Assembly (NCBI GenBank): GCA_013792135.1
Contig: VMSP01000122.1
Location: 1 to 64,000 of the forward strand
DNA from: Desulfocapsa sp.
Lineage (GTDB): Bacteria > Desulfobacterota > Desulfobulbia > Desulfobulbales > Desulfocapsaceae
Direction: 5' to 3'
Length of the DNA stretch: 64,000 nucleotides
Every line of letters starts with the position of its first letter. Within the stretch, counting starts at the first letter, position 1. The notes beneath the pieces are model-generated. The model ran no database searches, had not been told where the DNA came from, and was given only the letters and a program-made list of their open reading frames with translations. Shown here in pieces: positions 1 through 64,000 of this stretch. The translations under genes were made by a program, and so were the position numbers.

Positions 1-61
1 AAATAACTTCCAAATCCTTCCGCTCTTCTTTTGTAAGTGTCACTCTGTATCTTGGTGCCAT
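1..61 (-). CDS. IS630-type transposase, N-terminal fragment (cut by window edge)
   Basis: The first 20 codons of a leftward gene are present, starting MAPRYRVTLTKEERKDLEV. This resembles the conserved opening of the helix-turn-helix domain of IS630-family transposases, as I recall them. A near-perfect Shine-Dalgarno (AAGGAGGT) lies just upstream of the ATG at 59-61. A TTGTCT/AGACAA inverted repeat at 72-88 lies in the presumed upstream end of the insertion sequence. The rest of the gene is outside the window, so whether it is intact is unknown. Confidence 0.55.
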   Translation of the reverse strand, partial: MAPRYRVTLTKEERKDLEVI

Positions 62-368
62 GTTGACCTCCTTGTCTATTAAAGACAATTATAGCAAACA
101 TTACACAGAATGCGAAGACTTAAATTTTACATTGTACTAGTGTTCTTTGCCTGCGTCAAACGATCAGCCTGCACGCTTTCTTTTCCTCCCTCCAATTATG
201 TCTTTCGGCTCTATTGTAAATAACTCTGTTCGGCTTATCTGCGGCAACTCCAGATAGTTTATTTGCTTTTTACCCAGATCCTGACACCGGGTTGACAACG
301 GTGCTTGTTTGTGTTCTGATTGTTCGTGTGCGAATTATTTGAATCGAAATAATAAGGGCAGGGAGTTG

Positions 369-971
369 ATGAACAATTTATTACCGGAAAAAGATGAAAG
401 ATCTATTGCAGAAGGGGGAGGAGAGATTCTGTTAGGGCCTGGAATAACTCCACTGGTTCCGAAGAACAGCTATGAACTGCGCATTCTTCAATCCATTCGG
501 CGCATCATACGGGCTGTCGAAATCCATTCCCATAAATTGGTCCAAGGGTACGAGATAACCGGGCCGCAGCTGGCTTGTTTACTCGCTCTTGCCAAGGGCG
601 GGCCATTGACAATTACCCAATTGGCCCGCAAGGTCTACCTGAGCCCCAGTACGATTGTGGGAATCGTTGACCGCCTGGCAGACAAGGGGCTGGCGGCCCG
701 ACAGCGGGGCAGCAAGGACCGGCGTCAGGTACAGGTCTGTGTGACAGAGGGAGGTGAAGCGCTGATCGCCAGCGCCCCCTCTCCTCTGCAGGAAACCCTC
801 GCCGAGTCCTTGAAAAACCTTCCTGAGCTGGAACAGGTTTCCATTACCCTGGCCCTGGAAAAGGTAGTTGACATGATGGAGGCCCGAAAGATTGAAGCAT
901 CTCCGGTTCTTGAGGTCGGCCCCATCTCTTCTCGGACCGGCAACGGTACCACCCCTTCTGAAGCCTTCTGA
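369..971 (+). CDS. MarR-family transcriptional regulator
   Basis: A 200-residue protein with a central winged-helix MarR domain. Residues about 65-150 hold the recognition segment LTITQLARKVYLSPSTIVG and the wing with the typical DRR motif (GSKDRRQVQV). MarR proteins are dimeric repressors or activators that often respond to small ligands. The ATG at 369 is preferred over an in-frame ATG at 309 because a purine-rich ribosome site (GGGCAGGGAG) lies just before it and the 20 extra residues look non-conserved. The roughly 40 residues before the domain and the Ser/Pro-rich C-tail are extensions. The gene precedes a kamA-like gene on the same strand, which it may regulate, but no operator could be identified. 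Confidence 0.85.
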   Translation: MNNLLPEKDERSIAEGGGEILLGPGITPLVPKNSYELRILQSIRRIIRAVEIHSHKLVQGYEITGPQLACLLALAKGGPLTITQLARKVYLSPSTIVGIVDRLADKGLAARQRGSKDRRQVQVCVTEGGEALIASAPSPLQETLAESLKNLPELEQVSITLALEKVVDMMEARKIEASPVLEVGPISSRTGNGTTPSEAF

Positions 972-1250
972 CTGCTGTATCAAGTCTCTCTGCTCAATTT
1001 CTGACCCACCCCTCGAAAGAGGATTGTTATTACAAGCGGAGCAGAACCGGTTTCGGATTCTGTTCCGATCGATAATGTTCAAGGCCATACGGTTACAAAT
1101 CACAATAATGTGTTCTGGGCATCACCAGAGGGAGCAAAACAAGAAAACGGTACCGCTGGGAATGTTGGCAGGAAGAACCTGACCGGCAGGGGGGAAGAGT
1201 ATCGTCCCTGAATGTTGAGAGGAAGCACTGCTCAACCACAAAGGAGTCTC

Positions 1251-2254
1251 ATGACCATCTATACAGCCAACCAGCAAAACATAGCCAAAAGAATTAGCAC
1301 CAAAAACGTCGATCTTGCCCACTGGAGAGACTGGCGCTGGCAGTTAAAACACGCGATCAAAAAAATTTCGATGGTGGAATCCATCTTGGGGATCCAGTTC
1401 GAGGAAGACAAACGGAAAAAAGTGAAGCGGACCCTTGATACGTTTCCCCTCTCGATTACCCCTTACAACCTTTCCCTGATTGCTGCCGAAGATTACTGCA
1501 ACGACCCGGTTTTCAAACAGGCCTTCCCCTCTTCCCAGGAGCTGGAAATAGAAAAGTTCGATATAGCTGATCTGCGGTGCGAGGACAAGGACAGTCCGGT
1601 TCCTGGGATCATCCATCTAGATCAGGACCGGGTTCTTTTTCATGTGAGCAACATCTGTTCCATGTCCTGCCGTCACTGCACCCGAAAGCCCAAGGCGAGC
1701 GATACCGACACCATCCCCGTCAGCAATGATATCCCCAAAGGGCTGGAATACATCCGCAATAAGCCGGGAGTTCTGGATGTCGAGCTTTCCGGGGGGGACC
1801 CGTTGATGCTTTCGGACAAGTACCTGGGAAGGATCCTCACCGAGCTGCGCCAGATTGAGCATGTGCAGGTTATCCGTATCGGTACCCGCATGCCGGTTGT
1901 GCTTCCCTGCCGCATCACCCCGGAGTTGGTGAAGGTGTTGAAAAAAAACCACCCCGTCTGGATCAATACGCACTTTAATCACCCGCGGGAGATCACCACC
2001 TCCTCCAGGCGGGCGCTGCGTCTCCTGGCTGATGCCGGTATTTCCCTGGGGAATCAGGCGGTGCTGCTGGCCGGCGTGAACGACAGTCCAGGAATCATAA
2101 AGTCTCTGGTACGCACGCTGGTGGCCAATCGGGTGCGCCCTTATGCTACACAGCATCCGAGCAACCTCTCTGCAGGCCTGTCTAATTTTCGTACCTCGAT
2201 AGGCAAGGAATCGAGATCATAAAGAGGCTGATCGGCCACTGCGGTAGTTTTTAA
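1251..2254 (+). pseudogene. KamA-family radical SAM aminomutase, frameshifted and truncated
   Basis: The product resembles lysine 2,3-aminomutase/EpmB-type proteins, which use a 4Fe-4S cluster, S-adenosylmethionine and PLP to move an amino group. The radical SAM cysteines are present in the order CSMSCRHC, followed by the conserved ELSGGDPL segment and the HFNHP motif. The start at 1251 follows AAGGAG. The reading frame ends at 2222 after FRTSIGK. One base shift near 2205 restores the family sequence GIEIIKRLIGH, but that frame stops at 2254. The C-terminal part that carries the PLP-binding lysine in this family (a PGGGGK-like loop) is not seen. The gene is therefore either a decaying pseudogene or a short PLP-less variant. 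A GNAT partner gene (ablB) is also absent downstream. Confidence 0.75.
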
Positions 2255-2335
2255 AAAAGGTTCTGAGTACTCTGGCGGGATGAAAGAAAACGCATTCCCG
2301 TCCCCTTTCCATTCCTAATACTAAAGGAGAAAACT

Positions 2336-2488
2336 ATGAACAAGAAACTCTGTCTTATTGCAATAGTTGCTGGCCTGATGCTGTGGGGCTGCGCCCAGGA
2401 GGCAAAACAAACCGACACTCCGGTATCGGATACTGTACCCGTTGCTGACCAGGCCGTAAAAAAGGCCCCGGCCATCGAGGGCTGTTGA
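2336..2488 (+). CDS. Small lipoprotein
   Basis: A 50-residue protein with a lipoprotein signal peptide: MNKK, a hydrophobic core, then the lipobox LWGC with the modified Cys at residue 19. The mature part is about 32 residues, polar, rich in Thr, Val and Ala, and ends EGC, giving a second free cysteine. A strong ribosome site (AAAGGAGA) lies 5-10 bases before the ATG. I recognise no family. It resembles the short entericidin-like or unknown lipoproteins found throughout Gram-negative genomes. It follows the broken kamA gene by 80 bases and may be independently expressed. Confidence 0.7.
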   Translation: MNKKLCLIAIVAGLMLWGCAQEAKQTDTPVSDTVPVADQAVKKAPAIEGC

Positions 2489-2802
2489 TTCTTTACCTTT
2501 TACCGCGACGGGACGACTTCCGGATCATCAGGGAGTCGCCTCGTCGCCGGTCAATGGCCGAATGGCAAGATCTGAAGAATGATGGGGCATTATATTGAAT
2601 CATGGCCATTAACAATTCTCAGCCCCGTTTGTTGTGGTCATGCTGTCCTCGGCGTGATTGACACTGGATTCTGGTCAGGAGACTGCTTCCACTGAATCTT
2701 CCCGTGCTTGTGGGGCTATTCAGAAAATTGAGCTGAGAATCCTTAAGAGTCACATAAATGAATATGAAAAATGTTCTATGAATTTTTTTAGGTAAAAAAA
2801 GA
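2489..2802. other. Intergenic region without a recognised gene
   Basis: No supported coding sequence. A long imperfect stem lies at about 2501-2544 (GCGACGGGACGACT pairing with AGTCGCCTCGTCGC, two mismatches). It could be a transcript 3' end for the small lipoprotein gene, but no run of T follows. The sequence becomes AT-rich before the next gene. Confidence 0.4.
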
Positions 2803-3267
2803 ATGTTAACAAAAATAAAAGCTATTTGTCTTGCGACAAGCATTCTCTTTCTCGTTTTATCTCCATCCGCATTTGCGGAAATGAGAAGCATAAGTGGTGA
2901 CAAGGTTAATCTGCGGGCGGGCCCAGGTGAAAAATATAGTGTGAAGTGGGTGTATGATGATGGCTTCCCGGTAAAGATTATCTCCCGAAAAGGAAAATGG
3001 GTAAAGGTTCAAGACTTTGAAAAGGACCGCGGCTGGATATACTCTTCATTGCTTAACAAGGAATCTCACATAATTGTTACAGCAAACAAGGGGAAAAATA
3101 AAAAAATCAACATACGCAGTGGCCCTGGACTGAAATATGATATTGTAGGTCAGGCTTATTACGGCGTCGTCATTAAAAAAGAGAAAGAGAAAAAAGGGTG
3201 GTGCAAGGTAAAGCATGAATCAGGTCTGGAAGGGTGGATCAAAAAGTCACTGGTGTGGGGTTTTTAG
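2803..3267 (+). CDS. Secreted protein with two bacterial SH3 domains
   Basis: A 154-residue protein with a signal peptide (MLTKIKA, hydrophobic stretch, cleavage probably after AFA at about residue 25) and two bacterial SH3 (SH3_3) domains. Domain 1 covers about 28-87 and contains VNLRAGPGEKYSV and RGWIYSSLL. Domain 2 covers about 93-154 and contains INIRSGPGLKYDI and EGWIKKSLVW. Such tandem SH3 proteins are periplasmic and usually bind cell-wall peptides or act as envelope-stress adaptors, as in the family that includes YgiM and SH3-type amidase partners. No catalytic domain is attached. The ribosome site is weak (TTTAGGT). The gene stands alone. Confidence 0.85.
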   Translation: MLTKIKAICLATSILFLVLSPSAFAEMRSISGDKVNLRAGPGEKYSVKWVYDDGFPVKIISRKGKWVKVQDFEKDRGWIYSSLLNKESHIIVTANKGKNKKINIRSGPGLKYDIVGQAYYGVVIKKEKEKKGWCKVKHESGLEGWIKKSLVWGF

Positions 3268-3638
3268 GGATTAACTTGTCTGTCGATAGCGATAATATAT
3301 CTCTGCGGGTGTATTCTGCACATGCACAAGAGTGTTCCTTAAGAACCCTGTAGCTCTCGTTCGTGAAAATTTGAGCAGTTGATTTGTCTCAATTTGTGCC
3401 CCTCTCGCTTTGAGAAAATTAATGGGATATCCAATGATCCGAAAGGGTGTGTAAACATGTTCATGGGATATGCGCCCTCCTGCCTTGTTGAGCAACGGTA
3501 TAGTGAAGTGTCTCCAGGTGATTGTAAAGACATCCTGAAGTAAAAGTGGTGCTAATAGTTGCATTCAGGTCGGAGCGCTGATACGATTAATTATCTTTTT
3601 GAACAGTGATTCAATCTTATACCAGGAGAGGTTGTAGT
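3268..3638. other. Intergenic region without a recognised gene
   Basis: About 370 bases between the SH3 protein and zwf. A leftward open frame of 97 codons spans most of it, but it has no recognisable family, no good ribosome site and irregular composition, so I do not call it a gene. No clear terminator or operator was found. Confidence 0.4.
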
Positions 3639-5105
3639 ATGCCGGAAAAGAAAAATATAGTGTGTGACTTTGCCATCTTCGGAGTTCTTGGTGATCTGTC
3701 GCGCCGCAAGCTTATCCCTTCGCTCTACCAGTTGGATCGAGAGGTATTGCTGCATCCAGAAACCCGGATTATTGGTATTGCCCGCCATGATCTCAGTCAT
3801 GCTGATTTTGTCGGAAAAATGCGGGCGGCGCTTGAAATCTTTGTCAAAAACGGCCTGGATGAAGAGGTGGTGGAGCGTCTGCTGGCCCGTCTGAGTTATG
3901 TCCTGATTAATATTGATCAACCCGAGGACTATAAAAAACTGCTGGCTGCAACCGATCAGGGCAGGCGGGTGCTGGTCAATTATTTTTCCGTTGCTCCCAA
4001 TCTCTATGAGGATATCTGCCAAGGGCTTGATCACGCCGGCATTATCACGCCGGAAACCAGGGTGGTACTCGAAAAACCGATTGGCCGGGATCTGGCCTCG
4101 TCCCAGGAGATCAATGATGTGGTGGCCAGAGTCTTTGCTGAGAGTCAGGTCTATCGGATTGATCATTATCTGGGCAAGGAAACGGTCATGAATCTGCTGG
4201 CTCTGCGTTTTGCCAACTCCATCTTCACCACCAACTGGGACCATGATACTATTGATCATGTCCAGATCACCGTGGCGGAAGAGGTGGGCATTGAGGGGCG
4301 GTGGGGCTATTTCGATAAATCCGGCCAGTTGCGGGATATGGTGCAGAATCATCTGATACAGATCCTCACTTTGGTGGCCATGGAGCCGCCGGCCAATATG
4401 GATGGAGACTCCATCCGCAACGAGAAACTTAAGGTGCTCAAGGCCCTGCGTCCAATTACCGTTGACAATGTGGACGATAAAACTGTGCGCGGCCAGTATG
4501 CGAGCGGTTTTATCAAAGGTAATCCGGTTGCCGGCTATCTGCAGGAAGAGGGCGGGAATCCCAGGTCCACTACCGAAAGTTTTGTGGCCATTAAGGTGGA
4601 TATCGACAACTGGCGCTGGGCGGGCGTCCCTTTTTATCTGCGAACCGGTAAACGGATGACGACCAAGCGTTCAGAGGTCGTTATCTTTTTCAAACAATTG
4701 CCTCATAACATCTTCAAGGATAGCTACAGGGAGCTGCCGCCCAACAAGCTGGTGATTCGTCTTCAGCCAGATGAGGGGGTGGAAATTGAGATGCTGAACA
4801 AGGTGCCTGGGATCGGCAAGGGGATCAAGCTGCAGAAGACCATGTTGAATTTGAGTTTTTCCGATGCCTTTTTGGGTGAGCACGTTGCTGACGCCTATGA
4901 ACGTCTCATTCTGGAGACGATGATCGGTAATCAATCCCTCTTTATCCGCCGCGATGAAGTGGAGCGCTCCTGGGTCTGGATTGACTCTATCCAAGAGGCT
5001 TGGGCCAGTTCTAACGAGCCGCCTCGGACTTATCCGGCCGGTTCCTGGGGTCCGGTAGCCTCGGTGGCCCTTCTGGCAAGGGACGGCCGGGAGTGGGAGG
5101 AATAG
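3639..5105 (+). CDS. zwf: Glucose-6-phosphate 1-dehydrogenase
   Basis: Oxidises glucose 6-phosphate to 6-phosphogluconolactone with reduction of NAD(P)+. It is the first step of both the oxidative pentose phosphate and Entner-Doudoroff pathways. The protein has 488 residues, normal for the family. The N-terminal dinucleotide fold has the motif FGVLGDLSRRKLIPSLY, and the active-site signature RIDHYLGKE is intact. The start at 3639 is chosen because AGGAGAGG lies 7 bases upstream; an in-frame ATG at 3606 has no such site. It is followed six bases later by pgl, so the two are co-transcribed. The edd and eda genes nearby point to Entner-Doudoroff use. Confidence 0.97.
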   Translation: MPEKKNIVCDFAIFGVLGDLSRRKLIPSLYQLDREVLLHPETRIIGIARHDLSHADFVGKMRAALEIFVKNGLDEEVVERLLARLSYVLINIDQPEDYKKLLAATDQGRRVLVNYFSVAPNLYEDICQGLDHAGIITPETRVVLEKPIGRDLASSQEINDVVARVFAESQVYRIDHYLGKETVMNLLALRFANSIFTTNWDHDTIDHVQITVAEEVGIEGRWGYFDKSGQLRDMVQNHLIQILTLVAMEPPANMDGDSIRNEKLKVLKALRPITVDNVDDKTVRGQYASGFIKGNPVAGYLQEEGGNPRSTTESFVAIKVDIDNWRWAGVPFYLRTGKRMTTKRSEVVIFFKQLPHNIFKDSYRELPPNKLVIRLQPDEGVEIEMLNKVPGIGKGIKLQKTMLNLSFSDAFLGEHVADAYERLILETMIGNQSLFIRRDEVERSWVWIDSIQEAWASSNEPPRTYPAGSWGPVASVALLARDGREWEE

Positions 5106-5110
5106 GAGAG

Positions 5111-5812
5111 ATGGGAGTGATGGAGTGGCTGGAGTTTCCTGCCTCCGACCAGCTGGTGGCGGCGCTGGTGGCCCGAATTGAGGAGTTGTTGAGCGCGGGA
5201 ATCCGGGAACGCGGTCAGGCAACTCTGGCCGTGTCCGGCGGTAGCACCCCGCTCCCGCTCTTTGCTCGGTTGTCGGAAATGGAGCTGGGGTGGGACAGGG
5301 TGACGATAGCGCTGGTGGATGAACGCTGGGTCGATACAGGCAGCGAGGATTCCAATGAAAACCTGGTGCGCCGCCACCTCCTGCAGAAAAAGGCGGCGGC
5401 GGCCCGTTTTGTCGGGATGAAGAATGATGCGGCCACGGCCCGTGCCGGGGAGGAGGCCTGTGCGGCCCGGTTACAGACGCTTCCCTGTCCCTGGGACTGC
5501 CTGATCCTGGGGATGGGCAATGACGGCCACACCGCCTCCCTCTTTCCCGGGGCGGCCAACCTGGCGGCGGCAGTTGACCTGCATTCCGGGCGGATCTGCA
5601 TGGCCATCCAGCCCCCTGCCGCACCCCACGAGCGGATGAGCCTGACCCTGCCCAGCATTTTGAACAGCCGTCAGCTCATTCTCCACTTGCAAGGGGCGGA
5701 GAAGAAAAAGGTGCTGGCGCAGGCGCAGGAGGATGGTGATGCCGCGGAGATGCCCATCCGTTACGTCCTGCGCCAGCAGACAGCGCCCCTGGCTGTGTAT
5801 TTGTCGCTGTAA
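5111..5812 (+). CDS. pgl: 6-phosphogluconolactonase
   Basis: Hydrolyses 6-phosphogluconolactone, the product of zwf, to 6-phosphogluconate. It is a DevB/SOL-type lactonase related to glucosamine-6-phosphate isomerases. Family motifs are TLAVSGGSTPLPLF near the N-terminus, ALVDERWV and LGMGNDGHTASLFPG. Length is 233 residues, in the normal range. The exact start is uncertain: the ATGs at 5093 (inside zwf), 5111 and 5120 are all in frame. AGGAG at 5104-5108 suits 5120 better by spacing, while 5111 is the first that does not overlap zwf. It lies in an operon with zwf. Confidence 0.94.
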   Translation: MGVMEWLEFPASDQLVAALVARIEELLSAGIRERGQATLAVSGGSTPLPLFARLSEMELGWDRVTIALVDERWVDTGSEDSNENLVRRHLLQKKAAAARFVGMKNDAATARAGEEACAARLQTLPCPWDCLILGMGNDGHTASLFPGAANLAAAVDLHSGRICMAIQPPAAPHERMSLTLPSILNSRQLILHLQGAEKKKVLAQAQEDGDAAEMPIRYVLRQQTAPLAVYLSL

Positions 5813-5891
5813 CGTCTTGTCTGTTTTGTTTGTAGCGATGGTAACGAGTCGTCATTATAGACATTTGTGTAATTTGCATTAGGAGAAAATC

Positions 5892-7034
5892 ATGAAAATG
5901 AATAAAAACATGGTAATAACGTCGTTACTATTAATTGCAGGATTGGTTGTCCTTTTTTCTCCACGTTTTGTGGTGGCGGCATCAGGGGCGTGGACGTTAC
6001 AGACTCTTGATCCAAGCCAAGTGTATGCTACGTCAATAGCTCTGGATACTGATGGTCATTCTCATATCAGCTATTGTGATGAATCTAAGAACTTAAAATA
6101 TATTTATTGGGACGGGTCTTCGTGGGTTGGAGAAACAGTTGTTGCGGATGGCAATGTTGGCCAGCATACCTCTCTGGCCCTGGACAGCGCCAATTATCCT
6201 CATATTATCTATTATGATAGCACGAGTCGAGTTTTGCAATATGTCCATTGGACAGGGTCAAACTGGGCGAGTGAGACTGTTGATAATACTGCGGGAGTGG
6301 GCAGATTTCCTTTTCTGGTATTGGATAATAGCGATCATCCGCACATCAGTTATACGGATGATACTCATTCCACTCTGAGATATGCACGTTGGACAGGGGC
6401 AAGCTGGGTAATAGAGACAGTCGATGATGTGGATGATGGCGCGTATTGGACCTCTATTGTCCTGGACAGTGATGGTTATCCGCATATTAGTTATCAGGAT
6501 TATCATGATCATTATGATTTGAAATATGCCCGTTGGACTGGATCGGCCTGGAATATATCGGTTGTTGATTCTGCAGATGAGGTTGGTTGGAGTAGCTCCA
6601 TTGCTTTGGATAGCAATGAATATCCTCATATCAGTTATTATGATGGAACAAATCAAGACTTGAAGTATGCCCACTGGACAGGAACCTCCTGGGTTATAGA
6701 GTCGGTGGACTCGGATGGGCGAGTAGGGACCTATACCTCCATAGCGCTGGATAATAACGATCGACCACACATTAGTTATGCTTACTCAAGTGCAACCCAT
6801 ACTGATAATGCCTTGAAATACGCACGTTGGACTGGGACGGCTTGGGTGAAAGAGACTGTAGAGAGCGGTTTTACAGAGGAAGTGGGGGCGGCTTCACTTG
6901 TTCTTGACAGCAAAGGGTATCCGCATATCAGTTATGCTACCTTCGGTGAAGGTTCGCTTCATTACGCTTTTGTTCCAGTCCCATTTTCGTGGAATCTTTT
7001 TTTGCCTGCAATAACAAAGAGCCGGGAAAAGTGA
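5892..7034 (+). CDS. Secreted seven-repeat beta-propeller-like protein
   Basis: A 380-residue protein with a signal peptide (cleavage probably after VVAA, about residue 30) and seven repeats of about 46 residues. Each repeat follows the pattern S-I-A-L-D-S-x-x-Y-P-H-I-S-Y-Y-D, then L-K-Y-A-x-W-T-G-x-x-W and E-T-V. The seventh repeat ends after LHYAF, and the missing W-x-x-x-T-L half occurs at the mature N-terminus (GAWTLQTL). That is the arrangement expected of a seven-bladed propeller closed by its two ends. Function is unknown; related repeat proteins are extracellular and may bind carbohydrate. The C-terminus is FLPAITKSREK with no anchor. AGGAGAAA precedes the start. It sits between pgl and edd with gaps of 79 and 89 bases. 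Confidence 0.75.
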   Translation: MKMNKNMVITSLLLIAGLVVLFSPRFVVAASGAWTLQTLDPSQVYATSIALDTDGHSHISYCDESKNLKYIYWDGSSWVGETVVADGNVGQHTSLALDSANYPHIIYYDSTSRVLQYVHWTGSNWASETVDNTAGVGRFPFLVLDNSDHPHISYTDDTHSTLRYARWTGASWVIETVDDVDDGAYWTSIVLDSDGYPHISYQDYHDHYDLKYARWTGSAWNISVVDSADEVGWSSSIALDSNEYPHISYYDGTNQDLKYAHWTGTSWVIESVDSDGRVGTYTSIALDNNDRPHISYAYSSATHTDNALKYARWTGTAWVKETVESGFTEEVGAASLVLDSKGYPHISYATFGEGSLHYAFVPVPFSWNLFLPAITKSREK

Positions 7035-7123
7035 TGCGATGAATGGAAGGGTTTTTATGGCTGGGTGAGGAGATATTTTCTTGAGGCTATCAGTATAAAC
7101 AACCCTTTCTAAGGGAGTACCCC

Positions 7124-8995
7124 ATGAATAGAGTGGTGCAGAATATAACCGCGCGAATTATTGAGCGCAGCAAGGCCCATCGTTCCAGCTATCTGGCGCG
7201 GTTGGAAGAGTCCCGCAGCGACATCCCCTTCCGGCATCACCTGCCGTGCAGCAATCTGGCCCATGTGGCCAGTTGCTCGGGCGGTGCCTGCATGATCATC
7301 CGCGACGATAAGATGCCCAATATCGGCATCATCACCGCCTATAACGATCTGGTCTCGGCCCACAACCCTTATGGCGAATACCCCCCTCTGATCAAGAAGA
7401 CGGTGGTGGAGGCGGGCGGCATCTGCCAGGTGGCGGGCGGAGTCCCGGCCATGTGTGATGGCGTGACCCAGGGCGAACCTGGTATGGACTTGAGCCTGAT
7501 CAGTCGGGATGTCATTGCCATGGCCACGGTTATTGGCTTGTCTCACAATGTTTTTGATGGCGTCCTGTTGCTTGGGGTGTGCGATAAGATTCTGCCCGGC
7601 CTGCTCATGGGTGCCCTGCAGTTTGGACATCTGCCCATGCTTCTGGTGCCATCCGGTCCCATGCAATCCGGGATAGCCAACAAAGACAAGGCCCGAGCCC
7701 GGGAACGGTTTGTTCAGGGCGAGATCAGCCGGAAGCAGATGCTTGAGTATGAGAGCCATGCCTACCATAGTCCGGGTACCTGCACCTTTTACGGGACCGC
7801 CAACTCCAATCAGCTGATGGCCGAGATGCTGGGGATGCATCTGCCCGGTGCCTCCTTTGTCAATGCCGGGACCCCGATGCGGGACCTGCTGACCATGGCC
7901 GCGGCCCGGCGGGTAACTGAGCTGGCCAGGCAGGAAAATGAGTATGTCCCTATTGGTCATGTCATCAGTGAAAAGTCGGTGGTCAACGCCATCGTCGGCC
8001 TGTTGGCCAGCGGAGGTTCCACCAACGAGACAATGCACCTGGTGGCTATTGCCCGAGCTGCGGGGATCAGGATCAACTGGGATGATTTCTCCGATCTTTC
8101 CGATGTCGTCCCTCTGATTGTGAGTATCTATCCCAATGGTTCCGGTGATATCAACTCCTTTCAGCGGGCTGGCGGCATGACCGTCTTTATTAAGGAGCTG
8201 CTGGAAAATGGCTATCTTCATGAAGATGTACAGACGGTGGTTGGTCGAGGTTTGGAACGGTATATGCGGATGCCGGAGGAAAAAGAGGGGAAACTTGTCT
8301 GGGAGAATATCCCTGACGGATCTTCTGATCCGGAGACTCTTACCACCACCCCTCAGCCCTTTGCCGCCACCGGCGGAATCAAGCTGGTGCAGGGCAATCT
8401 GGGGCGGGCCATCATCAAAGTTTCTGCCTTGGCCCAAGGGGTCAACACTGAGCTGACTGCCCCAGCCATGATCTTTCACTCTCAGGAGGAGATGGCCGCG
8501 GCCTTTCAGGCCGGGGAGATGAATCGGGACATGATTGCAGTCGTCCGATTTCAAGGGCCACGGGCCAATGGTATGCCGGAGCTGCATAAGCTGATTACTT
8601 ATCTCTCCATCCTCATGGATCGGGGCTTTACCATGGGACTGGTTACCGATGGCAGGCTGTCAGGTGCTTCCGGCAAGGTACCATTTGCCATCCATCTGAC
8701 TCCTGAGGCCCTGGCCGGCGGGATGATCGCCAAGATCCGGAATGGTGATTTGATAACCATGAGCGGCAGCGGCGTTTTACATCTTCATGTCAGTGATGAC
8801 GAGCTGGCCGCCCGGCCTCTGGTCCGGCCGGATCTCCGGGAGGCCCGTTCCGGTTTCGGGCGGCAGATCTTTGCTCCTTTACGGAAAAATCTGGCCGGTG
8901 CCGAAGAGGGAGCGAGTTCTATCTTTACCTGTACTGAGGAAGATTGTGGAAGATTGACGTCTCGTGCAGATATGCTGAGATGCATGGAAAGATAG
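7124..8995 (+). CDS. edd: Phosphogluconate dehydratase
   Basis: Dehydrates 6-phosphogluconate to 2-keto-3-deoxy-6-phosphogluconate (KDPG), the first dedicated step of the Entner-Doudoroff pathway. It belongs to the IlvD/Edd family, which carries an Fe-S cluster. The 623-residue length is that of Edd (about 600) rather than of the shorter IlvD. Visible conserved segments include [45 protein letters not shown] and [14 protein letters not shown]. Cysteines in the CDG, VCDK and [10 protein letters not shown] segments are the expected cluster ligands. GGGAG precedes the start. It is followed by eda after 80 bases. Confidence 0.97.
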
Positions 8996-9075
8996 AAAAC
9001 TGGTTTCCTCATTCTGTACGAGAATGAGAAGCTGTATGGTGAATAGTTGCTTTTGAATCTTGCGATGAGGAAGAT

Positions 9076-9729
9076 ATGATACAAACACAATGGAAGATAT
9101 CACCATTGGAGATTTTCCAGGCTGGTCCGGTGGTACCGGTCATGGTGATCCATGAACTTGAACATGCAGTGCCGCTGGCCCGGGCCTTGGTTGCCGGCGG
9201 GGTCAGGGTGCTGGAGATTGTCCTGCGGACACCGGTGGCCATTGAGGCCATCCGGGCCATTGTTCGTGCGGTGCCGGAGGCCATCACCGGTGCTGGAACC
9301 GTGGTGAATAGCCATGATCTGGCAGCAGTCACCGAGGCCGGTGCCATGTTTGCTATCAGTCCCGGTCTGACTGGGGAACTGCTGGATGCCGCTCTGCAGG
9401 GGCCAATTGCTCTTATTCCGGGGATAGCCACGATCTCCGAGCTGATGCAGGGGATGGATAAAGGTTATCGTCAGTTCAAGTTTTTTCCGGCGGAGGCCGC
9501 AGGCGGCATTGAAATGCTCAAGGCTATTGCCGGACCCTTTCCCCAGGTGACCTTCTGTCCCACCGGCGGCATCTCCGCTGCCAACTATCGCGACTATCTG
9601 GCCCTGAAGAATGTGGCTTGCGTCGGCGGTTCCTGGATCGTTGCCGCTGATCTCATTGCGGCGCAAAATTGGGACGCGATCACCGAACTGGCGGTAGAGA
9701 CCGTCGCTGCTGTCCGAGAAAAAGGGTAA
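9076..9729 (+). CDS. eda: KDPG/KHG aldolase
   Basis: Cleaves KDPG to pyruvate and glyceraldehyde 3-phosphate, completing the Entner-Doudoroff route started by edd. The 217-residue protein is a class I aldolase barrel. The Schiff-base lysine lies in [12 protein letters not shown], and the catalytic glutamate segment is [10 protein letters not shown]. The phosphate-binding region [11 protein letters not shown] is also intact. GAGGAAG lies before the ATG. It is nine bases upstream of the mutarotase gene, so edd, eda and mutarotase look like one transcript. Confidence 0.96.
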
Positions 9730-9738
9730 GACTGAGAT

Positions 9739-10662
9739 ATGGATAGAGCAGTGATAAATTTCGTGGAGGTATTGAATGAGCAGTACGGCAGAGACGGACG
9801 GCTGAGCTTTGCCGCTACCCCTCAGGGGCTGATATTCGCCGAGATCAGCAATGCATGGTGCCGGGGCCGGGTCTATCTGCAGGGCGGCCATGTCACCGAT
9901 TATCAGCCGTTGGGGCAGGCTCCGGTGCTCTGGACGAGCAGCGCCAGCCTCTATCATCCAGATAAAGCTATCCGCGGCGGTATCCCTGTCTGCTGGCCCT
10001 GGTTCGGCAATCATCCATCAGATCCAGCGCAACCGGCCCATGGGTTTGCCCGTACCGCCCTGTGGAATCTGGTAGCAACCAGCCATAATAGCCAGGACGA
10101 AACCGTTATTACCCTGTCCTTAAATGACAGCCCGCAGACCCATGCCATCTGGCCTCATCCCTTTTCTCTGACCTTGACCATTGTCTTTGGTACCAGCCTG
10201 CGACTGTTGCTGGCCATGAAAAACAGCAGCGCGTCACCGCTGACTCTCAGCTGCGCCCTGCACAGTTATTTTCGCGTTGCCGACTGGCAGACCTGTCGGA
10301 TTCACGGTTTGGATGGTGTCGATTATCTGGATAAGGTAGAGGGATATGCCCGTAAAACGCAATCAGGAAAGGTTACATTTGAACAGGAAACGGATCGGAT
10401 CTATCTTATCCCCTATGCCGCCTGCCGGATTGAAATCCCGGAGCGCGGCCGGGATTTTCAGATTCGTCAACAGGGAAGCACCGCCACGGTTGTTTGGAAT
10501 CCCGGTCCGATCAAAGCATCAGCCATGGCCGATATGATTGGTGAAGAATATCGGGAGATGGTCTGTGTGGAGACCGCCATCGCCCCCCAAACACCTGTTG
10601 TTTTGCAACCGGGGGCAACCCATGTACTGGCCGCAGAGATTATGGTTATACAGAATAATTAG
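9739..10662 (+). CDS. D-hexose-6-phosphate mutarotase (YeaD type)
   Basis: A 307-residue galactose-mutarotase-like protein. It matches the glucose-6-phosphate 1-epimerase family by the conserved stretches VLWTSS, IRGGIPVCWPWFG, HGFARTALW and CALHSYFRVAD. The enzyme interconverts the alpha and beta anomers of hexose 6-phosphates. Glucose-6-phosphate dehydrogenase uses the beta anomer, so its place after zwf-pgl-edd-eda makes metabolic sense. The likely catalytic histidines (the HGFAR and LHSYF segments) and a C-terminal glutamate (VCVETA) are present. The gene closes the cluster; the next 1.3 kb has no convincing gene. Confidence 0.88.
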   Translation: MDRAVINFVEVLNEQYGRDGRLSFAATPQGLIFAEISNAWCRGRVYLQGGHVTDYQPLGQAPVLWTSSASLYHPDKAIRGGIPVCWPWFGNHPSDPAQPAHGFARTALWNLVATSHNSQDETVITLSLNDSPQTHAIWPHPFSLTLTIVFGTSLRLLLAMKNSSASPLTLSCALHSYFRVADWQTCRIHGLDGVDYLDKVEGYARKTQSGKVTFEQETDRIYLIPYAACRIEIPERGRDFQIRQQGSTATVVWNPGPIKASAMADMIGEEYREMVCVETAIAPQTPVVLQPGATHVLAAEIMVIQNN

Positions 10663-11060
10663 GGAGCGTTACTGTAATGTTGCATTTATTTTTTGATAAC
10701 GGCTTAGACCAGACAAGGCCTGGATCTGTTTGCCCTGCCTTTGCGTTCTAGGATCTATAAAGAATATACCGCTCACTCTATGAGTCCGGAACAGATTGAT
10801 GATGTGGATATTCCTGGCCGGTTTCCTGATAAGTATAGGCAACCAGACGCAACGGTTCAGTGATGCTCTGCAAGCAAATTTGCTGAGCATTGGTGATGCC
10901 TTTTGATTTTCGACCGGCTCGTTTGAGGAGATAGGAATCATCGCCATGAACCGACTCCAACGATTGAAAGAGCGGAATTTCAGACCGGAGAGATGCTATT
11001 CGGTCAAGGAATCAAATTCATGTCTCGGAATAATTGCAGTAATCTGATTAAGGATTTTGT
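10663..11060. other. Gene-poor region, possibly decayed
   Basis: Nearly 400 bases with only a leftward open frame of 92 codons (10669-10947). Neither that frame nor the overlapping one gives a product I can place, and ribosome sites are missing. It may be a decayed insertion sequence or gene, but I found no terminal repeats. Confidence 0.3.
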
Positions 11061-11120
11061 CTATAATGGGCCATGGCTCGGAGCCTCTTGTTATGATTGA
11101 TCTTTTATAAGACAGCAGTG
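11061..11120 (+). repeat. Short repeat element, copy A
   Basis: This 60-bp stretch (CTATAATGGGCCATGGCTCGG ending AGACAGCAGTG) is repeated 488 bases downstream at 11549-11662. Copy A lacks the roughly 54 internal bases of copy B. Both copies end in the same tail, TGATTGATCTTTTAT followed by AGACAGCAGTG. Confidence 0.7.
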
Positions 11121-11141
11121 CAATAATATTGATATGAGACG

Positions 11142-11195
11142 TTATTAACAGCAATAAAAAATGAATTGAAATTCATTTTTTATTGCTGTTAATAA
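11142..11195. repeat. 26-bp perfect palindrome
   Basis: Two perfect 26-base inverted arms, 11142-11167 and 11170-11195, are separated by two bases. The arm contains AACAGCAATAAAAAATG. It could form a very stable hairpin or cruciform. There is no long T-run after the stem, so it is not a standard terminator. It lies about 75 bases upstream of the GEMM riboswitch. Confidence 0.85.
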
Positions 11196-11270
11196 GAAAA
11201 TTTTATATATTAAAAAAATATCACAATGTGTAGTAATCTTGTGACAAGATTTTTCCATTCACCAATATGA

Positions 11271-11341
11271 AATAAAGCCAAACCTGTTGTGAAGCAGGGA
11301 CGGAATGCCTCGGGATTCAGAAGTGAATTAGCCGGGCTGCC
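11271..11341 (+). ncRNA. GEMM-I cyclic dinucleotide riboswitch aptamer
   Basis: The sequence fits the GEMM-I (c-di-GMP-I) consensus: AAAGCCAAACC, then a P2 hairpin CCTGTT-GTGA-AGCAGG with a GNRA tetraloop, the core GGGACGGAATGCCTCGGG, a short P3 hairpin (ATTC/GAAT), and the 3' strand TAGCCGGGCTGCC. Lining it up by eye with the Vibrio Vc2 aptamer, the ligand-contacting positions 20 and 47 appear to be G and A. That favours c-di-GMP over cGAMP binding, but the alignment is mine. The 3' strand is shared with the terminator that follows, so ligand binding should favour read-through. No clear gene lies directly downstream; the next is the carbonic anhydrase at 12027. Confidence 0.85.
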
Positions 11342-11370
11342 ATATCAAATAGGCAGCTCGGCTTTTTTTT
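11330..11370 (+). terminator. Intrinsic terminator, expression platform of the riboswitch
   Basis: A 12-bp stem (AGCCGGGCTGCC with GGCAGCTCGGCT, one G-U) around a 10-base loop, followed by eight T. The left arm is the 3' strand of the GEMM aptamer, so aptamer and terminator exclude each other. Confidence 0.9.
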
Positions 11371-11548
11371 GTGTCCAGCGATATGTCACTTTGTCTGTCA
11401 GGTGAAGATATCAACTTCTTCGGGTATTGCAGATGAACCTGTTTGACCGTCGCCCGTTCAACGAACTATTTAAACCTCCATGCAATCGACATGTGCTTTC
11501 ACCACAGAAATTGCTCTGGGAAAATTTACGAGACAGCAGTGATTGTGC

Positions 11549-11662
11549 CTATAATAGGCCATGGCTCGGTTCCTCTTGTTATGGTTAATGTTTTCGCAAA
11601 TTCATTAAACCACAAGAGGCTCTCCAAGCCATTTATGATTGATCTTTTATGAGACAGCAGTG
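11549..11662 (+). repeat. Short repeat element, copy B with internal hairpin
   Basis: The longer copy of the element at 11061-11120. Its inner part forms an imperfect inverted repeat: GGCTCGGTTCCTCTTGT pairs with ACAAGAGGCTCTCCAAGCC around a central GCAAATT. The tail GAGACAGCAGTGATT also occurs just before copy B, at 11530-11544, so the unit looks tandem. This is a small non-coding mobile or REP-like element, unlike any I can name. Confidence 0.65.
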
Positions 11663-11970
11663 ATTTATTCATGTGTAAAAAACCATGTCCTTTGGGCGTG
11701 GTCAGAGTTCAACGGTTCTGCCGGTTGAACAGTTAAATGTAATGGTTTCGTAAAAAATCAAAATCAACAAATTATTCCATAATTATTTCAGTAGATTGAA
11801 AGGGCGAAAGTTGTAATCTTTACGAGGTCATTAAGACTGCCATTCAGGAACGGCAGTTATTTGAAGCAAGATCTAAAAATTGAGAAAGATGTCTCTTGTT
11901 TTTGTTTTAAGCATCATGAACTGCCAGTGTGCTCAATGACTAGTAAACAAATGCCCTCTGGGCTTAACTC

Positions 11971-11997
11971 AATACCACCCCCAAAGGGGGTGGTATT
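11971..11997 (+). promoter_or_regulatory. Strong hairpin in the carbonic anhydrase leader
   Basis: A perfect 12-bp stem with a 3-base loop (AATACCACCCCC, AAA, then the complement), ending 15 bases before the ribosome site GGGAGGAAG of the carbonic anhydrase gene. No T-run follows. It could protect the mRNA 5' end or end an upstream transcript. Confidence 0.55.
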
Positions 11998-12026
11998 ATT
12001 AATTCAAAAAAGGGAGGAAGTAGCAA

Positions 12027-12812
12027 ATGAAGAAAGTGATCAGGACCTTAGCCCTTGGATGCTGTTTGCTGGCAGTCACAGCGGTGCAGACCTATGCAAG
12101 CAGCAGCGCCCAGAAGCCTACGCCGGATGCGGTCGTGAAGATGCTGCAGGAAGGAAATTCCCGTTTCGTGGCCAATAAGTCCATTCATCCCAATAGCGAC
12201 ACCCAGCGTCTAATCCAGGCCGGCAAGGAAGATCAGGGAAATTATGCCTATGCCACGGTCATTACCTGCTCAGATTCCAGGGTTCCGGTGGAACGGATCT
12301 TTGATGCCGGGGTCATGGATATCTTTGTGGTCCGGGTTGCGGGTAATGTGGTGGATGTCGATGAGGCCGGTTCCATTGAATATGGACTGCTCCATGTCAA
12401 TACCCCTGTTCTGGTGGTATTGGGGCATACGCAGTGCGGGGCGGTGACCGCAGTTACCAACGCAGTTGAAGGCCATGGTCATGCCTTGGAACTCAACATC
12501 CCGCCTCTGGTTGATAATATCGAGCCGGCGGTCAAAAAGGCGATGGCTGCTCATCCGGACAAGCATGGCAAGGATGTTATCCCTTATGCCATTGAAGAAA
12601 ATGTCTGGCAGGGAATCGATGACCTTTTCATGAGGAGTCCTGCCGTCCGTGAACAGGTGAAAAGCGGTAAGGCTAAGGTGGTTGGGGCAATGTATGATGT
12701 GGCCACCGGTAAGATTGAGTGGCTGCCAGAGACTAAAGTGAGTGAAATTTTAAAAGAGGTTGAGCAGAATCCGGCCAGGGCCTTGGAGGCCATGGCAAAG
12801 GCTGCTCATTGA
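12027..12812 (+). CDS. Exported beta-class carbonic anhydrase
   Basis: Interconverts CO2 and bicarbonate. The protein has 261 residues with a signal peptide (MKKVIRTLALGCCLLAVTAVQTYA, cleavage near residue 24), so it acts in the periplasm. Zinc ligands are the Cys of ITCSDSRVPVE and the His and Cys of LGHTQCGAV; the Asp-Arg dyad (CSDSR) is intact. The N-terminal part of the mature enzyme, with LQEGNSRFV, is typical of this family. GGGAGG lies before the ATG. In sulfate-reducing or acetogenic bacteria such an enzyme would help handle periplasmic CO2/bicarbonate; this role is inferred. It is a single gene, closed by a terminator at 12913. Confidence 0.93.
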   Translation: MKKVIRTLALGCCLLAVTAVQTYASSSAQKPTPDAVVKMLQEGNSRFVANKSIHPNSDTQRLIQAGKEDQGNYAYATVITCSDSRVPVERIFDAGVMDIFVVRVAGNVVDVDEAGSIEYGLLHVNTPVLVVLGHTQCGAVTAVTNAVEGHGHALELNIPPLVDNIEPAVKKAMAAHPDKHGKDVIPYAIEENVWQGIDDLFMRSPAVREQVKSGKAKVVGAMYDVATGKIEWLPETKVSEILKEVEQNPARALEAMAKAAH

Positions 12813-12912
12813 ACTTTTGCTGATAACTAGCTGAATGATCATAACAGTATAAGAAGTCACGAAATAATTAGAAAAGGTTTTGGTTATTTTTGTTTCGGTT
12901 CCTGAAAGTTTT

Positions 12913-12945
12913 CCGGCCATGAGGCATTGCTTCATGGCCGGTTTT
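12913..12945. terminator. Bidirectional intrinsic terminator
   Basis: A perfect 10-bp stem (CCGGCCATGA with TCATGGCCGG) and a 9-base loop, followed by TTTT rightwards and by AAAA on the left side. It can close both the rightward carbonic anhydrase gene and the leftward DUF3124 gene that ends at 12950. Confidence 0.8.
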
Positions 12946-12949
12946 GGGT

Positions 12950-13450
12950 TTATGGGGAGATCTCGCTGAGCACTTGGCCCCGGGAGGTAAAAGAGAGGCC
13001 CTGTTGAAGTTGGGTGCCGATCATGACCGACTCAAGCAGGGGTGGGTTTACCGGCTTATCTGACTGCCAGGTAGCGAGAAAGCTTGCACCTGAACCGCCG
13101 GTGGTATCGGCCTCTTTCACCACATAGCGGGTGGCGGCCATTGGCCCCAGGCTGATCGGGGCCTCCAGATATTTCTTCAGCAATTTTCCTGAAGAGCCGT
13201 AATATTCAACTCTTACGAGAGTTATTGATCGTTTCGGATCCGTGTTTCTAATGCTGATGGTGGCCGCCAGGTTGAAAGGACTCTCCTTGTTGCCAATGTA
13301 GATGTGGGAGTAAATCGGCACGTAGATCACTTGCCCCAGAGATTGCGAAACCGGTGTAGATGTTCCTTCTGCCCGGCAAATTCCTTGGGTTGTTATCAGT
13401 AAAAGAAGAAAGACAAGAATCGGTAGTGACCTTTTTCTGCTAGTGTCCAT
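12950..13450 (-). CDS. DUF3124 exported protein
   Basis: A 166-residue protein with a signal peptide (MDTSRKRSLPILVFLLLLITTQGICRA). The DUF3124 domain has the conserved stretches VIYVPIYSHIYIGNKESPFNLAATISIRNTDP, here split by position: YVPIYSHIY at about 43, ISIRNTDP near 66, and VMIGTQLQQGLSFTSRG near the C-terminus. The family is periplasmic and has no known function; it looks like an immunoglobulin-like beta fold. The start at 13450 follows AGGGAGAG; an upstream ATG at 13498 would put 16 polar residues before the signal peptide. It is expressed alone, convergent with the carbonic anhydrase gene. Confidence 0.85.
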   Translation of the reverse strand: MDTSRKRSLPILVFLLLLITTQGICRAEGTSTPVSQSLGQVIYVPIYSHIYIGNKESPFNLAATISIRNTDPKRSITLVRVEYYGSSGKLLKKYLEAPISLGPMAATRYVVKEADTTGGSGASFLATWQSDKPVNPPLLESVMIGTQLQQGLSFTSRGQVLSEISP

Positions 13451-13734
13451 TGAACTCTCCCTTGTTGGTTGTTGATCAGGTGAAATAAAAGGGGGCACGC
13501 TTATTATCTTATCTGTTCCCGCTTATTTTTTCTTTTCCTGCCGGCTGGTTACCCTTTGAGCGAGCGACCCAGGGTCGGCTCGATTTCCGGGGCTGCGTGA
13601 TCAGCATTACCCGCATCATTAAGCTGTCAGAGCGAGGTACTCTTCGTTTGTCATCATTGTAAAAGGTCTCCATTTAGGGATTGCTGCCGCATAGGATAAT
13701 GTGGAGCAGCATTTTGTATATTGAAAAAGCACAT
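13451..13734. other. Intergenic region without a recognised gene
   Basis: Lies between the DUF3124 gene and the end of the diguanylate cyclase gene, both leftward. It should hold the DUF3124 promoter. No repeat or clear terminator was found. Confidence 0.35.
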
Positions 13735-15198
13735 TTAAACGGCAAATCCCTTTTTGTCTTGGTACATATGGTGATCGGCTTGGGAGAGAAGCTTTTCAAG
13801 GGAGGAGGGCTTTCTCCTGTCGTAGCGAGTTATACCGTAACTGATGGAGAATGGAAACTTACGTCCCTGTTGTTGATTTTTCCGGGCAATAGCCTCTGTC
13901 AGGCGTGCCTTAAGGATAGCCTCACTTTCTTTTCCCGCTTCCTCTACGAGAAGAACCACAAATTCATCACCGCCCAATCGTCCTATGATATCGGACATGC
14001 GAAAGGTTTCTTTTAAGAGAGCGGCTGTTTCCTGAATGAATTCATCTCCCATTTTGTGCCCAAGGGTATCATTTATCAATTTCAGTTTGTCGCAATCGGC
14101 ATAGATAACATAGATTTCACCTGGAGTTCGATTGGCAAGCTGAATCTGTTTCTCGCCAAGGATAAAAAATCCCCGCCTGTTGTAGAGCCCCGTCATTTCG
14201 TCAGTGATCGAAATCTGTTGGAGTTTTTCTTCCGCTTTTTTTCTCTCGGTAATGTCAATCTGAATTTCTATCATCTTGCTGATAATGCCGTTTTTATCGG
14301 CGATGGGGTAGCCGTGAACCTCAACATATTCTTCTTCACCGTCTTTATTCTGGTGGACATGTTCGACAATCACAGGCTCTCTTTTTGTTTTAACAAGATT
14401 CAGGGGGCACTCGTGCTCTTTAGAATTACAGGGACTTTCACTGTTGTGAGTGGCGGTGAAACATTTTTTCCCTGTCTTGATTCCGGCTTGGGCGGCCATG
14501 GTGTTCGACAGTTCAATCTCATAGGAATCCACATCTATAACATAGAAAGGATAGGGGAGTGATTCGATCACGCTTTCCAGGAAAAGGTTCTGTTGCTGGA
14601 TTTTTTCTTCTGATTCTTTTCGTTGGCTAATATCCGTGGCAATCTCCATTCGGACGACTCTGCCATCAATCCAGCGGATTGCGCGGTCATGGATATCATA
14701 CCAATGGCCATTTGTTGTATTTTGAAATTCCCAGCGGTACATTTCGAGAGGGACTCCGTCTTCCCCGATCAGCTTGTCGTTTGTGCAGAATGGACACGGA
14801 CCACTCTGTCCGATCTGGATCGCTTTCCAGCAGATTTGTCCTGTAATATCGCCAAATATTTTCTTCATGTAGTCGTTGATAAAGAGAACTTCATAGGTCT
14901 CCATGTCTGCCACATAGACGATGGCATCAATGCTGTTTAAAACAGTAATCATGCGATTATGGCTGGATTCAATTTTTTCCTTTGTTTGCGTCAACTGCAG
15001 GATGTTTTTTTGAAATGGTCTGTATGCCAGCAGATAGAGGAAGGGAAAAAGGGTCAGAATCAGTAGACCGGAGTCCAGCAGGCCAGCCGCAAGGGGAGAA
15101 AAGGAAAACATGACAAGAAACGACATGATACCATACTCTGTTATGCCAATAAGCAGCGTCAGGTAAAAAAACAGTTTAAAGGGTGTGATATTTTTCAT
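13735..15198 (-). CDS. Membrane PAS-PAS-GGDEF diguanylate cyclase
   Basis: Predicted to make c-di-GMP from two GTP. The 487-residue protein has two N-terminal membrane segments (about 10-32 and 38-60), a short coiled linker, PAS domain 1 (about 85-200), PAS domain 2 (about 205-325) and a C-terminal GGDEF domain. The catalytic motif GGDEF is intact at 409-413, and the product-inhibition site RxxD (RMSD) lies at 400-403, so feedback control is expected. Both PAS domains carry cysteine clusters (GPCPFC in the first; CFTATH, SPCNSKEHEC in the second). These are common in PAS domains of anaerobes and may sense redox state or bind metal or heme. No EAL domain is present. The c-di-GMP riboswitch 2.4 kb away makes a link plausible but unproven. 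Confidence 0.92.
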   Translation of the reverse strand: MKNITPFKLFFYLTLLIGITEYGIMSFLVMFSFSPLAAGLLDSGLLILTLFPFLYLLAYRPFQKNILQLTQTKEKIESSHNRMITVLNSIDAIVYVADMETYEVLFINDYMKKIFGDITGQICWKAIQIGQSGPCPFCTNDKLIGEDGVPLEMYRWEFQNTTNGHWYDIHDRAIRWIDGRVVRMEIATDISQRKESEEKIQQQNLFLESVIESLPYPFYVIDVDSYEIELSNTMAAQAGIKTGKKCFTATHNSESPCNSKEHECPLNLVKTKREPVIVEHVHQNKDGEEEYVEVHGYPIADKNGIISKMIEIQIDITERKKAEEKLQQISITDEMTGLYNRRGFFILGEKQIQLANRTPGEIYVIYADCDKLKLINDTLGHKMGDEFIQETAALLKETFRMSDIIGRLGGDEFVVLLVEEAGKESEAILKARLTEAIARKNQQQGRKFPFSISYGITRYDRRKPSSLEKLLSQADHHMYQDKKGFAV

Positions 15199-15444
15199 GT
15201 CGATAACATGTGGGTTGGATTTTGGACAATAGTTGTTTCTCAGGCGCTACTCATAATTTCTGTTTAGAATGTTCTGTCTACGTCGGACGCTTTTAAATAA
15301 TATGCTATAGTATTTAATGAAAAAATGTAACCATCAATGCTCAATTATTGACAGACACTCATCTCCTCAGTGGTACTCATCTTATGGCAACAATGGCAAG
15401 TACAAGTGCTATCGAGGCTACCGGCAAAGAAAGATGATGGTCTC

Positions 15445-16581
15445 TTATTTAGCAGGGACCAGGTCGATTATGGTCACCTCCGGCGGTGCCAGGAAGCGGA
15501 TGGGCGGACCCCAGGTGCCGGTGCCGCAGCTCAGAAAGAGAAGACCGCTACGTAACTTGGTGAGCTGACCGGCTCGTTGGGGATAAAACAACCAGGTGAG
15601 CAGGTTGAAGGGAAAGATCTGACCATTATGGGTATGGCCGGAAAGCTGGAGATCAAAAAGCCCAAGACTGTTCGGGTTAATATCAGGCCGATGCTTGAGA
15701 AGGACAGTAAAATTTCCCCTGGGTTGGGCCAAAAGAAGATCTCGTTCCGATTCCGCATGCCCTTTTCCCCATGATTTGACTGCCGGGTCATCCACACCGA
15801 CAATATTGATGCCGCCAATCATTATCCCTTGATGGCGCAGCATGGTAAACCCTGCCTTTTCCGTGAAATTCAAGGCATCCTGCAGGTCGGCGATGAATTC
15901 ATGGTTGCCGGTAATGGCGATCTTGCCCAGAGGCGGCTTGACCGCCACCAGCAGACCTGCTTCTGTGATGAGGTGGTTGAGTTGGCCGTCAACCAGATCG
16001 CCGGTGGATACCAGGATATCGGGATTTATCTCTTTTATCCTGGCAATAATTCTGTTGAGCCGTTCCTCCCGAACAATGAGTCCTAAATGTACATCTGAAA
16101 TCTGGGCAATACGTATCCTACCACTGTTTTTTGGAATTTTGGGACTGGCGATCTCAATGTGTTGCAGTCGGATATTTGCTGCCTCAAAGAGGCCGTAGTC
16201 GTAAACGGCAAGCACTATGATTGCCTGTATCGTAAAGAGTTGCCGTGGCGATACCTTTGCCTTGTCAGGTTGTCGTTTTAGAAATTTTGCAGTTGCTAGA
16301 CAGGCCGAACGAACCACATCAACCGTGCCTGCAAGGGTCACGAAGAGGAAAAGCAACCCCATCCAAGTGAAGCTGGTATAGGTCCAGAACCACGCCCCTG
16401 TTTCAAGCCCGGCACGTTCAGCCAGTCGGACCAGTATCGGTGCCGTGATCATGACCGCCATGAACATGACTATGCTTATATTGGCTTTCCTGCCCGGTAA
16501 AAAAGCCGCCCTGATCTTGTGGAAAGTATAGTAGTGGGCGAGGGAATAGACCGACAGATAAACAACTAGGAAATAGGTCAT
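15445..16581 (-). CDS. Membrane-anchored metallophosphoesterase (YkuE-like)
   Basis: A 378-residue protein with four hydrophobic segments in the first 120 residues and a calcineurin-like phosphoesterase domain from about residue 150. All metal-binding motifs are present: QISDVHLG, STGDLVDG, TGNHEF and SGHTHNGQ. Relatives hydrolyse phosphodiester or pyrophosphate bonds in lipids or nucleotides; the substrate here is unknown. The membrane part resembles the integral-membrane class exemplified by Bacillus YkuE and Escherichia YaeI. It lies downstream of a 380-base spacer, divergent from the Cache/ABC protein gene. Confidence 0.88.
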   Translation of the reverse strand: MTYFLVVYLSVYSLAHYYTFHKIRAAFLPGRKANISIVMFMAVMITAPILVRLAERAGLETGAWFWTYTSFTWMGLLFLFVTLAGTVDVVRSACLATAKFLKRQPDKAKVSPRQLFTIQAIIVLAVYDYGLFEAANIRLQHIEIASPKIPKNSGRIRIAQISDVHLGLIVREERLNRIIARIKEINPDILVSTGDLVDGQLNHLITEAGLLVAVKPPLGKIAITGNHEFIADLQDALNFTEKAGFTMLRHQGIMIGGINIVGVDDPAVKSWGKGHAESERDLLLAQPRGNFTVLLKHRPDINPNSLGLFDLQLSGHTHNGQIFPFNLLTWLFYPQRAGQLTKLRSGLLFLSCGTGTWGPPIRFLAPPEVTIIDLVPAK

Positions 16582-16960
16582 GTTTTTACTCCCTGTTTGA
16601 TGTGATCAAGGCAAAGCCTGACTCTTTCTCTCTACACTCCTTTACATAGCTGTAACTGAGTGGAAATGTAAAATTTAATTGACTTTACACAGGGTAATTA
16701 TATACAATTTACCATAGTTAGTATTTCACGCCAACTCAGATGAGTTGCTCTCGGACTTTCAATTCACATATCATGAATCCCTCAGGAATGAGTGACTAAA
16801 ATTTCCTCTGAATCAAATCTTGTATCTTAAAGTGACAGGTGGACGGTCTTCACCTAGAGGTTACAGTCCTGCTTTACGACGTTGAATTGGACGGTGGATC
16901 CAAAAAAATAATTAACTGTCGGCCCTGTTTATACCCGGGGCAGGCAGGAGGTACTGGACA
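16582..16960. other. Divergent intergenic region
   Basis: About 380 bases between two divergent genes. It holds the promoter-like sequence at 16679-16706 and a small stem AGGTG/CACCT near 16838-16856. No small gene was recognised. Confidence 0.4.
16679..16706 (+). promoter_or_regulatory. Candidate sigma-70 promoter
   Basis: TTGACT at 16679-16684 and TATACA at 16701-16706 are 16 bases apart, in an AT-rich stretch. It points to the Cache/ABC protein gene, leaving a leader of about 250 bases. Identified by eye only. Confidence 0.4.
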
Positions 16961-18345
16961 ATGAAGAATTTCTTTCTCGTTCTTTTGGCAAGTTTCTTTT
17001 TTTGTTCGCTGCTAACGGATTCCCTTGCCGAGCAGAAAGTCGTGCAAGGCACCAAGGAAGAAGCGCGTGCCATGATCGAAAACGCGGCGGTGTGGTTCCA
17101 GAAGTATGGCAAGGAAAAAACCCTGACTGAAATTACTTTGGCTGGTTCTGAAAAAAAAGGCGAGTTTATTAATCACGACCTTTATATCTTTGCCTATGAT
17201 TTTAATGGGGTGGTTTTGGCGCACGGGGCCAATCCCAAACTTGTCGGCAAAAACCTTTATGATTTTCAGGACGCAGATGGTAGATATCTCATCCGGGGGC
17301 TTATTGATACCGCCCAGAAAGGAAGCGGCTGGTATTACTATAAATGGTCGAATCCGATCAGCAAAAAAATCGAAGACAAGATGGCCTATGTCCTGAAAAT
17401 AGACGATGGCATATGGATTGGCGCCGGGGTTTATGGAAGGGAAGTACAGGAGAAGGTCAAGGTTCGTATTGGTATTTTCAAATTATTTGACCAAGCACTT
17501 TATGACGAGTCCCTGCGAGGCATCATGGATCAACTGGAAGAAGACGGTTTGGGCGCTGATACCGCCACTTTCATGATTGAAAATGCCATGAACAGCTATG
17601 TTAAAGCCGAAGAACTGGTTCACAAACTGGCTATGGCACGTATGGATTTGATTGTTAGTCTCGGTACTCAGGCCAGCGTCATTGTCACTAAGGCGATTAA
17701 AGATGTGCCGGTGGTTTTCAGTGTGGTCTACGATCCGGTGGAAGCAGGAATTGTTGAGGATTGGGAAAAACCCGGCCACAATGCCACTGGTACCAGTACA
17801 AAAATTCCCATGGAAAACATTTTCAACACCTTGAAGGAGATGGCACCAGTGAACAAACTGGCGGTGATCTACACGCCCGGCGAAAAAATTCCGAGGCGCA
17901 GCTTTCGGCACTGCAGGCAGTGGACCAAAAAAAATTACAGATTAAGGTAGAACCGGTTCCAGTTTCCAAAAAACAGGACCTTGAACAGATTTTACGGGAG
18001 GTAGTCCATACCTCGGATGCCATCTATCTTACCGGCAGCAGCATTGTGAATGCAACCGTGCCCCTCATTGTCGATGCTGCGGGTAAGGAAAAACTGATAA
18101 CTATTACTCATTTAGAAAATCTGGTCCGGAAGGGAGTTTTGGTAGGTATTTGTGCCGATCCCTATCTGGAAGGCCGGATGGCGGGGGAGAAAATAGTGCA
18201 GATTCTGAAAGGTGCAAAACCCTCATCCATACCAGTGGGTATCCCGACAAAAGTTGATATTGTTTTGAACAGGAAGACGGAGGTAGGAGGGAGATTTGCC
18301 CTTTCACCTTTTTTCATAAACAAGGTTACGAAAACCATAGATTAG
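16961..18345 (+). pseudogene. Cache domain plus ABC-type substrate-binding protein, frameshifted
   Basis: Two overlapping frames together give one protein of about 460 residues. It has a signal peptide (MKNFFLVLLASFFFCSLLTDSLA), a single Cache-type sensor domain (about 30-165, with LYIFAYDFNGVVLAHG and DDGIWIGAGVYG), then a periplasmic binding domain of the ABC_sub_bind (TrpX-like) family with VVFSVVYDPVEAG and VVNATVPL-like segments. The frame breaks at a run of six A near 17883-17888, where one extra A joins GEK to NSEAQLSALQ. This could be a real one-base deletion or a sequencing error. The end region VGGRFALSPFFINK also departs from the usual family ending. No permease or ATPase genes follow; instead a sensor kinase does, so it probably fed a signal to that kinase. 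Confidence 0.8.
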
Positions 18346-18379
18346 CCAAGAACCCTTTGGGCTGGAGACTTTTTCTGAA

Positions 18380-20611
18380 ATGGATTTATCCCCTGCTCCC
18401 TCATTCAAAACAAGTATCCGTTACAGATTTTTAAAAGGAATTTGTTTCATTCTGTTTATCAGCACCTGCCTGTTGAGTGGTACTCTGGCTTATAATGTTG
18501 ATAGTATGCTGCAGGAATCCCTGACCAGCAAGGGGAGAAGTCTGGCCACCAACATAGTAAAACGCAACGAGAACGCAATGATGATCAGCGGCAATACCCG
18601 CCTGGAAAACGTATTGACTGAACTGATCACCGATGAAGAAATAGCCTACACCACCATCGCGGACAATCAGGGGAAGCTCCTGACCAGTCAGTTCGAGAGT
18701 ATTAATTATAACTGGCCTGGATTGAATGAAATTCTTCCAAAACTTCCCAAGGGTATCGATCTGCCAGATATTCTTGAGGCCCTTAAAAAAGACGGGTATG
18801 TGCGGGAAATTTCCTTGCCCATCATGCTTGGCGTCGACCTCATGGGTAAGGTCACGATTGGCTTATCGGAGACACGGATCAGAGAACAGATAACAAAAAC
18901 TGTTCTCTTTGTGGTCGCTCTTAATCTGATTATTGCCCTGGTACTTGGCACCGCCCTGTTTATCGCCACGAAGAAGATTATTCTGGATCCCATTGTGGTG
19001 TTGAGCCGGGCAACCAGTCGTCTGGCTGCGGGTCACCTTTTGTCTAAGGTGGACATCAAGAGCAGTGGTGAGATTCAGATGCTGGCCGACTCTTTCAATG
19101 AGATGGCCGAGAACCTCAATACCACCACTGTATCCAAAAAATATGTCGACAACATCATTAACAGCATGATGGATTCCCTGGTGGTTCTCTCACCCGAAAA
19201 CCAGATCGTTCTCGTCAATCCCGCCACTTGCAGGTTATTGGGGTATGATGCGCAGGAACTGATCGGCAAACCCTTGGAGAAGATCTTTTATAACGGTGAG
19301 GCCGATTGCAAAGCCCTGTTCGACGAGATTTTGATAAAGGGTTTTGTCAACAATATGGACACCTCGTATAGGACTAAAGACGGTAAAAAGGTTCTTATGC
19401 TTTTTTCCGGCTCGTTGATTACCGAAGGAAGTATGGTGAGCGGTATCTCCTGTGTCGCCATTGACATCACCGAGCAGGAAAGAATGAGAGATGAACTTCT
19501 TAAACTCGATAAACTTGAGTCCGTAGGGGCACTTGCCGGCGGTCTGGCTCACGACTTCAATAACCTGTTACAGGGTGTTTTCGGCTATATTTCCCTGGCA
19601 AAGATGAAATCCGCCTCTGATGGCGAAGTGTATAAAATGCTCGAGCATGCCGAAAAGGCGCTCAATTTGTCGACAAACCTGACCCAGCAACTCCTGACTT
19701 TTTCGAAAGGGGGAGAGCCGATCAAAAAGGTGGTTCAGCTCCCGCTGATTATTACGCATTCTGTACGGTTAGCCCTGAGTGGATCTAATATTGACTGTCA
19801 ATTTACTATTGACGATCCCCTCTGGCCTGTTGAGGCGGATGAGGGTCAGTTAAGCCAGGTTATGCAGAACATGGTGATCAATGCATCAGATGCCATGCCC
19901 ACAGGTGGAACCATTCATATCGTTGTCAGAAATATAAGCAATGATGAAAATGCACTACCTCTTATCCAGGCTGGTAAATATGTGCTGATCAACATCGAAG
20001 ACAGCGGGGAAGGGATTCCGGAAGAATATATTAAAAAAATATTTGACCCCTATTTCACCACAAAAGAGAAAGGGAATGGTCTGGGGCTGGCTGCTTCTTT
20101 TTCCATTGTCAAGAAACATGGCGGCATCATCGAGGTGCAGTCGGAACTTGGAGAGGGCGCAACCTTTTCCATTTATCTGCCAGCTTCCGAAAAAAATATC
20201 TCACCTGCAATTCAGGAAGAGAGCATGCTGCAGACCGGCAGTGGCAAAATTCTGGTTATGGATGACGATGAGATAATCAGGACTATGTCCGAGAGCATGT
20301 TATCAACATTGGGATTCAGGGTGGAATTGGCCGTGAACGGTGAAGAGGCCCTTGCCAAATATGCACAGGCCATGGCATCAGGGCGAGTGTATGACGGAGT
20401 CATTCTTGATCTGACCATCAAGGGCGGTATGGGGGGCAAGGAGACCATTGCCAAGCTCATCGAGCTCGACCCCGGGGTCAGGGCCATCGTGTCCAGCGGA
20501 TACTCAGAGGATCCGGTCATGGCCAACTTTCACGAGTATGGTTTCCAGGCTGCCCTGGCCAAGCCCTTTCCCTTGGCCAAGCTGAGCGAAATACTCCAAA
20601 AATTGATGTAA
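18380..20611 (+). CDS. Hybrid sensor histidine kinase with receiver domain
   Basis: A 743-residue membrane kinase. In order: a transmembrane segment (about 20-40), a periplasmic sensor part to about 170, a second transmembrane segment (about 175-198), HAMP (about 200-252), PAS (about 258-370), HisKA with phospho-acceptor His391 in GLAHDFNNLLQ, HATPase (about 475-600, with NASDAMP, DSGEGIP and KGNGLGLA), and a C-terminal receiver domain with Asp677 in VILDLTIKGG. The HDFNN type of kinase often signals to a separate regulator, but none is next to it. It follows the broken Cache/binding-protein gene by 34 bases, which suggests the pair worked as ligand receptor and kinase. Confidence 0.93.
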   Translation: MDLSPAPSFKTSIRYRFLKGICFILFISTCLLSGTLAYNVDSMLQESLTSKGRSLATNIVKRNENAMMISGNTRLENVLTELITDEEIAYTTIADNQGKLLTSQFESINYNWPGLNEILPKLPKGIDLPDILEALKKDGYVREISLPIMLGVDLMGKVTIGLSETRIREQITKTVLFVVALNLIIALVLGTALFIATKKIILDPIVVLSRATSRLAAGHLLSKVDIKSSGEIQMLADSFNEMAENLNTTTVSKKYVDNIINSMMDSLVVLSPENQIVLVNPATCRLLGYDAQELIGKPLEKIFYNGEADCKALFDEILIKGFVNNMDTSYRTKDGKKVLMLFSGSLITEGSMVSGISCVAIDITEQERMRDELLKLDKLESVGALAGGLAHDFNNLLQGVFGYISLAKMKSASDGEVYKMLEHAEKALNLSTNLTQQLLTFSKGGEPIKKVVQLPLIITHSVRLALSGSNIDCQFTIDDPLWPVEADEGQLSQVMQNMVINASDAMPTGGTIHIVVRNISNDENALPLIQAGKYVLINIEDSGEGIPEEYIKKIFDPYFTTKEKGNGLGLAASFSIVKKHGGIIEVQSELGEGATFSIYLPASEKNISPAIQEESMLQTGSGKILVMDDDEIIRTMSESMLSTLGFRVELAVNGEEALAKYAQAMASGRVYDGVILDLTIKGGMGGKETIAKLIELDPGVRAIVSSGYSEDPVMANFHEYGFQAALAKPFPLAKLSEILQKLM

Positions 20612-20794
20612 GTCTTATTTCCTAAGTACTCCGCAAAACAAAATTCAAGCGCGACTCGCTTGATAGAATTGAGCCGTTGCCATCCTTTGTTTTTCTCCAG
20701 AATTGAGCAATGCAGTTACACAAGGTAGAGATGATATGAAAATCAGGCTTCAATAGAGGAAAGAGGGATAGATCAGTTCTGTCTATTTCTGAAA

Positions 20795-21247
20795 TTACCC
20801 ATGCTTTCTGGTCAGCTGCTCCAGCTTTTGCCGGAGTTGTGGTTCGGGGGGGGCGCCCACCACTTGATCAACCATTTGGCCATTTTGAAAAAAGAGAAGA
20901 GTAGGCACGCCCCTGATCTGGTAGTGGCCGGCCGTACCCGGATGAAGGGCGGTGTTCAGGGTGGCTATCTGGACCCGGCCCAGGTATTCCCGGTTAAGCC
21001 GGTAAACCAGGGGAGCCAGGGCCTTGCATGGGCCGCAGGTCGGGGAATAGAAGTCAACCATTACCGGCAGGGTGGCACCCTTGAGAAAATTTTGGAATTC
21101 ATGATCCGTCAATTCGATGGGCTGGGCTTTGTCCCGAAGCTCCAAAGGAGTTCCGCATTTACCGCATTTGGGACGCAGATGCTGACGATCGGCCGGAATC
21201 CGGTTTTTACTGGAGCAGGATGGGCAGGTGACGATAAAGGTATTCAT
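20795..21247 (-). CDS. trxC: Thioredoxin 2 with N-terminal zinc ribbon
   Basis: A disulfide reductase of 150 residues. The first 35 residues form a zinc ribbon (CPSC at 9-12 and CGKC near 29-32), which marks thioredoxin 2. The thioredoxin domain follows with the active site TCGPCK. The usual tryptophan before CGPC is threonine here (SPTCGPC), a tolerated variation that may alter redox potential. The cis-proline loop GVPTLLFF is intact. The protein would act in the cytoplasm, probably under oxidative stress. It is a single gene, leftward. Confidence 0.92.
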   Translation of the reverse strand: MNTFIVTCPSCSSKNRIPADRQHLRPKCGKCGTPLELRDKAQPIELTDHEFQNFLKGATLPVMVDFYSPTCGPCKALAPLVYRLNREYLGRVQIATLNTALHPGTAGHYQIRGVPTLLFFQNGQMVDQVVGAPPEPQLRQKLEQLTRKHG

Positions 21248-21413
21248 GACTCTGTTCCTCTTGTAAAAGAATTTAGAAGGGCTGCAGATAGTGCAAGAAA
21301 GAATGTATCCTTAGGCGATCCCTGTCAAGGGGCAGAGTTTGGGCAGAGTTCAAGAAACAGGCAGGCATGTAAATATGCCAATGGCTTGGAGAAAGGCTAA
21401 TCCGATGTAGGCA

Positions 21414-23537
21414 TCAAACATCGCGGAGCGAAAGGGCGATCCGTTTTCGTTGACGGTCAACCTCGAGCAGGCGCACCGTCACCTGTTGCCGCATTTGAAT
21501 CACCTCTGTCGGGTCCTTTATAAAGCGGTCGGCCAACTGACTGATGTGAATCAGGCCATCCTGGTGCACTCCTATATCGACAAAGGCCCCGAATTTAGTC
21601 ACGTTGGTGACTATTCCCGGCAGTCTCATGCCGGGTTCAAGGTCGTCGATGCTGTTGACTCCTGCAGTAAAGGCAAAGAGGGCAAAAGAGGCGCGGGGAT
21701 CACGGCCGGGTTTGGCCAGTTCAGCCATAATGTCGGACAAGGTCGGCAATCCCACCGCATCCGTGACATAGCGGCTCACATCTATCTGTTTCCTGAATTC
21801 CTCCTGCTCCATCAGGTCGAGAACCCGGCAGCCGCAATCCTTGGCCATCTGTTCAACAATAGCATATTGCTCCGGATGTACGGCGCTGCCATCCAGGGGA
21901 TTTTGGGCCCCACGGATGCGCAGGAACCCGGCGCTTTGTTCAAAGGCCTTAGCCCCCAGGCGAGGGACCTTTAATAACTGCCGCCGGCTGCTGAACGGGC
22001 CATGTTCATCTCTGAAGGCAATAATGTTTTTTGCCAGGACTGGACCCAGCCCGGAGACAAAGGTGAGGAGCTCCATGCTGGCGCTGTTTACCTCCACCCC
22101 CACGCTGTTGACGCAGCTTACGACCACATCCTCCAGGCTTTTTTTCAGGGCCGACTGGTTGACGTCGTGCTGGTATTGGCCAACACCGATGGCCTTGGGG
22201 TCTAGTTTCACCAATTCGGCCAAAGGGTCCTGCAGTCGTCTGCCGATGGAGATCGCACCGCGTACTGTCAGGTCATGGTCGGGAAACTCAGTCCTTGCCG
22301 TCTCTGAGGCGGAGTAGATCGAGGCGCCGCTTTCATCGACCATGGTGATAAGCGGCTCATGGGGCAGGCTCAGTTCACGGACAAAGGCCTCTGTCTCGCG
22401 GCCTGCCGTGCCGTTGCCAATAGCAATGGCCTCAATTTTAAATTTTTCGCACAGCTCAATGATAATCTGGCCGGCTTCTTGGTTCTTCCGTTCGGAGTGG
22501 GTCGGATAGATGGTGGTAAAGTGGAGGAGTTTGCCCTGCCCATTGAGGCAGACCAGTTTGGCACCGGTTCGAAAGCCGGGATCGAGGGCCAGGACGCTTT
22601 TCTGGCCCATGGGTGGTGCCAGTAACAACTGGCGTAGATTCTCGGCAAAGACCTGGATCGCTTCCCTATCTGCCCGTTCCTTGAGGGTGGTGCGCAGTTC
22701 GTTTTCCAGGGACGGCGCCAGCAGCCGCTTGTAACTGTCATCAACTGCCAACGCGACCTGACGGCTGGATTCATTGCTGCTCTTTACATAGTGTTGATGC
22801 AACAAGCCCAGGGCCGCATCTTCGGGGGGGCGAAGGGAAAGGGTCAGCACTTTTTCATTTTCGCCGCGCAGCATGGCCAGAAATCGATGTCCTGGTGTCT
22901 TTGCCGCTGCCTCCTGCCAGTCGAAATAATCCCGGAATTTGATGCCGGCTTCCTTGTTTTTCTTTACAACCGAGGAGATAATCAGGGCCTGATTGGTAAA
23001 GACACGGCGCAATCGGGCCCGGGTTGCAGGATCTTCACTGATCCATTCCGCCATGATATCCCTGGCCCCGGCCAAGGCCTCGTCTGCGTTGTGTACCTCT
23101 TTGGCCGGATTAACAAAATCTTGCGGCTGCAGTGGGCGGCTGTCCTGGGCAAAGATGGCACGGGCCAGGGCTTCCAGCCCATTTTCTTTGGCAATGCTGC
23201 TTCTGGTCCGCCGTTTGGGTCGATGGGGCAGGTAGAGGTCTTCGAGTGCGGTCAGGTCGGTGGCGGTCTGGATTGCCGTATTCAGTTCCTTGCTTAAAAG
23301 CTCTCGTTCGGCAAGGGAAGAGAGGATGGCCTCCCGCCGCTTATCAAGCTCGGCCAATTGTGCCAACCGATCACGAATGGCGGTAATCTGGGTTTCATCC
23401 AGTGAACCGGTGACCTCTTTCCGGTAGCGGGCAATAAAGGGGACAGTGGCCCCGGTATCGAAAAGAGTCGCGGTGGCCGCCACCTGCTCAACACGGACAT
23501 TCAGCTCCCGGGCAATAGTTTTTTGGTGCTGTTCCAT
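21414..23537 (-). CDS. tex: Tex-family RNA-binding transcription accessory protein
   Basis: A 707-residue protein with the Tex layout: N-terminal helical domain (MEQHQKTIARELNV, FIARYRKEVTGSLDE), a YqgF-like RNase H fold (VLALDPGFRTGAKL), helix-hairpin-helix motifs (LLTFVSGLGPVLAKNII, SRRQLLKVPRLG) and a C-terminal S1 RNA-binding domain (PGIVTNVTKFGAFVDIGVHQDGLIHIS). Tex is a cytoplasmic nucleic-acid-binding protein that influences transcription and toxin expression in several bacteria. The family is usually 720-780 residues, so this one is slightly short at the C-terminus, ending just after the S1 domain. It is a single gene, leftward. Confidence 0.96.
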   Translation of the reverse strand: MEQHQKTIARELNVRVEQVAATATLFDTGATVPFIARYRKEVTGSLDETQITAIRDRLAQLAELDKRREAILSSLAERELLSKELNTAIQTATDLTALEDLYLPHRPKRRTRSSIAKENGLEALARAIFAQDSRPLQPQDFVNPAKEVHNADEALAGARDIMAEWISEDPATRARLRRVFTNQALIISSVVKKNKEAGIKFRDYFDWQEAAAKTPGHRFLAMLRGENEKVLTLSLRPPEDAALGLLHQHYVKSSNESSRQVALAVDDSYKRLLAPSLENELRTTLKERADREAIQVFAENLRQLLLAPPMGQKSVLALDPGFRTGAKLVCLNGQGKLLHFTTIYPTHSERKNQEAGQIIIELCEKFKIEAIAIGNGTAGRETEAFVRELSLPHEPLITMVDESGASIYSASETARTEFPDHDLTVRGAISIGRRLQDPLAELVKLDPKAIGVGQYQHDVNQSALKKSLEDVVVSCVNSVGVEVNSASMELLTFVSGLGPVLAKNIIAFRDEHGPFSSRRQLLKVPRLGAKAFEQSAGFLRIRGAQNPLDGSAVHPEQYAIVEQMAKDCGCRVLDLMEQEEFRKQIDVSRYVTDAVGLPTLSDIMAELAKPGRDPRASFALFAFTAGVNSIDDLEPGMRLPGIVTNVTKFGAFVDIGVHQDGLIHISQLADRFIKDPTEVIQMRQQVTVRLLEVDRQRKRIALSLRDV

Positions 23538-23714
23538 TGAAAACCTTTCTTGTTATAGATAGCTACGTGATCGGAGAGATACGGGGATAGATAGAAATGC
23601 AGGGAGAATCATCTTGAATTGTTGCAGGATGGCCATCCTGGTCTGGGATTGACTTTCTCCCATTGTCCCTGCCTTTCCCTGAAGTTGCTAGTATCCGGAA
23701 TGAGCGTTTGATAA

Positions 23715-25166
23715 TCAGCTTTTCCGGCGATGCTTCACCGGCAGGATTTTCATCTGTTCCCGGTATTTGGCCACGGTACGCCTGGCAATCTGGACATTGG
23801 TCTCTGCCAGTTTTTTAGAAAGGGCATCGTCGCTGAGCGGTTTTCGTGGATCTTCATCCCTGATCAGTTGACGGATCCGTTCGCGGATGGATTCAGCGGC
23901 CAAGGGATCGGCACCTTCCCGGGGAATGGAAGTGGAGAAAAAATATTTCAGTTCATAGATACCCTGTGGGGTATGGACATACTTGTTGGAGGTGACCCGG
24001 CTGATTGTCGATTCGTGCATCTCAATGTCTTCGGCCACGTCCCGGAGGATGAGGGGCTTTAGCCGGGTGGGGCCATATTCAAAAAAATCATGTTGAAAAC
24101 GGAGGATGCTCTCCATGGTCTTGAGAATGGTACGTTGTCGCTGCTGGATGGACTTGAGAAACCATTCGGCATCCTTAAGCTTTTCCTTGAGATAGGCACG
24201 GGAATTTTTCTCTATGTCACCGCTGTTCTGGAGCAGTTCCTGGTAATGAGAGGAAAGTTTGAGGTTGGGCAGGTCATCGTCATTGAGCCGCACTACATAT
24301 TCGCCGTCAATCTTTTTCACATAGATATCTGGAACGATATAATTAGTGCTTTCTTCAGCGTAGGGAAGACCCGGGTAGGGAGAGAGCTCGGTGGTGATAA
24401 AGTGAATGGCCTTTACAACTTCAGGTTTCTTGCGTCCGGTTGCCCTGGCAATAGCGGCATGGTTGCCGGTCTGGAGGTGGTTCAGATGGTGGAGTGCGAT
24501 CTCGGCGGCCAGGGAATCTCCCATCCCTTTGCGTTCAAGTTGGAGAAAGAGAGATTCGCTGACGTTTCGGGCGGCGATCCCTGGGGGATCAAGATCCTGA
24601 ATGACCTCCAGGATATATTCGGCCGTATCCTGATCGCAGCCTGTCTCCGCCATGACCTCCGGCAGGTCAACTTCCAGAAAACCGTAACGGTTGAGATTGC
24701 CGACGATAAAAAGGGCAACATCCCATCCTTCTGAATCAAGGTTGCTGTGGGCCAGCTGCCACTGGAGATAGGCGGAGAGTCCCGGCTTCTGCGAAATGAA
24801 GTCAAACTGACTGGGGGCGTCGGCCGCCGGTGTTTCGTGAGAAAAGGAGAAATTATCGTCAAAATTGTTGGCGTAATCTTCCCAGTTGGTCTCGGGGATG
24901 GTGTCTGACGCGGTAACGGGCGCAGTGAAATCTGTTTCCTGGCCGCTTCCCTGTGCTTCTTCTACTGCGGTCAGGCTCTGGGGATTGGAGATCTCTTCCT
25001 GGAGAGAGAAGTCTTCTTCGAGGGCTGGATTCTGTTCCAGTTCCGCCTGCAGAGCGTTGCTCAGCTCCAAGCGGTTGAGCTGCAAGAGCTTGATAGCCTG
25101 ACGCAGCTGCTGGGTCATCACCAGCTTCTGGCTCAGTTTGAGCTGTTGTCTTAGTTCCAGAGCCAT
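23715..25166 (-). CDS. rpoN: RNA polymerase sigma-54 factor
   Basis: The 483-residue sigma factor directs RNA polymerase to -24/-12 promoters, which need an enhancer-binding ATPase. Region I at the N-terminus (LKLSQKLVMTQQLRQAIKLLQL) contacts those activators. An acidic region II (about 50-110) follows, then the core-binding and DNA-binding region III. The RpoN box is ARRTVAKYRE near the C-terminus, and the upstream helix-turn-helix segment (HESTISRVTSNKYV) is intact. It lies five bases downstream of lptB on the same strand, the gene order seen in most proteobacteria. Confidence 0.97.
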   Translation of the reverse strand: MALELRQQLKLSQKLVMTQQLRQAIKLLQLNRLELSNALQAELEQNPALEEDFSLQEEISNPQSLTAVEEAQGSGQETDFTAPVTASDTIPETNWEDYANNFDDNFSFSHETPAADAPSQFDFISQKPGLSAYLQWQLAHSNLDSEGWDVALFIVGNLNRYGFLEVDLPEVMAETGCDQDTAEYILEVIQDLDPPGIAARNVSESLFLQLERKGMGDSLAAEIALHHLNHLQTGNHAAIARATGRKKPEVVKAIHFITTELSPYPGLPYAEESTNYIVPDIYVKKIDGEYVVRLNDDDLPNLKLSSHYQELLQNSGDIEKNSRAYLKEKLKDAEWFLKSIQQRQRTILKTMESILRFQHDFFEYGPTRLKPLILRDVAEDIEMHESTISRVTSNKYVHTPQGIYELKYFFSTSIPREGADPLAAESIRERIRQLIRDEDPRKPLSDDALSKKLAETNVQIARRTVAKYREQMKILPVKHRRKS

Positions 25167-25171
25167 GGCGG

Positions 25172-25894
25172 TTACATACTGAAGTTTTCGCCCAGGTACA
25201 TCTTCCTGGCAACTTCACTGGCGATGATGTCGTCGGCCACCCCGCTGGTGAGAATCTGCCCCGCGTTCATGATATAAGCAAAGTCGCAGACCTGCAAGGT
25301 TTCCCGGACGTTGTGGTCAGAGATGAGGATACCAAGGCCCTTATCTTTCAGCCCCATGATGATCTTCTGCAGATCGGCCACCGCCAGAGGATCAATGCCG
25401 GCAAAGGGTTCATCCAGGAGAATAAAGTTAGGGCGAGTGGCAAGGGCGCGCATGATTTCCACCCTCCGTCGTTCCCCTCCTGAAAGAGCATGGCCTTTAT
25501 TGTGGCGCAGGTATTCGATATGCAGATCCGCCATCAGTTCATTGATCCGGTTATTGATCTCGTTTTTAGAGAGCCCCAGCGGTTCGAGGATGATGCGCAC
25601 GTTTTCTTCAACAGTCAGCTTTTTAAAGACGGATGGTTCCTGAGCAAGATAGGAGATTCCTTTCAGAGCCCGTTTGTGGATGGGAAGGGCGGTGATGTCC
25701 TCGCCATTAAGCAGCACCTGGCCGCTGTCCGGGCGGATAAATCCGGCAATGGTGTAGAATGACGTGGTCTTGCCGGCACCGTTTGGGCCGAGCAGGCCGA
25801 CCACAATACCGGTATTTACCTGCAGGCTGACACCATCGACCACGGTGCGGCTGCGATAGCGTTTGACAATTTTTTTGGTTTCAAGCTGGGCCAT
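25172..25894 (-). CDS. lptB: Lipopolysaccharide export ABC ATPase
   Basis: The cytoplasmic ATPase of the Lpt machine, which drives lipopolysaccharide from the inner membrane to the outer membrane. The 240-residue protein has Walker A (GPNGAGKTTSF), the Q-loop, the ABC signature LSGGERRRVEI, Walker B (FILLDEPFAG) and the switch histidine (ISDHNVRE). The C-terminus (ARKMYLGENF) is the LptB-specific ending. It lies between lptA (21 bases upstream) and rpoN. Its presence indicates an outer membrane with lipopolysaccharide. Confidence 0.97.
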   Translation of the reverse strand: MAQLETKKIVKRYRSRTVVDGVSLQVNTGIVVGLLGPNGAGKTTSFYTIAGFIRPDSGQVLLNGEDITALPIHKRALKGISYLAQEPSVFKKLTVEENVRIILEPLGLSKNEINNRINELMADLHIEYLRHNKGHALSGGERRRVEIMRALATRPNFILLDEPFAGIDPLAVADLQKIIMGLKDKGLGILISDHNVRETLQVCDFAYIMNAGQILTSGVADDIIASEVARKMYLGENFSM

Positions 25895-25915
25895 AGGTGA
25901 ATACCGGGTCGGATA

Positions 25916-26440
25916 CTATTTAGGAATGATGGTGGCCCTGACCCGCCCGCCTTTTTTTCCGGAAGTGGCAGACGATTTGGAAGGGACGACCTCGGATCGA
26001 CCTTCGTCGATATAATAAACAATAGTATCGCCGGAAACCTGATTCTTCCCCTGCCAGGCCTTGGCATTTCCTGTGAGAACAACCTTTCTTTCAGGGGCCA
26101 GATAATCCATCTTGTTGCCGGTGCCCAGCCAGTCTCCTCTGGTAATCTCCACATTGCCGACACAAAGAAGCTTTTTGACCTCCTGTCCCTGACCCTTGCC
26201 TTTGGCGGCTTGACTGTAATAAACGGTCATTTCGTTGGAGCGAATCTTTACATCTGCCTGGGTGGCAAGCACATTGCCGGAGAAGAGGACACTGTTTTTC
26301 TGTTCGAGGGAGACCATCCGGTCTGCCTCGATATTGATAGGCGATTTGTCGCCAGACCAGGCGGGAGCGGCCAGTAAAAGCACGAGCAGGAACAGGGCGC
26401 GGGTGAAAGGATAAGGGGTGGCGAGGAGGGACATGCGCAT
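25916..26440 (-). CDS. lptA: Lipopolysaccharide transport periplasmic protein
   Basis: A 174-residue periplasmic bridge protein with a signal peptide (MRMSLLATPYPFTRALFLLVLLLAAPAWS). The OstA/LptA-type beta-jellyroll domain has the motifs PINIEADRMVSLEQKNSVLFSGNV, here seen as INIEADRM at about 36 and FSGNVLATQ at about 53, and YLAPERKVVLTGNAKAWQG further on. It moves lipopolysaccharide with LptB and LptC. The C-tail is basic. AGGAG lies seven bases before the first ATG. A recognisable lptC is not directly upstream, although lptC, lptA and lptB are adjacent in many genomes. Confidence 0.92.
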   Translation of the reverse strand: MRMSLLATPYPFTRALFLLVLLLAAPAWSGDKSPINIEADRMVSLEQKNSVLFSGNVLATQADVKIRSNEMTVYYSQAAKGKGQGQEVKKLLCVGNVEITRGDWLGTGNKMDYLAPERKVVLTGNAKAWQGKNQVSGDTIVYYIDEGRSEVVPSKSSATSGKKGGRVRATIIPK

Positions 26441-26687
26441 GGAGAGACTCCTGTTCAGGTTGGAAGTATAAAAAATACGTTGAAATTACAATGCAATTAT
26501 TGAGCCTATGATACTCGGAGCCGAATAAATTGTAAAGGTGCGGCTTGGTAAAAGGTTGTCGAGCATTGAGAAAGAGTACTTTACTTAGCGTATGCAAGTC
26601 AGTACAATATAAAGTAATATCTGCTTATTTTTAACAAATAATCATCAAATTATTCATGGCATTCCAATAGATAGAGGATGGGCAATA

Positions 26688-27581
26688 ATGAAAGAAGAAA
26701 GTATTGAACGGGCCAAGGTGCTCATTGAGTCTTTACCCTATATGCAGACGTTTCGTCATAAGACGGTGGTGATCAAGTATGGTGGTCATGCCATGGTGGA
26801 TGAGAATCTGAAGAAACAGTTTGCTCTCGATGTGATTCTGATGAAGCATATCGGCATCAATCCGGTGATTGTGCATGGCGGCGGGCCGCAGATCAATCTC
26901 CTGCTGGATCGTCTGCAGATCAAGCCCAGTTATGTCCAGGGGATGCGGGTGACCGATGGCGAGACCATGGATGTGGTGGAGATGGTTCTGGTGGGTAAGG
27001 TCAACAAGGAGATCGTCGGCAATATCAATCATTGCGGGGGCAGGGCAGTGGGTCTGTCCGGACGGGATGGCGATCTGGTCTGCGCGGAAAAACTGCAGGT
27101 GAGTAAAAAAACGGATGCTGCGGCCATGGAAAATGCGCCTCCAGAGCTCATCGATCTGGGCCGGGTGGGTCGAGTGACCCGGATCAACGCCGAGATCCTC
27201 AGGACCCTGGAGCGTGAGGATTTTATTCCGGTGATTGCCCCGGTAGGTGTGGGTGCGGATGGTCAGGCCTTTAATATCAATGCCGATCTGGTGGCCGGGG
27301 CCATAGCCGCTGAATTGAAGGCGGCCAAGCTGATTCTGCTCACCGACGTGGAGGGAGTCAAGGATCGTCAGGGGTCGTTGATTCATTCCCTGCTCAGGGC
27401 GGATATCGAGAAGCTGATAGATAACGAGACCATTGTCGGCGGCATGATCCCCAAGGTGCGTTGTTGTGGAGACGCGCTGGCACGTGGGGTCACCAAGGCC
27501 CATATCATTGATGGCCGGGTTGAACATGCTATTCTGCTGGAGATGTTTACCCGTGAGGGTGTCGGGACGGAGATTGTATGA
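26688..27581 (+). CDS. argB: Acetylglutamate kinase
   Basis: Phosphorylates N-acetylglutamate, the second step of arginine synthesis. The 297-residue protein belongs to the amino-acid kinase family. Motifs are VIKYGGHAM (nucleotide-binding lysine), [17 protein letters not shown] and VPVI-like FIPVIAPVG. The N-terminal extension of about 20 residues with YMQTFRHK is typical of arginine-sensitive, hexameric enzymes, so feedback inhibition by arginine is likely. GAGGATGGG precedes the ATG. It overlaps argD by four bases (ATGA) and opens the arginine operon. Confidence 0.97.
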
Positions 27582-28777
27582 TGGGCAAGACAAACAAGGA
27601 AATAGCGGCAAGGAGCGATCAGGTGTTTATAGGAACCTATAGCCGGTATCCGGCGGTCATGGTCAAGGGGGCCGGCTGTCGTCTGACTGATGCGGAGGGT
27701 AAAGAATATCTGGACTTTTTGGCTGGTATTGCCGTCTGCGGCCTTGGACATTGCCATCCGGCAGTGACGGCGGCCATCTGCCACCAGGCCTGCGTTCTGG
27801 TGCATGTCTCCAACCTCTATTATACCGAACCGCAGACAGAGCTTGCCGAGCTGTTGACGGCCCACTCCTTTGCTGATCGAGTCTTTTTGGCCAACAGCGG
27901 GGCTGAGGCCAATGAGGCGGCCATCAAGCTGGCTCGGATCTGGGGAGGAGAGCGGTACGGGATTATTTCCCTGGCCGGTTCTTTCCATGGCCGGACCCTG
28001 GCCACGGTTGCAGCCACCGGTCAGGCTAAATTTCAAAAGGGATTTGAGCCCATGCCCGAGGGGTTTTCCCATGCCCCTTTTGGTGATCTGACCGTACTTG
28101 AGGCCATGATCACCGACCAGACCTGTGCAATCCTCTGTGAGCCCCTGCAGGGAGAAGGCGGGGTGCGTCCCCTCGATCGCGACTATCTGCAGGGGCTGCG
28201 GGCTCTCTGCGATAAACATGATCTGCTGCTGATCTTTGATGAGATCCAGACCGGCATGGGGCGGACTGGTACTCTCTTTGCTTATGAACAGTTGGGGGTA
28301 GAGCCGGATATCATGACTCTGGCCAAGGCCCTTGGCAATGGCCTGCCCATTGGGGCAATGGTGACTCGAAAAGGGATCGCCGCTGCCTTTACTCCAGGCA
28401 CCCATGCTTCCACCTTTGGCGGGAATCCTGTGGCTTCGGCTGCGGCAGTAGCCACTATGAAGGTGATGCTTGCTGATGGCTTTCTGGCTGAGGTGCGTGA
28501 AAAGGGGAACTATCTCCATGAACAGCTACAGGTTTTGGCTTCACGTTTTCCAGCACTTGCCACCGGAGCTCGTGGTCTTGGGCTGATCCAGGGGCTGGTG
28601 CTGACTGAGGCCGGGGTGGAAAATGGTGGGGTTATAGTGACTCGGATGTTTGAAAAAGGGTGTCTGATTAATTTCGCCGGTAACGTGGCCCTGCGGTTTC
28701 TGCCGCCGCTGATTGTCAGCCGGGAGGAGATTGACCAGATGATCCAGATCCTGACCGAGGTTCTAGGGGAGATGTGA
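27578..28777 (+). CDS. argD: Acetylornithine aminotransferase
   Basis: A PLP enzyme of 399 residues that converts N-acetylglutamate semialdehyde to N-acetylornithine, and can also act on succinyl-diaminopimelate in some bacteria. Class III aminotransferase motifs are [46 protein letters not shown] and the PLP lysine in [15 protein letters not shown]. Translation is probably coupled to argB through the ATGA overlap. argF follows after 152 bases that hold a T-rich stretch but no clear terminator. Confidence 0.96.
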
Positions 28778-28929
28778 GGCCTGAATTGCCTGAAAGTGGG
28801 AAATTCTTTGCAAATCATCTTTTTTTTTTGTAGATATTGTCTTTTCCCCATATAAATAAGCATTGGGCTTGGGGGCAGAGTGAATTTGGCAGAAAACTCT
28901 TTTTCTGCCTGATATAGAGACGGATCTCC

Positions 28930-29844
28930 ATGTTAAGGCATTTACGGTCATTAGAAGATTTTACCAAGGAAGAACTGGGCGCTTTCATTGAGCGGGCCCT
29001 GGAATTAAAAAAAGAACGTCAGGCCGGAGTGACGCATCAGCAGCTTGCCGGAAAGACTATTGGCCTGATCTTTGAAAAGCCCTCCACCAGAACCAGGGTC
29101 TCTTTTGAAGCCGCCATGTATGGTCTGGGCGGCCGGGTTATCTTCCTCTCCGGACGTGATACCCAGCTTGCCCGTTCTGAGCCTTTGAAGGATATGGCCC
29201 GGGTCATGGCCCGTTATGTGGATGGCGTGGTGGTACGGACCTTCGGCCAGAATGTGGTGGAGGAGTTGGCTCAATATTCATCGGTGCCGGTGATCAATGC
29301 CCTTACCGATCTGCATCATCCTTGCCAGATCCTCAGTGACGTGATGACCGTGATCGAGAAGAAAGGCCCCATTGAGAATCTGAAGATTGCCTGGGTGGGA
29401 GATGGCAATAATGTGGCCAATTCCTGGATTCAGGCCGCTGAGTTCTTTGGTTTTGAACTGACCCTGGCCTGTCCCGAGGGCTATGACCCTGATCCTGAGA
29501 TCCTGCATAAAGGGCGGAGCAATGCGGCCAAACCCATTGTTCTGGTTCGCAGTCCGGAACAGGCCGTGGCCGAGGCCGATGTGATCAATGTTGATGTGTG
29601 GACCTCCATGGGACAGGAAGGTGAAGAGGATGCGCGTCTGGCGGCCTTCGATGGCTTTCAGATCAATAACGCCTTGCTCGCCAGCGCCCCGGCCCAAGCC
29701 ATTGTCCTCCATTGTCTACCAGCCCATCGTGGCGAAGAAATAACGGAAGAGGTTCTGGAGTCAGCCCGTTGCGTGGCCTTTGACCAGGCAGAAAATAAGA
29801 TGCATATGCATAAAGCGATTCTTGAAAAACTGATCGGAGATTGA
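28930..29844 (+). CDS. argF: Ornithine carbamoyltransferase
   Basis: Joins carbamoyl phosphate and ornithine to give citrulline. The 304-residue protein has the carbamoyl-phosphate site [11 protein letters not shown], the HPCQILSD motif, and the ornithine-side motif [10 protein letters not shown]. These assign it to ornithine rather than aspartate transcarbamoylases. It overlaps the region just before argG; the argG ATG lies two bases after the argF stop. Confidence 0.97.
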
Positions 29845-29846
29845 AG

Positions 29847-31046
29847 ATGGCGGATGTGAAGAAAATTGTGCTGGCATACTCCGGCGGGCTTGACACCTCG
29901 GTGATATTGAAGTGGTTGTCCGAAGAATATCAGTGTCCCATCGTGGCCTATGCTGCGGACGTGGGTCAGGAAGAAGATTGGGATGCGGTGCGGGCCAAAG
30001 GGCTGGCCACCGGCGCCGAAAAGGTCATTATCTCTGATCTGAAAAAAGAATTTGTGGAAGACTATATCTTTCCCGCCTTTCGCTCTAATGCCATTTATGA
30101 GGGCTCGTATCTTTTGGGAACTTCGCTGGCCCGGCCGATTATTGCTAAAGAGCAGGTGCGGATTGCGCATGCCGAGGGAGCGGATGCAGTCAGCCACGGC
30201 GCCACCGGCAAGGGGAATGATCAGGTCCGTTTTGAGCTGGCCTACCTGGGGATTGATCCCAGTTTGACCATCATTGCCCCCTGGCGGACCTGGGATCTTA
30301 ATTCCCGGAAAAAGTTGGTTGAGTATGCCCAGGAGCATAAGATTCCCGTGCCGGTGACCAAGGAAAAACCCTACAGCTCGGATGAGAATCTCCTCCATAT
30401 CAGTTTTGAGGGTGGAATCCTGGAAGACCCATGGAACGAGCCGGACGAGGCTATGTTCAAACTGACCGTCTCCCCGGAAAAGGCACCGAATGTTCCCACC
30501 TATCTGGAGATGGAGTTTGCGAACGGTGATCCGGTGGCGCTCGACGGGGTGAAGATGGATCCCCTGCCCCTGTTCATGCGGCTGAACGAACTGGGCGGGG
30601 CCAATGGTATCGGCCGACTGGATCTGGTGGAGAATCGATTTGTGGGTATGAAATCGCATGGCGTCTATGAGACCCCGGGCGGCACCATCCTGCGCGCGGC
30701 GCACCGTGATCTGGAAACCATCACCATGGATCGGGAAGTGATGCGGATCAGGGATTCTCTGGTGGCACGTTATGCTGAGCTCATCTATAACGGCTTCTGG
30801 TTCTCGCCTGAGCGTGAACTGCTGCAGACCACCATGGATGCCACCCAGAAAACAGTGAATGGCACGGTGCGTCTCAAATTGTACAAAGGTAATTGTATCC
30901 CGGTTGGCCGTAAGTCTGATCAATCTTTGTATCAGGAAAGTTACGCCACCTTTGAGGAGGATCAGGTCTATGATCAGGCTGATGCCGGTGGATTTATCCG
31001 TCTTAATGGTCTGCGTCTGCGCATTCAGGCCATGCAGAAAAAATAG
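29847..31046 (+). CDS. argG: Argininosuccinate synthase
   Basis: Condenses citrulline and aspartate, using ATP, to argininosuccinate. The 399-residue protein has the PP-loop ATP site [11 protein letters not shown] at the N-terminus, and the citrulline/aspartate-binding segments [14 protein letters not shown] and [10 protein letters not shown] place the start at the ATG 29847 (MADVKKIVL), with GGAG seven bases upstream; a TTG at 29841 is also in frame but would overlap argF. Translation is probably coupled to argF. Confidence 0.97.
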
Positions 31047-31097
31047 CAGTTGTAAGTGGTAATTATTCCGCAGAGTGATTGATGTTACGATATTTTT

Positions 31098-31166
31098 CCC
31101 GCAGAGGTGCTGAGACGCAGAGAAGGACAAAAAAAGTTTTTCTCTGCGTCTCAGCGCCTCTACGGG
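31098..31166. repeat. Large imperfect palindrome of REP type
   Basis: Two 27-base arms (31098-31124 and 31140-31166) pair with two mismatches across a 15-base loop. The arm reads GCAGAGGTGCTGAGACGCAG, a sequence type (gcagaggcgcagagacgcag) that I recall as a widespread non-coding repeat in many bacteria. It sits between argG and argH and may act as a weak terminator or RNA stabiliser. Confidence 0.8.
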
Positions 31167-31236
31167 AGATTTTCTTTAATCCGTGAGTAGCTGAACCCTC
31201 ACAGAGTTTTGAAGGTTTCTTTATGGGCAGGAACGT

Positions 31237-32643
31237 ATGAGCAAAGACAAAAAAAGTGGATCCAAGAAACTTTGGGGGGGACGTTTTGCAGGGGCAACGG
31301 CTGCCTCGGTTGAGGCCTTTACCGCCTCCATTCATTACGATTCTCGCTTGTATAAATACGATATTACCGGCAGCCGTGCCCATGCGACCATGCTGGCTGC
31401 TCATGGCCTGCTGTCTGCTGCAGAGCTGGAGTCTATTGTCTCAGGGCTTACGGCCATTGAGGCCGAGATTGAGGCCGGCACCTTTGAATTCAGGCAGGAT
31501 CTGGAAGATATTCATATGAATATTGAAAAGGCCCTGGTGGATCGTATCGGTGCTGCCGGAGCGAGGCTGCACAGCGCCCGCAGTCGCAATGATCAGGTTG
31601 CACTCGACATGCGCCTCTATTTGCGGGATGAGTGTGATCGTCTCATGGAGTTGCTGGATGCCACGCGTCGGGCCTTTGTGGTCTTAGCCAGAAAGTATCT
31701 GGGGCAGGTGATGCCCGGCTACACCCATCTGCAGCGGGCCCAGCCGGTGTTGATTTCGCACCATATGCTGGCCTATTATGAGATGTTTGGTCGGGACCGG
31801 GAACGTCTGTTTGACTGCCGGAAGCGGATCAATATCATGCCCTTGGGCGCCGCGGCCCTGGCGGGAACCGGTCTGCCCATAGATCGGCAGCAGGTGGCGG
31901 ATCTCCTTGGCTTTGCCGCTATTACCGCCAATTCCATGGACACCACCGGTGACCGGGACTTTGCCGTCGAGTTTGTCAGTTGCTGCACCCTGATTCAGCT
32001 CCACCTCTCCCGGCTCTCTGAGGAGCTGGTGCTCTGGTCCAGTCAGGAATTTTCCTTTGTTGATATTGCCGATCGCTTCTGTACCGGCTCCTCCATCATG
32101 CCGCAGAAAAAGAATCCGGATATCCCCGAGCTGATTCGGGGCAAGACCGGACGGGTGGTTGGCAGTCTCGTGGCCCTCTGTACCTTGCTGAAAGGTCTGC
32201 CGCTCACCTATAATCGTGATCTGCAGGAAGATAAGGAACCGGTTTTTGATACAGTGGATACGGTTTCGGCATCGCTGGCCATTACTGCCGAACTGCTGGC
32301 CAATCTTGTTTTCAACACCAGGCGCATGGAAGAGGCGACCAGGACCGGTTTTATGACGGCCACTGATCTTGCCGATTATCTGGTCTTGAAAAATGTTCCT
32401 TTCCGTGAGGCCCATGGTATTGTGGGCCGGGTAGTGGCGTTTTGTATTGAAAAGGGATGTGAACTTGTCGATCTGACCTTGGAAGATATGGGCCAATTCT
32501 CAGCGGTGATCGGAAAAGATGTGTTTGAGGTGTTGAGCGTGCAAGGTTCTGTTAACAGTCGGATCTCAGCCGGCGGGACAGCCTTGCAGCGCGTGGAAGA
32601 GGCTCTTGATCTTGCTGAATATAACATAGGGATAAGATTATGA
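31237..32643 (+). CDS. argH: Argininosuccinate lyase
   Basis: Splits argininosuccinate into arginine and fumarate, the last step of arginine synthesis. The 468-residue protein belongs to the fumarase/aspartase superfamily. The superfamily signature GSSIMPQKKNPD is intact and carries the catalytic serine. The N-terminal motif KLWGGRFAG and HSARSRNDQVALD confirm the assignment. The stop overlaps the ATG of the FN3 lipoprotein by four bases (ATGA), so the two are co-translated. Confidence 0.97.
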   Translation: MSKDKKSGSKKLWGGRFAGATAASVEAFTASIHYDSRLYKYDITGSRAHATMLAAHGLLSAAELESIVSGLTAIEAEIEAGTFEFRQDLEDIHMNIEKALVDRIGAAGARLHSARSRNDQVALDMRLYLRDECDRLMELLDATRRAFVVLARKYLGQVMPGYTHLQRAQPVLISHHMLAYYEMFGRDRERLFDCRKRINIMPLGAAALAGTGLPIDRQQVADLLGFAAITANSMDTTGDRDFAVEFVSCCTLIQLHLSRLSEELVLWSSQEFSFVDIADRFCTGSSIMPQKKNPDIPELIRGKTGRVVGSLVALCTLLKGLPLTYNRDLQEDKEPVFDTVDTVSASLAITAELLANLVFNTRRMEEATRTGFMTATDLADYLVLKNVPFREAHGIVGRVVAFCIEKGCELVDLTLEDMGQFSAVIGKDVFEVLSVQGSVNSRISAGGTALQRVEEALDLAEYNIGIRL

Positions 32644-33695
32644 AAATTTCTTTTGGTGCATGTCATGCCGGGGCGTTGATGCTTGTTGGAGTATTGTTTT
32701 TTGGGGGTTGTGGATACAAGACATTGCCGGTGCCTCCTGAAACTATTGTGCCAAAGGCCATTGAGGATCTTCGCTATTCCGTGGATGAAAAGGGTGTCAC
32801 CCTGACCTGGTCATATCCAGTGGAAACAATCAAAGGGACTGATCTTACTGATATCGCCTCTTTTGAGCTTTACCGGGCAGTGGTCGCACTCGACAGTTAT
32901 TGCTCTACCTGTCCCATTCCCTTCGGTGAGCCTATGGTTATTCCTGGTGGTATGATTAACACCGATGGAAGACGGAAGGGAATCTATGAAAGTGCGCTTT
33001 TGCGTTCGGGTGAAAAATATTTTTTCAAGGTGCGTTCTCGTACCAGTTGGTGGGCGGCAAGTGCTGATTCCAATATTGTCACCTTTGTCTGGCATATGCC
33101 TGCCAAGGCTCCGGACTCTCTACAGGCTGAGGGTGGTGATCGCTCTGTCAGTCTACAATGGCAAGCCGCGACTCAATTGATGGATGGGCAACAGCTTGAT
33201 CTTCCTGTTCATTATCAGGTGTTACGAAGTCTTGACGGGAAATCCTTTGAGGAACTTGCTACGGCTGGGTCCGAGACAAGCTATACTGATGCTTCGCTGC
33301 AGAATGGTCAGAAATATTTTTATAAGATCCAATCGGTCCTTCAGGTCGATGGGAACGCAGTTGCTGGCGGCATGAGCAAGGTTGCAACAGCTGTGCCGGT
33401 TGATTTGACTGCGCCGGAAGTACCAACAGGCGTTACGGTTATTTCCACCGGAAATGGTTTTAAGGTCTTCTGGGAAAAGGGCACAGCGGGTGATCTTCAG
33501 GGCTATCATGTCTATCGTCGTGCGGCGGATCAGAAGAAGAAAGAGAGGATCGGAGATGTTCAGGCAATCTATACCATCTTCGAGGATACTACTGTTTCGG
33601 CAGATGGGCAGTTTTATTATTCTGTTACTGCCTACGACAGCATGAATCCGGCCAATGAGAGCAAGCCTTCGGCTGAGGCAACCGTTCGCCACTGA
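32640..33695 (+). CDS. Lipoprotein with fibronectin type III domains
   Basis: A 351-residue protein with a lipoprotein signal (VGVLFFGGC, Cys at about 25). The mature N-terminus CGYKTLPVPPE recalls the short LptM/YifL lipoproteins often found at this argH-lysA position. Three Ig/FN3-like units follow: about 40-150 (DLRYSVDEKGVTLTWSYP), 155-255 (SLQAEGGDRSVSLQWQAA, YFYKIQSV) and 258-350 (GVTVISTGNGFKVFWEKG, GYHVYRRA, FYYSVTAYD). It is probably attached to the outer membrane, facing the periplasm or surface. The function is unknown. The ATGA overlap with argH suggests constant co-expression. Confidence 0.85.
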   Translation: MKISFGACHAGALMLVGVLFFGGCGYKTLPVPPETIVPKAIEDLRYSVDEKGVTLTWSYPVETIKGTDLTDIASFELYRAVVALDSYCSTCPIPFGEPMVIPGGMINTDGRRKGIYESALLRSGEKYFFKVRSRTSWWAASADSNIVTFVWHMPAKAPDSLQAEGGDRSVSLQWQAATQLMDGQQLDLPVHYQVLRSLDGKSFEELATAGSETSYTDASLQNGQKYFYKIQSVLQVDGNAVAGGMSKVATAVPVDLTAPEVPTGVTVISTGNGFKVFWEKGTAGDLQGYHVYRRAADQKKKERIGDVQAIYTIFEDTTVSADGQFYYSVTAYDSMNPANESKPSAEATVRH

Positions 33696-33740
33696 GAAGG
33701 AATACCCCATGTGGATAACTGTAGTCTTTTAGGCTGTTTG

Positions 33741-33843
33741 CTAAGCCGTTGTAAAGAACATGGCCACTTATTTGATCTGAGCGGTATAAGGGGCCGTAAC
33801 GAAATAGTTATAACGGTTCAAGTTATTTCGTAACGGCTCCTAA
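33741..33843 (+). repeat. MITE-like repeat, copy 1
   Basis: About 103 bp between the FN3 lipoprotein gene and lysA. It starts CTAAGCCGTT and ends AACGGCTCCTAA, a terminal inverted repeat. Inside is a stem of CGAAATA with TATTTCG. It is closely related to the copies at 36105-36212 and 41045-41119. Confidence 0.85.
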
Positions 33844-33897
33844 ATAATCAGGGACGAAGCAACCTGACTTATTATCTTTTATTTTTTTGAGGTTGCT

Positions 33898-35175
33898 GTG
33901 AATCATTTTGTGTCAACAAACGGGGAACTCTTTTGTGAGCAAGTGTCGGTGGCAGAAATTGCCAGGGACGTGGGAACCCCATTTTATCTTTATTCTCAGG
34001 CCACTCTGACTCGTCATTTTCAGGCCTTTGATTCTGCCTTTGCCGGTATTGACCATTTGACCTGTTTTGCCGTCAAAGCCTGTTCTAATATCGCCATTCT
34101 CAATCTTTTTTCAGGCCTCGGCGGTGGCGCTGATATCGTGTCAGGTGGCGAACTGTACCGGGCTCTGACCGCGGGTGTTGACCCCAAACGGATCATTTAT
34201 TCAGGGGTGGGTAAGACCGAACAGGAGCTGCGCTATGCCTTGGAGTCTGGCATCCTCCTTTTCAATGTGGAATCCGCCCAAGAGCTTGAACGTCTGCAGC
34301 GGATTGCGGCAGTCATGGGACTCATGGCCCCGGTCTCCTTTCGCGTCAACCCGGATGTAGATCCCCAGACTCATGCCTATATCTCCACCGGTCTGGCCAA
34401 GAATAAATTCGGAATTCCCATTGAAGAGGCCCTGGAGTTGTATGAACGGGCCATGACTATGGAAAATATTTCGGTTAAAGGGGTGAGCTGCCATATCGGT
34501 TCCCAGTTGACCCTGATTTCACCTTTTATAGAGTCTCTGCGGAAGGTGAAGATCTTTGTGGAACGGCTCACGGCCAAGGGTATTACCATCGATTTTATCG
34601 ACCTGGGAGGCGGTGTCGGCATTACCTATGATACGGAGCAACCACCCCATCCCCGGGATTATGCTGAGGCGATCAAGGAAGAGTTGCAGGGATTCAAGGC
34701 GACTCTGATCCTTGAACCGGGGCGGGTTATTGTCGGTAATGCGGCCATCCTGGTGACCGAGGTGCAATACACCAAGAGCAATCGGGGCACTGAGCAGGTC
34801 AAGAAATTTGTGGTGGTGGATGCGGCCATGAATGACCTGACCCGGCCAAGTCTCTATGGTGCGTATCATGCCATTGTCCCTGTCCTTGAGAAAGGTGCTG
34901 CCTGCGAGGTTGTGGATATTGTCGGCCCGATCTGTGAGACTGGAGACTTTTTGGCTAAGGATCGGGATCTGCCACGGGTGGAGCAGGGTGATCTGCTGGC
35001 GGTGATGAGTGCCGGGGCTTATGGCTTCAGTATGTCCTCCAACTATAACTCTCGGCCCAGGGTGGCGGAGGTGTTGGTGGATGGCAGTCATTACGAGATA
35101 ATCCGTCGCCGGGAGACCTTTGAGTCACTTGTTGAGGGTGAGACTATTCCAGGCGGCGTCCGACATGGCCATTAA
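33898..35175 (+). CDS. lysA: Diaminopimelate decarboxylase
   Basis: Decarboxylates meso-diaminopimelate to lysine, the last step of lysine synthesis. It is a PLP enzyme of the alanine racemase fold, 425 residues. The PLP lysine lies in CFAVKACSN, where the usual pattern is YAVKAN. Other motifs are CHIGSQ, DLGGGVGI, EPGR and the active-site cysteine segment GPICETGDFLA. The start codon is GTG at 33898 with GAGG upstream; no ATG fits. It overlaps dapF. Confidence 0.96.
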   Translation: MNHFVSTNGELFCEQVSVAEIARDVGTPFYLYSQATLTRHFQAFDSAFAGIDHLTCFAVKACSNIAILNLFSGLGGGADIVSGGELYRALTAGVDPKRIIYSGVGKTEQELRYALESGILLFNVESAQELERLQRIAAVMGLMAPVSFRVNPDVDPQTHAYISTGLAKNKFGIPIEEALELYERAMTMENISVKGVSCHIGSQLTLISPFIESLRKVKIFVERLTAKGITIDFIDLGGGVGITYDTEQPPHPRDYAEAIKEELQGFKATLILEPGRVIVGNAAILVTEVQYTKSNRGTEQVKKFVVVDAAMNDLTRPSLYGAYHAIVPVLEKGAACEVVDIVGPICETGDFLAKDRDLPRVEQGDLLAVMSAGAYGFSMSSNYNSRPRVAEVLVDGSHYEIIRRRETFESLVEGETIPGGVRHGH

Positions 35176-36004
35176 TTTTCCGGTTCCTTTTACCAAGATG
35201 AGCGGGGCGGGCAATGACTTTATCGTCATAGATCATCGTGTTTCATTGATTCCAGAGGCCGAACAGGCGGAATTTGTCAGAAAAGTGTGCCGGCGGATGT
35301 TTTCCGTGGGAGCTGATGGTCTGATATTGATTGAAAACTCAGAGCTTGCTGATTTTCGCTGGCGCTTTTATAACGGTGATGGCTCGGTGGCGGAGATGTG
35401 CGGTAATGGGGCCCGCTGTGCGGCCCGCTTTGCTCATTCAAGAGGAATCGCCGGTGCCTCCATGTCGTTTGAGACTCTGGCGGGTATCATTAAGGCTGAG
35501 ATTACTGATGATGACAGTGTGCGTCTGCGGATGACGGCTCCCTGTGATTTTAAAAAGGACTTGTCAGTTGTCCTGGACGGTCAGGAGAGAATTCTTTCTT
35601 TTGTGAATAGCGGAGTGCCCCATGCCGTTCTTATTATGGAGGAAGACGATGAGGTTCCGGTTCGAGAGTGGGGAAAGATCGTTCGCTTCCATCCGTTGTT
35701 TCAACCGGCAGGCACCAATGTGAATTTTGTGCAGAAAATTGGTGAGAATACCATTCGCGTGCGCACCTATGAGCGGGGTGTGGAGGATGAGACCATGGCC
35801 TGCGGTACCGGAGCGGTGGCATCTGCTCTTTTTGCCGCAGTCAGCGGGATGGTCCAGTCGCCAGTGGCAGTGATCACATCCGGCGGGGAGCGGTTGACGA
35901 TTTTGTTTGATCTGCAGGATGGACCACAGGCTGAGAATGTTTTTCTGCAGGGTCCGGCCAGAATTATCTACGAAGGGAGTCTGACGGCGGAAGCTTTGCT
36001 TTGA
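35165..36004 (+). CDS. dapF: Diaminopimelate epimerase
   Basis: Converts LL- to meso-diaminopimelate without a cofactor, using two cysteines. Cys-A is in EMCGNGARC and Cys-B in MACGTGAVA; both are present. The N-terminal motif KMSGAGNDFIVID is typical. I place the start at 35165, inside the last codons of lysA, giving 279 residues, the usual length; an earlier ATG at 35120 lies deeper in lysA. It forms a diaminopimelate/lysine gene block with lysA, dapA and dapB. Confidence 0.95.
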   Translation: MAINFPVPFTKMSGAGNDFIVIDHRVSLIPEAEQAEFVRKVCRRMFSVGADGLILIENSELADFRWRFYNGDGSVAEMCGNGARCAARFAHSRGIAGASMSFETLAGIIKAEITDDDSVRLRMTAPCDFKKDLSVVLDGQERILSFVNSGVPHAVLIMEEDDEVPVREWGKIVRFHPLFQPAGTNVNFVQKIGENTIRVRTYERGVEDETMACGTGAVASALFAAVSGMVQSPVAVITSGGERLTILFDLQDGPQAENVFLQGPARIIYEGSLTAEALL

Positions 36005-36104
36005 TAAAGTTTGATAGTCTGTAGGAGGTCAGGTGCATAATAGACTTCAAAAACGAAATGGATGAATTCTCAGCCCTGACGGGTTACAGTTTCAAAAAGC
36101 TGAG

Positions 36105-36212
36105 TTAGGCCGTTATAAATTAATAACATGGTCATTTGAATGATCAGACCGGCATAATGAGCCGTTACGAAATAGTTATAAAGGGCCAAGTTATTTCGTA
36201 ACGGCTCTTAAG
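36105..36212 (+). repeat. MITE-like repeat, copy 2
   Basis: About 108 bp between dapF and dapA, the most regular copy. The ends TTAGGCCGTTA and TAACGGCTCTTAA form an inverted repeat. The inner arms CCGTTACGAAATA and TATTTCGTAACGG are perfect complements. It closely matches copy 1 along its length. Confidence 0.88.
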
Positions 36213-36241
36213 TATACGAAAGATATATCAGGAGAAAAAGT

Positions 36242-37123
36242 ATGAAAAAATATTATGGTGCGATCGTTGCCATTGTGACCCCGTTTATCAATGGGGAAGT
36301 GGATGAACAGGGTTTAGTGGATCTTATTGAATTTCAGATAGCGGCTGGAACCCATGGTATTGTTCCCTGTGGCACAACGGGCGAGTCGGCAACCCTTGAT
36401 TTTGATGAGCACAAGCGGGTCATTGAGCTGACGGTTAAAACGGTTGCCGGCCGGGTGCCGGTTATTGCCGGAACAGGCGCCAATAATACCAAAGAGGCCA
36501 TTGAACTTACGGAAAGCGCTAAGGATAGCGGTGCCGATGCGGTTCTGTCAGTGACCCCTTATTATAACAAGCCAAGTCAGGAAGGTCTGTATCTGCACTT
36601 CAAGGCCATCGCTGAGGCCGTAGATATCCCCATGTTTTTGTATAATGTACCCGGTCGGACATCCATCAATATGTTGCCGGAGACAGTGGCCCGTCTTGCC
36701 GGGGTGAAAAATATTATCGGCATCAAAGAGGCCTGCGGCAGCTTGCAGCAGATCAGCGATGTGATCCGGCTCTGTCCAACTGATTTTATTCTTCTCTCCG
36801 GCGATGACTTTACCGCCATGCCCACGGTCTTAATCGGCGGCAAAGGGGTTATCTCAGTGACCTCCAATGTGGAGCCCAGGGGCATGGCAGATCTTATGGA
36901 GGCCGCTTTGGCTGGAGATCTGAAAAAGGCCAACGAGATTCATTACCGCTTGTTTCCGCTCATGAATGCCATGTTCTATGCCCCGAATCCCGTGCCTGCC
37001 AAAAAAGGTGTTGAGTTGATGGGCAAGATAAAAGATGGCCAGCCCCGGCTGCCTTTGTCGGCAATTGATGCTGCGGCCCTGGCCAAATTGACTGCAGCGA
37101 TGAAGGACGCAGGATTGGTATAA
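36242..37123 (+). CDS. dapA: 4-hydroxy-tetrahydrodipicolinate synthase
   Basis: Condenses pyruvate with aspartate semialdehyde, the committed step to diaminopimelate and lysine. The 293-residue protein is a class I aldolase barrel. The Schiff-base lysine is in IIGIKEACG, the catalytic tyrosine in TPYYNKPSQEG, and GTTGES is the substrate-binding loop. AGGAGAAA lies before the ATG. dapB follows after 64 bases. Confidence 0.97.
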   Translation: MKKYYGAIVAIVTPFINGEVDEQGLVDLIEFQIAAGTHGIVPCGTTGESATLDFDEHKRVIELTVKTVAGRVPVIAGTGANNTKEAIELTESAKDSGADAVLSVTPYYNKPSQEGLYLHFKAIAEAVDIPMFLYNVPGRTSINMLPETVARLAGVKNIIGIKEACGSLQQISDVIRLCPTDFILLSGDDFTAMPTVLIGGKGVISVTSNVEPRGMADLMEAALAGDLKKANEIHYRLFPLMNAMFYAPNPVPAKKGVELMGKIKDGQPRLPLSAIDAAALAKLTAAMKDAGLV

Positions 37124-37187
37124 GGAGTATTCGGTCTAGAATCCGATTGCTTTGATGAGTGTCATCTTCATTGAAAGGGAAGAGAAA

Positions 37188-37997
37188 ATGATCAATGTTA
37201 TTGTTGCCGGGGCCTCCGGTCGTATGGGGCAGCGGGTAGGATATATGGTAAGTGAGCATCCTGGTTTGCACTATGCTGCGGCATTTGAGGCTGCCCGCAG
37301 TCCCTCCATTGGCCGTGATCCGGGTGAGATCTCTGGCTGGGGCCGAGCCGGGATTTCCATTGCTGAAGGACTGGAGGCGGTGATTGACCAGGGGGATGTT
37401 CTGATCGATTTTACCTTTCACAAGGCCACCATGGAATTCGCCCGTCTGGCAGCCAGGCATAACAGGGCGATGGTCATCGGCACAACGGGCCTGAGCCCGG
37501 AAAACCTGGTAGAGCTGGCAGAGCTGAGCCGTCATTTTCCCTGTGTCCAGTCTCCGAACATGGCAGTTGGGGTCAATGTCCTCTTTAAACTGGCCGCCCG
37601 CACCGCCGCTATCCTTGGTGATGACTATGATATTGAGATTGTGGAGGCCCATCATAACAAGAAAAAAGATGCCCCCAGCGGTACTGCCCTGAAGCTGGCC
37701 GAGATGGCCGCATCGGGTGTGAATCGAGATCTTGCTGAAGTCGCTGTCTATGAACGTCATGGGATGATAGGCGAGCGGACCAAAAAAGAGATTGGCATCC
37801 AGACGATCCGTGGTGGAGATATTGTCGGTGAACACACCATTTATTTTGCCGGTCCTGGTGAACGCATCGAAATTATCCATCGTGCGCACAGTCGCGATAA
37901 TTTTGCCAAGGGAGCTGCTACTGCAGCGGCTTGGGTTGTCGGTCAGAAACCCGGCCTCTATTCCATGTTTGATGTCCTGGGCTTACAGGATCTGTAG
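37188..37997 (+). CDS. dapB: 4-hydroxy-tetrahydrodipicolinate reductase
   Basis: Reduces the DapA product with NAD(P)H. The 269-residue protein has the nucleotide-binding motif VAGASGRMGQRV at the N-terminus and the signature EAHHNKKKDAPSGTALKLAE, with catalytic His and Lys. The start at 37188 is preferred over 37152, because GGGAAGAG precedes it and the glycine-rich motif then begins at residue 6. folK starts three bases after the stop. Confidence 0.97.
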   Translation: MINVIVAGASGRMGQRVGYMVSEHPGLHYAAAFEAARSPSIGRDPGEISGWGRAGISIAEGLEAVIDQGDVLIDFTFHKATMEFARLAARHNRAMVIGTTGLSPENLVELAELSRHFPCVQSPNMAVGVNVLFKLAARTAAILGDDYDIEIVEAHHNKKKDAPSGTALKLAEMAASGVNRDLAEVAVYERHGMIGERTKKEIGIQTIRGGDIVGEHTIYFAGPGERIEIIHRAHSRDNFAKGAATAAAWVVGQKPGLYSMFDVLGLQDL

Positions 37998-38000
37998 AAT

Positions 38001-38543
38001 GTGAGGTCGGCGAGAACAGCCCGGGCCTTTATTGGCCTTGGTTCAAATCTTGGCAATGGTCGGCAACTGCTTCTGAGTGCGTGGAATCGATTAGCAGTTG
38101 AGGAAAGGGTTTTTCCATCTCGTTTGTCGTCACTGTATGTTACGGAGGCGGTGGGCATGAACAGCCGGTCTCTTTTTACCAACGCCGTGGGCATGCTTGA
38201 AACAGTACTTGAGCCAACAGAGTTGCTACAGCTGTTGTTGCAGGTAGAGACGGAGCATGGACGCCTGCGTGATGTCGATGCAGAGGGCTATCAGGATCGC
38301 TTTCTTGATCTGGATCTGCTCTATTTTGATGGGATCGTGTGGAACTCACCAGAGTTGGTGCTCCCTCATTTCCATATTGCTAATCGTCTTTTTGTCCTGG
38401 CCCCGCTGGTCGAAATTGCCCCATGGCTCCAGGATCCACTGACTGGACTCACAGCTGAGGAAATGTACCAACAGCTTCTCGCTCGAATTAAGCAGGGAAA
38501 AATATTGCCACAGCCCATCTCCAGAATTGAGCGGACAGAGTGA
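38001..38543 (+). CDS. folK: 2-amino-4-hydroxy-6-hydroxymethyldihydropteridine pyrophosphokinase
   Basis: Transfers pyrophosphate from ATP to the pterin precursor of folate. The 180-residue protein has family motifs FIGLGSNLGN, RLSSLYVTEAVG and DRFLDLDLLYFDG; the last carries the Mg-binding aspartates. The start codon is GTG, three bases after the dapB stop, so translation is probably coupled. Confidence 0.93.
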   Translation: MRSARTARAFIGLGSNLGNGRQLLLSAWNRLAVEERVFPSRLSSLYVTEAVGMNSRSLFTNAVGMLETVLEPTELLQLLLQVETEHGRLRDVDAEGYQDRFLDLDLLYFDGIVWNSPELVLPHFHIANRLFVLAPLVEIAPWLQDPLTGLTAEEMYQQLLARIKQGKILPQPISRIERTE

Positions 38544-38686
38544 CAGGGGCCTGTGTTGTGTTCTCAGGGACGTGAAGGTACTTTGATTCGGGAAAGAATA
38601 ATTAGACATTTATCTGTGGACGACTATAATAAACACATGGCTTTTTCTTTTTATAGAATGACCAGTAGTAGAATGGGACTGGCAAC

Positions 38687-38956
38687 GTGACTCCTTTAAG
38701 GTTGGTGGTCCTGGCCATTTTGTTCTATATCCTGTATCGTTTGCTTGCCGGAATCGGAAAGAAAAAATCTGAACCCAAGCCCTTGAATGAAAAATATTCC
38801 TCCCCGGTTTCCGATGCGTTAGTTGAGGATCCGGTTTGTCATACCCTTGTACCCAAGGGACAGGCGCTACGATTGCAGCATGAAAATCAGATCTATTATT
38901 TCTGCAGCGAGGCATGTTGCAGCCGGTTTATCAGTGAAAAAGGAGAACAAAAATGA
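38687..38956 (+). CDS. Small membrane protein with YHS/TRASH-like metal site
   Basis: An 89-residue protein with one N-terminal membrane segment ([19 protein letters not shown]), a basic linker and a C-terminal YHS/TRASH-type domain: DPVCHTLVP, then [13 protein letters not shown]. The cysteines in the pattern C-x(n)-FCSxxC would bind a metal ion such as copper or iron. The start codon is GTG at 38687. Its end overlaps the start of the transaldolase gene by four bases. It belongs to a known family of small unknown proteins (PP0621-like), with no assigned role. Confidence 0.82.
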
Positions 38957-39597
38957 AGTTTTTTATAGATACCGCCAATATTGATGAGATCAAGAAAGGT
39001 GTTGCCATGGGCATGGTCGATGGCGTCACCACCAATCCCTCGTTGATTGCCAGGGAAAAGAAGCCGTTTGAGGAGATTCTCAAAGAGATCTGTCAGGTGG
39101 TGGATGGCCCGGTCAGTGCCGAGGTGATCAGTCTTGAGGCGGATGGTATGGTCAAAGAGGCCAAAGTCCTTGCCGCCTTGAGTGATAAAATTGTGATCAA
39201 GATTCCCATGATTATGGAAGGGATGAAGGCTGTCAAGCAACTTACAGCCATTGGTATCAATACCAATGTGACTCTGGTGTTTTCAGCAGCGCAGGCGCTT
39301 CTGGCCGCCAAGGCTGGTGCCAGTTATGTCAGCCCTTTTGTCGGTCGGCTTGATGATATCGGCCAACATGGAATGGAGCTTATCAATGAGATCATGACAG
39401 TCTATCGTAACTACGAATACCAGAGTGAGGTTATTGTAGCCAGTGTAAGAAATCCACTTCATGTTATGGATGCGGCGATGATAGGTGCTGATATTGCCAC
39501 GATCCCGCTCAAGGTGATTGAGCAGATGGCCAAACATCCGTTAACCACCCTTGGTGTGGAACAGTTCCTGGCGGATTGGGAAAAAAGAACAAAGTGA
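38953..39597 (+). CDS. tal: Transaldolase (TalC/FSA type)
   Basis: A 214-residue short transaldolase, similar in size to fructose-6-phosphate aldolases. It moves a dihydroxyacetone unit in the non-oxidative pentose phosphate pathway. The Schiff-base lysine is in IVIKIPM, and the N-terminal motif [13 protein letters not shown] and TTNPSLIA are characteristic. Short TalC members act as transaldolase or as fructose-6-phosphate aldolase, and sequence alone does not decide here. It starts inside the end of the preceding YHS gene (ATGA overlap). Confidence 0.93.
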
Positions 39598-39711
39598 TTC
39601 GTAACTAATCGTTCAATATTTATCTGAATCACACATGGTGCTCAAGAATATAATGGCATGAGAGTTCCGGGCGAGTGGCTATAAAAGTTCAGGGACCAAA
39701 AAGGGTGAAAA

Positions 39712-40401
39712 TTGGGAATAACTGGTAGAATGTTGTTGGTGGCAGCGGTGGCCATTCTGATTTATGGGCAGTCACTGGCCATGGCTGATATGTATACATA
39801 TGTCGATAATAAGGGGACGCGCTATTATACAAATGTCCCTGCTGCCGGCCAGTCCCGTCTGTATCAGCACGAAAGAGTTACAATCAGTAAACCGTCAAGT
39901 CGGTCGTTGCCTGAGGTACGGGTTGGTGGCCGGCGGAATTTCGGAAAAAATAATACCGCTTTCGACCAACACATCAAACAGAGCGGTTACCGTTATAATA
40001 TCGATCCTCGACTTATTAAAGCAATCATCAAGGCAGAGTCTGATTTTGATTGCTATGCCAGATCGGAGCATGGCGCCCAGGGCCTTATGCAACTCATGCC
40101 GGGCACAGCTAAAGATCTTAATGTCTCCAATCCTTTTGATCCGCGGGCCAATATTGATGGAGGAACCCGTTATTTTCGCACCATGCTGGATACTTTTAAC
40201 GGCAATATTCCCTTGAGTCTTGCTGCTTATAATGCCGGGCCAAATCTGGTGAAACGCACCAACGGAATACCCCAGATTCCTGAGACGGTAGAATATGTTC
40301 AGCGTGTACTCCTGCACTATAAAGGGTATAAAGGACTTGGACGTAAATTGTCCTCTGTAACCTCATCAGTGAGTGTGGGTGATCTGGTGATGGTTAGATA
40401 A
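39712..40401 (+). CDS. Lytic transglycosylase with DUF4124-like N-terminus
   Basis: A 229-residue periplasmic murein-cleaving enzyme. It has a signal peptide, a short DUF4124-type segment ([15 protein letters not shown], about 26-40), a Lys/Arg-rich linker and an SLT domain (about 85-215). SLT motifs are the catalytic glutamate in IKAESDFD, then [13 protein letters not shown] and LAAYNAGP. The start is uncertain: TTG at 39712 has AAGGGTG upstream, while ATG at 39730 lacks a clear site. The TTG start also adds the basic residue expected before the signal-peptide core. Confidence 0.9.
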
Positions 40402-40432
40402 GAATTATCCTGTCTGTGTTGAGGAGTAAAAA

Positions 40433-40999
40433 ATGGATCAACTGGTGACGTTGCCAAATATATTGACCGGACTTCGTTTTGCCTTGATTCCTGTGCTCAT
40501 TGTCTTGTTTTCAGTAGAACAGACAACTACCATTGGCCTGGTGACTTTTTTTGTCTTTGTCTTTGCCGCGCTTACTGACCTTGTGGATGGTTATTTTGCG
40601 AGAAAATACAAGACGGAGACGACTCTTGGCAAGCTTATGGATCCCCTTGCCGATAAGGTGCTTGTTGCAACAGCTCTGATCATGCTTATTCCCATGGGAC
40701 GGGTGCCGGCCTGGGTCTGTCTGTTGATTATCTGCCGTGAGATCATTATTACTGGTTTCCGGGGGCTTGCCGCATCGACCGGTGTGGTAGTGGCAGCCGG
40801 ACAAATGGGAAAGATTAAGAGCAATTTTCAGTATTTTGGGATTGGGTTCCTGATCTTTCCTCTTGGTGTCCTGCCGGTTCCTTATCTCCATCAAATAGGC
40901 TTGATACTGCTCTATATCAGTTTGGTAATGGCTATCTGGTCGGGAATAGATTATTTTTATAATTTGCGAAATATATTCCAGGAAACAGTCAAACCATAA
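40433..40999 (+). CDS. pgsA: CDP-diacylglycerol-glycerol-3-phosphate 3-phosphatidyltransferase
   Basis: Makes phosphatidylglycerol phosphate at the inner membrane. The 188-residue protein has several hydrophobic helices and the CDP-alcohol phosphotransferase signature D-x2-DG-x2-AR-x8-G-x3-D-x3-D, seen as DLVDGYFARKYK then LGKLMDPLADK. The N-terminus (LPNILTGLRFALIPVL) is typical. GAGGAG precedes the ATG. It ends 135 bases upstream of tRNA-Leu, with MITE-like copy 3 between. Confidence 0.95.
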   Translation: MDQLVTLPNILTGLRFALIPVLIVLFSVEQTTTIGLVTFFVFVFAALTDLVDGYFARKYKTETTLGKLMDPLADKVLVATALIMLIPMGRVPAWVCLLIICREIIITGFRGLAASTGVVVAAGQMGKIKSNFQYFGIGFLIFPLGVLPVPYLHQIGLILLYISLVMAIWSGIDYFYNLRNIFQETVKP

Positions 41000-41044
41000 G
41001 AGAGGTGTATCCATTTCTCTTGACAGGTGAGGACAAGGACGGTA

Positions 41045-41119
41045 TTAAGCCGTGTAAATAAATAGCATGACCATTTGGATATTCAGAGTGGCATTTAAGT
41101 ATCCGTAACGGTCCTTAAG
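41045..41119 (+). repeat. MITE-like repeat, copy 3 (internally deleted)
   Basis: About 75 bp between pgsA and tRNA-Leu. The ends TTAAGCCGTG and CCGTAACGGTCCTTAA match copies 1 and 2, and the left 50 bp aligns with them. The inner palindrome CGAAATA...TATTTCG is missing. Confidence 0.75.
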
Positions 41120-41133
41120 TTGTAGCTTTTATC

Positions 41134-41220
41134 GCCGGAGTGGTGAAACTGGTAGACGCACGGGACTCAAAATCCCGCGGGAGCAATCCCATGTCGGTTC
41201 GATTCCGACCTTCGGCACCA
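41134..41220 (+). tRNA. tRNA-Leu (anticodon CAA)
   Basis: An 87-base gene with encoded CCA. The acceptor stem pairs GCCGGAG with CTTCGGC. The anticodon stem-loop is CGGGA-CTCAAAA-TCCCG with anticodon CAA. The long variable arm (about GGGAGCAATCCC) marks a class II tRNA, and the T-arm is TCGGTTCGATTCCGA. The 3' end is the attachment site of the integrated element. Confidence 0.96.
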
Positions 41221-41222
41221 AT
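41204..41222 (+). repeat. attL, left attachment repeat
   Basis: TCCGACCTTCGGCACCAAT, the 3' end of tRNA-Leu plus two bases. It recurs at 51932-51950 with one mismatch (T to C). Confidence 0.85.
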
Positions 41223-41285
41223 TGTCAAACAAGTTCTTGTTTTTATTGAATAAAATGCGTAACCGGTTCGCCGGTTGCACATTGT

Positions 41286-41317
41286 CTTACACACTTCTTA
41301 CACAAAGTCGAGTGTGC
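41286..41317 (+). promoter_or_regulatory. Left arm-type site of the element
   Basis: CTTACACACTTCTTACACAAAG and the following bases (41286-41309) are repeated in the same direction at 51829-51852 with two mismatches. The adjoining TCGAGTGTGC (41308-41317) is the exact reverse complement of 51855-51864. The position just inside each attachment site suggests recombinase binding sites. Confidence 0.6.
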
Positions 41318-41335
41318 CAACCCAAAAGGCGGCAC

Positions 41336-42754
41336 ATGATGAACCTTCCTTATCTCCTCAAAAGTAGCACTTCTTCCCGATTTTATTTCCGCATTGTTGT
41401 TCCTCAAAAATTGAGGTATCGTCTCGGCCAACGCGAGATTAGACGATCTCTACAGACTACCGACCAGCGCACTGCCATTTTACGATGTCTTGCGCTTGCT
41501 GACTATTGGAAATCTTCTTTCGAGGAGCTCAAAATGAAGTATGATGACGACCCTACATTCATAGGATTGACCTTAAAAGGCTTTAAAACAAGCGCTGACG
41601 GATTCACAGCAGATGAGATTAACCTTGACCCTGACAACCTTGGAGAAGACACTAAGGCACTCAACTGGCTTCGAGAAAAGTGTGCCCAAGGTCAACCAAA
41701 TCTACCGACTCAAGTAATAGCACAACCCTCGGATAAACTCTTATCCGTTGTCGTAGACCAACTGGCAGCCGAGCGAGTGGACGTCGGTCGCTGGCGGCCA
41801 GCAACTGAAAAGGAAATGAAAGCCTCATATGGTCAAATGATCGGCTTGCTTGGAGATCGAGCACTTGAGACGGTCAGCCGACAAGATGCGAACCGACTAC
41901 TGAAAACCTTGAAAAGTATGCCATCTCCTCACGGTGGCAAACTGTCAGTGTCGATGATCAACAAAAAAATTGGGTCAATGTCGAGCTTGTATAAATACGC
42001 CATCCAAAACCAACTTGCGACCTTTAATCCGTTCAAGGACTTGCAACAAGAGACACACATCCGAGTTGACCAGGAACGCGACGCCTATACAGACCAAGAA
42101 TTATTAGTACTTTTTGAACCAAGGCACTTTGTTCCAGACAAGTCAAAGCCATCGCGGTTCTGGATACCGGTCTTGATGGCCTTTACTGGTGCTCGACCTG
42201 GAGAACTAGCACAACTGACTGTCGATGATATTATTAAGGTCGACGGCATTGACTGCATGTCGATCAACGAAAACCACCAAGTCAAGACAGTCAATGCCTT
42301 AAGAACAATACCACTATTAGATCGAGTTAAATTTTTAGGTTTTTTCCGTTTTGTTGAGGAACGCCGAACGGCGATTGACAAGGCAAAAAGCAAAGATCGT
42401 CGGCTTTTTTCTGAACTTAATAGTGACCGATCCAAACCGGCGGGAGCCGTATCCTCTTGGTGGAACGAAACCCATCAAACAGAATGCAATGTTGAGAGCA
42501 CACAAACTGTTACTAGCGGTCGAGTCCAACGGATTCGGAAAGTGTCACTGTACTCAATTCGACATAACGTTCAAACAATATTTCGGACAGCTGGTATTGC
42601 AGAGACAGTCGCTGCAGAGATTGTCGGCCATGAAAAAGGGAAGACGACGTATGGCCGGTATGCCAAAAGCGGAGAACTAAAGCTACTAATTGAAGCGATT
42701 AACACATTACAGTACATCGGTGTCTTGAACCATGTTAGGAGCTGGCCGAAATGA
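41336..42754 (+). CDS. int: Tyrosine recombinase (integrase) at the left end
   Basis: A site-specific recombinase of 472 residues that probably inserts the element into tRNA-Leu. The first part (YLLKSSTSSRFYFRIVVP, RREIRRSLQT-like) is an arm-binding/DUF6538-type N-terminal domain. A SAM-like core-binding region follows (about 150-250), then the catalytic domain with FTGARPGELAQL (Arg), YSIRHN (the HxxR box, with Tyr for the first His), VGHEKG and the nucleophile region TTYGRYAK. I start it at 41336, because AAGGCGG precedes two ATGs and the upstream residues would lie over the arm site. The stop overlaps the DUF927 gene (ATGA). Confidence 0.88.
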   Translation: MMNLPYLLKSSTSSRFYFRIVVPQKLRYRLGQREIRRSLQTTDQRTAILRCLALADYWKSSFEELKMKYDDDPTFIGLTLKGFKTSADGFTADEINLDPDNLGEDTKALNWLREKCAQGQPNLPTQVIAQPSDKLLSVVVDQLAAERVDVGRWRPATEKEMKASYGQMIGLLGDRALETVSRQDANRLLKTLKSMPSPHGGKLSVSMINKKIGSMSSLYKYAIQNQLATFNPFKDLQQETHIRVDQERDAYTDQELLVLFEPRHFVPDKSKPSRFWIPVLMAFTGARPGELAQLTVDDIIKVDGIDCMSINENHQVKTVNALRTIPLLDRVKFLGFFRFVEERRTAIDKAKSKDRRLFSELNSDRSKPAGAVSSWWNETHQTECNVESTQTVTSGRVQRIRKVSLYSIRHNVQTIFRTAGIAETVAAEIVGHEKGKTTYGRYAKSGELKLLIEAINTLQYIGVLNHVRSWPK

Positions 42755-44559
42755 GCAAAGATTATAGAGCAACAGTGGACGGCAAGGAACTACAACTCGT
42801 AGAACCGAGTGCTGATACAGTACCGTGGGCCGATGCAGTGCTGCCGGAAGGCTATGTGATTAACGAGCGCGGACTCTTCTTCGTGGTCAATGAAGACTCA
42901 TATGGCATGGTAGCACAGGCCCCATTATGGTTCAACCGACAGCGAGTGAATATTGAGAGTGGACAATCGCAATTTGAGATTTGCTATCTTGCGGATGGAA
43001 CAGTTCAGTCGATAATGATAGATCGGGAAGATCTGCATACACAAAAGTGGTTCGTACACCTCGGCGGTTTGCATAAGTTTCCAGTGCCACCGAGTCAGAG
43101 TAAAGGGCTGAGGATGTACTTATGGGAAGCAGATCAAGTCTGTACAAAAGTGACATTTTACTCACCGACGTCCGGTTGGAAAAAGTATCCTGACGGGAAA
43201 ACGGAGTTTGTGCCTTTCGGAAAAATTGAAGTTGATCCCGTAGGAGACGGTATCAAACAGCGGTTTGCGCAGTTAAAAAGTAAAGGCGACGAAAGTGTGT
43301 GGCTGAGCACGGTGATACCTGTTTTAGTGAAAAATCCTTTGGCGTGTGTCCCGTTTGCTGCATCACTCGCGGCACCATTATTGGAAATTGTGCAAGTTCC
43401 AAACTGCGTTGTAGACGTTTTTCATACAAGCGGTTCTGGAAAAACAGTGGCTTGTATTATGGCTATGAGCATCTGGGGTAATGGTGAAAAATTAAAGCTA
43501 AATTGGGATACGACGGCGGTCGGACTGGAACAGAACGTCGCAGCTTTTACGTGTTTGCCCCAATTCTTTGATGAATCGCAGTTGAATCAAAATCCCAAGA
43601 TGATCGGCACGGCGGTTTACAACGTCGCCAACGGTATGGGAAAAGTTCGAGGAGCGGCAGGCGGAGGAACCCAGATTACCCGACAGTGGAAGACGTGCCT
43701 ACTCTCAACAGGCGAGGCGTCACTTTTAGAGCTGATACCCACCGTTTACGCAGGTCTGGACGCGCGAATCGTCCCCGTCCCAGGTATGACACTGGAAGGT
43801 ATGAACGGTGCAGAGGTGCAAGTCCTAGAATCAACGATCCATAATAATTTCGGATGGATCGGGCCTAAGTGGATAGACTTCCTAAAAAGTAATGACGCTC
43901 AAGACCTGGTACGGAGACAACTTCTTATTGAAAAAGAGCTGAAACGCATGGTGAGTGATACGGACAAACTTCAACAGCGCAAAGCAAGTGCGTACTCGGC
44001 AATGGTACTATCGATAGACCTACTTTCGAACGTTATACCGGAATATGCAGACAGTCTTGAAGCCATACATTTCAATTTGATGGAGCACTGGAAAAACATC
44101 TCTGAAAGTCACTTGGAAGCCCAAATTGCGCAAGAAGCGTTGTGTGTGCTAATGGACTTTTATTCAACGCATGAGGCGGAATTTAGTAACGAAAAGGACT
44201 GGGGTAAACGGCTCGGCAAGATACGTGACGGAAAATTAATGTTCCTAAAGAAAACGTGGGATTCTGCACTGATGACTGGTCGAACTAAGTTTTCTCCTGA
44301 GAATATCGTAAGAGAATTCGTAACGCGGAAATGGCTCGAGTTGGATGGAGACGGACAACCGAACCCTAGAGTATCGTGGGGTAGCTCCAATAGCAAAGCG
44401 CGGGTTTATATTTTAACCGCATTAGCGGAGAGAGAATATCAAGACAAGTTTAAGAATAAAGACTTGTCATCAAAAGAAGATCTTCTTTATGACCTAAGTG
44501 AAAAAGAATTTCTTAGAAATGAGGAATTTAACAAAAAGAACAATAATGAGACTATTTGA
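42751..44559 (+). CDS. DUF927-type ATPase/helicase of mobile elements
   Basis: A 602-residue protein related to the DUF927 family found in phages, plasmids and integrative elements, often as a replication or primase-associated ATPase. Walker A is FHTSGSGKTVA (about residue 225-235) and Walker B is PQFFDESQL (about 272). An arginine-rich segment follows (about 325-345, GLDARIVPVPG). The usual DUF927 region (about 130-420) is covered; the N-terminus may add a primase-like or template-binding part. It overlaps the integrase by four bases, so it is co-expressed. A replication role for the excised element is inferred. Confidence 0.78.
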   Translation: MSKDYRATVDGKELQLVEPSADTVPWADAVLPEGYVINERGLFFVVNEDSYGMVAQAPLWFNRQRVNIESGQSQFEICYLADGTVQSIMIDREDLHTQKWFVHLGGLHKFPVPPSQSKGLRMYLWEADQVCTKVTFYSPTSGWKKYPDGKTEFVPFGKIEVDPVGDGIKQRFAQLKSKGDESVWLSTVIPVLVKNPLACVPFAASLAAPLLEIVQVPNCVVDVFHTSGSGKTVACIMAMSIWGNGEKLKLNWDTTAVGLEQNVAAFTCLPQFFDESQLNQNPKMIGTAVYNVANGMGKVRGAAGGGTQITRQWKTCLLSTGEASLLELIPTVYAGLDARIVPVPGMTLEGMNGAEVQVLESTIHNNFGWIGPKWIDFLKSNDAQDLVRRQLLIEKELKRMVSDTDKLQQRKASAYSAMVLSIDLLSNVIPEYADSLEAIHFNLMEHWKNISESHLEAQIAQEALCVLMDFYSTHEAEFSNEKDWGKRLGKIRDGKLMFLKKTWDSALMTGRTKFSPENIVREFVTRKWLELDGDGQPNPRVSWGSSNSKARVYILTALAEREYQDKFKNKDLSSKEDLLYDLSEKEFLRNEEFNKKNNNETI

Positions 44560-45660
44560 CAATAAAATATATATTATCAATAACATGTGTCGTGTCTACT
44601 CCATGTCTATAAGTGTCTACTCTGTCTACAAAGAGAAGACGGTCTAATCATCAAGATATGTCATCCCATAAAAAATGTGTGTTGGTGAATGTGGAAAGGT
44701 GTTTGTGATGAAAAAGAGTTCATTTTGCTCTTCGCAGTGAAGTTATTAGGAATCCGGCGCGTCGTTTTTTTTATGGCCGGTTATTACTTTACGACGTAGC
44801 TCCTTCCTCGAAAAATATGCTTTGTATACCCTGCTTTAGCAAGGCAGCTCCACGTCGACTTTGGAAACTTTACGATGTAGGATTCTTGAGGCTAGAGTGC
44901 AAAGAAAGCTGAGTCTGTCACGATAAGGCAAAAGAGATGTTGGTGGCGATGGTGGCACGGCGGAGAGTGCGAAAGGTGCTTGGGCTGACGAAAGAGGAGG
45001 ATATCGGTCTCTACATGGATTTTTTTGTTTTTTAGGCGAGAGCGCGTTCTAAAGTTTTTTTGTTGTTGCTATTGCTGAGTATTGCGTTTTTTGCCGGAGC
45101 TGCCGACCATGAAAAAATGAGGCGCAGGTAAGTCGACTCAGTAGTTATCATATATTGTGTTTGTTTTTTGGTCTTCCGTCTATTTGTATTCTTGTGCTTC
45201 CAAACTTAGCCCCAGTCTTCATCAAGTGCGCTTCGCACGCCTCACCGCTCGATACTAAAGGACATTAGCTGGTTACAGCAGGCTCCCCGCGCCAAGGCAC
45301 ACAGTACAGGGAAGCGTGGCTCGTGTCTGGGTGTAGCATACAAGGAGCCAACAGATCCGCGCGCACGCGCGCGTATTATCGAAACCCTTAGTGCACGTAT
45401 TTCCGCGCCGCGTCTAAGGGGTAGGTTTTTGTAGGCTTTCTTCTAGCTCGTGAGCCGCTCACCGCCACCGTCCCGAACGTCACCCAGATGCCGCCACTTT
45501 TGGAGTGGCGCTGGTCTCCGTTGCGGTGGAACGGTGGCTGCGGCGGCTATCGGCTAGAACTGGATAGATGTCGAGAATATATCATCGATAATATCGACGG
45601 TATTCATGATAGATGAAAGATCAAGAGTACTCGCCCTAGTATAAATCGAGAAGAAATAGG
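44560..45660. other. 1.1-kb non-coding region, candidate replication origin or control region
   Basis: No gene of normal size is supported. Near the left side, TGTCTA occurs four times at 44593, 44604, 44614 and 44623, spaced 9-11 bases, like iterons. ACTTTACGACGTAG (44786-44799) recurs as ACTTTACGATGTAG at 44867-44880. An alternating purine-pyrimidine stretch of 16 bases lies at 45358-45373. A small frame at 44937-45035 (32 codons, RBS AAGGCAAAAGAG) encodes MLVAMVARRRVRKVLG and could be a short protein. The position after the replication-type ATPase suits an origin, but this is inference. Confidence 0.45.
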
Positions 45661-46053
45661 CTATAAACTAAATTTGTGTGAAATATCTTCTATTGCTTTG
45701 AATGATTTTTCCAACCTAGCAAATACAAATTTATTAATCTCCATGAAGCTGGCTTGGTGTGTGCTAGAACCCTTTTTTATCAGGGGAGAAGGAAAAGGTT
45801 TTTTAGAGTAACCAGAAATTATAAATCCTTTAAGCCCGTCGTTTTCATTGAGTAATGAGGACACATCAATTATTGCCTTTTTAGGCATTAACTCTTCTTT
45901 TATGTGAATTTCGCAGTTGCGGTCTAGCTTGAAAGGGAAAGTCATACAGGCTAGTGTTGAATTAAATAAGGGTCTGAAGGGATTAACTTTTCTTGCTTTT
46001 GCCATTGCTTTTTCAGCTTCAATTGATGCAGGAAGTGTATAAGCAATTGTCAT
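45661..46053 (-). CDS. Unknown protein, third gene of the AT-rich operon
   Basis: A 130-residue, AT-rich gene. No family recognised, no signal peptide and no membrane segment. The N-terminus (MTIAYTLPASIEAEKAMAKARKV) is basic and helical, the middle has a beta-rich part (CEIHIKEELMPKKAIIDVSS), and the C-terminus is a predicted helix (FARLEKSFKAIEDISHKFSL). Its ATG overlaps the stop of the gene upstream (ATGA), so the products are likely made together. The function is unknown. Confidence 0.65.
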   Translation of the reverse strand: MTIAYTLPASIEAEKAMAKARKVNPFRPLFNSTLACMTFPFKLDRNCEIHIKEELMPKKAIIDVSSLLNENDGLKGFIISGYSKKPFPSPLIKKGSSTHQASFMEINKFVFARLEKSFKAIEDISHKFSL

Positions 46054-46574
46054 TTTATCTCTCTAATACTTGGAATGTCTAACTGTCTAATGGCATCAAC
46101 CGATAGATCATGTTCAATCTTGAATATTTCAGCAATATCCGATGACGTAAATTCAATTTTAGTTGCTTCGAACAATATTTTTATGTCTTTTATTGTTTCG
46201 AGATCCAGCTTTTTTAATGGCGAATATGCATAGTGCGTTGCTTCATTAAGAAAATCCTCATCGGATAACTGGCCTGACAAATATGCAATATAAGTTCCAT
46301 TATAATCTTGAGTTAATTTTAAGGACCTAATGGCAGTAGTTAATACATTAAGAATTCTTTCAAATTCAAAAGATACTTTAGATGTGAATCGAGAAACAGT
46401 GTCACTAAAGACTAAATTATCATTAAGAAACACGGACAACACACCATCAGTATGTGAGCAAGAAGAGATTAAATTGCCATGCTTTGTAACAGGTTGCGGT
46501 AGTGTACTGACATTATCAAGTATATAATAACGACTGCTTGGCAAGCTGCATGTTGTATATTCAGATTGTTTCAT
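46050..46574 (-). CDS. Unknown protein, second gene of the AT-rich operon
   Basis: A 174-residue, AT-rich gene with no recognised family. The first 70 residues look beta-rich (SSRYYILDNVSTLP, DGVLSVFLNDNLVF), then mostly helices (FEFERILNVLTTAIRSLKL, LDLETIKDIKILFEATK). The protein looks soluble and acidic. It lies 10 bases downstream of the DUF3467-like gene and overlaps the next gene by four bases, which makes a tight three-gene unit. Confidence 0.65.
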   Translation of the reverse strand: MKQSEYTTCSLPSSRYYILDNVSTLPQPVTKHGNLISSCSHTDGVLSVFLNDNLVFSDTVSRFTSKVSFEFERILNVLTTAIRSLKLTQDYNGTYIAYLSGQLSDEDFLNEATHYAYSPLKKLDLETIKDIKILFEATKIEFTSSDIAEIFKIEHDLSVDAIRQLDIPSIREIK

Positions 46575-46584
46575 TGCTTTGCTA

Positions 46585-46899
46585 TTATTTTGTCGCTAAT
46601 TCAGCCTGTTCTGACATTTGAATGAGCCATTTACCAATATTTTTTGCGACCTCAGGAGTTAATAGTAATAGTGCTTGTAGTTCCCTATTAAACGTTTTTA
46701 TATGCATTTCTGGCTGCATTGGAATACCGGATTCGTTAATTACTAGCTCATGATCAGACGTTATTTTAGCTGTTTCAGTAAAAATTTCACATTGAACGAA
46801 GCCAGTGGGAGATAAACCGCCTACAACACCAGTTATGGGACAAGTCACGTAATTTTTCGATTTCGTGTATTCTATTTTCATTGTTTGCGTTTTTAGCAT
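46585..46899 (-). CDS. DUF3467-like small protein, first gene of the AT-rich operon
   Basis: A 104-residue protein whose end (LLLLTPEVAKNIGKWLIQMSEQAE) resembles the C-terminal helix of DUF3467 proteins, and whose start (KNYVTCPITGVVGGLSPTGFVQCEIFTE) fits a small beta-sheet domain. This match is by eye and weak. The start at 46899 has AAGG upstream; an ATG at 46881 is also possible. A palindrome at 46991-47014 lies upstream. Function unknown. Confidence 0.6.
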   Translation of the reverse strand: MLKTQTMKIEYTKSKNYVTCPITGVVGGLSPTGFVQCEIFTETAKITSDHELVINESGIPMQPEMHIKTFNRELQALLLLTPEVAKNIGKWLIQMSEQAELATK

Positions 46900-46990
46900 A
46901 ATATATGTACCTTATTCTCTGGAATTTTATATTGTTTTTTTTAACAATAGCATATCAGACCATTTAAGCAAGTGATAACAAGTTTTTGGT

Positions 46991-47014
46991 ATAACATTCC
47001 AATGTGAATGTTAT
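46991..47014. promoter_or_regulatory. Operator-like palindrome upstream of the AT-rich operon
   Basis: ATAACATTC and its exact complement GAATGTTAT, separated by six bases. It lies 92 bases upstream of the first gene of the AT-rich operon and could be the binding site of a dimeric repressor. Confidence 0.5.
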
Positions 47015-47078
47015 ATCGAATAACAGCATTTCGGCCATTCTCTCAAGTTTGAGTTTTCTACGAGACTCGGAGACAACA

Positions 47079-47113
47079 AAAGCCGGTGAGTCTATTCAAG
47101 TCTCACCGGCTTT
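47079..47113 (-). terminator. Intrinsic terminator of the four-gene leftward operon
   Basis: A perfect 12-bp stem (AAAGCCGGTGAG with its complement) and 11-base loop. Read leftwards it is followed by a T-rich tail (TTTTGTTGT), 23 bases beyond the stop of the last gene (47136). Confidence 0.82.
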
Positions 47114-47135
47114 CTTACCTCTCAGACAATCACGA

Positions 47136-48257
47136 CTAGAGGCCTGGAATTTTCTTAACTTCTCTCGATACCGCAACAGCCAAGAGATACAATTTATCAA
47201 ACTCTGCCTTCTGCTGGTCCTTCTTCTCTGCCGTTTCTGGCCGCTGATTTACGCCTTCTGTGATTGATTTCGTTTTTTTCAGTTTTAGTACGCTCATGGC
47301 ATCGCCTCTTTGCCTCAATTTAGGTTTAAGGATGTCTGCCGCTTTATCCACAGGTACCGCCGCCATACCCTTAGCCTTTTCGTGAAGATGCTTGAGGTCT
47401 TCATGCTGTCTGTTAATGTGGGCCGCGATCTCAACTGGCATTTCTTCGGCTGCGTAGGTTTTGACTGCCGATGACTCTGAAAGCGTAAATTTATCTCGGT
47501 TGCTGTTTAGTCTGATCGTTGATCCTTCCGTTACTATTTTGTTTTCAACTGTATCACGAACGGCTGCCGGTAACACTGACAGTTTCTCTTCGATACCTCG
47601 TGCCATACGACCCGCTTCGTGATCTGAAAGACCTGCATAGGCTTTCGGCTCCATCGCAAATAACGACTCTACCACTCTGTTGACCGGCGAACCGAGAGGA
47701 CCCAAATGCGTACCAAAATTGGCCATACTGTCACGGAATGGCCCAGTCGTCTTTTCCCACTCTTCAGGTGTGCTGTTTTTCTTTGCTACTTCCATCAAAG
47801 TCTTAATCAGTGCAAAAGAAGCCGCAAAGATACCGCCGATCTTGACACTGCTGGACAAAGACGGCGTTTCGACTCCAGCACTCGACAAACCAACTTTAGC
47901 GGCGATTGCCATGCCTCCGAGCCGCATAACATCTGCGAAACCAAATTTTCCATCTGCTCCGGTAATCGAAAAAAGTGTGCTCATCATCCCGGCCTTGTGT
48001 TCTTGTGTCACGGTACTACCTCCTGAAGGTGGGTTTAACTGATCATCTGTTGACTTGCTTTTAGTCTTGTTCATGTGGTCTTTAGTTAAGCGAATAGCGG
48101 TATGAACAGCCATACCGCCGAGTACCAGCCAAAAAGCTGAATCGCTGTACCTCAGCATCGCGGAGCCTAGACTACCGGTTAAGTGTTGACGGTTCTCATC
48201 TTCAGCGTGCCGTTGTTTCTCGTGCTGCCCGTCTTCGACTTCGTTATTTTTTTGCAT
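47136..48257 (-). CDS. Unknown protein with hydrophobic segments (last of four)
   Basis: A 373-residue protein with no recognised family. A polar, charged N-terminus (about 1-35) precedes a hydrophobic segment (FWLVLGGMAVHTAIRL, about 42-58). A glycine/alanine-rich middle has two more weak segments (about 120-165, IGGIFAASFALIKTLMEV), and the C-terminal half is basic and helical. It could be a peripheral or integral membrane protein. The start overlaps the end of the upstream gene by 14 bases. GACGAGGA lies before the ATG. Confidence 0.65.
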   Translation of the reverse strand: MQKNNEVEDGQHEKQRHAEDENRQHLTGSLGSAMLRYSDSAFWLVLGGMAVHTAIRLTKDHMNKTKSKSTDDQLNPPSGGSTVTQEHKAGMMSTLFSITGADGKFGFADVMRLGGMAIAAKVGLSSAGVETPSLSSSVKIGGIFAASFALIKTLMEVAKKNSTPEEWEKTTGPFRDSMANFGTHLGPLGSPVNRVVESLFAMEPKAYAGLSDHEAGRMARGIEEKLSVLPAAVRDTVENKIVTEGSTIRLNSNRDKFTLSESSAVKTYAAEEMPVEIAAHINRQHEDLKHLHEKAKGMAAVPVDKAADILKPKLRQRGDAMSVLKLKKTKSITEGVNQRPETAEKKDQQKAEFDKLYLLAVAVSREVKKIPGL

Positions 48258-49377
48258 TATGAGTCCTCGTCGTGGTTTTTATAGATGATGCTTCTGCATC
48301 TCTTCGCCAAGCAGGTACACCGGTTCTTACAAGCCTTTTTACTTTGTGCTCTGCCGCGCGTTCTGGTGTCGGCTCCGTCTTCTCCTCTATATCGAACTCC
48401 ATAGAGGTAAACTCCTCGTCCTCGTTGACTTCTTGAAGTGCCTCGACCGGTTTGACTGGCTTGTGCCCTCTTAGAAAAACTGTTTTAGGATCTCGGAGAG
48501 TTTCGATTTTTCTTTTGATCGGAGCAATCGGTTCTGCTTCTTTGATGACTTCCGACTCTTCCACTACTTCGACGGTTTCTAAAGTCTCGACGCACGGTAA
48601 CGGTGATAACTCCTCTTCAGTAGCCGGATCAACTGGCATACACGGGGATGCGGCCTTGTCTAATGCTTGAGTTTCCATCTGAAAGTTTTCGTCCATGAGC
48701 GATTTAACGGTCAGCAAATCAATGTCCGGCACGTCCACCATTTCCGCCGGAAAGCAGTAGCGCATATCACCTATGATAACTTGAAATTTAAACATTGCAG
48801 CCGCATCCGCCTTCAAAAGTTTCGCTAAGAGATCTGGACGATGCTCCCACTGTATGCGCATTTGATCACTGTGAGAAGCAAGCTCGGAGCCGATTTTATA
48901 GAGGTACATCGCAAGCGTTTTGAGCTCTTTGCGCTGGTCTTGGTGACACTGTGAAACTTGAACATACGCAGCCCGAATTTCGCCCAAAAAGATCTTGCTA
49001 TCCGTTTGTAACTGCTGAACGGATCGTCGGTCGTCTTGCAACGCCTCATTTTGTTTCTTATAGGCATCAACCGTTGTAAAAGATTTTTCCAGTTGTCGGT
49101 GTAAGTCTTCAAAATCAAGTTTGTCACGACGTTCGAAAAAGTTTAGAGCAAACCAGGCACCTACCACGGTACAGATGAGGACACTGCCGAGGACAGCCAC
49201 TACCCAGGAATGAAACTTTAGCTGCTCGGCCAACCGCAACAAAATTTCCGGTGCGTCAGTTGGTGATAGCGAAGCATAAAGTCTAACGAAAATTAAGCCT
49301 ATGATGAAACCCCAGAACGGAGACGGCATAGTTGCAAAAGTATCACCGAAAATCTTAATTTTTTGGCGTAAAGTCAT
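48244..49377 (-). CDS. Two-helix membrane protein with coiled coil
   Basis: A 377-residue protein with two membrane helices (about 18-36, PFWGFIIGLIFVRLYA; and about 54-78, WVVAVLGSVLICTVVGAW), then a long helical coiled coil (about 82-170) and an acidic, proline/glutamate-rich tail (about 230-340). The tail ends in a basic segment. This build fits a scaffold protein anchored in the inner membrane. No catalytic motif was found and the family is not recognised. It overlaps the upstream gene by four bases (ATGA). Confidence 0.68.
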   Translation of the reverse strand: MTLRQKIKIFGDTFATMPSPFWGFIIGLIFVRLYASLSPTDAPEILLRLAEQLKFHSWVVAVLGSVLICTVVGAWFALNFFERRDKLDFEDLHRQLEKSFTTVDAYKKQNEALQDDRRSVQQLQTDSKIFLGEIRAAYVQVSQCHQDQRKELKTLAMYLYKIGSELASHSDQMRIQWEHRPDLLAKLLKADAAAMFKFQVIIGDMRYCFPAEMVDVPDIDLLTVKSLMDENFQMETQALDKAASPCMPVDPATEEELSPLPCVETLETVEVVEESEVIKEAEPIAPIKRKIETLRDPKTVFLRGHKPVKPVEALQEVNEDEEFTSMEFDIEEKTEPTPERAAEHKVKRLVRTGVPAWRRDAEASSIKTTTRTHNAKK

Positions 49378-49760
49378 GACAGCGCCTCCATCAATCGTTT
49401 TAAATACGCCGCAGAAATCACGTATTTTCTGAAGACCTTGAGATATTCGCAGATTTCCGTGTATTTGTATCCCTGCCCATGCAATCGCTTGGCCTCCGGC
49501 CAGTGTCTCAGCGTAAAAAGACGGCCATGTGCGCCTAGTCTCGGGGCCTTGAGGTGAATTTTTACCTTTTTCATGCGGAGCTCAAGAAGCTCGTCGGTAG
49601 GCAAGTCGGCTTCCTTTTCCCAAAACGACAAGATCATCTTGATGAAGCCGTCATAATCCGCACCGACAGCGGATAGAATTAGACGCCGAGTTTCGAGCGG
49701 CTGTCCAACAAAAAATTTGAGCATCTGCTGTTCTACCTGTTGTTGTGTCGTATACATCAT
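49374..49760 (-). CDS. Small helix-turn-helix-like protein
   Basis: A 128-residue basic protein. The C-terminal third (HGQGYKYTEICEYLKVFRKYVISAAYLKRLMEA) fits a helix-turn-helix in which the segment YTEICEYL resembles the first helix seen in many transposon and plasmid regulators. The neighbouring gene product has a similar segment (LTNVAKFLQVF), so the two are probably paralogues. The ribosome site is GACGAGG. It is the second gene of a four-gene operon. A DNA-binding role is likely but the target is unknown. Confidence 0.62.
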   Translation of the reverse strand: MMYTTQQQVEQQMLKFFVGQPLETRRLILSAVGADYDGFIKMILSFWEKEADLPTDELLELRMKKVKIHLKAPRLGAHGRLFTLRHWPEAKRLHGQGYKYTEICEYLKVFRKYVISAAYLKRLMEALS

Positions 49761-49831
49761 GCCACCTCGTCAAAAGTTAGTATGCTCATGCGGTCGCCCC
49801 TGCGCGGCCCGTCCGGTACGCTCTAGACGGC

Positions 49832-50254
49832 TCACGGTTGCGGGACGCCCATGGTCGCGACACCTGAGCCATCTAGGGACGACGTGTTCAGGTCACTCAG
49901 ACTAGAAACGGATGAACCGCAGAAGTCCAGTTTTTCACACATGGCATCTAACCGCTTAGAAACACGTTTGGATCGTCGGTCAGTCTCGGTTTGAAGATAA
50001 ACGGGCTGTGTCCGTCGTAGAAAACGCGCCAACGCTTTGCGGTCTATCTCAATTTCGAAAACTTGTAAAAATTTCGCCACATTCGTTAAGGTCATTCCAA
50101 GCTGAAATTCTTGCAGGATTACGTCCCAGTTTTCCTGCGAAATACTTTGCAACCTTTTCAGCACATCAAGATCAATGCGCGTTTCTCCCTGAAGCTGAAG
50201 TCTTGCTTCAAAAATTTTTAGTTCTTCTGCTGCCATCGGCTGTAAATCTTCCAT
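49832..50254 (-). CDS. Small helix-turn-helix-like protein, paralogue of the next gene
   Basis: A 140-residue protein whose central part (LTNVAKFLQVFEIEIDRKALARFLRR) parallels the helix-turn-helix-like region of the downstream gene. The C-terminal tail is serine-rich. I start it at 50254 (MEDLQPMAAEELK), because ACGAGGT lies before it, as before the other genes of the operon; the open frame continues to 50638 but those residues look non-coding. It is the first gene of the operon, and three palindromes sharing a CTTAG core lie upstream. Confidence 0.6.
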   Translation of the reverse strand: MEDLQPMAAEELKIFEARLQLQGETRIDLDVLKRLQSISQENWDVILQEFQLGMTLTNVAKFLQVFEIEIDRKALARFLRRTQPVYLQTETDRRSKRVSKRLDAMCEKLDFCGSSVSSLSDLNTSSLDGSGVATMGVPQP

Positions 50255-50372
50255 GTCGTGACCTCGTCGTAAAAGTTTTGAACCGCTGTAAATCCTTCTT
50301 TTTTCATGCCATTTTTGAACAAAAAGCACGATTATAGAGATGCTGAGGCTCTTTGGAAACTTGTGGTTACGC

Positions 50373-50442
50373 AGTCTTAGACTTTGTAACCGGCGCACAA
50401 AACTTAGTTTTGTACGTCGCCAAGAAAACTTAGTCTTCTTGG
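50373..50442. promoter_or_regulatory. Three CTTAG-core palindromes (candidate operators)
   Basis: AGTCTTAGACT (50373-50383), ACAAAACTTAGTTTTGT (50397-50413) and a 23-bp palindrome (50420-50442) with arms CCAAGAAAACT and AGTCTTCTTGG. Each is centred on one unpaired T inside CTTAG. The centres are 27 and 26 bases apart, about two and a half helix turns. Confidence 0.6.
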
Positions 50443-50781
50443 ATGGTGCGTTATAAGGAGTAGATATCTTGAGGAGTCGCGAAGGTGAAAATATCTCGCA
50501 GTCGGTTTTATCTGAAAAAGATAAACCCAACTGCTCATGGACTTTTAGAGCCAAAACCATGCGTGCTTTCGTAACCACGGCACGCGAACTGGGAATTCGA
50601 ACTAGGAATTCGAAACCGAGGCTTAAGCCACGTGTCATCGAATGCCTCGGCTACGTCAGGAAACATGAATTTTAGCGGAAATATTTTAGCGGAATTTTCG
50701 TTGCGGTTGGCAGAACTGTAGACTTTTTCGCTGATATAAATCTCGTCTCCTCAAACTATCTAACATAGGACGTAATGAAGA

Positions 50782-50846
50782 TGAGGGGTTACCCCCTTAG
50801 CTGACGAAAAGGAAGTAAACACAGCCAGTTGAGGGGTTACCCCCTC
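50782..50846. promoter_or_regulatory. Pair of GAGGGGTTACCCC palindromes upstream of the second recombinase
   Basis: GAGGGGTTACCCCCTT and GAGGGGTTACCCCCTC, with starts 48 bases apart, both near-perfect palindromes about a TTA core. They lie 41-105 bases upstream of the recombinase start. A regulator of that gene may bind here. Confidence 0.6.
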
Positions 50847-50886
50847 ATAGATGGAAAGTCGGTAAACTTAGGAACAAGGAGACACC

Positions 50887-51783
50887 ATGCGAGGAAATCC
50901 ACAAAATCAGGCCGGACAGATTTTTAGAGCCTTAAACCGGCTCGGTGAGTCAAGACACGAGGCAAAAAGGCAAGCAAGAGCGGACGGCCTTAGAGGCGTC
51001 CAAGAAATTGCGCAAGCTGTTGGTGTTTTTTCCTTTGCGACCATGCACCAGTACAAATCAATTTGCACCGAGTTTTTGACGTGGTGTCGTGATGCTCACG
51101 ACATGAAAGACGCGGCAATAATCCCGCCGGAAATGGCAGCCGAATGGCTATCGTTAAAAGTGGCCAGCGGATCTTCTAGAAAGACGGTTAGTACCTACGG
51201 CGCAGCTCTGAACAAGATGTCTGCCGGACTATCGACCATCTACAAAAGAGATTTTGAGTATGAGAAGACCCTGAGACCGGTAAGGCAAGAAATGCAAAAA
51301 TTCCAACCGGTCAAAGTAAAACCGAGAGCGTATACACGCCCAGAAGCGATGCTCCAGCACCTCACAGGCTCGCACAGGCTGGCGGCTGAACTGCAATTTT
51401 ATGGCGGAGCCAGGGTAAACGAGATCACAAGATTAAAGCCGGAGCATATGGGTAACGACGGTGTTATACACCTGACCAACACGAAAGGCGGACGCAGGCG
51501 TGACATAACCGTCCCGCCGGAGCTGCACAGGAGGCTGAGCGAGATCATCGCACGTGAGGGAGATTTTCGTTTTGTTTATCACCAGTACAGGAGCGCGCTC
51601 AAGAGCGCCGCCTTCGAGAGCGAGCAGGCATACACGGGCTCGCACGGACTGCGATGGTGTTTTGCACAAAAGATGTTTGCTGAGATCCAAGAGACTGGCG
51701 GCACGTATGAACACGCGTTGAAGATGGTTTCGGAGCAGCTCGGACACTCACGACCAGAAATAACATTGCATTATCTCCAATAA
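50887..51783 (+). CDS. Second tyrosine recombinase (right end)
   Basis: A 298-residue recombinase. An N-terminal core-binding domain (about 35-135, FSFATMHQYKSICTEFLTW) precedes the catalytic domain with FYGGARVNEITRL (Arg), SHGLRW (HxxR box), LGHSRPE and the nucleophile in LHYLQ. The protein ends two residues after the nucleophilic tyrosine, which is unusually close. AGGAG lies seven bases before the ATG. With the larger recombinase at the other end, it could serve excision, dimer resolution or a second step of transfer; which one is not decided here. Confidence 0.85.
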   Translation: MRGNPQNQAGQIFRALNRLGESRHEAKRQARADGLRGVQEIAQAVGVFSFATMHQYKSICTEFLTWCRDAHDMKDAAIIPPEMAAEWLSLKVASGSSRKTVSTYGAALNKMSAGLSTIYKRDFEYEKTLRPVRQEMQKFQPVKVKPRAYTRPEAMLQHLTGSHRLAAELQFYGGARVNEITRLKPEHMGNDGVIHLTNTKGGRRRDITVPPELHRRLSEIIAREGDFRFVYHQYRSALKSAAFESEQAYTGSHGLRWCFAQKMFAEIQETGGTYEHALKMVSEQLGHSRPEITLHYLQ

Positions 51784-51805
51784 TACGTCGTTGCACTGTA
51801 CATCT

Positions 51806-51873
51806 GCCTACTTTTCGACTACTGTGAGCTTACACACTTTTTACACAAACTCTTGCACACTCGAAAAGTAGGC
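51806..51873. promoter_or_regulatory. Right arm site with inverted repeats
   Basis: GCCTACTTTTCGA (51806-51818) and its exact complement (51861-51873) enclose the repeat at 51829-51852, which matches 41286-41309, and GCACACTCGA at 51855-51864, which matches the complement of 41308-41317. This is the mirror image of the left arm site and probably a recombinase-binding region. Confidence 0.6.
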
Positions 51874-51931
51874 GTGTTGAAATAGTCAATAATAACAAGA
51901 CGTTGTGAGCTGGTTCGATTCCCGTAACCTC

Positions 51932-51950
51932 TCCGACCTCCGGCACCAAT
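51932..51950 (+). repeat. attR, right attachment repeat
   Basis: TCCGACCTCCGGCACCAAT, matching the tRNA-Leu 3' end except for one base. Upstream, GGTTCGATTCC imitates the T-arm, so the element may carry a partial tRNA copy. Confidence 0.85.
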
Positions 51951-51958
51951 AAATTCAA

Positions 51959-51995
51959 GGGGTAGCGATTTTGTCGCTACCCCTTTTGTTTTTTC
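51959..51995 (+). terminator. Terminator that probably belonged to tRNA-Leu
   Basis: A perfect 10-bp stem (GGGGTAGCGA with its complement), loop TTTTG, then TTTTGTTTTTT. It lies nine bases beyond attR, so before integration it would have been just after the tRNA gene. Confidence 0.85.
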
Positions 51996-52320
51996 ATGTA
52001 TGCACTATGTATGCAGTTTGGGAATTCCCTCTGTACTTGCCTCCATCTAAATGCGAACATAATTTTCCAGATTTATGACAGGTCTCCATTGAAAGCCTGA
52101 TCTTTTAATCGGTAGTCCCAGATAGGACTGGACAGGGGCTTAATCCGGATAAAATAGGTCTGAAAGGCAACCTCTTCCTTGACATTTTCCCCCCTGCCAC
52201 GTAGTAATATTCTATTATTGGTCCGATCAAACTGGACAAAAATAAGTGTAGACAACCCAAACTTTAAACATTTGGCTTGGTCCCCGTTTGAGTAGGTGGC
52301 AAGCATCTGGAGTTAAGACG
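51996..52320. other. Upstream region of the BREX operon
   Basis: About 325 bases without a supported gene. A leftward 77-codon frame (52073-52306) has no ribosome site. The motif GGACTGGACA near 52125 and AAACTGGACAAAAAT near 52229 may be remains of insertion-sequence ends. The operon promoter should lie here, but none was clearly seen. Confidence 0.35.
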
Positions 52321-52524
52321 ATGGAAGACAGATGGCTATCCGTAGATGAGATCGGAGCCTATCTCGGAGTTAAGCGAGATACGGTCTACAAATGGATCGG
52401 TGAAAAAGCCATGCCTGCCCACAAGATCGGTCGTCTTTGGAAGTTCAAGAAAGACGAGGTCGACGAGTGGGTGCGCAAAGGCGGAGCAGGTAAAATCAGT
52501 GGTGAGCATGACGGAAGCAAATAA
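52321..52524 (+). CDS. Excisionase-type helix-turn-helix protein
   Basis: A 67-residue protein that is almost wholly a MerR/Xis-type DNA-binding domain: WLSVDEIGAYLGVKRDTVYKWI, AHKIGRLWKFKKDEVDEWV. Such proteins open several BREX and restriction operons, where they probably act as regulators. The start at 52321 has GGAG 8-11 bases upstream. The gene overlaps brxA by 17 bases, so it belongs to the operon. Confidence 0.85.
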   Translation: MEDRWLSVDEIGAYLGVKRDTVYKWIGEKAMPAHKIGRLWKFKKDEVDEWVRKGGAGKISGEHDGSK

Positions 52525-53302
52525 CAATAATCTAACGCGCCTCGGATTCAGTTTTCAACGAGGCGGCGCCCATACTGCTCGCACGATGATGCTTGAGGAG
52601 CTTGGGGCGCTGCTGTCTTATGTCGACCGGCCCGAAGCTGAGAAAGCGGATTATTTGCGTGCGATTGATGAGGAAAATTGCCTGGGCAAACGTTCGGGGA
52701 AAACACGCCTGCTGACATACCGCCACCTGGTTGATCTTTACTCTCTCGATCCTTCAATTATTCTCTTTCGAGCGCTGCTCTTTTTTTGGCAACGAGATCC
52801 TGCCGGTCATCCGCTGTTGGCCCTGCTCTGTACTTATGCTCGCGATGCAATTTTCAGATCTACAGCGTCTTTTATTCTGAAATTTCCCGAAGGTTCAACC
52901 ATTACCAGGGAAGCTCTGGAAGAATTTATTGATGACAGAGAGCCTGGGCGATTCAGCAAGGCGACACTGAAATCGACGGCCCAAAATATCAACTCAACGT
53001 GGACCAAATCCGGCCACCTTATGGGCCGGATCCGTAAGATCAGGGCCCGTGCTCTACCGACTGCTGGCAGCGTTTCCTATGCCTTGCTTCTCGGGTACCT
53101 GACTGGTGTTCGCGGCGAATCTCTTTTCAAAACCGATTACGCGAAACTCCTCGACTGCTCATTCGAAAAGGCCATTGAGCTCACGGCAGAGGCCTCGCGC
53201 AAGGGATGGATCGTTTTCAAACGGGTCGGCGATGTCATTGAGGTACTCTTTCCGAACCTGATTAACGAACAAGAAATGGAGTGGCTTCGTGAGCAGAATT
53301 AA
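52508..53302 (+). CDS. brxA: BREX protein BrxA (DUF1819)
   Basis: A 264-residue protein of the DUF1819 family, part of type I BREX anti-phage systems. Recognisable parts are FQRGGAHTARTMMLEELGALL near the N-terminus, LVDLYSLDPSIILFRALLFFW and SYALLLGYLTGVRGESLF. BrxA has been reported to bind DNA. I start it at 52508, inside the end of the HTH gene, and leave out 54 codons of out-of-context frame further upstream. It overlaps brxB by 14 bases. Confidence 0.88.
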   Translation: MTEANNNNLTRLGFSFQRGGAHTARTMMLEELGALLSYVDRPEAEKADYLRAIDEENCLGKRSGKTRLLTYRHLVDLYSLDPSIILFRALLFFWQRDPAGHPLLALLCTYARDAIFRSTASFILKFPEGSTITREALEEFIDDREPGRFSKATLKSTAQNINSTWTKSGHLMGRIRKIRARALPTAGSVSYALLLGYLTGVRGESLFKTDYAKLLDCSFEKAIELTAEASRKGWIVFKRVGDVIEVLFPNLINEQEMEWLREQN

Positions 53303-53840
53303 ACGTCTGATTCAGTCCTATGGCAAATACATCGCGGTGCCGTGGCGAGATGATGCCGCAGCTCTCCAGCGCGTCATTTTTTGTGTTTACAATGAAACCG
53401 AAGAACGCTGGCTGCGAGCCAAGATTGATGAGTTCGAAATCGTTACCCGTCAGGCGGGCCATGACTGGGCCATCTTTGATCTGACTGACACCTTTGCGAT
53501 CTGGTTGGCTTCTCAGCGATACGCCAAGAGTTATTTTCAGAAGCCCCATCTGCTTTCCACTCTGCTGCCAAAATACCTGGCGTTCATTACGGAAGAGTTA
53601 GCAACCTTTCTCCGGGAAAACGAAATTGGTAAAGACTCAGTAGTGGCAATAACGGGCGTGGGTTCGCTCTTCGGATTTCAGAAGGTCAAAGAAGTCGTTG
53701 ATCAGTTTGCACCCTTGGTCAAAGGACGGCTCCTCATCTTTTTCCCGGGGAGTTACGAGAACAACAATTACAGATTGCTGGACGGTTATGACGGGTGGAA
53801 CTACCTTGCTGTGCCCATCACTGCCGACAAGGAATTTTGA
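53289..53840 (+). CDS. brxB: BREX protein BrxB (DUF1788)
   Basis: A 183-residue DUF1788 protein and a standard component of type I BREX. The motifs TGVGSLFGFQKVKEVVDQ and LLIFFPGSYENNNYRLLDGYDGWNYLAVPI are the family signature. The start codon is GTG, overlapping brxA. Its exact role is not known; genetically it is needed for defence in studied systems. brxC follows after 11 bases. Confidence 0.9.
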   Translation: MSRIKRLIQSYGKYIAVPWRDDAAALQRVIFCVYNETEERWLRAKIDEFEIVTRQAGHDWAIFDLTDTFAIWLASQRYAKSYFQKPHLLSTLLPKYLAFITEELATFLRENEIGKDSVVAITGVGSLFGFQKVKEVVDQFAPLVKGRLLIFFPGSYENNNYRLLDGYDGWNYLAVPITADKEF

Positions 53841-53851
53841 ACAAAGGGTTG

Positions 53852-56800
53852 ATGATGAACAATCGTGACATTTACCAAAAAGATCCAGCCACCCGCAAAC
53901 TGGTTAATGAAGGTGTGGCAAGCGTTAACGACGACAAAACCAGCCAGGCGCTGGCAGTCCTTCGCTATGAGCTGGATACCTTTGTCTGCGACGGCGAGTA
54001 TGAAAAAGGCATGGCCCACATCCTCGAGACCTATCTGAAGAACATCGACCAGGCCCAGCAGCCTGCGGTGTGGGTCAGCGGCTTTTATGGATCCGGTAAA
54101 TCACACCTGGTTAAGATGCTTCGTGCTCTCTGGGTGGATGCAGTTTTTGAGGATGGGGCAACGGCTCGTGGTATTGCCAATCTTCCCCAAAATATCTGTG
54201 ACCAAATGAAGGAGCTCAGTACACAGGCCAAGCGGCATGGCGGGCTATATGCCGCGTCAGGTACGTTAGGCGCTGGTGCCAGTGGCAGTGTCCGTTTGGC
54301 GCTGCTGCGGATCATCTTTAAATCTGCAGACCTGCCGGAACAGTATCCGGTTGCTCGTTTTGTTATGTGGCTTAAAGCTGAGGGTATCTATGACCAGATC
54401 CATAGTCTCGTTAAGCAGAATGGTTTTGACTGGGATGAGGAATTGGATAATTTCTATGTCGCCGAGGGGCTCCATGCAGCCTTGGTACAGACAAAGCCGA
54501 AACTCTTCAGCTCCCCGACTTCTTGTGTCGAGACGCTGAACAATCTCTATCCCTACGTTCACGATATCTCCAGCGATGACATGCTGAAAGCCATGCGCCA
54601 GGCATTGACCAGTGTGACTACTGGCGGAAAATTCCCGCTCACCCTGATCGTGCTCGATGAGGTGCAGCAGTACATCGGGGAAGACAGCCAGCGCTCTATT
54701 GACGTTCAGGAAGTCGTTGAAGCCTGCTGCAAGAATATCGGTGGCAAACTTCTTTTTATCGGTACCGGGCAGACTGCTGTTACCGGAACCAGCAACCTGA
54801 AAAAACTGGAAGGACGCTTCACCATCCGCGTGGAGCTTTCCGATGCCGATGTGGATGCGGTTATCCGCCAGGTCATCCTGGCCAAAAAGCCGGAGGCCAA
54901 AACACCCATCGAGCAGATGATGCAAACCAACCTGGGGGAAATCTCCCGTCATCTTGCAGGTACGACCATCGGTCACCGCCAGGACGACATCTCACACTTC
55001 ACGCAGGATTATCCAATCCTGCCGGTTCGCCGTCGGTTCTGGGAAAATACCCTGCGAGCGCTTGACCAGACCGGCACTGATAGCCAACTCCGCAACCAGC
55101 TTAGTATGGTGCATAAAGTCATTCAAACCAACCTGAATGAGCCGTTGGGCCATGTTGTACCGGCCGACTACATCTATTTCGTCTCCGCCGACAAACTGAT
55201 TCCTTATATTCTCCCTCGTGATGTCTATGACAAGACACTGACTTGGTACAAGGGAAATGACGATGAGAAGCTACTGGCAAGAGCCTGTGGTTTAATTTTT
55301 ATTATAAATAAGATTTCTAATGAGAATAAGGAAGTTGGCTTGATTGCAAATGTAGACACGCTTGCAGATTTATTAATTGAAGATATTACAGTGGGATCAA
55401 GTGAAATACGTCGAAGGCTCCCAGGCTTATTGAATCGATGTGAATTGCTCATGAAAGTAGGTGAGCAATATCGCATTCAAACTAAAGAAAGTAATGCCTG
55501 GAATGATGAATTTTCAAGCCAGCTATCTGCACTCTCAAACGAGGCCCATCGCATTGAGGCCGAGCGGGATGACCGTATCCGCAGGAAGTTCGGCGAGATG
55601 GTACGCAAACTCTCGCTAACTCAAGGCAACTCCAAGGTCGCTCGTGACATCTTCCCGGTGTTTGATTCTCAGTTGCCGAGTGATGCCGACCAGCGCATCT
55701 GCGTCTGGGTGCGTGATGGCTGGAGCAGCGACGAGAATTCAGTCAGGGCGGATGCTCGCCAGGCGGGCAATCAGTCCCCGACTGTATTCGTGTTTATCCC
55801 GAAACGATCCGCCGATGACCTGCGTCATCATCTGATTGACTACAAGGCTGCCAGTGCCACCCTCGATAAACGCGGCGTACCTAATACACCGGAAGGCACC
55901 GAAGCTCGGGCGGCCATGGAAACCACCAAGCAGATGGCTGAGGGCAAGATTCGCGAACTACTGGACGAAGCGTTTTCCGGTGCCCGTGCGTTCCAGGGCG
56001 GCGGCAATGAGATTCTGGGCAATGATCTCCAGGAAATGGTTTTGGAGGCCGCCGGCAATTCCCTGCAGCGTCTTTTTCCGCAGTTTCATGTAGCAGATCA
56101 TGTCGGTTGGTCCAAGGTGTATGAAAAGGCCCAGAAAGGGGCTCCCGATGCCTTGAAGGCCGTCGCTGATGATGGCGAACCGGTCAAGAATGGTGTGTGC
56201 AAAGCCATCCTCGGATTCATTGCCGGAGGCAAAAAAGGCGCGGACATCCGAACCCAGTTTGAGTCCTCACACTATGGCTGGTCCCGCGATGCTGTGGATG
56301 GCGGTTTGCAAGTACTGTTGGTTGCCGGGATTATTCGTGCCCTGGACGAACGCGGCCAACCCGTCGACCCCAAAGAGCTGGAACGCAAATCCATCGGCAA
56401 GGTGACCTTCAAGGTTGAATCCGCCACAGTCAGTACCGCCCAACGCATTCAGATTCGTAAACTGCTGCAGAAGGTTGGCCTGAGCGCCAAGCAAGGTGAA
56501 GAGCTGGCCTATGTGCCGCAGTTCCTGCACAAGATGATGGAACTGGCAGACCAGGCTGGTGGCGACGCACCCAAACCAGCTCGTCCCGAGACCTCTCCCT
56601 TAGAAGAAATCCGCCTGACCGCAGGCAATGAACAACTCCTGTCGCTGTACAACCGTCGCGATGATTTAAGCCAGTGTATCGATATCTGGACCGATCTGGG
56701 CGAGCGCATCACCAAACGCTTGCCGAACTGGATTATCCTGAAGCGCCTGATGGGTCATGCGGCAGCTCTTCAAGACGCCGAAATCATCCTGGCTCAGGTG

Positions 56801-57298
56801 AAAACCATTGAGCAGCAGCGCCAATTGTTGGAGGAACCGGATCTCGTGGCACCGCTTTCGGCCAACCTGACCCAACTGCTGCGTGACGAACTGAACCGTC
56901 TGGACAGTAAATATGAAGCGCGTCATAAGCAGGGCCTTGAACGTCTGTACGAGGATTCCAATTGGCAGCAGCTCGAGCCGGAACAGCGATACCAGCTCAT
57001 CTCCGCTCAGCTCCTACACGAATCTGCCCGGCCCAAGGTCGCGGTGCAGAGCACAGTCGATGTGCTCACTACCCTCGATAGCTGCTCATTACCCATGTTT
57101 GCAGACCGGGTTGCGGCCATGCCGGGCAGGTTTGATGGTGTGGCTCATGCTGCCGCCGAACTACTGGAACCGGAAGCCCAGTTTATTCAGGTGCCGCGCC
57201 GTATGCTCAAGACGGATATGGAGATTGATACCTGGATTGAGGATGTGAAACAACAACTCAAGACCGCCCTGCAACAAGGGCCGATCGTGATTCGATAA
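53852..57298 (+). CDS. brxC: BREX P-loop ATPase BrxC
   Basis: A 1148-residue P-loop ATPase, the largest core protein of type I BREX. Walker A is GFYGSGKSHL with the lysine at residue 83, and Walker B-like LTLIVLDEVQQY lies near residue 265. The start is the ATG at 53852; the frame extends upstream into brxB. Residues about 468-553 (55255-55510) are coded by a clearly AT-rich patch, unlike the rest. The protein is thought to form complexes with PglX and PglZ or nucleic acids in defence. It is followed by an AlbA_2 gene rather than by pglX. Confidence 0.93.
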   Translation: MMNNRDIYQKDPATRKLVNEGVASVNDDKTSQALAVLRYELDTFVCDGEYEKGMAHILETYLKNIDQAQQPAVWVSGFYGSGKSHLVKMLRALWVDAVFEDGATARGIANLPQNICDQMKELSTQAKRHGGLYAASGTLGAGASGSVRLALLRIIFKSADLPEQYPVARFVMWLKAEGIYDQIHSLVKQNGFDWDEELDNFYVAEGLHAALVQTKPKLFSSPTSCVETLNNLYPYVHDISSDDMLKAMRQALTSVTTGGKFPLTLIVLDEVQQYIGEDSQRSIDVQEVVEACCKNIGGKLLFIGTGQTAVTGTSNLKKLEGRFTIRVELSDADVDAVIRQVILAKKPEAKTPIEQMMQTNLGEISRHLAGTTIGHRQDDISHFTQDYPILPVRRRFWENTLRALDQTGTDSQLRNQLSMVHKVIQTNLNEPLGHVVPADYIYFVSADKLIPYILPRDVYDKTLTWYKGNDDEKLLARACGLIFIINKISNENKEVGLIANVDTLADLLIEDITVGSSEIRRRLPGLLNRCELLMKVGEQYRIQTKESNAWNDEFSSQLSALSNEAHRIEAERDDRIRRKFGEMVRKLSLTQGNSKVARDIFPVFDSQLPSDADQRICVWVRDGWSSDENSVRADARQAGNQSPTVFVFIPKRSADDLRHHLIDYKAASATLDKRGVPNTPEGTEARAAMETTKQMAEGKIRELLDEAFSGARAFQGGGNEILGNDLQEMVLEAAGNSLQRLFPQFHVADHVGWSKVYEKAQKGAPDALKAVADDGEPVKNGVCKAILGFIAGGKKGADIRTQFESSHYGWSRDAVDGGLQVLLVAGIIRALDERGQPVDPKELERKSIGKVTFKVESATVSTAQRIQIRKLLQKVGLSAKQGEELAYVPQFLHKMMELADQAGGDAPKPARPETSPLEEIRLTAGNEQLLSLYNRRDDLSQCIDIWTDLGERITKRLPNWIILKRLMGHAAALQDAEIILAQVKTIEQQRQLLEEPDLVAPLSANLTQLLRDELNRLDSKYEARHKQGLERLYEDSNWQQLEPEQRYQLISAQLLHESARPKVAVQSTVDVLTTLDSCSLPMFADRVAAMPGRFDGVAHAAAELLEPEAQFIQVPRRMLKTDMEIDTWIEDVKQQLKTALQQGPIVIR

Positions 57299-57304
57299 GG
57301 ACGT

Positions 57305-59023
57305 ATGGCCATGAGAAGTGCCGATCAGATTGCAGATTTACTGCTCGAACTTGATCATCGCATTGCCGATGAACTTGAAGATCAGGATCTGGATTTTAAG
57401 CAGTGGGATACCCAAAGCCGTGACAAATCGGTGCAAATGGTCGTGCGCATGGCTGTCTGCATGGCCAATGGTGGTGGCGGCACCGTGGTCTTTGGCGTGG
57501 CCGATCAGGTCAGGGGGCGTGAACAGGCCATCCTTGGTATGCCGATGGAAATCGATATCAATATCCTGAAAAAGGCGGTTTACGACCAAACCGATCCTAA
57601 AATTATGCCGGTCTTTGAAGAGCTGAATGTCCCTGAAGGGACTGGTCGTCTGCTGCTCATGCATATTCATCCCGGACTGCCGCCTTATACGGATACTTCC
57701 GGCCGAGGTACGGTCCGTATCGGTAAGGATTGCCAGCCTCTCACCGGTACCTTGCGTCGTAAGATTGGTGTGGAAACCGGTGAAACCGATATGACCGCAG
57801 AGCTTATTGCCCCGGTCAATACCGATCTTCTTTCGCCCTCGGCCATGGAAACCCTGCGCAACCTCGCCCAGGCAGAACATGCTCCCGATGACCTTCTGCG
57901 TCTGAATGATCTGGAACTCCTCGCTGCCCTGGGTGTTATCCGTGATCAGCGCTTTACTCGCGCGGCCATCCTGGTAGGTGGCAATGAAGATGCCCTGCGC
58001 AGGTATGTACCCGGCTTCAACTGGACCTTCTTGCAGATGAAGTCCGATGTCGATTACGGTATCCGTGAAGATCGGGTGAGTGCCGTGCCCCTCTCGGTCA
58101 AACGGGTCGAGGAGTTGCTCCTGCCGTTTAACCCGATTACAACCCTTGAGTATGGCCTGTTTCACTTCGAGTATCGGACTTGGCCCGCCATCGCCATCCG
58201 GGAAGCACTGATGAACGCCTTTTGTCATGTCGATCTGCGGATCGCTGGACCGGTCATGGTGAAACTGTATGCCGATCGGCTGGAGATCAGCAATAACGGC
58301 GGATTTATCGGTGGGATCACTCCAGAAAATATCCTTCATCATCAACCCGCTGCCCGTAACCCTTTGCTGGTCGAGGCACTGACCCGTCTGCGACTGGTCA
58401 ACCGCAGTAACCTTGGTGTGAGCCGGATGTTTTCTTCGCTGCTCGTAGAGGGCAAAGAGCCGCCCCTGATTCAGGAAATCGGAGAATCCGTAACACTGAC
58501 ATTTTTCCGCAGGGAACTCTCAAAGGCCTTTCGCCTTTTTGTTACGGCTGAGAATGAGGCTGGTCGTCTCCTTACGGTTGATGCTCTTCTCATTTTGCAA
58601 TATTTGCTCAAGTGTCCAGAAATTGAAACAGGATTTGCCGCCACCCTCTGTCAACGTTCCGAGGCGCAGATGCGCGAGCGGCTCTCCAGTATGGAAAAGA
58701 TGGGGTACCTCGAACATGGCGGCACCGGACGGGGTGCTTACTGGACACTGCGGCCCGAACTGTATCAGCGTTTGGCGGAAGCTGGTCATCCAGAGCGTGA
58801 TCGTCGCATTGATTGGGAGGCCGCAAAAACCCGCGTTCTGAGTATCCTCATGGAGCGGGAGCGTCGGGGAGAACCGGGGTTGAGCAATCAGGAAATTCGC
58901 CAGATTACTCATTTTGATCGGAATAAGGTCTATCGGTTAATGACTGAATTACGTCAGGAAAATACCAATATTCTTTCTCCTGGTAGAGGACAAAACGCGC
59001 GGTATGAATACCGGAAGCAATGA
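57305..59023 (+). CDS. AlbA_2/Schlafen-type ATP-binding protein in the BREX operon
   Basis: A 572-residue protein. The N-terminal part (about 25-150) is an AlbA_2 (divergent AAA_4/Schlafen) domain with DFKQWD and MANGGGGTVVFGVAD. A RecG-like/HATPase_c_4 region follows, with IREALMNAFCHVDL, LEISNNGGFIGGI and RSNLGVSRMF. A winged-helix C-terminal part (about 440-560, LSNQEIRQITHFDRNKVYRLM) suggests DNA or RNA binding. Such proteins occur as additional genes in BREX loci. It begins seven bases after brxC. It is followed by a leftover brxC end, so it arrived by recombination. Confidence 0.82.
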   Translation: MAMRSADQIADLLLELDHRIADELEDQDLDFKQWDTQSRDKSVQMVVRMAVCMANGGGGTVVFGVADQVRGREQAILGMPMEIDINILKKAVYDQTDPKIMPVFEELNVPEGTGRLLLMHIHPGLPPYTDTSGRGTVRIGKDCQPLTGTLRRKIGVETGETDMTAELIAPVNTDLLSPSAMETLRNLAQAEHAPDDLLRLNDLELLAALGVIRDQRFTRAAILVGGNEDALRRYVPGFNWTFLQMKSDVDYGIREDRVSAVPLSVKRVEELLLPFNPITTLEYGLFHFEYRTWPAIAIREALMNAFCHVDLRIAGPVMVKLYADRLEISNNGGFIGGITPENILHHQPAARNPLLVEALTRLRLVNRSNLGVSRMFSSLLVEGKEPPLIQEIGESVTLTFFRRELSKAFRLFVTAENEAGRLLTVDALLILQYLLKCPEIETGFAATLCQRSEAQMRERLSSMEKMGYLEHGGTGRGAYWTLRPELYQRLAEAGHPERDRRIDWEAAKTRVLSILMERERRGEPGLSNQEIRQITHFDRNKVYRLMTELRQENTNILSPGRGQNARYEYRKQ

Positions 59024-59030
59024 TGTGCTG

Positions 59031-59090
59031 AATGCTCTTTACACATTTCCCGAGCATTGATCGGGAGTTAATGCTCGTTTTAATGCTCGG
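59031..59090. repeat. AATGCTC repeat cluster
   Basis: AATGCTC occurs directly at 59031, 59070 and 59082 and inverted at 59052. CCGAGCATT (59050-59058) and AATGCTCGG (59082-59090) are perfect complements. It lies right after the AlbA_2 gene and could be an operator or a transcript end. Confidence 0.55.
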
Positions 59091-59120
59091 AAGTAAAACA
59101 TCGTATGTTGAGGTGATTGA

Positions 59121-59228
59121 ATGCTGGATTTCCTGTTCAAATTGGGAATAGAGGTTAGTGCTTGGATCGAGGACATCGGCCAACAAGTCCAGGTTGCCCT
59201 GCAACAAGGGGCAGTGATCATTAAATAA
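59121..59228 (+). pseudogene. Leftover 3' end of a second brxC
   Basis: A 35-codon frame. Its end, SAWIEDIGQQVQVALQQGAV followed by IIK, closely matches the end of brxC (DTWIEDVKQQLKTALQQGPI followed by VIR), with the DNA around CCCTGCAACAAGGG also identical in both. The remnant lies just upstream of the AAA ATPase gene, where a second brxC would have ended. It shows that the segment with the AlbA_2 gene was inserted between two brxC ends, probably by recombination between homologous operons. It is unlikely to be translated usefully. Confidence 0.8.
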
Positions 59229-59242
59229 TTGGGAGGCTGGAC

Positions 59243-60280
59243 ATGCTTGAAAAAATTAAATTTGAAAAATTTACAGCCTTTGAGAAACTCGAAGTCAAGT
59301 TCTCCCCTGGGATAAATATTTTTGTCGGTGAAAATGGAACGGGCAAAACACATATTTTAAAGGCAGCCTATGCCGCCTGTGATATTGCCAAAAGTAAAGG
59401 GGGATTTGCTGAGAAGATCAATAACGTTTTCTATCCCTCCGGCAAACAGATAGGCCGTCTGGTCAAGCGATCATCAGTCAGTAGCAATGGAATACTGGAG
59501 GTCACACGAAAGATTGAAGACGACAAGAAGATTACATTGCGTCTCTCTCTTTCCAACCACACCACTAAACCCGACAAGGCAAAAATATCAGGTTCTCCAA
59601 AAGCTTGGACAGAAAACCCAATGGAAGCGGCCTATATCCCTGTCAAGGATATGATGGCCAATGCTCCAGGATTCCGCTCTCTTTATGAAGAGCGCGAAAT
59701 TCATTTCGAAGAGATTTATGTCGACATTATCCGCAAGGTCTTTCTGCCGCTACTCAAAGGTCCCACGGATAAACCAAGGAAACAGCTTTTGGAGAGTCTG
59801 CAGGAGGCTATGGATGGGAAGGTTGTCGCGAAAAATGAGGAGTTTTTTCTGCGCAGCAAACATGGCGAACTTGAGTTTACTCTACTTGCCGAAGGCTTCC
59901 GTAAGATGGGCTTGTTATGGATTTTGATCCAGAACGGAACCTTATTAAATGGATCGGTACTTTTTTGGGATGAACCTGAAACCAACCTCAATCCGCGTCT
60001 GATGAAAACCGTTGTCGGTATTTTGCTGGAACTCCAGCGCCAAGGTGTGCAGATTTTTCTCACCACCCATGATTATGTGATCCTAAAAGAGTTTGATCTC
60101 CAGGCAAAAAAGGACGACAAAATTCTTTTTCACAGCTTGTACCGGACGAAGGATACCGGCGAGATTGAAGTGGCATCGACTGATGACTATTTGAAACTCT
60201 CGCCGAACGCCATAGATGATACTTTTGGCAGCATTGTTGATAGAGAAATCGAAAAATCCATGGGGAGTCTTGGCAAATGA
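59243..60280 (+). CDS. AAA ATPase paired with a nuclease-like gene
   Basis: A 345-residue ATPase of the SMC/OLD-like AAA_21 type. Walker A is VGENGTGKTHIL (about residues 29-40). The ABC-like signature region is near FTLLAEGFRKMGLLWIL, and Walker B plus catalytic acids are SVLFWDEPETNLNP (about 235-248), followed by the switch segment LTTHDYVIL. GGGAGG precedes the ATG. The end overlaps the next gene by four bases. GC content is lower than in brxC and pglX, so it has a separate history. ATPases of this type with a partner gene act in anti-phage systems such as PARIS and Gabija. Confidence 0.85.
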   Translation: MLEKIKFEKFTAFEKLEVKFSPGINIFVGENGTGKTHILKAAYAACDIAKSKGGFAEKINNVFYPSGKQIGRLVKRSSVSSNGILEVTRKIEDDKKITLRLSLSNHTTKPDKAKISGSPKAWTENPMEAAYIPVKDMMANAPGFRSLYEEREIHFEEIYVDIIRKVFLPLLKGPTDKPRKQLLESLQEAMDGKVVAKNEEFFLRSKHGELEFTLLAEGFRKMGLLWILIQNGTLLNGSVLFWDEPETNLNPRLMKTVVGILLELQRQGVQIFLTTHDYVILKEFDLQAKKDDKILFHSLYRTKDTGEIEVASTDDYLKLSPNAIDDTFGSIVDREIEKSMGSLGK

Positions 60281-60804
60281 AGGTTGACACGGATGGATTT
60301 TCTTTTGATTTTACCGATGCGCTGGATGCGTTTGTTTTTGATGAAAAAGATAAGACGAAAACCACCTTCCACGGGCAACCGATGAAGGCAGTGGATATTG
60401 TTGCCGAATTTCCAGATGCCTATGTCTTTGTGGAAATGAAGGATTTTCACGATCCGGCATACTATGACACGAAGGATTTTAATACCGAAGAGGAGCTGAA
60501 GGCCAAAAGATCAGGGTTCAAATGGCTTAAAAATTACCTCAAATATAAATACCGTGACTCCTATCTCTTTCGACATGCTGAGCACAAGGTCGAGAAGCCG
60601 ATTCATTACATCTGCCTGTTGACGTTCGACAATGCTTTGAATACTGCCATGTGTAAGGCTCTGCAAAAGGAACTACCAGTAGGGCCAGCATCCAGACGAT
60701 GGAAACAGGAACTCGTCAAGAGTTGCGCAGTGGTCAATGTGGCCAGGTGGAATGAGAATTTTCCTAAATGGCCGGTGAGCTATACGCCAGCAGGAGCCGT
60801 CTGA
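60277..60804 (+). CDS. Putative PD-(D/E)xK-like nuclease partner of the AAA ATPase
   Basis: A 175-residue protein of no recognised family. It has AVDIVAEFPDAYVFVEMKDF, in which Asp40, Glu53 and Lys55 give a D-x12-ExK arrangement typical of PD-(D/E)xK nucleases, followed by a basic helix (LKAKRSGFKWLKNYLKYKYR). It overlaps the ATPase (ATGA) and pglX (one base), so the three are translated together. The motif assignment rests on sequence pattern alone; a non-nuclease partner is possible. Confidence 0.6.
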   Translation: MKVDTDGFSFDFTDALDAFVFDEKDKTKTTFHGQPMKAVDIVAEFPDAYVFVEMKDFHDPAYYDTKDFNTEEELKAKRSGFKWLKNYLKYKYRDSYLFRHAEHKVEKPIHYICLLTFDNALNTAMCKALQKELPVGPASRRWKQELVKSCAVVNVARWNENFPKWPVSYTPAGAV

Positions 60805-63800
60805 TGCAGCCGCTGGAAAAGACCTTACGCAATCGACTCGAACGAACGATCAAGGACGCCCGCGATATTGCCGAGGCCGCTGCCCGTGCTTCCATGGATC
60901 AACTGGGTGTAGGAGATTCCACCGCATTTAGTCACCTTTCGGAAGACGAGCGGGTGTTGCGGCGCAAGCTCAGGGTGCATGGTCGGCAGTTGGGGGATTC
61001 ACTTAACGGTGGCAAGGTTCAGGCCATGGATCGGCTTATCGAGGAAGTGGCCTACGAGCACTGGCACCGTATGCTCTTTGCCAGATTTCTGGCCGAGAAC
61101 AATCTGCTCATGTACGATGGCGTCGCGGTGACCCTGGAAGAGTGCGCCGAGCTGGCCGCTGATGATGGGTTGCGGAATGAATGGGAGCTGGCCGCCCGGC
61201 TTGCTACCGCCATGCTGCCGCAGATCTTCCGCCCCGATTCGGTGGTCTTTGCCCTCCATTTTCCACCCGAGCACCAGCAGAGGCTGGAACGTCTGCTCGC
61301 CGATCTGGTGCCGGAGGTCTTCACTGCCTCCGATTCCCTGGGCTGGGTCTACCAGTTCTGGCAGGCCAAGAAGAAGGATGAGGTCAATGCTTCCGAGGTC
61401 AAGATCGGCGCCCGGGAACTGCCCGCTGTCACCCAGCTCTTCACCGAGCCTTATATGGTTTCATTCCTCCTCGACAACTCCCTCGGGGCCTGGTGGGCGG
61501 CACGGCGTCTGAGCGCAACCGATCTGAAAAACGCCGTCAGCGAAGAGGAGCTGCGCAGCAAGGCCACCATACCCGGCATACCATTGGAATATCTGCGTTT
61601 TACCAAGATTCCCTCTCCCCTCGGAGTCTCGCAAGCTCACTTACCTGCGGGAGAGGGACAAGGTGAGGGGGAATCCTGGACCCCTGCCGCCGGGACCTTT
61701 GATGGCTGGCCGGAAAACTTGAGCGAACTCAAGACCCTGGACCCCTGTTGCGGGTCGGGCCATTTCCTGGTCGCCGCCTTGCTGATGCTGGTGGCCATGC
61801 GCATGGAATTGGAAGGGCTGTCGGCCCGCGAGGCGGTGGATGCCGTGTTGCGCGACAATATTCACGGCCTGGAGCTGGATCAACGCTGTGTGGAACTGGC
61901 CGCCTTTGCCCTGGCGCTGACCGCCTGGCGTTATCCGGAGAGCGGCGGTTATCGGCCACTGCCGGAGCTGCATCTGGCCTGCTCTGGCCTGTCGGTCAGT
62001 GTGGCCAAGGAAGAATGGAAGCAACTGGCCTTGGATAAACACAACCTGCGTATCGCCCTCGATTGGATGTACGATGCCTTTAGGGATGCCCCGGTACTGG
62101 GCAGCCTGCTTGATCCGAAAAGATCGCCAATGCCGATGGGCGTTTCTTGGGAAGAAGTCGGGCCACTCCTCGGCCAAGCCCTGCAACAGGAGCAAAGCGA
62201 CGAACAGCAGGAAGCCGCCGTGGTGGCGCAGGGATTAACCAAGGCCGCCACCCTGCTGGCCGGGAAATATCAGTGGGTTATTACCAATGTCCCCTATCTG
62301 TCGCGGGGCAAACAGGATGAGCGGCTGCGCGATTTCTGTGAAAAGCACTATCCGGCAGCCAAGAATGACCTGGCCACCGTGTTTCTCGATCGCTGCCTGG
62401 AGTTATGTGTGCAGGGCGGCACCTCCAGTATTGTCCTGCCGCAGAACTGGCTCTTTCTGACCAGCTACAAGAAATTCCGGGAAAAGCTGCTGAAGAACGA
62501 CACTTGGCACCTGATTGCCCGCTTGGGGCCGGGGGCCTTCGAGACCATCAGTGGCGAGGTGGTCAAGGCGATTCTTCTCACCTTGAGCCGGGGCAATGTT
62601 GCTGGCCAGCATGGCGGGCTCTTTACCGAAAGTGACGCTGCCAATCTGATTCGTGGCGTGGACGTCTCTGAACCTCGCACCGCCGCAGACAAGGCCGCCG
62701 GGCTTATCATCGCCGAGATCAAACAGGTGGGACAGGCGAGGCAGTTAGAGAATCCAGATGCGCGGGTGGCGTTGGAGGATGAGGTAGATTTACCCCTACT
62801 GAGTAAATTTGCAGATGGACTTGTCGGTCTTCAGACGAGTGATGACCCAATGTTTCTCTCAGCCCTCTGGGAACATGGCTCAATCGACAAGAATGTCTGG
62901 GAATACATGCAAGCAACACCTGACATTTATAGAGAATATGCAGGTCTGTCATGGCTGGTGAAATGGGAAAGAGGCGAAGGACTTTTATTGTCGCTTCCAA
63001 CTGCGTATCCAACCAAAGGTTTAAAAGCGCTTGGGAAGTCAGGCATCGCAATGCATAGAATGGGGCAACTATTCCCATATCATTATGGGAAAGAGCGCTT
63101 TCATCAAAATGTGGCCACAATTATTCCCAAAGACCTCGCCTACCTCCCCGCCATCTGGTGTTTCTGTTCCTCGCCGGAGTATAACGAGGCGGTGCGGCGA
63201 ATTGACCAAAAGCTGAATGTCACCAACGCCACTCTGGTCAAAGTCCCCTTTGACCTCGATTACTGGACCAAGGTCGCCGCCGAGAAATACCCCAATGGCC
63301 TACCCAAACCCTACTCCAATGATCCCACCCAGTGGATATTTCATGGTCATCCGGGCCAGAGTGATGAGCCCTTGCAGGTTGCCGTCGCCCGTCTCCTCGG
63401 CTACCGCTGGCCGGCAGAGCTGGACCCGGACATGGAACTCTCTATCGAAGCCCGTGCCTGGGTGCAGAAGTCGGAATCGTTGTTGCCCCTGGCCGATGAC
63501 GACGGCATCGTCTGCCTCCCGCCGGTGCGCGGTGAAATGTCCGCTGCCGACCGGCTGGAAAATCTACTGGCGGCGGCCTACGGCAGCGACTGGTCAGCCA
63601 CCAGGAAATCCGAACTGCTGGCCCAGGCCGACCATGGCGGCAAGACCATCGAAACCTGGCTGCGGGAAAAGTTCTTCAGCCAACACTGCAAACTCTTCCA
63701 CCACCGCCCCTTTATCTGGCACATCTGGGACGGCCTCCGTGACGGTTTCGCGGCGCTTATCAACTACCACAAACTCGACCACAAACTCCTGGAGACCCTG

Positions 63801-64000
63801 ATCTACACCTACCTGGGCGACTGGATCAGCCGCCAGAAACAGGACATCGCCGGTGGCGTGGACGGCGCCCAGGAAAAGCTCGCCGCCGCCGAAGGCCTCA
63901 AAAAAAATCTGGAAATGATCCTCGAAGGCGAGGCCCCCTACGACATCTTCGTGCGCTGGAAGCCCCTCGACAAACAGCCCATCGGCTGGAACCCGGACTT
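60804..64000 (+). CDS. pglX: BREX adenine-specific methyltransferase PglX (incomplete)
   Basis: The N6-adenine methyltransferase that marks host DNA in type I BREX. The first 1065 codons are in the window. SAM-binding motif I is LDPCCGSGHFL with Asp313, and the catalytic motif reads NVPY at residue 495 in place of the usual NPPY; that form is, as I recall, seen in other PglX proteins. The segment coded at 61611-61672 contains a short repeat that adds about 21 residues. The part coded at about 62750-63125 (residues 650-774) is AT-rich and lies in the expected target-recognition region. The ATG overlaps the stop of the preceding gene by one base. Confidence 0.93.
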   Translation, partial: MQPLEKTLRNRLERTIKDARDIAEAAARASMDQLGVGDSTAFSHLSEDERVLRRKLRVHGRQLGDSLNGGKVQAMDRLIEEVAYEHWHRMLFARFLAENNLLMYDGVAVTLEECAELAADDGLRNEWELAARLATAMLPQIFRPDSVVFALHFPPEHQQRLERLLADLVPEVFTASDSLGWVYQFWQAKKKDEVNASEVKIGARELPAVTQLFTEPYMVSFLLDNSLGAWWAARRLSATDLKNAVSEEELRSKATIPGIPLEYLRFTKIPSPLGVSQAHLPAGEGQGEGESWTPAAGTFDGWPENLSELKTLDPCCGSGHFLVAALLMLVAMRMELEGLSAREAVDAVLRDNIHGLELDQRCVELAAFALALTAWRYPESGGYRPLPELHLACSGLSVSVAKEEWKQLALDKHNLRIALDWMYDAFRDAPVLGSLLDPKRSPMPMGVSWEEVGPLLGQALQQEQSDEQQEAAVVAQGLTKAATLLAGKYQWVITNVPYLSRGKQDERLRDFCEKHYPAAKNDLATVFLDRCLELCVQGGTSSIVLPQNWLFLTSYKKFREKLLKNDTWHLIARLGPGAFETISGEVVKAILLTLSRGNVAGQHGGLFTESDAANLIRGVDVSEPRTAADKAAGLIIAEIKQVGQARQLENPDARVALEDEVDLPLLSKFADGLVGLQTSDDPMFLSALWEHGSIDKNVWEYMQATPDIYREYAGLSWLVKWERGEGLLLSLPTAYPTKGLKALGKSGIAMHRMGQLFPYHYGKERFHQNVATIIPKDLAYLPAIWCFCSSPEYNEAVRRIDQKLNVTNATLVKVPFDLDYWTKVAAEKYPNGLPKPYSNDPTQWIFHGHPGQSDEPLQVAVARLLGYRWPAELDPDMELSIEARAWVQKSESLLPLADDDGIVCLPPVRGEMSAADRLENLLAAAYGSDWSATRKSELLAQADHGGKTIETWLREKFFSQHCKLFHHRPFIWHIWDGLRDGFAALINYHKLDHKLLETLIYTYLGDWISRQKQDIAGGVDGAQEKLAAAEGLKKNLEMILEGEAPYDIFVRWKPLDKQPIGWNPD
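61611..61672 (+). repeat. REP-like palindrome inserted in frame in pglX
   Basis: The sequence starts CCCTCTCCCCTCGG and ends GGGAGAGGGACAAGGTGAGG, with CCCTCTCCC (61611-61619) complementary to GGGAGAGGG (61649-61657). It resembles a common intergenic repeat of proteobacteria. It codes in frame for about 21 residues rich in Gly and Glu, between the helical N-terminal part and the conserved AAGTFDGWPENLSELKTLDP segment. Confidence 0.75.

Follow-up and report, generated by a model that had tools for sequence, protein, structure and literature searches.

The candidate defence family HEC-02 was reportedly named in a preprint by Payne et al. in 2024, with models in PADLOC-DB 2023. HEC stands for "Hma embedded candidates" (PMC10855318, PMC12988326), and antiviral activity has been reported for several HECs, HEC-06 included (PMC12988326); no such statement for HEC-02 was found in the passages of PMC12988326 consulted. 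The literature searched, which did not extend to the naming preprint, yielded no mechanism for HEC-02 and no paper pairing that name with PADLOC. According to PMC12839542, BREX loci contain OLD-ABC ATPases paired with PD-(D/E)XK, HNH or PIN nucleases as backup effectors, the three nuclease alternatives taken together being counted in 594 taxa. The name HEC-02 does not occur in the running text of that paper, and its set of OLD-ABC plus PD-(D/E)XK modules likely includes HEC-02. A comparable two-gene system is WonAB of the Vibrio cholerae WASA-1 prophage, made of an OLD-type ABC ATPase and a PD-(D/E)xK nuclease that are both needed: protection disappears in ATPase variants and in the nuclease variant K71A, and the system aborts infection once replication of phage DNA is under way (PMC12137116). 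PARIS, which also occurs in BREX loci, is triggered by the anti-restriction protein Ocr (PMC12839542), and BrxU is described in PMC8565348 as occupying the slot between brxC and pglX and protecting alone.

The window, i.e., the whole 64,000-nucleotide stretch of Desulfocapsa sp. DNA analysed here, holds an ATPase gene and a small partner gene between a Schlafen/AlbA_2 gene and pglX. They are part of a complete type I BREX operon that runs past the end of the window, in the order brxA-brxB-brxC-[Schlafen/AlbA_2 gene]-[pair]-pglX-[one ORF]-pglZ-brxL. Its features are as follows.

52346..53302, plus strand: brxA (PADLOC BrxA, E 9.7e-110)
53289..53840, plus strand: brxB (PADLOC BrxB, E 8.4e-82)
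53795..57298, plus strand: brxC (PADLOC BrxC, E 0; NCBIfam NF033441, E 1.9e-279, above cut-off)
57305..59023, plus strand: Schlafen/AlbA_2 + HATPase_c_4 accessory gene (Pfam PF04326, E 5.7e-18; PF13749, E 4.5e-19)
59160..59229, plus strand: second, diverged copy of the brxC 3' end (about 69 bp), 13 nt 5' of HEC-02A and within a small ORF (59121-59229)
59243..60280, plus strand: HEC-02A, 345-aa ABC-type ATPase (PADLOC PDLC04213, Pfam AAA_21)
59327-59350 and 59966-59980: HEC-02A motifs, Walker A (residues 29-36) and Walker B (residues 242-246), followed by H276
60277..60804, plus strand: HEC-02B, 175-aa putative PD-(D/E)XK nuclease (PADLOC PDLC04229)
60394-60396, 60433-60435 and 60439-60441: HEC-02B motif, D40, E53 and K55
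60804..64000, plus strand: pglX (brxX), running beyond the window to contig position 64271 (PADLOC PglX, E 0)
contig 65803-68136, beyond the window: pglZ (PADLOC PglZ, E 0)
contig 68133-70181, beyond the window: brxL (PADLOC BrxL, E 1.6e-301)

The listed GTG start of brxC may be too early, with homology starting at about codon 21. A phage-type integrase gene (50887-51783) lies just 5' of the operon. The ORF between pglX and pglZ (contig 64268-65806) encodes 512 aa, is in part 26% identical to the AlbA_2 gene product, and marks a further site for cargo within this operon.

The original prediction had the coordinates, strand and coupling of the two genes right: HEC-02A and HEC-02B are both on the plus strand and joined by an ATGA overlap at 60277-60280, and the HEC-02B stop codon TGA (60802-60804) has one base in common with the pglX ATG at 60804. 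It had also attributed to the pair a base composition of its own, and the GC content is indeed 0.438 in HEC-02A and 0.453 in HEC-02B against 0.532 in brxC, 0.534 in the AlbA_2 gene and 0.582 in pglX. Two relatives show this dip as well, at 0.461/0.479 and, for the ATPase only, at 0.466, compared with 0.55-0.59. The 175-aa protein is single-copy in its own genome (186 contigs). In the nearest named relative, Desulfobulbus sp. Tol-SR (locus L041, identical with L017 of genome G055), the ATPase is 96% and the partner 85% identical, and dN/dS values of about 0.03 and about 0.05, respectively, make both genes look to be held by purifying selection.

By sequence, the pair is a member of the catalogued candidate family HEC-02. 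HEC-02A matches PADLOC PDLC04213 with an E value of 9.9e-131 (residues 1-341 on profile positions 1-335 of 337) and HEC-02B matches PDLC04229 with an E value of 1.3e-63 (residues 1-168 on positions 1-166 of 171), while all 43 scanned relatives of the partner match HEC-02B models of PADLOC-DB. The pair had been taken for an undescribed module whose partner belonged to no known family; this reading was rejected because PADLOC has HEC-02 models for both genes, and OLD-ABC plus PD-(D/E)XK pairs in BREX (PMC12839542) as well as the similarly designed WonAB (PMC12137116) have been published. Like other HEC-02 members, the window pair matches the models over nearly full length and is co-oriented and embedded in a defence operon, but it lies in a type I BREX slot beside a second cassette, whereas the family name derives from Hma loci. 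It shares with the OLD-ABC plus PD-(D/E)XK REase modules a place inside BREX (PMC12839542) and with BrxU the brxC-pglX slot, although BrxU is a single GmrSD-type protein. WonAB is prophage-borne; HEC-02 resembles it in design, with an ABC ATPase in a two-gene operon and a nuclease motif in the partner, whose nuclease fold is putative. In two further HEC-02 entries of PADLOC-DB, PDLC04146 and PDLC04145, the A and B names seem to be swapped, with a 344-position "HEC-02B" model that fits the ATPase and a 170-position "HEC-02A" model that fits the partner.

HEC-02A is strongly predicted to be an ABC head by fold. It matches Pfam AAA_21 (E 2.2e-24) and carries a Walker A motif, GENGTGKT, a Walker B motif, FWDEPE, and H276; K35, D243, E244 and H276 are identical in 36/36 aligned ATPase relatives, and so are the signature-region residues A216, G218, R220 and K221. 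The structure model (pLDDT 86.6) has PtuA of Septu (8eea) as its best Foldseek match (E 9.6e-17), and VIA-align places an SMC head (5xei; Z 20.6, rmsd 3.6, 279 aligned) and PtuA (8eea; Z 20.0, rmsd 4.1, 301 aligned) in a tie. An identity as AAA+ ATPase was rejected given this predicted ABC/SMC head fold. The proposal that the ATPase is of the PARIS type stood in part: AriA models do match HEC-02A, but at 3e-25, far more weakly than the HEC-02A model itself (about 1e-130), and the nearest listed folds are PtuA and Rad50/SMC heads. AriA and LmuB are absent among the 50 structural matches listed for the model, which rules out nothing.

HEC-02B carries D40-x12-E53-x-K55, and a PD-(D/E)XK active site would be expected to show such a D-x12-E-x-K arrangement. 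In an alignment of 50 proteins (45 HEC-02B plus 5 distant sisters), D22, E53, K55 and K91 are invariant and D40 is found in 49 (the remaining one has N), so that the nuclease-like motif noticed originally is real and not due to chance. E44, D94 and Y111 are identical in all 45 HEC-02B, with counts of 0, 0 and 1, respectively, in the five sisters. Searches of Pfam, NCBIfam and PHROGs gave nothing better than E 0.09 for HEC-02B, and a PDB sequence search gave no relative. In the structure model, built from 43 sequences (pLDDT 82.3, pTM 0.77), E53 and K55 lie on a strand (49-55) adjoining another (41-44) that comes after D40. Fold prediction, which had been proposed as a check on the partner, gave a weak PD-(D/E)XK-like resemblance: the top 11 Foldseek rows are all nucleases of the Can2/Cdn1 type, the best with an E value of 0.011 (Can2, probability 0.91) and none at 0.001 or better, and the best VIA-align match, 1y88, reaches Z 6.4 (rmsd 3.4, 106 aligned), below the tool's safe level of Z 8. 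By our own assignment, 46 of the 50 VIA rows listed are presumably restriction-endonuclease-like proteins; the remaining four are two xylosyltransferase entries, YqgP and ACC1, and unrelated rows reach Z 5.3. With all VIA Z scores under 8, the fold alone is no proof, and the match by itself is weak; nuclease is nevertheless the best call for HEC-02B when the motif, where it lies in the model, and the kinds of protein among the fold matches are considered together.

The partner also sets the pair apart from the two systems that its ATPase most recalls. Septu, whose PtuA is the best Foldseek match of HEC-02A, has an HNH nuclease as PtuB, whereas HEC-02B has the D/E-x-K motif and no HNH match in Pfam or PADLOC, and membership of Septu was rejected on that account. 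PARIS, to which the AriA matches point, has the Toprim protein AriB; membership was likewise rejected, as HEC-02B has no Toprim/DUF4435 match in Pfam at E values up to 1 and PADLOC gives HEC-02 models alone, in line with the original statement that the partner is not a Toprim/DUF4435 protein.

Taken with these comparisons, the pair is probably a HEC-02 system in which a PtuA/OLD-like ABC ATPase serves as sensor and switch for a small PD-(D/E)XK-type nuclease effector, the two forming one unit that sits as cargo between brxC and pglX of BREX, with a gating like that of Septu, PARIS or WonAB, a probably abortive outcome and a place as second layer behind BREX. On the analogy of those three systems, HEC-02A would dimerize on ATP and hold or position HEC-02B. 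A phage signal would then alter the nucleotide state of HEC-02A, upon which HEC-02B would be released or activated, and active HEC-02B would cut nucleic acid and stop the infection, probably at the cell's cost, thereby backing up a BREX system that the phage has evaded. The family assignment, conservation, context and partner exchange are observations, whereas we infer the complex, its trigger and substrate, the abortive outcome and the backing up of BREX. Alternatively, HEC-02 may restrict incoming DNA directly, with survival of the cell and no abortion; PD-(D/E)XK nucleases are commonly DNases and SMC/Rad50-type heads handle DNA, which would suit such an activity. We nonetheless consider direct restriction rather unlikely, since the pair is without a methylase or specificity partner and its design analogue WonAB is abortive, with phage DNA replication proceeding (PMC12137116).

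The distribution of HEC-02 bears on how far such a sensor-nuclease unit would depend on BREX. HEC-02B was found in 2 of 72,556 plasmid records, both times in the brxC-pglX slot, in none of 50,697 phage records, and at one locus among the viral contigs. A BREX locus with HEC-02 (L028) lies on a contig classed as viral, IMGVR_UViG_3300025021_000154. Among related genomes, the HEC-02B PADLOC model matches 12 of 193, own genome included, five of these being weak sister matches, and the phylum sample gave 11 of 395 genomes, again with the own genome included. The genome_contigs set contributed 41 HEC-02B loci from a scan built on four close rows, and is therefore biased towards window-like HEC-02B. 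With four duplicates and five sister loci left out, 56 loci were tabulated. The context is BREX in 44 of them: brxC and/or pglX adjoin the pair in 42, its BREX neighbours are pglZ and brxL in L019, and L086 has the pair in a type III-like BREX with PglXI 5' and BrxH 3'. The remaining 12 loci have no BREX gene beside the pair (L042, L060, L061, L064, L067, L068, L069, L078, L084, L085, L087 and L090), which answers the search outside BREX that had been proposed and bears out the original view of a self-contained two-gene ATPase-nuclease module of defence type inserted in BREX. Within this group, six loci combine a long ATPase ORF with a full partner (L042, L061, L064, L069, L085 and L090), the partner ORF is shortened in L067 and L068, and L060, L078 and L087 are truncated at, or close to, the end of their contigs. 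Flanks examined in these loci are mostly ordinary, e.g., leuS and a CoA ligase gene (L084) or permease-like genes (L061); a flanking gene in L087 has no Pfam match.

In the phylum sample, BrxC was over cut-off in 24 of the 395 genomes, apparently the same 395 as for HEC-02B, and coincided with HEC-02B in 6 of its 11 genomes (Fisher p 1e-5, computed post hoc on non-independent genomes with the own genome included). No BrxC match was found in four of these 11 genomes (G250, G270, G424 and G563) or in G577, the genome of L042, and G576, the genome of L061, has a weak one. Since 12 of 56 loci have no BREX gene next to the pair and 4 of 11 genomes are without a BrxC match, guarding BREX is not the sole role of HEC-02. 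The reading that HEC-02 amounts to a subunit of BREX, working only with BrxC and PglX, for example as an extra nuclease arm, draws on this enrichment in BREX genomes and on the strong preference for one slot order, brxC-A-B-pglX, with a 4-nt brxC/A overlap in 20 loci. We regard it as distinctly unlikely in view of the six complete-looking pairs without adjacent BREX, the five genomes without a BrxC match, the type III-like BREX copy in L086, and sister pairs beside other genes. Given how often HEC-02 is embedded in BREX, a backup role is plausible, and the copies without BREX mean that HEC-02 need not depend on it.

These sister pairs, each an ABC ATPase with a D/E-x-K protein, adjoin a DNA polymerase IV-like gene, which we take to be dinB, in L021, L022 and L025, and lie beside HmaC in L024 (12853-17347); those of L023, L024 and L025 match HEC-02 models. 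Other loci hold decaying HEC-02 copies, namely, L081 (9977-10177), with only a 66-aa C-terminal remnant of HEC-02B between brxC and pglX, L088 (9566-9973), with HEC-02B matched in two frames, and L084 (3481-4517), with the ATPase ORF in two pieces. In Pseudomonas mandelii 6A1 (L055:7138-12448), HEC-02A and HEC-02B lie between pglX pieces covering residues 1-606 and 591-1176, so that either the methylase gene is interrupted by the pair or pglX consists of two ORFs with cargo between them. Another BREX locus (L079:10194-17406) has pglX in two pieces (residues 1-582 and about 602-1176) 3.5 kb apart, and its HEC-02B is reduced to the C-terminal part.

The HEC-02 genes form a unit, A and B sharing 4 nt in 47 of the 54 loci holding both. 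The two components have exchanged partners in evolution, judging from FastTree and treekit trees built under a quick, simple model for the 35 loci that hold both proteins. In the ATPase tree, the window groups with L061, L066, L086 and L090 (support 1.0), and in the partner tree, it groups with the L016 group (0.977). The ATPase grouping was rejected when forced on the partner data (p-AU 1.9e-78), as was the partner grouping when forced on the ATPase data (p-AU 1.3e-69), both for groups chosen after seeing the trees; this disagreement indicates that ATPase and nuclease swapped partners. Synonymous divergence from Tol-SR is lower for the ATPase (pS 0.54) than for brxC (pS 0.74, near saturation), which points to an exchange of the module at a later time. 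A non-phage function, e.g., a Rad50-like ATPase and a nuclease that maintain the genome, would agree with an ATPase model equally close to SMC/Rad50 heads and PtuA and with the dinB-like neighbours of L021, L022 and L025, but is very unlikely, because patchy spread (11/395 genomes), BREX/HmaC embedding and partner exchange fit defence better.

The brxC-pglX slot of the window holds two cassettes, the AlbA_2 gene and HEC-02, with a copy of the brxC tail in between. The same 69 bases of the Tol-SR brxC 3' end align at 57230-57298 and from 59160, and the copy shares 47 identities with the window's own brxC end over 69-70 positions. Compared as protein with BrxC, it has a local score of 88, against a maximum of 48 in 1000 shuffles. 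Each cassette is also found directly behind brxC elsewhere: HEC-02A starts 15 and 12 nt after brxC in Tol-SR and G437, and in G096, a genome without an HEC-02B match, a gene 69% identical to the window AlbA_2 gene starts within 10 nt of the brxC end and pglX comes next. A brxC tail is likewise duplicated, over 125 bp and at 75% identity, in L076 (8607-8726; protein score 140, maximum 37 in 100 shuffles). A tail-like stretch in L053 (1374-1436) scores 79 against a best of 31-37 in loci without a tail and runs into an ATGA overlap with HEC-02A; L053 is a 3.5-kb contig without brxC, and this copy was therefore judged by its shortness and position. In both loci, the copy comes after a Schlafen-like gene, a call that is below the Pfam cut-off in L076 and rests on HATPase_c_4 only in L053. 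Altogether, a Schlafen-type gene lies 5' of HEC-02A in seven loci, of which three have a tail copy (the window, L053 and L076) and four do not (L046, L048, L052 and L057).

Of the 38 HEC-02 loci whose brxC end could be read, just the window and L076 have a tail copy; for L055 and L072, the scan stopped at the pglX match, and the 300 bases before HEC-02A were covered separately. No tail copy was found in 32 sampled BREX loci, single-cassette loci among them, of which 31 were new, one (L137) is the HEC-02 locus L049, and four (L099, L101, L106 and L116) were partly readable, their contigs ending within about 3 kb of brxC. The tail copy as a general mark of slot cargo was rejected on this count. 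We read the window copy as a scar of cassette stacking, and recombination between brxC ends during integration would leave such a pattern; decay of an older duplication is the alternative. Extending the stacking reading, we put forward as a tentative possibility that BREX operons are docking platforms, where HEC-02 and Schlafen/AlbA_2 cassettes would integrate behind brxC by recombination at its 3' end, with a duplicated tail left behind wherever a second one joins, and would be stacked and swapped as units, with HEC-02 mixing its sensor and nuclease partners. A Chlorobiaceae BREX locus (L072:8402-8659) has an additional copy of the pglX 5' end (residues 1-77) located 5' of HEC-02A, which may be a mirror image, at the pglX end, of the stacking scar. 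Between the AlbA_2 gene and the tail copy, the window also holds a terminator-like stem-loop (59051-59077; 11 pairs, T-rich tail), and the number of such stem-loops, 2, is not above that in shuffles (mean 2.0).

The brxC-pglX slot itself is widely used, with a gap of more than 500 bp in 18 of the 30 sampled BREX loci having a pglX match (L137, the same locus as L049, is one of the 30). A literature search on the brxC tail copy gave no title on it among the matches listed, a weak sign of novelty. The newer part of the finding is the traces of stacking, not the pair itself. The autonomy of HEC-02 is directly testable, now that residues (K35 and E244 in HEC-02A, E53 and K55 in HEC-02B) and compact copies with no BREX next to them have been named, and the brxC-tail copies offer a physical trace of how accessory defences may join BREX.
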